The notes under the pieces were generated by a model. The model was not told where the DNA came from, searched no databases, and saw nothing but the letters and a program-made list of their open reading frames with translations. The position numbers were made by a program, and so were the translations under genes. This document shows, piece after piece, positions 1 through 24,726 of a stretch of DNA of 24,726 nt. The stretch lies in IMG/VR virus record IMGVR_UViG_3300008262_000519, positions 1 to 24,726 of that record. One strand, given 5' to 3'. How positions within the stretch are numbered: position 1 is the first letter of the stretch; every line of letters begins with the position of its first letter. Source of the stretch: a virus.

Positions 1-1396
1 TGAAAGATACTTTCTGAGCAGCGGTCAAAGGATTCTTCCCTTTTTTATCTGTGGTATGACTAGGAAACACGTAGTAATCATTACCTGCAGCATACTCCTT
101 GACTTTATTTATCAGTAGCTCATGACCCGTAGTAGGAGGATTGAAACGCCCAAACGTGAATACAGCAACCTTTGCACCTTCGCCAACAGGAGGACGCCAG
201 GACTTCTCAAGCGTGAAGTTAGCACGATAGAACTCAAGACGATCAACAATCTTGACTGCCTTGCCATCTACGATAGCAACATAACCTTCTGGTTTGGTAA
301 CCACAAAGTTATCACCACTACGAAGAAACACACGAGTATCGCTGAGACCAGCAAGCTTCAGGTTGATCAGGTTCTTAGCATTCGTGAAGGAGTTATACAT
401 CACGATGAAGGCTTTGAAAGCGGACTTATTACTCTCCAAATAGGAGATACCGTTAGCAAGAATATCGCGGTACTGTGCCTTAGACTTCTCAGTTTTCAGA
501 CTCTCTACTTTCTCAACCAGAGACTTCTCAAACGCTTTCGTGAAACCTTCGATGAACTTATTCACATTAGTAATCGTCTTACCTTCCTTCACATAGGAGT
601 TGGTAAAACGCTTCATGGTATAACCAAGTGTGAACTGCTTTCCTGCTTCGTGAGCGATAATCTCAAGAAACTCTTTAGCAGCAGGAGCATTTCTAGAAAC
701 AACAGAGATAACAGACTTCAGCACACGCTCCTCAGAAGGAGTGAGACCAGATTTGGCGCTGATATTATCTACAGTAGCAGTTGCCAGGAATACGTTACGA
801 GTAGATTTAAGATTGAACTGATCAACACCAAAACCAGCAGACAACGTATTGACTGGACCAGTACCGCCGTAATACGTATGAAATACAGCACCGATCTTAG
901 CGGTGTTTACTGCTTTACCCAGATCGCTATCTAGAGGCCAAGCATAAGTTAAGGTGTTAGGGGTAGCAGTATAGAAACGTTCACCATCAATCGTTTTGGT
1001 TTGAACGTCTTCATCCGTGAAAAGAAGATCTCCCTGAATAACTCCTTTGATGTTAAGTTCAGGAAAATACTTCAAACAATACTTCAGTTTCTTGGCAAGG
1101 TCAGGAATCTCGCCATGGTTCTTATCAATATCTTCTTCGGTAAAATTTACCTTGGGTTCTTTCTTGTTGAATACAGACTTGGTGCCAACAAAGAAGTTTC
1201 CGCTCTCTGGGTCGATGCCACAAACCACAGCAGGAGCGCCATCCCATTTGGTAGTAACCTTGACGTTGCCAGTAGGACGCCCGCCAAGTTCATCAATAAA
1301 GCTTTGAATTAGATCCTTGGAGGCGACATATCCATTATACCCATAATTAATCAGCTCGTCCTCCAGGTGCTCCAGGTGCTTGTTCTGGGTTGCCAT
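1..1396 (-). CDS. RNA-ligase-like / cytidylyltransferase-like fusion protein (3' end cut off)
   Basis: The reading frame is open from an ATG at 1396 to the window edge (465 codons, no stop), so the C-terminus is missing. The N-terminal part holds KWDG at residues 50-53 followed by APAV, and IQGDLLF near 120-126. These look like motif I (the adenylated lysine, KxDG) and motif III of the RNA ligase/nucleotidyltransferase superfamily. After about 280 mostly helical-looking residues without a family I can name, residues 415-425 read FGRFNPPTTGH, the HxGH-type signature of cytidylyltransferase/NMN adenylyltransferase-like enzymes, and HTTDKKGKNPL follows. I infer two nucleotide-handling domains on one chain; substrates (RNA ends, NAD metabolism or other) cannot be told from sequence. 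No Shine-Dalgarno sequence is evident; a late-promoter-like box lies 23 nt upstream. Cyanophages carry a related large protein usually annotated as hypothetical. The frame is certain, the function is inferred. Confidence 0.85.
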   Translation of the reverse strand, partial: MATQNKHLEHLEDELINYGYNGYVASKDLIQSFIDELGGRPTGNVKVTTKWDGAPAVVCGIDPESGNFFVGTKSVFNKKEPKVNFTEEDIDKNHGEIPDLAKKLKYCLKYFPELNIKGVIQGDLLFTDEDVQTKTIDGERFYTATPNTLTYAWPLDSDLGKAVNTAKIGAVFHTYYGGTGPVNTLSAGFGVDQFNLKSTRNVFLATATVDNISAKSGLTPSEERVLKSVISVVSRNAPAAKEFLEIIAHEAGKQFTLGYTMKRFTNSYVKEGKTITNVNKFIEGFTKAFEKSLVEKVESLKTEKSKAQYRDILANGISYLESNKSAFKAFIVMYNSFTNAKNLINLKLAGLSDTRVFLRSGDNFVVTKPEGYVAIVDGKAVKIVDRLEFYRANFTLEKSWRPPVGEGAKVAVFTFGRFNPPTTGHELLINKVKEYAAGNDYYVFPSHTTDKKGKNPLTAAQKVSF

Positions 1397-1407
1397 CTAC
1401 GGAGAAA

Positions 1408-1435
1408 GGGGGTCACCCTTATTTAGGTTCCCCCC
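1408..1435 (-). terminator. Hairpin terminator after the MazG gene
   Basis: On the minus strand a 5-bp G:C stem (1431-1435 with 1408-1412) continues through a symmetric GA/GA internal loop into a 3-bp stem (1426-1428 with 1415-1417), with an 8-nt loop, and is followed by UUU. It starts 13 bases after the MazG stop codon and closes the operon that begins near 7614. The loop contains the late-promoter-like box, so the same few bases may stop one transcript and start another. Confidence 0.55.
1420..1427 (-). promoter_or_regulatory. Late-promoter-like box CCTAAATA
   Basis: Read on the minus strand the box is CCTAAATA followed by AGG and GTG; the T4 late consensus is TATAAATA. It ends 23 nt before the ATG at 1396. 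A near-identical string, GATAAATA followed by AGG and TG, sits at almost the same distance before the structural gene at 23208. The repeated sequence and spacing are seen directly; use by gp55-directed polymerase is inferred. Confidence 0.5.
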
Positions 1436-1447
1436 TATCATAGCAAA

Positions 1448-1852
1448 TCAGCGGTCGTCTGCTGCTCGGTTTTCAGAGTAGTAGGCGTCGAATGTGCCTT
1501 CAGGATACCGTTTGGACAATTTGCGAATGTTACCATCCAGCACCTGTTCCATAGAAATTCCTAATGCTTGAGTTGCCTGAGCGACATACCACATAATATC
1601 ACCCAACTCAATAATAAGATGCTCTCGGTTATCGTCGTTCCAAGGCTTACCTTGGAAAACCATCTTCTTAATGATCTCAAGAAACTCACCGCCCTCAGCG
1701 TTAATGCCAACGCCAGCAGTAAGCAGTCGTTCAATATTGGCGCCCTCACGATCAAGCTCGCCAATTCGATCAGCAAAGTCAACAAAGTTCGTAGAAGCTT
1801 TGCTTGTAACTGCTGCCACAAACTCTTCATAACGAGAAAATTCAATAGTCAT
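1448..1852 (-). CDS. mazG: MazG-like nucleotide pyrophosphohydrolase
   Basis: All-alpha NTP pyrophosphohydrolase of the MazG family, 134 aa, which hydrolyses (d)NTPs to monophosphates and pyrophosphate in the cytoplasm. The metal-binding ExxE is seen at E53/E56 in EGGEFLE and the ExxD at E82/D85 in ELGDIMWY. The length fits a single-domain phage MazG rather than the two-domain bacterial protein. I chose the ATG at 1852 because it overlaps the gp41 stop as ATGA; a GTG three codons upstream (1861) is also open. It is the last gene of the polymerase-uvsX-gp41 operon. In cyanophages MazG has been proposed to adjust nucleotide pools or ppGpp signalling; the substrate here is not decided by sequence. 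Confidence 0.9.
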   Translation of the reverse strand: MTIEFSRYEEFVAAVTSKASTNFVDFADRIGELDREGANIERLLTAGVGINAEGGEFLEIIKKMVFQGKPWNDDNREHLIIELGDIMWYVAQATQALGISMEQVLDGNIRKLSKRYPEGTFDAYYSENRAADDR

Positions 1853-3237
1853 ACATTCCACTCAGCAAATTTAGATAGACGGTTTTGTGTTTGTTGAAAC
1901 TGCGCGAATTCCTCACCAGGATCTTCGGCATCGATACTGATTGATGAAGCATCGTCTGCTACATCATACAGCTTCATCTTCGCTCTGTCAATTCCCACCA
2001 TGAATTTTCGAGAGGCAGTTGGGTCGTTGTATCGGTTTTTAAGTTGTTTGACCATGATGCGACCCTGTTGTTCAAGTTCCTCAGTAGAGATAAGGGCAAA
2101 CATAAAGTCAGCAGTGGCAGGAAGACCAAAAGACTCAGAAGTATCGGTAAGGTCAGGGTCACTATTACCATAACCACTACGAGTAGTTTGAGTAGCAGAG
2201 ACAATAGGTACATTATTCTCCACAGCAAGACCGCGCAGCTCTTCAGCAATCGCTTTGACATACGTGTAAGAATTGACAATCGCACCTTTATACCTCGCAC
2301 TAGCACAAATGTTTAGGTAATCCACAAAGATGATTTGTGGTTTGAAGTCTTTCTTTAAGGAAAGGTCTGAGAGTAGTGCCTTGAAGTGTCCGACGTGTGC
2401 GGATGCTGTTGGATACTCTTTGATAATAAGTTTGCCTCTAGTCTTCCTAGCGATCTCTTGAACCTTAGAAGTAAAGAGAACTTCAGGTAGTTCAGGAATA
2501 TCTTTGACATTTACGTTCAGAAGGTTTGCGTCAATTCGCTCAGCAATCTTCTCCTCTGCCATTTCACATGTAATGTAGAGTACGTTGTACCCCTGAGTGA
2601 GGCAGGCACTAGCCATGTGGCACATGAATAGACTTTTCCCGACACCTGTACCAGCAAGAGCGATGTTGAGAGTCTTATTAGGGAGACCACCTTTGGTAAT
2701 GAAGTTGAACTTCTCAAGATCGAACGGGATCTTTTCTTCAGTTCTGTGATAAAACTCATAGCGTGCTTCTGCTTGTTCAATATAATCGTGGCCTATGTGT
2801 TCGTCGAACGATACTGCCAGGGCCTCTTGTAAGATACCTGGGATCGCATCTTTTGATAGTTTCTTATCGCCTCCATCTGCGATCTTGATAGATTGCATGA
2901 GGGCGAGATAGATTGCTCTGTCTTGACACCACTTTTCTGTGGAGTCAAGGAGCCAGTTGAAATCAACCCATTCATCTCCAAGGGACTTGAGGGTAGATAG
3001 CGAACTCTGGAATGTATCTTCTGTAAGATCGTTTCTAGACTGAAGGTTGATTGAGAGAACTTCTTGAGTAGGTACTTTGTCGTACTTACTGGCAAAGTCA
3101 GCAACCTCTTCGAATAAGATTCGTTCATGATATTCATTAAAATATTCTGCTTTTAGGAAAGGAACCACCTTGCGATAATACTCCTCATTAAAAAGAAGAT
3201 TACGCAAGATAGTTTCTTCAATACGCTCAACTGCCAT
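1849..3237 (-). CDS. gp41: Replicative DNA helicase gp41 (DnaB-like)
   Basis: Hexameric 5'-3' helicase that unwinds the phage replication fork. In this 462-aa protein the Walker A is AGTGVGKS at about residues 195-202 and the Walker B is IIFVDYLNI at about 302-310, within a DnaB/RecA-type ATPase core, preceded by a helical N-terminal domain of about 170 residues. T4 gp41 is 475 aa, so the protein is full length. An upstream TTG at 3267 would add ten residues, but the ATG at 3237 begins MAVERIEET and overlaps the end of uvsX by only 11 bases, so I prefer it. The 3' end overlaps mazG by ATGA. No separate primase gene is visible in this window. Confidence 0.95.
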
Positions 3238-4240
3238 AGGAGAACTCTTGTTTTGCTGCTTCTTCAAGTTGTGCCATCACTTCTTCTGTGAAGTACTTCT
3301 CGGGATCAGCAAGAATAACAGAAGGATAAACGGAAGATTCCCCAACAACGATCCGATTGCCTTTGCGGGTGAATACTCCGTATTGCTCACCCAGTTCCAG
3401 TAGTCCGTAATAGCGGTCCAATCCACGTTGATCAAAATAGAGTCTGGTTTCAACTTTGCTACCTTCCTTTGTTAGACGGGACTTCTTCGCTTCACACTTG
3501 ATAATGTTACCAACAACTTCAGTTCCATCTTTCTCTTTCTTCTTGCCAAGATAGATGATAGTAGAAGCAGCATACTTCAGACCAGTACCGCCACCCATTT
3601 CCTTAGTTGGAACATAAGAACCAATCACATCATAAGTGTGGTTAGTAACAATCATAGGCACACCTGCTTGACCCAGTTTCAAGGTTAGCACACGGAATGC
3701 ACCTTTGATGAGCTGAGATTTAGTCATGTCACGAACCTGCTTGTCGTTGGCAACATCCTCCATCTCTTTGGAGGTAGAAAGCATACCAAGAGAATCGAGA
3801 ACGAATAGCATAGGCACTCGCTCATCTTTAGGTTCCTTCATATACTTGTCGAGGATACGACAGGCTTGGGTACGGAACTCTTCGATTGTTCCCACAGGCA
3901 TGATAATCATGCGCTTGGAATCAATACCACGAGTCTCAATCATCTCCCGAGAAATTGCCGACTCAGATTCAAAATAGATGACCCCGCCGCTGGGATTAGC
4001 ATCAAGAAAGTTGCGAACAACAGAAAGAGCAAAGAAAGTTTTGCCCGTGCTACTTTCACCTGCGAGGGCAGTAACCTTATTTGACGGGATTCCACCAAAC
4101 AAAGATCCACTAACGAGTGCGTTAAAAATATAAGAGCCAGTATCGACAAAAGTAGTGATGTCGCCAGCAGCAACACCATCACTAACAACGCTAGCGAACT
4201 CATTTCCAGACTCTTTAATTACTGTATCTAGGAATCCCAT
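3227..4240 (-). CDS. uvsX: UvsX RecA-like recombinase
   Basis: Strand-exchange ATPase (337 aa; T4 UvsX is 391 aa) that forms filaments on single-stranded DNA for recombination-dependent replication and repair. Walker A is GESSTGKT at residues 61-68 and the Walker B strand is PMLFVLDS at 143-150, followed by a loop region containing the sequence [11 protein letters not shown]. Its loader UvsY is encoded in this window at 22217-22690. The ATG at 4240 lies 12 bases inside the preceding 56-aa gene, and its stop lies inside the first codons of gp41, so translation of the three genes is probably coupled. Confidence 0.95.
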
Positions 4241-4398
4241 TTAGTTACCTCATCTTCATACATGTTTACGTAAGAGTAATTACTACTCATCATTTTTGCA
4301 AATGCTCTGGCAGTTTCGTACTCCTCAAAGCATTTAACATTTTCTGGACCGATCTGCCCAACGACATGATTAGTCCAACTCACCACCCAGATGTTCAT
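4228..4398 (-). CDS. Small conserved-type protein between gp43 and uvsX, 56 aa
   Basis: A short ORF starting [20 protein letters not shown] and ending EDEVTKWDS. Its ATG overlaps the gp43 stop as ATGA, and its last 13 bases overlap the start of uvsX, leaving no spare sequence between the three genes. That tight packing, and the lack of any other explanation for the 154 bases between gp43 and uvsX, are the reasons for calling it. The sequence suggests a short beta-strand N-terminus (WVVSW, VVGQI) and a helix around residues 24-38 with [15 protein letters not shown] do not recognise a family. Function unknown. Confidence 0.75.
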
Positions 4399-6884
4399 TC
4401 AAAGAAACTCCCAATCGTAATGGTTTTTTCGTGTTGCCATCCAATACATTCTAACACATTTTTGAGCGGTTCGAGGAACGACTTTTCAAATTGTGTCTGA
4501 TAATCCACGTACTTCTCAAGACCAAACTCTTTAGGCAGTTCACCAAAGAAGCTAATAGCATTCTCATGAATGGGATTAGGAGTCTTGAGATACATGAACT
4601 TGATCTTCTCTCCTTCCTGAATGAGAGGATGCTTGTTTTCAATCTTGTACTTCTTCACATAATGATTGTAGAGAAGGGCACCTCTTACTTGGATTGGGGT
4701 TTTCTCCCTGTAGATTTCGGTGGGATGGCGATACTTTGCCAGATTGTTGACGCCTCTTGGGAACGCGACTTCGCTGTATGGTCTTTCTTTGGTTTCTGCT
4801 CGGACATCATGGATAAAATTGATAAGTTCATCATTTGTTTTGCCGATAATAATCTTAAACGCTGCATACAACTTGTCCCTAAAATAAGCTGGGGTGGAAG
4901 ATCGTGCTGTCTCAAGACCCATGATCTTCATCTTGGGTTCTTTATATCTAACACCTTCACTATCCCAAACGTTGAGAATGTAACGCTTCTTCGCAGTCCA
5001 GATACCACGATCAGCGATGTTCTCACGCTTCATACTCATCTTTTGCTCATATGCCGAAACATAATTCGCAAGTTCCTGATAAGAGGATTCTATGAACGGC
5101 TCCAACTTGTCTTGACAGATCTTGTCAAGTATCCCAACAATTGCTGCTTTATCGCCAGACTTATTACCAAAGAATTTAGTAACAAGAGGTCCAAGGTTAA
5201 GATAGATGCTGTCAGTGTCGGATGCGATGACATAATCCTTATCTTCTGTTTGCAAAAGTTTATTTAGATACTCGTTCATTTTGTTCTCGATCCAGCGGAT
5301 AGAGAGCTGACCAGAAAGAGTAATCGCTTCTGCATTAGCAAGACGATAATAGCGGAAGTGCTCGTTACCGATAGCACCATAAGCGGAGTTAAGAGAGATC
5401 TTACGTGCCATCTGAATGTTATTACAGCGGGCGATCTCTTTCATTAGTTCCACAGTAGGAGTTTTCTCGTACTGCTTCTTTGCCTCAAGCATTTTATTCT
5501 TGAAAATCACACGACCATCATACATCTTCTTCATCATCTGAGGAAGAAAACCATGAACATCTTTGCGATACTGAGCACCGTTGGGGCACACAGCATATTC
5601 ACCGTCAATCTCAATCTTCTTCTGAAGCATGAGATCTACGTTTGCTTTGGGATGTCTGGTGTCCAACAGAGTTTCTGGTGAGATGTTGTACTGCATGATC
5701 AGGTGAGGATATAGAGAGTTCAAGTCAAAACTCACCACCCAATCATAGAAACCAGGAATAGGCTCCTTCACATATGCGCCAGCATACTTCTCAGTTTTAG
5801 TTGCTTCCTTCTTAGGAGGGATAGCGACCTTACGCTTTAGCAGTTCAACGTAGATGTAGTTGTCCCACATACGAACCTGAGAAAACACATCCTCATAATT
5901 CACCTTAGCATCGTATGCCATAGTGAAAGCAAGTTCGATCAACTTCATCTTGTCGTCTAGTTGATCTACCAGGCGAACGTCATGAATGTTGTATTCAATA
6001 AACTTCTGCCAGTCACTTTCATAGAACTCTTTGAAGGTGTCATACTCGCTGTGGTCGAGTTTCTTTGCACCAAGTTCTACATTACAGATGTGATCCAAAC
6101 GATAGGACTCTTGGTTTGTATAAGTGAATTTCTTATACAGCTCAAGATAATCAAGCGTAGAGATGCCAAGCATATCGATAGAGAAGTTCTTACGACCCTT
6201 GATAAAGATCTCACGCTTCGATACGAGTTTCCAAGGAGATAGTAGTTTTACAAACTTCTCTCCAAGGATACGATCAACGCGGTTGTGAATGTACGGCATG
6301 TCGAACAACTGCACGTTCCAACCAGTAATTACATCAGGATAATTCTCCTGCCAATAATCCAGGAAGGCACCCAACATGCTTTCTTCTGATCGGAAATGCA
6401 TGTAATCCACCATGGCATCTGCGTTATTGAATGCTCTCGCTCCAAACACAGTAATGCGACCAGAGAAGCTGTCTTTGATACTGATGGCAAGGATTTCCTG
6501 ATCAGCAGTTTCGATGTCGGGGAATCCGTTTTCTGCAGCAGTCTCAATATCGATTGTGAATACACGAATCTTTGAGGAGTCAAACTTAACTTCATCCTCA
6601 GGATGCTGTTCTGCTATGTACTGATACAAGAAGCGTGAGTTTCCATAGATCTCAAAGTCATCAACTTCTTTATATTGTTTCACAAAATCTCGTGCTTCTG
6701 TGATGGAACCAAACTGATGAGGTTCCACACAGTCACCCTCAAGAGTGCGCCATTCTGAATAGTTTTTTGTAGGCAAATACAGCGTAGGGTTGAAAGGAAC
6801 CCTGACGCTGTAGCGATTGCCATTTTCATAACCACGGACCAGCAAACGGTTGCCAGCTTGTTCAACGTTTGTGTAAAACTTCAT
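4395..6884 (-). CDS. gp43: DNA polymerase gp43 (family B)
   Basis: Replicative polymerase with proofreading, 829 aa (T4 gp43 is 898 aa). Exonuclease motif I is DIE at D112/E114, Exo II lies at ITGWNVQLFD (about 186-195) and Exo III at YNIHDVRLVD (about 298-307). Polymerase motif A is DLNSLYPHL from D387, motif B is KISLNSAYGAIGN (about 495-507) and motif C is DTDS at 556-559. The C-terminus ends TIGSFFE, a plausible sliding-clamp-binding tail for gp45, as in the RB69/T4 polymerases. All catalytic motifs are intact. The start ATG overlaps the upstream stop as ATGA and the stop overlaps the 56-aa gene the same way. Confidence 0.98.
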   Translation of the reverse strand: MKFYTNVEQAGNRLLVRGYENGNRYSVRVPFNPTLYLPTKNYSEWRTLEGDCVEPHQFGSITEARDFVKQYKEVDDFEIYGNSRFLYQYIAEQHPEDEVKFDSSKIRVFTIDIETAAENGFPDIETADQEILAISIKDSFSGRITVFGARAFNNADAMVDYMHFRSEESMLGAFLDYWQENYPDVITGWNVQLFDMPYIHNRVDRILGEKFVKLLSPWKLVSKREIFIKGRKNFSIDMLGISTLDYLELYKKFTYTNQESYRLDHICNVELGAKKLDHSEYDTFKEFYESDWQKFIEYNIHDVRLVDQLDDKMKLIELAFTMAYDAKVNYEDVFSQVRMWDNYIYVELLKRKVAIPPKKEATKTEKYAGAYVKEPIPGFYDWVVSFDLNSLYPHLIMQYNISPETLLDTRHPKANVDLMLQKKIEIDGEYAVCPNGAQYRKDVHGFLPQMMKKMYDGRVIFKNKMLEAKKQYEKTPTVELMKEIARCNNIQMARKISLNSAYGAIGNEHFRYYRLANAEAITLSGQLSIRWIENKMNEYLNKLLQTEDKDYVIASDTDSIYLNLGPLVTKFFGNKSGDKAAIVGILDKICQDKLEPFIESSYQELANYVSAYEQKMSMKRENIADRGIWTAKKRYILNVWDSEGVRYKEPKMKIMGLETARSSTPAYFRDKLYAAFKIIIGKTNDELINFIHDVRAETKERPYSEVAFPRGVNNLAKYRHPTEIYREKTPIQVRGALLYNHYVKKYKIENKHPLIQEGEKIKFMYLKTPNPIHENAISFFGELPKEFGLEKYVDYQTQFEKSFLEPLKNVLECIGWQHEKTITIGSFFE

Positions 6885-7138
6885 TCAAGACATTCAAGAT
6901 AACGAGCAAGCAACTGCTTACTTGGATTGGTAACAACAGTCAGATCCGAAGACCTGACGTTGAACTCACGTTCAGCAGCATAGGGTGCCCATGGACTGAT
7001 CTGACCTTCATAGTCTAGCACGTATGGTTCTATCATCCACACGTCGGGGTCACCTGGCAAAGTGTCCCCTTCAACTGGTTCTACCTGAGCGATGATCCAC
7101 TCATTCGCCAGCTTCAGTAGATTCGCCGCTATTTCCAT
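6881..7138 (-). CDS. Hypothetical protein upstream of gp43, 85 aa
   Basis: Begins MEIAANLLKLANEWI, a likely helix, followed by a Pro/Asp/Glu-rich part with PGDPDVWMIEPYVL and ending LLARYLECLE. The ATG at 7138 lies 38 bases inside the preceding gene; a TTG at 7180 is open but would lengthen the overlap to 80 bases. The stop overlaps the gp43 start as ATGA, strong evidence that it is translated. I do not recognise a domain; the middle could form a small beta fold. Its position beside the polymerase suggests a replication-related role, which is inference only. Confidence 0.75.
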   Translation of the reverse strand: MEIAANLLKLANEWIIAQVEPVEGDTLPGDPDVWMIEPYVLDYEGQISPWAPYAAEREFNVRSSDLTVVTNPSKQLLARYLECLE

Positions 7139-7487
7139 CAGTTTCCTCAGGGTAGAAAAGTTGTTCTTCAGTAAATCCAAATTGCTTCAATTCACCAACA
7201 TAGTTATCAAGAATACCATTATCTGGATAAACAACGCTGATAATATGATCACCAGAAATTCTATGTTCTTGAATTGGACTATATGGACACCACCTAGTAT
7301 ATTTGATGGGAATAGTCCCATCTTCATTCTGATCTCCAAGTGATAGTGTAAATGGATAAATCAGTCGATATCCAACTACCCTCTCATCATCTTTTACTTC
7401 ACCAAATAGACAAAGAATCCTTTCTCCTGTAGTAATAGTTACTACACGAACATTATGATTAGTCTTCAGTTGATTCTGTTCCGTCAT
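7101..7487 (-). CDS. Hypothetical beta-rich (possibly Sm-like) protein, 128 aa
   Basis: Starts MTEQNQLKTNHNVRVVTI. Residues 14-95 contain repeated short strands with TTGERIL, a turn, YPFTLSL, a WCPY segment and GDHIISV, a layout that recalls small five-strand barrels of the Sm/LSm type. The tail (EETDGNSGESTEAGE) is acidic and probably unstructured. The protein at 20348-20746 shows the same ordered pattern (SGEEVV, a Pro-Leu strand, a Trp, RDHIITM), so the two look like distant paralogues. It sits between a 34-aa ORF and the 85-aa gene in the polymerase operon. No function can be assigned; RNA or DNA binding is only a guess from the fold impression. Confidence 0.8.
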   Translation of the reverse strand: MTEQNQLKTNHNVRVVTITTGERILCLFGEVKDDERVVGYRLIYPFTLSLGDQNEDGTIPIKYTRWCPYSPIQEHRISGDHIISVVYPDNGILDNYVGELKQFGFTEEQLFYPEETDGNSGESTEAGE

Positions 7488-7563
7488 TTTCTAGTTCTCG
7501 CTTTTGTGCAATTTTGTTTTCGTATGCTGTTTGCAATCCTGGTTCTGGATTGCTGATTGTCAT
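7459..7563 (-). CDS. Short ORF at the head of the polymerase operon, 34 aa
   Basis: Reads MTISNPEPGLQTAYENKIAQ and continues as a charged, helix-prone peptide (KRELENDGTESTED). It overlaps the next gene by 29 bases and is the first ORF after the promoter-like sequence at 7585-7614. There is no clear Shine-Dalgarno sequence, and the length is near the limit of what can be trusted. Support is the position, the lack of any other ORF between promoter and next gene, and sensible amino-acid composition. It could instead be a leader sequence. Confidence 0.45.
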   Translation of the reverse strand: MTISNPEPGLQTAYENKIAQKRELENDGTESTED

Positions 7564-7584
7564 TACACAATCATATGGAATCTT

Positions 7585-7614
7585 ATTATCAGTTTGATAC
7601 TAGTGTAACATCAA
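7585..7614 (-). promoter_or_regulatory. Sigma70-type promoter for the polymerase-uvsX-gp41 operon
   Basis: On the minus strand TTGATG (7614-7609), an 18-base spacer, then GATAAT (7590-7585). It lies directly after the hsp20 terminator and before the first ORF of an eight-gene run ending at the hairpin at 1408-1435. Two-box similarity only. Confidence 0.45.
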
Positions 7615-7637
7615 AAAAGGGGCACGTCAAGTGCCCC
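7613..7637 (-). terminator. Rho-independent terminator after hsp20
   Basis: Perfect 7-bp stem GGGGCAC/GTGCCCC (7637-7631 pairs with 7625-7619, read on the minus strand), a 5-nt loop and six U residues (7618-7613). It begins 7 bases after the hsp20 stop codon. Confidence 0.9.
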
Positions 7638-7643
7638 GAATAT

Positions 7644-8048
7644 TTAGAACCATTTTTTCTTCTTCTGTTTCTCGGGAAGTTCTTTCCTTAACACAATTGT
7701 CAAGAGACCATCTTTAAAATCCACACTATCAACTTCTACATCTTCTGCCATCTGCCAGTTGCGAGTAAATGATCTCTGAGAAATTCCTTTGTGTTGATAC
7801 TTCCTTTCCTTTTCTCGTTTTTCTTTTGAAGCAGATACCGTCAGAACATGTCGTTCAGTAGAGACCTCAATCTCTTCGCTTGCAAATCCAGCAAGAGCGA
7901 CTTCAAGTACGGTTGTGCCATCGTCTCCGTTAACCACGTTGTAAGGTGGATAACTCGATCCATTTCCAGCAAGAGCTTCCAGTCTTCTGAATGTTTCATC
8001 GAACCCAATAGAATGCGGTGTATAAGTTTCCCAATTAAATGTTACCAT
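7644..8048 (-). CDS. hsp20: Small heat shock protein Hsp20
   Basis: ATP-independent chaperone that holds unfolded proteins, 134 aa. The alpha-crystallin domain spans about residues 35-122, with PPYNVVNGDD at its start, VALAGFASEEIEV in the middle and DGLLTIVLRKELPE at the end. Hsp20 genes are common in T4-like cyanophages, where a role in scaffold or host-protein maintenance has been suggested. The C-terminus ends in a run of lysines (KQKKKKWF), and I see no I-x-I/V oligomerisation motif after the domain, which is unusual. The gene stands alone: -10 box and leader hairpin upstream, its own terminator downstream. An AGGA lies 3 bases before the ATG. Confidence 0.95.
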   Translation of the reverse strand: MVTFNWETYTPHSIGFDETFRRLEALAGNGSSYPPYNVVNGDDGTTVLEVALAGFASEEIEVSTERHVLTVSASKEKREKERKYQHKGISQRSFTRNWQMAEDVEVDSVDFKDGLLTIVLRKELPEKQKKKKWF

Positions 8049-8069
8049 AGTCCTAAAAAGCGACGTTTA

Positions 8070-8094
8070 TGTGTGACCCGTTAGGCATCACACA
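8070..8094 (-). promoter_or_regulatory. Hairpin in the hsp20 leader
   Basis: A 7-bp perfect stem TGTGTGA/TCACACA (8094-8088 with 8076-8070 on the minus strand), with CC and GG facing each other inside an 11-nt loop. It lies between the -10 box and the hsp20 start, about 20 bases before the ATG, and has no U-tract. It may stabilise the mRNA or regulate translation; it does not cover the AGGA, so a thermometer role is not supported by this stem alone. Confidence 0.5.
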
Positions 8095-8098
8095 TTTA

Positions 8099-8104
8099 AT
8101 TATA
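8099..8104 (-). promoter_or_regulatory. -10 box TATAAT before hsp20
   Basis: An exact TATAAT on the minus strand, 50 bases before the hsp20 ATG and just after the regA terminator. No -35 hexamer is recognisable 16-18 bases upstream, where the terminator stem lies, so the promoter may need another activator or a phage-modified polymerase. Confidence 0.5.
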
Positions 8105-8113
8105 CAAGAACAT

Positions 8114-8140
8114 AAAAAAAGAGGGGTGTTGAAACCCCCC
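8114..8140 (-). terminator. Rho-independent terminator after regA
   Basis: GGGGT/ACCCC stem (8138-8134 with 8127-8123), a 6-nt loop, then UCU followed by a U run (8120-8114). It starts 15 bases after the regA stop codon and ends the long clamp/clamp-loader operon. Confidence 0.85.
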
Positions 8141-8154
8141 ATGAATACTACGGT

Positions 8155-8580
8155 TTACTCAACCGTTGTCTTTTTTCTTCCGATGTTGTACTTACTTTCC
8201 AGAGTCCATTCATCCTTTTCTTTAAAGGCAAGAACTTTGATCTGATTGAGGGGAGCAAGATCTTCAATCTTTTCTGGAGTTACAATTGTAATCAATCCCC
8301 AATCACTCAGAAGTTGAATGATACGATTACGGCGCTGAATATCATTCAACGATAGATTAGTGTTCTTACCATCAAGGGCAAACAGCTCCTTGAAATGAAC
8401 AATATAATACTTACCTTGTTTATGCAAGATATGGCAAGACTGATAGATCTTCTTTTCTTTGCGCGATGCCACTCCAATCCTTGTCAGAGTTTCTCTCACT
8501 TTCAAGAAGTCGTCGGGTTCATTCAGAACCACTTCAACCATATCAGTTTGCTTCCACTGGATTTCAGTTTCAACACTCAT
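8155..8580 (-). CDS. regA: RegA translational repressor
   Basis: RNA-binding protein that represses translation of early phage mRNAs by binding around their start codons. It has 141 aa against 122 aa for T4 RegA. The family is recognised from the overall sequence: VEVVLNEPDDFLKVRETLTR near the N-terminus, QSCHILHKQGKYYIVHFKE in the core and LNDIQRRNRIIQLL with WGLITIV later. Extra residues at both ends explain the length. The start ATG overlaps the gp62 stop as ATGA, keeping the T4 pairing of 62 with regA. It is the last gene before a strong terminator. Confidence 0.95.
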   Translation of the reverse strand: MSVETEIQWKQTDMVEVVLNEPDDFLKVRETLTRIGVASRKEKKIYQSCHILHKQGKYYIVHFKELFALDGKNTNLSLNDIQRRNRIIQLLSDWGLITIVTPEKIEDLAPLNQIKVLAFKEKDEWTLESKYNIGRKKTTVE

Positions 8581-8804
8581 CTCTTTCCACCTTTATTCAA
8601 TACCTTTGTAATATGATCTAGCTGATCCTTGGTGAGAATCCTGAGTGCTTGGAGAGCTTTATCGTCATTATAACCATAATACTCTTTGACTACATCAAGA
8701 TAATCAATAGAATCTTTTTTCGCCCAAGGAGAGAAACGCTTCCTCGGTTTGACACTATTTAGTTGGTTGATTGAGTAGAGGTAGTCTTTCAGTTGGTACG
8801 TCAT
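8577..8804 (-). CDS. gp62: Clamp loader small subunit gp62, apparently internally deleted
   Basis: With four gp44 subunits, gp62 loads the gp45 clamp onto primer-template DNA. Only 75 aa are present here (T4 gp62 is 187 aa; cyanophage versions are, from memory, about 120-140 aa). The N-terminus MTYQLKDYLYSIN and the C-terminal part from RPKR-like KPRKRFSPWAKK through VKEYYGYNDDKALQALRIL both look like the usual ends of the cyanophage protein; the central part that normally carries a helical segment with a Cys/Phe-Pro motif is absent, joined near residue 14 (about 8757-8770). The frame is kept. The stop overlaps regA as ATGA. The start lies 50 bases inside the upstream membrane-protein ORF. 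Activity is uncertain. Identity is from position and remembered family sequence. Confidence 0.75.
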   Translation of the reverse strand: MTYQLKDYLYSINQLNSVKPRKRFSPWAKKDSIDYLDVVKEYYGYNDDKALQALRILTKDQLDHITKVLNKGGKR

Positions 8805-8970
8805 TCCAGTGTCTCACAGCGTTAGCAACAATAGCAATATTAGTAATCATGTACGACAAAAAGATAAGGCTGCGAATAATCGCAACCTTATCAGATTCTC
8901 TGTCGCAATTTGACGCTTTTTCTCCAAGCGCCTTACACCACAGTCTCCAAGATATACGCAAGTATTTCAT
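8755..8970 (-). CDS. Small membrane protein, 71 aa
   Basis: Starts MKYLRISWRLWCKALGEKAS, continues with a charged stretch and then one hydrophobic segment at about residues 31-50 (IIRSLIFLSYMITNIAIVAN) that would span the membrane once, followed by a short polar tail. The ATG overlaps the stop of the 47-aa gene as ATGA, which supports translation. The last 50 bases overlap the start of gp62 in another frame; this long overlap may be a by-product of the gp62 rearrangement. Similar small one-span proteins occur near gp62 in cyanophages as I remember them. Function unknown. Confidence 0.7.
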   Translation of the reverse strand: MKYLRISWRLWCKALGEKASNCDRESDKVAIIRSLIFLSYMITNIAIVANAVRHWNDVPTERLPLLNQPTK

Positions 8971-9110
8971 TTGAACACAGCAGTAACAGAAACAACTTTA
9001 GCAGTAGGATTACGAGCAAGAGCAGTAACCCGAGCATCTTGATAATTTGCCGCTTCAACAATTTCGTCAAACAGACGACCAGCGACGTAGAGTTGAACTT
9101 TAATTTTCAT
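8967..9110 (-). CDS. Small protein, 47 aa
   Basis: Reads MKIKVQLYVAGRLFDEIVEA, then a helix-like ANYQDARVTALARNP and a final strand TAKVVSVTAVFK. The beta-helix-beta impression and clean composition suggest a real folded mini-protein. Its start lies 11 bases inside the end of the methyltransferase gene and its stop overlaps the next ATG as ATGA, so it is embedded in the operon. I do not recognise a family with a known function. Confidence 0.75.
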   Translation of the reverse strand: MKIKVQLYVAGRLFDEIVEAANYQDARVTALARNPTAKVVSVTAVFK

Positions 9111-9945
9111 AGTTGAAAAGGACGAGCTCCTTGCGTTGTGCTTGATCTATTGTATACGACCCGACCGACCGCATGGTGTAGGTATGTGCAAATTCTCCAA
9201 CTGTCCACCCCTGGAACCGCTCCTTCACGAGGTTGGAATTGTTGTAGGAAACCAGTTGAGGGCAAACAAACCGATCACAATCAGTAGCAAACTTATCGTG
9301 ATCAAATCCTTTATGCATAGATCCTCTATTCCCATAGAGGTTATCCTTAATGTCATAAGGAGGATCAAGATAAACAAATACATCTTTGCGATCTGTCAAC
9401 AGTTCTTCGTATGACACATTAGTTATCTTCCAATTAGAGATTAACTCTTGGTACTCGGAAAGTCTTTGGATACCAGCAACGGAGAAGTTTGAATCTGATG
9501 CTTGTGCTGAGAAAGAGGACGATTGAGTAAGACCACTAAAACTGCACTTGTTAAGGATATAGAAACTAATAGCGCGGTGAAAGCGATCACATTTTCTTGG
9601 ATCTTCTGAAAGATATTCTTTTGCTTCAAGGAAAAGTACCCGTGCTTTAGTTTGATCGTTGTGTTTTTCTTTGAGTTTAAGAAGTTCATCTTGAAGTTCC
9701 TGTCCATTATATTGGAGTTCACACCAAAAATTAAATAATGGTTCATATAAATCGTTTACCCAAATATCAATATTTGGATAACGCTTTGCAACTTCAAGTG
9801 CTACAGAACCTCCACCAAGAAAAGGTTCACGAAACTCTTTATAGTCTTTCAAATCAGGCATGAATTGAAAGAGTTTAGGAAGTGCTCTACTCTTCCCCCC
9901 AGGGTATCTCAAGGGAGTTTTCAGGGATTTTGTAGTCTGGGGCAT
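9100..9945 (-). CDS. Dam-type DNA adenine-N6 methyltransferase
   Basis: Transfers a methyl group from S-adenosylmethionine to adenine N6 in DNA. In this 281-aa protein the N-terminal motif LRYPGGKSR is at about 12-20, the SAM-binding FLGGG at 42-46, VNDLYEPLFNFW at about 63-74 is typical of the Dam/D12 class, CSFSGL lies at about 134-139 and the catalytic DPPYD at 194-198. All key motifs are present, so it should be active. GATC recognition is likely from the class but not proven. It lies between gp44 and gp62, which are adjacent in T4, so it looks inserted into the clamp-loader cluster. Its ATG lies 59 bases inside the preceding ORF, with the conserved PGGKS coded inside that overlap. Confidence 0.93.
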   Translation of the reverse strand: MPQTTKSLKTPLRYPGGKSRALPKLFQFMPDLKDYKEFREPFLGGGSVALEVAKRYPNIDIWVNDLYEPLFNFWCELQYNGQELQDELLKLKEKHNDQTKARVLFLEAKEYLSEDPRKCDRFHRAISFYILNKCSFSGLTQSSSFSAQASDSNFSVAGIQRLSEYQELISNWKITNVSYEELLTDRKDVFVYLDPPYDIKDNLYGNRGSMHKGFDHDKFATDCDRFVCPQLVSYNNSNLVKERFQGWTVGEFAHTYTMRSVGSYTIDQAQRKELVLFNYEN

Positions 9946-10129
9946 GATATTTTAGATATTCACGAAAGGTCATCTTCATTTCTTTCTGCGTCATGCCACA
10001 GTGGGCAGCTGCCGCAGGTAAATTCATTACAGCACGAAACAAAGCTTCATTTGCTTCGTTTACATTCTCTGGTGTAGTTTTCACGTATCCACCTATATTG
10101 TCGTTCTGGTTCGTTTTCAAGTCGTTCAA
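9887..10129 (-). CDS. Hypothetical protein upstream of the methyltransferase, 80 aa
   Basis: The conserved-looking part is LPAAAAHCGMTQKEMKMTFREYLKYHAPDY, which reads like a small helix-turn-helix (AAAAHCGMTQKEMKMTF) followed by an aromatic tail. The longest frame starts at a TTG (10129) with a strong GGAGGAG four bases upstream; a GTG at 10084 preceded by GGTGGA is the alternative and gives 65 aa. The 3' end overlaps the methyltransferase by 59 bases and the 5' end overlaps the 46-aa ORF by 83 bases. DNA binding is a guess from the helix-turn-helix look only. Confidence 0.7.
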   Translation of the reverse strand: MNDLKTNQNDNIGGYVKTTPENVNEANEALFRAVMNLPAAAAHCGMTQKEMKMTFREYLKYHAPDYKIPENSLEIPWGEE

Positions 10130-10187
10130 GCATCTCCTCCATCATAATAAATTTAGGTTCCTTCTCAAGAAATTTCAGCAAACTCAT
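10047..10187 (-). CDS. Short ORF coupled to gp44, 46 aa
   Basis: Reads MSLLKFLEKEPKFIMMEEML, then a highly charged helix ending TRECKRSK. Its ATG overlaps the gp44 stop as ATGA, the same junction used by most genes here. Against it, 83 of its 141 bases overlap the 80-aa gene in another frame. It may be a real small protein or mainly a coupling ORF that brings ribosomes to the TTG start at 10129. Confidence 0.55.
   Translation of the reverse strand: MSLLKFLEKEPKFIMMEEMLERLENEPERQYRWIRENYTRECKRSK
10134..10140 (-). promoter_or_regulatory. Ribosome binding site GGAGGAG for the TTG start at 10129
   Basis: GGAGGAG on the minus strand, four bases before TTG (six from the GGAGG core). Strong Shine-Dalgarno sequences are rare in this window, so this one argues for the TTG start. 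It lies inside the 46-aa ORF. Confidence 0.55.
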
Positions 10188-11128
10188 TTGAATTCACAAC
10201 TCATCATGATCTCTGTCAGACATGCAAGCAAGTTTACTTCCTGATCTGGAACAACACTAATGTCTCGCATGTACTTGGCAATAATCAAAACTGCTTCTGG
10301 GATAGCAGCGGGTTTCAGAACCTCATACAAACTATCATAGATCTTACGCATCACCATGCTAGGATCATTATCCAGATGCTGCACAACCCAGTTCTTCACC
10401 GTAGTAAACTCTTTCTTCTTAAGAGCACCAAGAAGGGCATCAAGATTGACATCGGCAACGTCAACAAGAATAGCAGAGGAAATAGCTCCAGTAGCAGCAT
10501 AACGCTGACACTCGTTAATGAGGCGACGCCAATCAGGATAGTACCGCTTAACAAGTTTAGCAAGAACTTTGTCTTCATATTCTACGTTCTCATGCGTCAG
10601 GATAGACTTCAGGCGCGTGAAGAACTCACCCTGAAGTTGCGTTGCCTGATCTGGTTTGATCCTGAAATCAACGACCGTGCAACGAGAGTGCAGCGGTTCG
10701 ATGATCTTATTAATGAAGTTACAAGTGAAGATGAAACGGCAGTTGCCATGAAACTCCTCTACAGCGGTCCTCAGGGACAGTTGCACGTCGTTGGTGGTGT
10801 TGTCTGCCTCGTCGATAATGACGACTTTGTGGGACGCTCCAGAGGTCAAGGAGACAGTTGTGGCGAATTGCCTGACACGGTTGCGAACGGTGTCTAGGAA
10901 GCGCCCCTCGTCGGACCCGTTGATGACGATGTAGGACGCTCCAATCTCCTCACACATCGCTTTAGCGATGGTGGTCTTACCGACGCCTGCTGTGCCCGTC
11001 AGGAGCAGGTTAGGGAGCTCTCCCTGGTTGACAAAACCCTGGAACACTTCCTTAGTGCTCGCAGGGAGAATGCAATCTTCAACAATAGTAGGACGGTACT
11101 TTTCAACCCACAAAAACTCTTTACTCAT
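10184..11128 (-). CDS. gp44: Clamp loader ATPase subunit gp44
   Basis: AAA+ ATPase that, with gp62, opens and loads the gp45 clamp (314 aa; T4 gp44 is 319 aa). WVEKYRPT near the N-terminus is the classic clamp-loader opening; Walker A is GTAGVGKT at about 45-52, Walker B DEAD at 106-109, and the arginine-finger SRC at 148-150. All motifs are intact. I chose the ATG at 11128 over the TTG one codon upstream. The stop overlaps a short ORF as ATGA. The speD gene ends three bases before the start, splitting gp44 from gp45 in a way common to cyanophages but not T4. Confidence 0.97.
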   Translation of the reverse strand: MSKEFLWVEKYRPTIVEDCILPASTKEVFQGFVNQGELPNLLLTGTAGVGKTTIAKAMCEEIGASYIVINGSDEGRFLDTVRNRVRQFATTVSLTSGASHKVVIIDEADNTTNDVQLSLRTAVEEFHGNCRFIFTCNFINKIIEPLHSRCTVVDFRIKPDQATQLQGEFFTRLKSILTHENVEYEDKVLAKLVKRYYPDWRRLINECQRYAATGAISSAILVDVADVNLDALLGALKKKEFTTVKNWVVQHLDNDPSMVMRKIYDSLYEVLKPAAIPEAVLIIAKYMRDISVVPDQEVNLLACLTEIMMSCEFK

Positions 11129-11131
11129 CAA

Positions 11132-11467
11132 TCACTCCAAAGGTCGAACAAATTCATTACTAATAATATCACGAGCTTCTAGTTCTCGCTTCATCCATTC
11201 TACACCTTTCTCTGGTGTAGTATGATCTCCACAAGTGAAGATATCACATACTGCCATACCCAACTCAGGCCACGTATGAATGCTGATATGACTTTCAGCA
11301 AGCATAGCAACACATGTAACTCCCTGCGGTTCAAACTTATGGGAGTTCAAAGCAAGCAGGGTGGAGTTACATTTTTTAGATGCCATATAAACAGTATCTC
11401 TGATCCACCCTTCATCGTCAAGAAGTTCAGAGGGACATTCTTTGAGGGTGAAGAGAATATGTTTCAT
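11132..11467 (-). CDS. speD: S-adenosylmethionine decarboxylase proenzyme SpeD
   Basis: Produces decarboxylated SAM for polyamine synthesis. In this 111-aa protein the self-cleavage site is the Glu-Ser pair in LAESHISIHTWPE: Ser59 would become the pyruvoyl group, with His64 and Cys79 (in DIFTCGDH) at the same spacing as the catalytic residues of the short bacterial/archaeal class, so the enzyme should mature and work. It is a host-like metabolic gene placed between gp45 and gp44, a known cyanophage arrangement. Its start shares one base with the gp45 stop (TGATG). It may raise spermidine for DNA packaging or host physiology, which is inferred. Confidence 0.95.
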   Translation of the reverse strand: MKHILFTLKECPSELLDDEGWIRDTVYMASKKCNSTLLALNSHKFEPQGVTCVAMLAESHISIHTWPELGMAVCDIFTCGDHTTPEKGVEWMKRELEARDIISNEFVRPLE

Positions 11468-12132
11468 CAGGGTTCGAGGGCAATATAATAGGTCAGGTCA
11501 AGGTTTTGGTTGGTCCATTCTGAAATAAGGTGCTTAGATACTTTAACGGTATAATCACCAGGGAACAGACGGATGTTTTCAATTTTAACATCCAAAGAAT
11601 AGCTCCCAGTAAAGTCACCAGAAATGGATTGCTCGTAAGTATTGCTGGTATCATTCTCTTTATCGCGGAGGATCAGTTTGATTGCTTCGCCAGTAGTATC
11701 AAAAGTAAGATCGGGAAGACTATAAACAGCAGATGCTTTCTGCAGAGAGATCAGATCTTCACCAGAAAGATTGAACTGGATATCTGCACCAGGAAACTTT
11801 ACATTTTTTTCAGGAGCAGACTTGAGCGTAATCTCTGGATCAGAAAAGTAGTAACGAGCAGACTGCCTGCCGCCACGAATATTGACAAAACTTTCGTTAG
11901 CAAACTCAAGCTGAGGATCGCTAAACAAAGAGATCCCAGAAAGAAACTGACTAAGATCGTAAATTGCGAAGTCAACAGGAAACACTTCCTCGCCAGTAAA
12001 CTTTGCGAGTATGTTCTCTGCGTTAGAAATAGTTCTAACCGTGGATCCTTTACGGAAGACAATAGAGGAATTGATGGTGGAAAAATTCTTGAGGACATCA
12101 AGGGTTTTCTTAGAAAGGATAACTTTACTCAT
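11467..12132 (-). CDS. gp45: Sliding clamp gp45
   Basis: Trimeric processivity clamp for gp43 and, with gp55, a mobile activator of late transcription. It has 221 aa against 228 aa for T4 gp45. The family is recognised from the whole sequence and context rather than one motif: MSKVILSKKTLDVLKNFSTI at the start, VDFAIYDLSQFLSGISLF at about 53-70 and repeated amphipathic strands through the rest. The C-terminus NLDLTYYIALEP is typical for the family. The ATG overlaps the upstream gene as ATGA. Confidence 0.95.
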   Translation of the reverse strand: MSKVILSKKTLDVLKNFSTINSSIVFRKGSTVRTISNAENILAKFTGEEVFPVDFAIYDLSQFLSGISLFSDPQLEFANESFVNIRGGRQSARYYFSDPEITLKSAPEKNVKFPGADIQFNLSGEDLISLQKASAVYSLPDLTFDTTGEAIKLILRDKENDTSNTYEQSISGDFTGSYSLDVKIENIRLFPGDYTVKVSKHLISEWTNQNLDLTYYIALEP

Positions 12133-12419
12133 GGGCGGTCGTAATCTTCACGGATAGCGTTTTTGTCGTTGAAGTGCATCAGCAGCACGGCATAGTGTAG
12201 CACCTTCATGATATCCATGCGAGCACTACCTTTCTTGTCATAACGAGAGGCATACTTCAGGATATTACTGCGACAGAAAGCTTCTCCATCGCCACATGCT
12301 TCAATCAAATCGAGAGTTTGGATCTTGTCATCACCTGCTGAATAATGTTGTCGATAAGTGTTGGTGATGTATTGGCGCAACTCTTCGAGGATCGCGTCTT
12401 CATTATATTTGTAGTTCAT
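12129..12419 (-). CDS. DUF3310-like protein, 96 aa
   Basis: The core FCRSNILKYASRYDKKGSARMDIMKVLHYAVLL at about residues 48-80 matches the pattern of DUF3310 proteins (Cys or Tyr-rich start, KYxxRYxxKG, a second helix with K..hY.), a phage family that includes a domain of T7 gp1.7, a nucleotide-metabolism protein. The part before it is a helical segment (EDAILEELRQYITNTYRQHY). It starts right after the stop of the 58-aa gene (TGAATG) and its stop overlaps the gp45 start as ATGA. A nucleotide-related role is possible but not shown. Confidence 0.8.
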   Translation of the reverse strand: MNYKYNEDAILEELRQYITNTYRQHYSAGDDKIQTLDLIEACGDGEAFCRSNILKYASRYDKKGSARMDIMKVLHYAVLLMHFNDKNAIREDYDRP

Positions 12420-12596
12420 TCAGCGGTTCCAGATTAGTTGGATATTATCATGGTAGCATTCTTCAAGCTTTCCGTCAAGGTCTTTGACAAAAAGTTTGAG
12501 ACCCTCGCCACCTAGGATCTTCACGGTCTTGCCGTTGTCAAGAACGGCAAGATGATTTACGTACCCGTGGAATTTATCAGAACGGATCTGAGGCAT
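12420..12596 (-). CDS. Small protein between the CobS-like and DUF3310-like genes, 58 aa
   Basis: Reads MPQIRSDKFHGYVNHLAVLD, then NGKTVKILGGEGLKLFVKDL and ends NIQLIWNR. Alternating strands and turns suggest a small SH3-like or KOW-like barrel. It has one of the best Shine-Dalgarno sequences in the window (AGGAGG, six bases before the ATG). It overlaps the end of the CobS-like gene by 20 bases and is followed directly by the next ATG. No family with known function recognised. Confidence 0.8.
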   Translation of the reverse strand: MPQIRSDKFHGYVNHLAVLDNGKTVKILGGEGLKLFVKDLDGKLEECYHDNIQLIWNR

Positions 12597-13692
12597 TCTC
12601 TTCCTCCTTGGTTTCTACATTAGCATCAATCTTATCATACAGTTCGATGAAAGATTGCTTGGTTTCGTCATCAAAACGATTGACACAAACCTTAATCGCC
12701 TTCATACGATCCTGCCAGATAGCAAAGGCACGGATGATATGAACAAGACGGCGAGTGGAGATCACTTCATCGATACCACCATCCTTGAAAGTTTTGCGGA
12801 TAATGTCTGCCCAGTTAGCAAGATTGGCACAGAACTCCACGTCATCAACACCCAAAGAAGCAGCTGCTTTCTTCAGAATAGAAGTTTCAACCGTGGCGCT
12901 GGGATACTCTTGCTCAAACGTGAGAGCAAAACGCTCAAGAAACGCTTCATTCAAAACGTTAGTGCCGATGAAACGACCGTCATCGCTACCTTTACCTTTA
13001 GTATTGGCAGTAGCAATCACGTTGAAACCAGCAGCAGGTTGAACGTAGCGACCAGTTTTCTTCAGGAAGACACCCTTGCCTTCAAGAATAGACTGAAGAC
13101 ACAGGATTTTGTTAGAGGCAAGGTCAACCTCATCAAGCAGCAGGATGGCACCACGCTCCAAAGCTTCAATCACAGGACCGTTGTGCCACACAGTCTCGCC
13201 ATTCACAAGACGGAAACCACCAATCAGATCATCCTCATCAGTCTCGATAGTGATATTCACACGGATCAACTCACGCTTGAGTTGAGCACACGCTTGTTCC
13301 ACAGAGAAAGTCTTACCGTTACCAGACAGACCCGTGATAAAAGTAGGATAGAAGATGCCAGACTTGATAATTTTTTTCACATCAGAAAAGTTCCCGAACG
13401 GGACATAATTAGCATCTTTGTCGGGAATAAGATTCTGAATTTCCCGAACGGGAACAGGAATAGCAGGAGCAGCGGCAGGAGATTGGTAGGTTTGCTCCAA
13501 ACGTTCTTGCACAGTCAGGTTCCAAGTGCCACGCTTCACATAGAAGTCACGCAGACGCTTGGTAGCAGTAGCATAGGTGATACCAAAGTTATCACAAGCT
13601 TGCTGGACCATATTGGCGGAAATATCGTTACCAAAGTGCTCGGACAGGTAACCAGTCAGTTGCTCGGTAGTAACGTCGGACTTGCGGGGCAT
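12577..13692 (-). CDS. cobS: CobS-like MoxR-type AAA+ ATPase
   Basis: AAA+ ATPase of the MoxR/CobS group (371 aa). Walker A is GLSGNGKT around K127, Walker B is ILLLDEVD with D187, and the sensor-1 strand is NVIATANT near 230. The first 60 residues (TTEQLTGYLSEHFGNDISAN and on) look like a helical substrate- or DNA-binding domain. Cyanophages carry this gene as cobS, named after the cobaltochelatase subunit, but no large CobN chelatase is visible here; paired with the VWA protein at 14251-16410 it may instead act as a MoxR-VWA remodelling machine. The frame is open further upstream (to 13884) but that part overlaps the 169-aa gene. I chose MPRKSD at 13692; ATG at 13701 is equally possible. 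Confidence 0.9.
   Translation of the reverse strand: MPRKSDVTTEQLTGYLSEHFGNDISANMVQQACDNFGITYATATKRLRDFYVKRGTWNLTVQERLEQTYQSPAAAPAIPVPVREIQNLIPDKDANYVPFGNFSDVKKIIKSGIFYPTFITGLSGNGKTFSVEQACAQLKRELIRVNITIETDEDDLIGGFRLVNGETVWHNGPVIEALERGAILLLDEVDLASNKILCLQSILEGKGVFLKKTGRYVQPAAGFNVIATANTKGKGSDDGRFIGTNVLNEAFLERFALTFEQEYPSATVETSILKKAAASLGVDDVEFCANLANWADIIRKTFKDGGIDEVISTRRLVHIIRAFAIWQDRMKAIKVCVNRFDDETKQSFIELYDKIDANVETKEEENASDPF
12603..12608 (-). promoter_or_regulatory. Ribosome binding site AGGAGG for the 58-aa gene
   Basis: A full AGGAGG six bases before the ATG at 12596, lying in the last codons of the CobS-like gene. It decides that the short ORF is translated despite the 20-base overlap. Confidence 0.75.
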
Positions 13693-13744
13693 GGAGGTCA
13701 TTTCGTTGATGTAAGTAGTATAGGGCAGGTTGGGTGGTTTGGCG

Positions 13745-14254
13745 TCAGACCCAGGACGGTTTGCGAACTGGCATACGGAGGTAGTTGCTTGCGACCCAGG
13801 GCTTACTAGCGATATACATTTTGTAAGCATCGAACGTAGAGATGTTCGTATCATATTTGTATTCATCTGGCATAGCTCTAGCAAAAGGAGTTACATTATC
13901 CAACTTACCTTTAGGAAAAAGATAGTATGCCTGTATTAAAGTATTCTGACAGGCATGAGTTTTATTGTATCGTAGGGTGTATTCATCACATAAATTCAGT
14001 CCCCATTTGATAAGCCAGTAGGCGTTATCCACGGTGTCTGCCGCCCATTTCGTACAAGGGTGGTTGCGAAAGGCACCTTTCTCTGTCGAATAGGGCGTCC
14101 CGTCTGCTTTTCCCAAAGTTCCGTAAGAATGATACCAAGAAGAAGCAACGATGCTAAGCATCTGGCAACATTCCAACGGCATTTTGACAACATGTTTGTC
14201 TGGAAGACAGATAGCACTTTCGGCAGGAAAAGGATGTGTGACAAAGATATTCAC
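13745..14254 (-). CDS. Conserved-type phage protein with a KHVVKM motif, 169 aa
   Basis: Starts MNIFVTHPFP and has DKHVVKMPLECCQML at about residues 19-33, then HPCTKWAADTVDNAYWLIKWG at about 64-84, LCDEYTLRYNKTHACQ at about 87-102 and a C-terminal VASNYLRMP. This arrangement of His, Lys, Cys and Trp motifs recurs in many phage proteins of unknown function that I recall; conserved His/Lys/Cys residues would suit an enzyme or metal site. It starts at a GTG overlapping the CobT-like stop (GTGA) and sits between the two MoxR/VWA-system genes. Function unknown. Confidence 0.85.
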   Translation of the reverse strand: MNIFVTHPFPAESAICLPDKHVVKMPLECCQMLSIVASSWYHSYGTLGKADGTPYSTEKGAFRNHPCTKWAADTVDNAYWLIKWGLNLCDEYTLRYNKTHACQNTLIQAYYLFPKGKLDNVTPFARAMPDEYKYDTNISTFDAYKMYIASKPWVASNYLRMPVRKPSWV

Positions 14255-16410
14255 GCAACATGCTCCACAAAAGAATTTAGAAGTTTCTTGTTAGCAGATT
14301 TAGAACCCAGCATCTTTTTGAAAGCTTTGGTAATGTCAGTTTTCTTAGCACCAGATTCTACTTCAAACTCAACCTCATCGTCAAGGTAGTTGTTGTTGAT
14401 CGCATACAGAGCGGTGTAACTCTTAGGACCAGGAATGATAGCAGACTTGTCTTTCTTCCACTGTTTCTGAACCTCAGCGTAACGTGAAATGTCAGCGTAA
14501 GAATTCACAAAACCAGAAAGACCACTACCACCCATGATACGGAAACCAAGAACATTCACCGCAGGGTTGCGATCACGCAGTTGCTGAATAAAGGTGTTGG
14601 TATTACTCTCCCAACCCTGGAACTTAGTATAGACACGACCAGTCTTACGATCACGCAAACAAGTGCCATCATCAAGACGACGAGGACGTGCATAATATTC
14701 ATCCTTATGTTCGTTATAGAACTTGCGACCATAAGAAGTCTGGCAAGCTTCACCATCAGTCAGGATGCAAACATTCACTTTTTGAAGATCGTTGTTCTTC
14801 TGGAAGTCTGGAATGAGATAGTTCAGCATAATCACACCCTCGTTCAGAGGAGTGCCAGAAAGACCGATACCGTTAGTATAAGAATAACCAGCATGGTACA
14901 CATAAAGGTACGCTTCACGGAAAAGATTTAAACACATACGCTCGTAGTCTTTGCTATTAGAACGAGACGAAATAAAATTCATCAGATGAAACATACCTTT
15001 GGGAAGATAGATTTCACCTGACTTACAACCATCACGCTCAAAGTATTCCTCATTAGAAATATACTGAGACTTACCTTGCTTGGCACGACGAACACAAGCG
15101 TAATCGTTGGTGAAAGCATACACCTCAAACGGGATCTGAACTTTCTTACAGAAAGCAGTTAGGTTCAAGAGTTGTTTGACAGTCGCCAGAATCTCGCGCT
15201 GCATAGAACCAGACCAGTCAAGCAGGAACAGCAGACCGTGATTTTTACCGTCAGGAAGAACAGTAATTTTCTTGAAGATGTCTTCGTTGTAACGATACGT
15301 ATGAAGCTTAGCAGTATCAAGAACACCAGTCTTGGACTGCCCTGCACGAGCATAAGCATCAGCAGACTTGCGACACTCAAACTCTTTGACAAGGTAATTC
15401 ACTTCTTTCTGAGATACCTTGCGGAACTCACGATAAGCAGCATCAACGTCATTATAAGCATCCGAACGATTGAAAGTAGGATGAGACATCCACTCAGTAC
15501 GTTGCTCATCGATCCAATCGTGAACTTCAGTCCAGTCAGCAACATAGTCAGAGACCTTGATGCTGTCAGGGATCTCAACGTAAGTAACGTTACTGGACCA
15601 CGTATCAGTGAGACGCTGAGCAGCATCATCGAACGCATCTTGAGTGCGAGAACCTTCTTCGCCAGGCTCATCATCTAGATCAGCACTAGTGCCACCTTCT
15701 TTGCGTTCTGGAGAGTTATTGCCAACGGGAGTGCCTTCGTTGGCATTATCTTCTTCGTTGGCATTCCCGTTGTCATTCTCAAAGTCACCCCCATCTTGGG
15801 TGGAACCACCCCCACCTTGAGTGGTCATATCAACTTGAAAATCAGCGTCAAGTTTTTCCTGTTCTTTCTCTTGCTTGCAGAAGTTATACACATCTACAGC
15901 AATCTGACAGACTTCTTCAAAAGTCTCAGCATCTTCTGTGCGCTTGACGAACACTTGCTCGTCATCGGCAAAGGGAATAAGCGCACCAGCACCAACCTTG
16001 AAGTGAAGGTTGATACGGTCAATCAAGCTATAAGTATCGAGATCTTCACCAGCAATACCAAAGAAATCTTGATCGTTCAGTTCTTTGTAACCACCAGCGA
16101 AAGACTTGCGAAGACCAGGATACTTACGCTTCATCAGTTTCTCGATGCGAGCATCCTCAACAATATTCACATAGTCTTTCGGGCACTTGGCGAAATCACG
16201 CCAGTCTTCATTAGGCGTAAAGAGGGCATGACCCACCTCATGACCCACCAGCATATCGTATACGACCCCAGAAGCACGGTCCCAGTTGGGCAGGGTAAGC
16301 ACACGGTTCTCAACGTCAAAGGACGCTGTAGGCACCTTACGGTGCTCCACAACGAGGTTCTCGGTTGCCAGCAGTCGGGCAAGGTTGCCCTTGATCTCTT
16401 GGTTGCTCAT
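14251..16410 (-). CDS. CobT-like protein: metallopeptidase-like domain plus VWA domain
   Basis: 719 aa. The N-terminal part has HEVGH at residues 57-61, and EDARIEKLM follows from about residue 85, giving a zinc-peptidase-like HExxH plus a downstream Glu. A low-complexity Gly/Asp/Asn/Glu linker covers about 195-260. The C-terminal half is a von Willebrand factor A domain with the metal site DWSGSM from D398 and the strand CILTDGEA further on. The order (peptidase-like, acidic linker, VWA) is that of CobT-related partners of MoxR/CobS ATPases. I chose ATG 16410 (MSNQEIKG); the frame is open to 16452 but that part lies in a terminator. It is the first gene after the gp46 terminator. The client protein is unknown. 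Confidence 0.9.
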   Translation of the reverse strand: MSNQEIKGNLARLLATENLVVEHRKVPTASFDVENRVLTLPNWDRASGVVYDMLVGHEVGHALFTPNEDWRDFAKCPKDYVNIVEDARIEKLMKRKYPGLRKSFAGGYKELNDQDFFGIAGEDLDTYSLIDRINLHFKVGAGALIPFADDEQVFVKRTEDAETFEEVCQIAVDVYNFCKQEKEQEKLDADFQVDMTTQGGGGSTQDGGDFENDNGNANEEDNANEGTPVGNNSPERKEGGTSADLDDEPGEEGSRTQDAFDDAAQRLTDTWSSNVTYVEIPDSIKVSDYVADWTEVHDWIDEQRTEWMSHPTFNRSDAYNDVDAAYREFRKVSQKEVNYLVKEFECRKSADAYARAGQSKTGVLDTAKLHTYRYNEDIFKKITVLPDGKNHGLLFLLDWSGSMQREILATVKQLLNLTAFCKKVQIPFEVYAFTNDYACVRRAKQGKSQYISNEEYFERDGCKSGEIYLPKGMFHLMNFISSRSNSKDYERMCLNLFREAYLYVYHAGYSYTNGIGLSGTPLNEGVIMLNYLIPDFQKNNDLQKVNVCILTDGEACQTSYGRKFYNEHKDEYYARPRRLDDGTCLRDRKTGRVYTKFQGWESNTNTFIQQLRDRNPAVNVLGFRIMGGSGLSGFVNSYADISRYAEVQKQWKKDKSAIIPGPKSYTALYAINNNYLDDEVEFEVESGAKKTDITKAFKKMLGSKSANKKLLNSFVEHVA

Positions 16411-16441
16411 GGGTGTCTTTCGCTTATGTGGTAAGCATAGC

Positions 16442-16469
16442 AAAAGGGGCACCCCCTTGAGGGCACCCC
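16442..16469 (-). terminator. Rho-independent terminator after gp46
   Basis: A 9-bp stem (16469-16461 with 16454-16446, two G:U pairs), a 6-nt loop and UUUU (16445-16442). The first stem base is the last base of the gp46 stop codon. It separates the gp55-gp47-gp46 operon from the CobT-like gene. Confidence 0.85.
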
Positions 16470-18199
16470 TAGTCCAGTTCAGAAACTGTCTCTTGGATCA
16501 CGGAGAAGTTCTTTTCCTTCACCGCTGTAAGAGTTCTATCAAATTTTCCATCCAAGTTTTCTCTGTGACTGATGACATATACATTTGTATTTTCATCAAA
16601 GTTACGAAGGATCCAACCGAGATCTGATCCACCCTGCTGATCGAGAGAACTGTCAAAGATCTCGTCTAGAATAAGGAGGTTAGTATCCACGCTATTCTTG
16701 AGCTTAGCAATACTTCTCCAAGTAAGCAGAAGAGCAATATCAATCCTAGCTTTCTCTCCCTCGCTGAAACTGTCATAAGAAAAAACATCTCTGTAACGTG
16801 ATTTGATAATCTCTTCAAAGTTTTCATCCAACGTAAAGTTTACATAGAAATCCATACGTTGGAGATACTGATTGATGAGTTGATTCATCGCAGGAAGATA
16901 GGTCTTGATGATCCTAGTCTTGATCCCGTTGTCTTTCAACAACTGCGATGCCACCAATAGTGTATCACGATCTTTTTTATATTCAGCATAGGTCTTACTG
17001 AAATCTTTCTTTTCTGTAATAAGTCCTTCAAGTTTGACGAACTCTGCTTTCTTGTCAGGATTAGTTCCTTCAAGTTCTTTGATCTCGTTTTCTATATCAC
17101 CGATTGTTTTTCGTAAGGAAGTAATCTGATAATTCGCTTGAGTAATAGAAGCGTTGAGGCTAAGTACAGTTTGCGATAGTCTTGTGAATTCATTTTCTCG
17201 CTCCTCTTCTTTAGAGATTGCATCGAGCAAATCTTCAAGACCAGTTTGAAGATTGTTTAGTTCACCTTCGCCTTCGGCAATTTTACTTTGCCTGAACTCT
17301 TCACTAAGGTCTTGAGTGCAAGTAGGACACACATGATTGTCTGTGAAGAACGAATGTTCTTTCTGACAAGATGAAAGTTTTGATTGAATTTTGAATAAAA
17401 ATTTATTCAACTTCTTCAACTTACCAGAGGAAGTTGACAACTCTTCCATATCTTTAGAATGTTTTTCGACTTCTGAAGTCAGACGCGCAATCTCTTCATG
17501 CTGACTGTTTTCATCTTGCAACAATTCAGCAATTTTATTTTCCTTACGAGTGATTTCTTCCTTAGTTTTTTTCTCTAGATCAAGCATATACTTTTTCTGG
17601 AGATCAATCTTCTCTTCTAAGAGATGAAGCTGGTAATCAAGTGTCTTAATCTGGTCGTTGTTCTCCCGAACTTTATCTTTGAGAAGAACATTCATCGTAG
17701 AGAACACTTGAATATCAAGAATATCTTCGATGATCTCTCTACGTTGTGCCAGAGGCAAACGCATGAATGGAACAAACGTAGAAGAACCAAGCACTACAAT
17801 CTGAGTAAATGATTTGTAGTTGAGTTTGAGAACATTCTGTTCGAAGTTCTTTTGTTGATCTACAGCGGAAGCTTCCTGGTTCCACAACTGTCCGTTGCAG
17901 TAGATTTCAAATTTGTTTGGTTTGATCCCACGAACTACTTTATAATCCATCTTACCAATACTGAATTCAATTTCAGCAAGGCAATCTTTTTCGTTAATGC
18001 TATTAACTAGCAAAGGTTTATTGATTTTACGAAATGGTTTTCCAAACAGAGAAAAGGTAAGAGCATCCAAAACGGTACTCTTACCTGCTCCGTTGGTCCC
18101 AACGATTAGATTTGTTTTTGCTCCTTGGAGATCAACCTCACTAAAGACATTCCCCGTAGAAAGGAAATTGCGCCATCTAATTTTTTTGAAAATAATCAT
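16469..18199 (-). CDS. gp46: Recombination endonuclease subunit gp46 (Rad50/SbcC-like)
   Basis: SMC-type ATPase that with gp47 resects DNA ends (576 aa; T4 gp46 is 560 aa). Walker A is VGTNGAGKS at 33-41, two coiled-coil arms flank a zinc hook CPTC at 291-294, the ABC signature is SFSEGEKAR and Walker B is LLILDEIFD, followed by a D-loop-like SSLD. The frame is open to 18271 but the ATG at 18199 (MIIFKKIRW) matches the family start and overlaps the upstream stop as ATGA. The gene is followed directly by a terminator. Confidence 0.97.
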   Translation of the reverse strand: MIIFKKIRWRNFLSTGNVFSEVDLQGAKTNLIVGTNGAGKSTVLDALTFSLFGKPFRKINKPLLVNSINEKDCLAEIEFSIGKMDYKVVRGIKPNKFEIYCNGQLWNQEASAVDQQKNFEQNVLKLNYKSFTQIVVLGSSTFVPFMRLPLAQRREIIEDILDIQVFSTMNVLLKDKVRENNDQIKTLDYQLHLLEEKIDLQKKYMLDLEKKTKEEITRKENKIAELLQDENSQHEEIARLTSEVEKHSKDMEELSTSSGKLKKLNKFLFKIQSKLSSCQKEHSFFTDNHVCPTCTQDLSEEFRQSKIAEGEGELNNLQTGLEDLLDAISKEEERENEFTRLSQTVLSLNASITQANYQITSLRKTIGDIENEIKELEGTNPDKKAEFVKLEGLITEKKDFSKTYAEYKKDRDTLLVASQLLKDNGIKTRIIKTYLPAMNQLINQYLQRMDFYVNFTLDENFEEIIKSRYRDVFSYDSFSEGEKARIDIALLLTWRSIAKLKNSVDTNLLILDEIFDSSLDQQGGSDLGWILRNFDENTNVYVISHRENLDGKFDRTLTAVKEKNFSVIQETVSELD

Positions 18200-18459
18200 T
18201 CTAAATCGTCTGGTGGAATCAATAAGTCGTCTGGTGTAATGATTGAGAACTTCTGTCCTCGTTCCTGACATGCAGTAATTATAACATGGTCGTCAATCTC
18301 CACGATCTGCATCGGGGGATAATCGTCTTCTTCCTCTAACATGTAAAGATATCTTTCTGCATCGTCTTCTTCTTGGAAGATAGGAATAACCCGATCCAAT
18401 TCTTCATCAAATACTGAGTATACTCCGTCTGGATGATCTTCCAAGGTTACGATGAACAT
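18196..18459 (-). CDS. DUF3110-like protein between gp47 and gp46, 87 aa
   Basis: Starts MFIVTLEDHPDGVYSVFDEE, then FQEEDDAERYLYMLEEEDDY and MQIVEIDDHVIITACQERGQ, ending LIPPDDLE. This pattern (a strand, an acidic E-E-D-D-A-x-R-Y helix, a Pro turn, then IxxxxhxxxCxxxGxxFxhI) is that of DUF3110, a family found mainly in cyanobacteria, which points to host origin. A TTG at 18483 is open but overlaps gp47; the ATG at 18459 follows the gp47 TAA by one base. The stop overlaps the gp46 ATG. The function of the family is unknown; its place between the two nuclease subunits hints at a link but does not prove one. Confidence 0.85.
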   Translation of the reverse strand: MFIVTLEDHPDGVYSVFDEELDRVIPIFQEEDDAERYLYMLEEEDDYPPMQIVEIDDHVIITACQERGQKFSIITPDDLLIPPDDLE

Positions 18460-18460
18460 G

Positions 18461-19501
18461 TTAGCCAACGTTACAACTCTCAATATATAGAGATCTCATT
18501 AGGCTCTTGAGATCTGATTTGTTTACGGACATTTCCACCTCATCAATATATTCGTTGAGGAGAGTAAGAGTATCTTTGGTGGATACATCGATGTCTTCCT
18601 GGTCGTCTGTGCCGACAAGATTTTCAACAATCTTTACGTCATGGACGCCTACGTTATAAAGACGATCAACCAACGTTTCGAACATTTGGTAGTCTCGCTT
18701 TTCACTAACGATGATCTTGATGTGCTTGTCTTTATAATCAGACACATCGAGTTCGTTGTAGTTCCCCATCGTGTCGTCATAGACGATCTTCTCGAAGATC
18801 TCGAACGGGTTAGGGATAAACTCAAGTTTATCACTTTGAGTATCGTAGATATGGAATCCACGAGTGTCTTTGTAATCATTCCAGTACATCTGATAAGGGT
18901 TGCCGAGATATTGGACGTTTCCTTTCTTTGAACGATGATGGAAATGTCCAGACCACACACGATTGAAACGATGAAATAACCCAGCATCCATGCCATGATC
19001 CATAGTCATACCAGGAGTTACTTCGAATCCGTTGAGTTCTAGGTGACCGCAACAGATATCAGCATCAGAAGTCTCAAGTAAATTCAAGACATCATCACGG
19101 TTCTCTGAGTTGATCCAAGGCAACATCAGGAACTTTTTACTTCCTATTATGAGATGCTTTGGTTCAGAATAAATTGTGATGTTTGAATACTGCTCCAAAA
19201 GAAGTTCTGGTGAGTTGATGCGATTAGTGTTCTTGTAATAAGTACAGTGGTTACCAAGAAGCATATGCACTTTATAACCTTGGAGCCTATCAAAATAGTT
19301 TGACTTTACTCGATGGAAGGTGTTGAAGTCCATCGACTTACGATTGTCAAAGGTATCACCCAGATCGATGATATGAGTAACACCTTTCTTTTCTAGCGTG
19401 GGGAAGAATACTTCATCATAGAACTTCTGAAAGAAATTCCAGAATGCTAGAGACCCTTTGCGTCCATCAAGATGCTGATCCGTAATTAGTGCGACCTTCA
19501 T
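18461..19501 (-). CDS. gp47: Recombination endonuclease subunit gp47 (Mre11/SbcD-like)
   Basis: Metal-dependent nuclease partner of gp46 (346 aa; T4 gp47 is 339 aa). The metallophosphoesterase motifs are all present: D8 and H10 in TDQHLDG, D49 in LGDTFDN, N84-H85 in GNHCTYY, H152 in CGHLEL, and H186/H188 in SGHFHHR. The C-terminal third (VSEKRDYQMFETLVDRLYNV and on) would be the capping and Rad50-binding region. The start overlaps the 73-aa gene as ATGA. Confidence 0.97.
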   Translation of the reverse strand: MKVALITDQHLDGRKGSLAFWNFFQKFYDEVFFPTLEKKGVTHIIDLGDTFDNRKSMDFNTFHRVKSNYFDRLQGYKVHMLLGNHCTYYKNTNRINSPELLLEQYSNITIYSEPKHLIIGSKKFLMLPWINSENRDDVLNLLETSDADICCGHLELNGFEVTPGMTMDHGMDAGLFHRFNRVWSGHFHHRSKKGNVQYLGNPYQMYWNDYKDTRGFHIYDTQSDKLEFIPNPFEIFEKIVYDDTMGNYNELDVSDYKDKHIKIIVSEKRDYQMFETLVDRLYNVGVHDVKIVENLVGTDDQEDIDVSTKDTLTLLNEYIDEVEMSVNKSDLKSLMRSLYIESCNVG

Positions 19502-19719
19502 AGTTTGCCTCCAACTGTTCCATCATATTGAATACCTGTTTCAGGGAACCCTTCTCGTTTTGCTCGTAGATACCAACGGGTTGTAGCGATAAGGTGTTCT
19601 TTTGTAAGTGTGGTGATAATTCCCTCACCTTCCTTACTGTAGCTAGACCAAGTTCCAAAGCGTTTCTGTTCGACACGGAATTCATCATCGATCCATTCAT
19701 AATTTTGGGTTTCACTCAT
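19498..19719 (-). CDS. Small conserved-type protein between gp55 and gp47, 73 aa
   Basis: Reads MSETQNYEWIDDEFRVEQKR, then FGTWSSYSKEGEGIITTLTKEHLI, a helix with RWYLRAKREG and ending TVGGKL. Both ends overlap neighbours as ATGA (gp55 before, gp47 after), which selects this frame over another one in the same region (19467-19715). The sequence is rich in aromatic and charged residues, suited to binding nucleic acid or protein, and I recall close relatives at this place in other cyanophages. Function unknown. Confidence 0.85.
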   Translation of the reverse strand: MSETQNYEWIDDEFRVEQKRFGTWSSYSKEGEGIITTLTKEHLIATTRWYLRAKREGFPETGIQYDGTVGGKL

Positions 19720-20210
19720 CGGTTCATTCTAGTTTCAATACTTTCTTTAATAGTTCCCATGTCAGAATATGATGCATTCATACCTGACATACTACCATCA
19801 AATGTGTCCGTGTGCATCACTTCGTCATATCCCGAACGCTCTAGGATCTTACCTTTGATTTCGAGTTGTTTCTTTTCTTTCTGAATACGACGTAGGAATG
19901 CGTAGTAAATGATTTGTGTGAAATAAGCAAACGGATTAGTGGATTTCTCTGGATCGAAGTTATCGATATACTGCAAACAGTTTTCAATTCCGTCGCAGAT
20001 CATATCTTCGCGGAACATGTAATTGACAAAGTTTGGCTTATATGATAAGTGTGTTGCAATCTTTAGAAAGCACTCACCTAAGTAATTAGTTACTCGTGGT
20101 CGAGGTTTACCCGCTTCTTTAGCAGCAATAACTTTCTGCCGATACGCAGAAATAGCGGCAAGAAATTCTTTATTATTGACGTAATTTTCTGTTTGCTTTT
20201 TTCTTGTCAT
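19716..20210 (-). CDS. gp55: Late-transcription sigma factor gp55
   Basis: Small sigma-family protein that directs host RNA polymerase to late promoters, helped by the gp45 clamp (164 aa; T4 gp55 is 185 aa). Recognisable parts are FLKIATHLSYKPNF, FREDMICDGIENCLQYIDNF (a region-2-like helix) and STNPFAYFTQIIYYAFLRRI, which is the region that contacts the -10-like late box. I chose the ATG at 20210 (MTRKKQ); a GTG at 20225 adds five residues. It is the first gene after a good sigma70-type promoter, fitting expression before the late phase. Confidence 0.95.
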   Translation of the reverse strand: MTRKKQTENYVNNKEFLAAISAYRQKVIAAKEAGKPRPRVTNYLGECFLKIATHLSYKPNFVNYMFREDMICDGIENCLQYIDNFDPEKSTNPFAYFTQIIYYAFLRRIQKEKKQLEIKGKILERSGYDEVMHTDTFDGSMSGMNASYSDMGTIKESIETRMNR

Positions 20211-20249
20211 TACTGCTAGTGTCACGGATATCTCACATAATCTGTATCA

Positions 20250-20278
20250 AGTGTAGCATGATATGGTTCAGATGTAAA
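20250..20278 (-). promoter_or_regulatory. Sigma70-type promoter for the gp55-gp47-gp46 operon
   Basis: On the minus strand TTTACA (20278-20273), exactly 17 bases, then TACACT (20255-20250), 39 bases before the gp55 ATG. Each box has two mismatches or fewer to TTGACA/TATAAT. Confidence 0.6.
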
Positions 20279-20284
20279 GGGGGG

Positions 20285-20326
20285 CTTGACATAACCTCAG
20301 AAACTCAGTAGAATAACTATGTCAAG
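20285..20326. repeat. Inverted repeat CTTGACATA ... TATGTCAAG
   Basis: Perfect 9-base arms at 20285-20293 and 20318-20326 with 24 bases between. Each arm contains TTGACA, one per strand. The inner part has a direct repeat CTCAG-AAA-CTCAG. It could be a regulator site, a long-loop hairpin following the 132-aa gene (on the minus strand it is followed by C's and only three T's), or a pair of facing -35 boxes. Confidence 0.6.
20286..20314 (+). promoter_or_regulatory. Near-consensus promoter on the plus strand, against all genes
   Basis: TTGACA (20286-20291), exactly 17 bases, TAGAAT (20309-20314; one mismatch to TATAAT). This is the closest match to the sigma70 consensus that I saw in the window, and it points toward the end of the 132-aa gene. 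Predicted start near 20321. No plus-strand ORF follows. A short AGCT-TTT-AGCT hairpin with a T run follows at 20343-20359, so a transcript of about 40 nt is possible. Confidence 0.5.
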
Positions 20327-20347
20327 GGTTCAAGAGAGTTATAGCTT

Positions 20348-20746
20348 TTAGCTTTTTTTATAAATGTCTTCTAGAGACTTTTTCATTTCTTTTATTGAAC
20401 CTAAGTAACCAGCCCTTCTAGGTAATTTATTCCCTCTGCCTGCTAGAGACTTTCCACTCTCTAGACGGTTGAGGGTTTTTTCGTAGAACTCAACAAGTTC
20501 TCCTTCCACTTCAGTCATAGTAATTATGTGATCTCTTTTGATAATAAACATTTCATCAAAAGTTGCAGAGATCCATTCTTTTAACGCAAAACCAGTTACT
20601 TCCATATGACCTTTTTTCTGCTTTGCATTTTCTACTGCTAGCGGTCGGTCCAACATAATTTTATCTTCGTCAGGAAGGTAGCAGACTTTTGCCACTACCT
20701 CTTCTCCTGATACTAGTTTTAACGTTGCGTAAAACTCTTCTTCCAT
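20348..20746 (-). CDS. Hypothetical beta-rich (possibly Sm-like) protein, 132 aa
   Basis: Residues 5-92 form a run of short strands: FYATLKLVSGEEVVAKV, IMLDRPLAV, MEVTGFALKEWIS, MFIIKRDHIITMTEV. The order resembles the 128-aa protein at 7101-7487. The C-terminal 40 residues are basic then helical (RGNKLPRRAGYLGS, then IKEMKKSLEDIYKK). The ATG follows the uvsW TAA after one base, so it is the last gene of the uvsY-uvsW run. No family with a known function recognised; nucleic-acid binding is a guess from the small-barrel look and the basic patch. Confidence 0.85.
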   Translation of the reverse strand: MEEEFYATLKLVSGEEVVAKVCYLPDEDKIMLDRPLAVENAKQKKGHMEVTGFALKEWISATFDEMFIIKRDHIITMTEVEGELVEFYEKTLNRLESGKSLAGRGNKLPRRAGYLGSIKEMKKSLEDIYKKS

Positions 20747-20747
20747 A

Positions 20748-22217
20748 TTAGCTTGCTCTAAGGTTTACTCTAATAACCTCATATTTAAAATTCTCTTCAT
20801 TATAAATGTTTACTCTTTCATTCAAATGCTTGAGTGTGTAATTTTGTCCGCCAATATCATCAGCGATATCATATAAGGTTGCCATATCTTTTCCTTCGCC
20901 CTTACGCAATACACGACCAATAGATTGTAAATTTCTGATACGCGATTTACTTGGTGAGGCAAAGATAATATTGTGTAGACGTTTGATGTTAATACCAGTT
21001 GAGAATGTGCCGTAAGAGGCGATAATAACAGCGTTGTTCTCAGTCTCAGTAATCTGTCGGACTTGTTCCCTGTCTTCCACATCAGTCCCACCATGTACGA
21101 AAAATACTTTTCGTTGTGGGTCTACGGTGCTATTTATCAAATCAAAAAGTGGTTCCCCATGCTTCTCAATATAGTTAAATAGCACAAGCGTATTACCTTC
21201 AATATCTTTTACAAGATTTTTGATAAGATTATTTCTACCACGATGCTGCACAAGATAATCAATTTCGTCATGATAGCTTTCAAAGTATTGCGGAGCATGT
21301 TTGCACAGTAACACTTTGATCCTAAATTTAGATAGGTAACCTGACTTGATCAGATCATCTGTTTTAGTAACACGTTCACAATCACCAAACAAACCTTCTA
21401 ATACCCACTTGTGTGTTTTACTGCCATCAAGTGTTCCTGTAAAACCAAATCTATATTTTGCATTATGAAGCTTTGTCATAATACCTGTTAGTGACTTAGA
21501 CTTGAACAGATGAGCTTCGTCACCAATCACACAATCAAAGTCATCAAAATATCTCTTGGGAAACTTATAAATGGATTGCCAAGTTGAAATGACTATCGGT
21601 TTATCAGTATTCTTATCTTTACCAGAGTAAATCTTATGAACATAATCTTCCGCATTCCAACCGTAGTCAATAAAATCGTTGACCATCTGTTCTACCAGGG
21701 ACGTAGTAGGAACGATGATGAGCGTTTGCTTGTGGGTAGCAGTATAGTATCTGACGAGGGAATAGATCATCAGAGACTTCCCAGACCCCGTAGGAGAAAG
21801 AAGTAACTTGCGGTTATTTTTTATCGCTTGGTATACAGCATCGTATTGATACTGTCTTGGAGCAATTCCTTCTCTGGTGATTTTGTCCATAAAGGTTTTG
21901 ATGCCACCAGGAGAAACAAAATCGTTAGTTTCTTGAACATCGCCATACCAGTCATTTTTTTCATATTGGATAGTGTACTGACGCTCCTCTGCCCACACCT
22001 GAAGGTGCTTCATCAGTCCACCGTAAAGTTCTCCAGTTCCAGGTGAATAGAGACGAATAGTTCCATCCCAGTATTTGTATCTGGGATTCTTCTTCAGGAA
22101 CTTCGCTTCTGGAACTTCAAAAGTAAAGTAGTCCGAGAGCTCCATATGAACATGGGGCTCATCGGATTGAATTGTCACGTAAACTTCATTCTTCTTTTTT
22201 ACAGAGAGTAGGGTCAT
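20748..22217 (-). CDS. uvsW: UvsW helicase
   Basis: Superfamily 2 RNA-DNA and branched-DNA helicase that removes R-loops, remodels stalled forks and switches replication from origin- to recombination-dependent mode. It has 489 aa. An N-terminal domain of about 110 residues (KYWDGTIRLYSPGTGELY) precedes Walker A SPTGSGKS at 141-148, the DEAH box at 233-236 and, in the second RecA domain, the motif VI region around IGRVLRKGEGK. T4 UvsW is a little longer. All helicase motifs are intact. The start shares one base with the uvsY stop (TAATG). Confidence 0.97.
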   Translation of the reverse strand: MTLLSVKKKNEVYVTIQSDEPHVHMELSDYFTFEVPEAKFLKKNPRYKYWDGTIRLYSPGTGELYGGLMKHLQVWAEERQYTIQYEKNDWYGDVQETNDFVSPGGIKTFMDKITREGIAPRQYQYDAVYQAIKNNRKLLLSPTGSGKSLMIYSLVRYYTATHKQTLIIVPTTSLVEQMVNDFIDYGWNAEDYVHKIYSGKDKNTDKPIVISTWQSIYKFPKRYFDDFDCVIGDEAHLFKSKSLTGIMTKLHNAKYRFGFTGTLDGSKTHKWVLEGLFGDCERVTKTDDLIKSGYLSKFRIKVLLCKHAPQYFESYHDEIDYLVQHRGRNNLIKNLVKDIEGNTLVLFNYIEKHGEPLFDLINSTVDPQRKVFFVHGGTDVEDREQVRQITETENNAVIIASYGTFSTGINIKRLHNIIFASPSKSRIRNLQSIGRVLRKGEGKDMATLYDIADDIGGQNYTLKHLNERVNIYNEENFKYEVIRVNLRAS

Positions 22218-22690
22218 TATTGTCCATTAATAAATTTCTCCCACTCAATCGCACTCTTGATCTGAAACCCTCTGTTTGAAATTTGACGCATGACTTGATC
22301 CAACCAGTAAAGCATCTGGTCAAGATATTTGATCTTTGCCTCAAGGTTGACAATATCATCGTCAGCCTCAAGATAAGTTTTCATTTTTTCCGAAGTCTTA
22401 ATGCTAGATCCAAATGGTTTAGAGGCGTAAATTTTTGCGTCTGCTTCGCCTGAATAATATTCACGTTTCTCTTTTACCAACTTACGGATCTCAAACTCTA
22501 AAGAAGTCTTGATTTGAGAGATGTCTGTGTAGTGGTGTAAGTATTTATTATGTTGAAAAGGGATGTCTAAAGCAAGTTGTCCCAAATCTGTGGTATACTG
22601 TTTGTTCTTAAATTGAAAGTCAATTGCAGAATCTTCTGCCCATTCTTCTCTCAGTTTTTCAAATTTATTACGAAGGGTTTCAAAGTTCAT
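22217..22690 (-). CDS. uvsY: UvsY recombination mediator
   Basis: Loads UvsX onto single-stranded DNA coated by gp32 (157 aa; T4 UvsY is 137 aa). The family hallmarks are KEKREYYSGEADAKIYA in the middle, SEKMKTYLEADDDIVNL after it and ISNRGFQIKSAIEWEKF at the end, which line up with the YYSG, SEMKT.L.AD and IKSRGFAIKHI segments of T4 UvsY. It is mostly helical. The start overlaps the structural gene's stop as ATGA. The partner UvsX is in the polymerase operon. Confidence 0.93.
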   Translation of the reverse strand: MNFETLRNKFEKLREEWAEDSAIDFQFKNKQYTTDLGQLALDIPFQHNKYLHHYTDISQIKTSLEFEIRKLVKEKREYYSGEADAKIYASKPFGSSIKTSEKMKTYLEADDDIVNLEAKIKYLDQMLYWLDQVMRQISNRGFQIKSAIEWEKFINGQ

Positions 22691-23208
22691 AGAGGTTTGA
22701 GGTTCTTATCACAAATAAAGAATTGTTGATGCTTGAATGTTACTTCAGCAGTAATATATTCTACATCACTAATTGTAGCATTAAACTGCAGGTTTGAAAG
22801 TGACGTAGGAAATATGTTTCTAAAGTCAATAATAAATGCTGGATTGTATTGAGAAGTTACAATATGAAGTTGAGCATTTGTGTAGATATCTTTTTCAATA
22901 GTTTTGCGTTGCATTTCGTCGGCATTTCCGTTATCTCTGATCCACTTGTAAATGCTGTTATAATTTTTTAAATCTTCGTCCACAATAAAAGATACAACAA
23001 AATCCCCGAACGTTACACCACCTCCAGGAATGATGGGCAGACTTCTAAACCTGCTCGCCACTTCTGTAACTGGCATACTAACGTCGGGGACATTTGCTGT
23101 TTGGCAGAAAAAATCTACGCCTTCAAACTTTTCCAGTTTGAGTAGATATCCAATAGGGTTCAAGAAGTTCCTATTTGTAGGTTGCTCCTTATACCACTCA
23201 GCTGCCAT
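22687..23208 (-). CDS. Tail-tube-fold structural protein, 173 aa
   Basis: Features of the phage tube/initiator fold: FLNPIGYLLKLEKFEGVDFF and the CQTANVPDV loop near the N-terminus, LPIIPGGGVTFGDFVVSFIV near residues 57-76, and DLKNYNSIYKWIRDNG, which parallels the ASNYRAMQDWV segment of T4 gp54 and similar parts of tube proteins; strands at the end (ISDVEYITAEVTF) close the barrel. Cyanophages have a tail-completion gene (often labelled gp3) at this place between gp23 and uvsY, and the length fits T4 gp3 (176 aa), but I cannot decide between gp3-like and another tube-like protein. A late-type box lies upstream, as expected for a virion protein. Confidence 0.7.
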   Translation of the reverse strand: MAAEWYKEQPTNRNFLNPIGYLLKLEKFEGVDFFCQTANVPDVSMPVTEVASRFRSLPIIPGGGVTFGDFVVSFIVDEDLKNYNSIYKWIRDNGNADEMQRKTIEKDIYTNAQLHIVTSQYNPAFIIDFRNIFPTSLSNLQFNATISDVEYITAEVTFKHQQFFICDKNLKPL

Positions 23209-23229
23209 GTCAACTTCCCAAGCTACACC

Positions 23230-23373
23230 TTATTTATCCTCGTTGTACCAGAAGTCTTCCCAGTCATCTTCTGTTGCTTGTTCCCATTCTGGTTCATATA
23301 GGGGACATGGTTCTTCCATGAGAGTTTCGTTTTTTACTTTAGAAATTTCCGAATAAAGATAACTCAAGTCCAT
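23230..23373 (-). CDS. Small acidic protein, 47 aa
   Basis: Reads MDLSYLYSEISKVKNETLME, then EPCPLYEPEWEQ and an acidic, Trp-rich end DDWEDFWYNEDK. It overlaps the preceding gene by 10 bases. The net charge is strongly negative, as in DNA-mimic or adaptor peptides, but nothing more can be said. Its TAA stop is part of the late-promoter-like box for the next gene. Confidence 0.65.
   Translation of the reverse strand: MDLSYLYSEISKVKNETLMEEPCPLYEPEWEQATEDDWEDFWYNEDK
23231..23238 (-). promoter_or_regulatory. Late-promoter-like box GATAAATA
   Basis: One mismatch to the T4 late consensus TATAAATA, 22 bases before the ATG of the tail-tube-like gene and including the stop codon of the 47-aa gene. 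The following AGG-TG is shared with the box at 1420-1427. Confidence 0.6.
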
Positions 23374-23552
23374 TTGTCTTCCTCCTCGTCTTCATCCCAG
23401 ACGATATATGGTCCATGTTGCATTCTCTCAAGTTCCTTTGTCTTAGCAGCAAACTCTGCCGTCTCACCAACCCATAGTGCTAACTTCATAACAAGAAATA
23501 TTGCTGCTAGCGGAGAAAGACATAGTATCAGAATAAGTGAAGATTGGTTCAT
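23364..23552 (-). CDS. Small membrane protein, 62 aa
   Basis: Starts MNQSSLILILCLSPLAAIFL and stays hydrophobic to about residue 28, then has a helical ETAEFAAKTKELERMQHG and an acidic tail DEDEEEDKW. One membrane span with a short N-terminus, so the charged tail would lie in the cytoplasm if positive-inside rules apply (few charges allow either way). The ATG at 23552 overlaps the stop of the 53-aa gene as ATGA; an upstream TTG (23573) is less likely. Function unknown. Confidence 0.75.
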   Translation of the reverse strand: MNQSSLILILCLSPLAAIFLVMKLALWVGETAEFAAKTKELERMQHGPYIVWDEDEEEDKWT

Positions 23553-23710
23553 GAAGAATACTCGTTTATACAATCCAAAAGTTTATTGATGGCAGCATGG
23601 GCTCCATTCTGCCATTCCTGACTTCTCGTATGAGAATTTTGGTAGAGTTCATTCTTCATTTTATAGACTTTGGCGAGCATGTCAACCTTAGACAATCTAC
23701 CGCGTGGCAT
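23549..23710 (-). CDS. Small basic protein after gp23, 53 aa
   Basis: Reads MPRGRLSKVDMLAKVYKMKN, then ELYQNSHTRSQEWQNGAHAA and a last helix INKLLDCINEYSS; probably two or three helices with a basic N-terminus. It is the first gene after the gp23 terminator, with a TAAATA box 21 bases before its ATG, and its stop overlaps the next ATG as ATGA. I recall similar short proteins here in other cyanophages. Function unknown. Confidence 0.75.
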   Translation of the reverse strand: MPRGRLSKVDMLAKVYKMKNELYQNSHTRSQEWQNGAHAAINKLLDCINEYSS

Positions 23711-23731
23711 AACTTTACAGGATACTATATC

Positions 23732-23737
23732 TATTTA
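23732..23737 (-). promoter_or_regulatory. TAAATA box before the 53-aa gene
   Basis: TAAATA on the minus strand, directly after the U run of the gp23 terminator and 21 bases before the ATG. It is weaker than the other two boxes (GTAAATAG). A TATAGT (23729-23724) overlapping this region could instead be a sigma70 -10 box. Confidence 0.35.
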
Positions 23738-23738
23738 C

Positions 23739-23763
23739 AAAAAAAGGGAGTCCGAAGACTCCC
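23739..23763 (-). terminator. Rho-independent terminator after gp23
   Basis: Perfect 7-bp stem GGGAGTC/GACTCCC (23763-23757 with 23752-23746) closed by the stable UUCG tetraloop and followed by seven U's (23745-23739). It lies 24 bases after the gp23 stop. Confidence 0.93.
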
Positions 23764-23786
23764 CTGTGTTGATATGTGAATACGGA

Positions 23787-24726
23787 TCACATAAGATTTT
23801 TGACAAGTACTCTTCTGTAGTACTGGTTAACATTAGCGGTGAGTTGCTCAGCGTCAGGAACGCCTGCAGATGCCTCAACGAATGGGTTCGAAACCATGCC
23901 GTAACGAGTCTTGAAGCCAATCTTAGGCTGGAAGGTGTTAGGATCGATCGAACGTAGCATCTGGAGGGGAACGTATGGGCAGTAGAATACGCCTGCGTCA
24001 TAAGGTGAAGTACCCTTATAACCAACAACGTAGAACTGGTTTGCCGAAACGTTTGCTGAATAAGGATCAACATAGACCTTGATTCTGCCGTTCATGGTGC
24101 CTACTAGGAGGTTACCAGTGTCATCAACTTCACCGATGGAAGGACCACCAGCACCGCTTAGACCTGAGGAGTAGTCAAGGGTTCCAGACATAGCGAGAGC
24201 AGATGCAACATCAGCAGAAGTGATGATGAAGTTGCCCTTACCACGGCGGGTTTGCTGAGCGATTGCGTTAGCATCACGCTCAACTTGGAACATGAGTCCC
24301 TTGAACTTCTCAACCGACCAACGACCGTTTGAATCAACGTCAAGGTCAAAGATACCAGCGTTAGCAACGTTGTTCTGAGCACCAGGCTTAGCGATGGTGT
24401 AAACAGTACGAACGACTTCGCGGTTGATCTCAGCAAGAATCTCGCTTGAGAGTAGGTTAGCAAGCTCTTGCTCAGCATCAAGACCGTGGATTGCCTTGAG
24501 GTCTTGTGCTAGTTCTAGAGTGTATTCTGCTTTGAGAGCTCTGGTACGTGCAGTAACAGCAGTCTTCTCGATGCTGAATGACATCTCGTTGAACAGAGTC
24601 GAACCTGAACCTAGGGTCTCAGCATCCTGTCTTACGATGCCTCTTTCGCCACGCTCATAGGTGCCACCATCGTTTAGTAGACCTGGGTTTGCATCAGCGT
24701 TAGAAGGATTGACAGTACCACGAGGA
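23787..24726 (-). CDS. gp23: Major capsid protein gp23 (5' end cut off)
   Basis: The C-terminal 312 residues of the hexamer-forming capsid protein; the frame runs open to the window edge, so roughly the first third is missing (T4 gp23 is 521 aa). The ATG at 24584 (MSFSIEKTAVTARTRALKAE) is internal, since the frame before it reads PRGTVNPSNADANPGLLNDG and on to TLFNEM, matching the family. Other typical segments are YTLELAQDLKAIHGLD, EILAEINREVVRTVY, FIITSADVASAL and the end QYYRRVLVKNLM. It is closed by a strong terminator, as expected for the most abundant late mRNA. Confidence 0.97.
   Translation of the reverse strand, partial: PRGTVNPSNADANPGLLNDGGTYERGERGIVRQDAETLGSGSTLFNEMSFSIEKTAVTARTRALKAEYTLELAQDLKAIHGLDAEQELANLLSSEILAEINREVVRTVYTIAKPGAQNNVANAGIFDLDVDSNGRWSVEKFKGLMFQVERDANAIAQQTRRGKGNFIITSADVASALAMSGTLDYSSGLSGAGGPSIGEVDDTGNLLVGTMNGRIKVYVDPYSANVSANQFYVVGYKGTSPYDAGVFYCPYVPLQMLRSIDPNTFQPKIGFKTRYGMVSNPFVEASAGVPDAEQLTANVNQYYRRVLVKNLM

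Follow-up and report, generated by a model that had tools for sequence, protein, structure and literature searches.

We found that the 75-aa gp62 encoded by an uncultivated cyanophage genome fragment is very probably an artefact of metagenome assembly, and that the phage itself most likely makes a gp62 of ordinary length (about 128 aa), serving as clasp (A) subunit in the gp44/62 clamp loader. The fragment, referred to here as the window, is the whole 24,726-base IMG/VR record that was analysed; it comes from a T4-like cyanophage (Kyanoviridae) and spans the replication cluster, its nearest isolates being S-WAM2, S-RSM4 and S-H9-1, with about 81% nucleotide identity.

The gp62 gene and its neighbours

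The gp62 ORF (8577-8804, minus strand) lies between the gp44/dam block and regA, as expected for a T4-like gp62, and its stop overlaps the start of regA. The features of this region are as follows.

8155-8580, minus strand: regA, intact (PHROG 242, E 8e-66; PF01818)
8577-8762, minus strand: gene 62, retained 3' part (LNSVKPRKRFSPWAKK...GGKR), from alignment to intact gp62
8762-8764, minus strand: junction 1, where 159 bp are missing, with a 1-nt ambiguity (A at 8763), from alignment and contig comparison
8763-8804, minus strand: gene 62, retained 5' part (MTYQLKDYLYSINQ), from alignment to intact gp62
9100-9945, minus strand: Dam-type adenine methyltransferase, an ordinary neighbour (PHROG; PF02086; same gene in relatives)
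10184-11131, minus strand: gp44, clamp-loader ATPase subunit, intact (PHROG 168, E 2e-127)

The 75-aa product aligned end to end with the gp62 proteins of S-WAM2, S-RSM4, S-H9-1, ACG-2014e/i/h and S-CAM4, interrupted by just one clean, in-frame gap, 53 residues or 159 bp long. In all intact relatives the absent residues stand between SINQ and LNSVKP, and the window protein corresponds to residues 1-14 joined straight to residues 68-128 of a 128-aa gp62. The earlier note, made from the sequence alone, had described a 75-aa gp62 with both ends in frame and a centre of roughly 50 or more residues missing, and the alignment bears this out. The protein is still recognised as gp62 by PHROG 30971 (E 1.3e-25) and PHROG 225 (E 6.6e-20) over residues 14-74, and its C-terminal half, with the RKRFSPW region, is present as judged from the PHROG match and the conserved columns, the segment absent at this locus being the central one (cyanophage gp62 residues 15-67). 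Its match to Pfam PF16790 covers profile positions 70-120 only and does not reach the gathering score (20.3 bits vs a cut-off of 27). No flanking repeat was found at the gp62 junction, the shared sequence being 1 nt.

The methyltransferase gene had been taken in the earlier note for an insertion pointing to a rearranged cluster. However, a Dam-type gene is also located between gp44 and gp62 in S-WAM2, S-RSM4, ACG-2014e/i/h, S-CAM4 and S-SSM5; being an ordinary neighbour in relatives, it gives no indication that the locus has been rearranged, and its insertion was rejected as a cause of the gp62 gap. Two small reading frames were observed in addition. One, a 169-aa ORF at 13745-14254 (minus strand) between the peptidase and cobS genes, resembles by eye a 170-aa hypothetical gene that directly precedes gp62 in ACG-2014e/i and S-CAM4, and by this comparison the position of the small gene seems to vary between relatives. 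The other, a short frame (WRLWCKALGEKASNCDRESDKVAIIRSLIFLSYMITNI...) at 8805-8970 (minus strand) between a 47-aa ORF and gp62, is similar at the DNA level to the loci L009 and L032 and to S-WAM2, and possibly encodes an unannotated small membrane protein.

Conservation of gp62 among relatives

Complete copies of gp62 in the fetched loci numbered 169, some contigs having been fetched more than once; 167 of them were 127-139 aa long, and the two short ones were that of the window (75 aa) and a broken copy in contig L048. In the phage collection, 859 of the 933 records matching full-length gp62 covered 80% or more of the protein at a single place, with 934 gp62 places in the 933 records, or essentially one each. 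The stretch lost from the window gp62 is strongly conserved among relatives, no other viral contig carries its junction, and no 75-aa relative was found in the alignments with other T4-like cyanophages. A short gp62 as a family trait was rejected, since the layout is absent from all relatives.

A freshly arisen minimal gp62 would be a working, putative clasp in which the N-terminal end and the tryptophan region remain and most of the middle is dispensed with. Both ends are indeed in frame, and the protein retains the conserved Trp in RFSPW, aligned with Trp 111 of T4 gp62; but no relative has such a layout, and the conserved lost stretch aligns with T4 gp62 up to about residue 98, meaning that much of the fold would be gone. 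We regard this explanation as very improbable. A split gp62, with the missing part encoded elsewhere in the genome, is barely conceivable, given that a tblastn search for the missing residues elsewhere in the window, itself a genome fragment, yielded nothing better than E 0.39 and that phage records have essentially a single gp62 place.

Exact strain-specific probes, which may miss near-identical records, revealed no siblings of the left flank of the window, so that an intact gene 62 of the very same strain was not seen. A probe over the start of gp62 identified two further contigs, L105 and L106.

A same-strain contig and a second junction

Contig L107 (IMGVR 3300008108_000764, 13.5 kb) represents the same strain as the window, with 16 mismatches in 8765 bp. 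The two are 99.80% identical over window positions 1-7584 (7584 bp) and 99.92% identical over 7583-8763 (1181 bp), and these alignments are free of small gaps. The first base of L107 corresponds to window position 8763, exactly at the gp62 junction; thus, the gp62 join of the window coincides with the end of an independent contig. In addition, L107 contains 230 bp that are absent from the window at 7583-7584 and are also present in most relatives covering the site (77 locus comparisons). This defines two more features.

7582-7585, minus strand: junction 2, where 230 bp are missing, with a 2-nt ambiguity (AA at 7583-7584), from L107 and relatives
7456-7584 (end approximate), minus strand: headless remnant of a conserved hypothetical gene after hsp20, from translation of L107

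Through the loss at junction 2, this conserved small gene is deprived of its start and some 75 codons. The two junctions are about 1.2 kb apart in the window, and there is no N at either join.

From ACTAAATAGTGTC on, the sequences of the window and L107, L009, L110/L194 and L048 agree at every base for 114-126 nt, with different bases to the left. Because several lineages share these identical bases to the right of the edge, the right edge of the gp62 gap is a natural strain-collapse point. At junction 2, the blocks in common with the other lineages fetched are shorter, none exceeding 48 bases, so that the strain-collapse argument is weaker there and the evidence consists of the disagreement with L107. 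The edge carries CTAAATA, similar to a late-promoter motif; this is, however, conserved coding sequence with four occurrences in the window, and the candidate was dismissed. Repeat-mediated or site-specific deletion was likewise rejected, since only 1-2 nt are shared at both joins and no repeat-mediated deletion is thereby indicated.

Gaps in other contigs

Contig L048 (IMGVR_UViG_3300008262_001477) comes from a second lineage, about 85% identical to the window strain over long stretches. Its gp62 gap measures 118 bp and shares the right edge of the window gap but has a different left edge, and a stop follows directly after the join. A further 79 bp are missing from hsp20 and 80 bp from gp43 (DNA polymerase). 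The three gaps, at about 1720 (gp62), 2726 (hsp20) and 4626 (gp43), are all frame-shifting and are best read as assembly faults, as no phage would be expected to be viable with a frame-shifted polymerase. Elsewhere, 191 bp are missing from the peptidase gene of L185 (3300008107) at about position 5968, and there is a gap of about 140 bp in uvsW of L219 at about position 3030. The gp46 gene of L219 also appears short by about 180 bp.

Gaps of this type are otherwise nearly absent. A census of gaps inside genes, 25 bp or longer and each supported by at least two references (the genes of S-WAM2, ACG-2014e and S-RSM4), revealed only six in 267 partly overlapping loci with 1.79 Mb of aligned CDS: three in L048, one in L185, one in L219 and one in the window (gp62), the 230-bp gap of the window being left out because it crosses a gene start. 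Contigs with gaps made up two of the four from the 3300008107/8108/8262 sets vs one of 147 others (Fisher p = 0.0016, a value that is descriptive, as the test was made after the pattern had been seen). The window is grouped with these sets on account of its near-identity to L107.

Origin of the short gp62

The assembly artefact may be explained as follows. Strains of this cyanophage lineage share the near-invariant block from ACTAAATAGTGTC in gene 62, and the assembly graph would collapse there; the strain-specific left part would then have been joined directly to the shared block, leaving out 159 divergent bases, presumably skipped during scaffolding or the resolution of a tangle across strains. 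A fault of this kind probably also led to the loss of the 230 bp at 7583-7584. Some points count against an artefact: a gap would be in frame by chance in one case in three, the joins show no N, and the end of L107 at the junction would also be expected if a real deletion variant coexisted with a full-length form.

A real 159-bp deletion, either segregating in the phage population or marking defective genomes, would accommodate several of these data, namely the clean, in-frame junction, the end of L107 as the branch between full-length and deleted forms, and the deletion in L048, which differs but has the same right edge; the deleted molecules may replicate poorly alone or be helped by full-length co-infecting phage. 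However, this reading requires a second, unrelated deletion of 230 bp only 1.2 kb away, which is contradicted by same-strain L107, together with three deletions in conserved genes of L048, DNA polymerase included, while the joins lack repeats and no second record of the junction exists. We therefore consider a segregating or defective deletion improbable, and think it unlikely that the 75-aa protein stems from either a real deletion or a minimal gp62. If real, the deletion would indicate how small a gp62 a clamp loader can manage with. Among the three options raised in the earlier note, that of a defect or assembly error is the one favoured here, whereas a minimal gp62 has no supporting relative and a part supplied from elsewhere was not found in the window.

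With an assembly artefact as the preferred explanation, the case is a caution that conserved genes in IMG/VR contigs can be 80-230 bp short with no N to show it, in some cases with the frame preserved. Such silent losses result in plausible but false short proteins, which comparison with a same-strain contig exposes.

Comparison with known systems

Complex strain graphs in viral metagenomes, resulting in fragmentation and inter-strain chimeras, have been described as a general problem (PMC11443906). The present case is like strain-collapse misassembly in that a join or contig end is located at the border of a strain-shared block and several gaps occur per contig; it differs in that PMC11443906 covers fragmentation and chimeras generally, a silent in-gene loss such as that of the window not being described there.

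In gene order, gp44-(small ORF)-dam-(47-aa ORF)-gp62-regA-...-hsp20, the window is like S-WAM2, S-RSM4, S-H9-1 and the ACG-2014 cyanophages, and both retained ends of its gp62 align closely with the proteins of these phages (PHROG 225 and 30971). The difference is that their gp62 proteins are 127-129 aa long, whereas that of the window is without the central 53 residues.

T4 gp62 (187 aa) forms the clasp, or A subunit, of the gp44/62 clamp loader (PDB 3u5z, 3u60 and 8uh7). Full-length cyanophage gp62 is homologous to it by profile (E about 6e-6), with residues 26-113 corresponding to T4 residues 56-148. An AlphaFold model of the gp62 of an intact relative was of poor quality (mean pLDDT 45) and was set aside. 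Judging from the T4 studies (PMC8121543, PMC3331839), the loss of 53 residues would probably remove much of the collar that holds the pentamer together. Trp 111, the T4 counterpart of the tryptophan kept in the window protein, is among the two most mutation-sensitive residues of T4 gp62 and buttresses unpaired template bases (PMC8121543).
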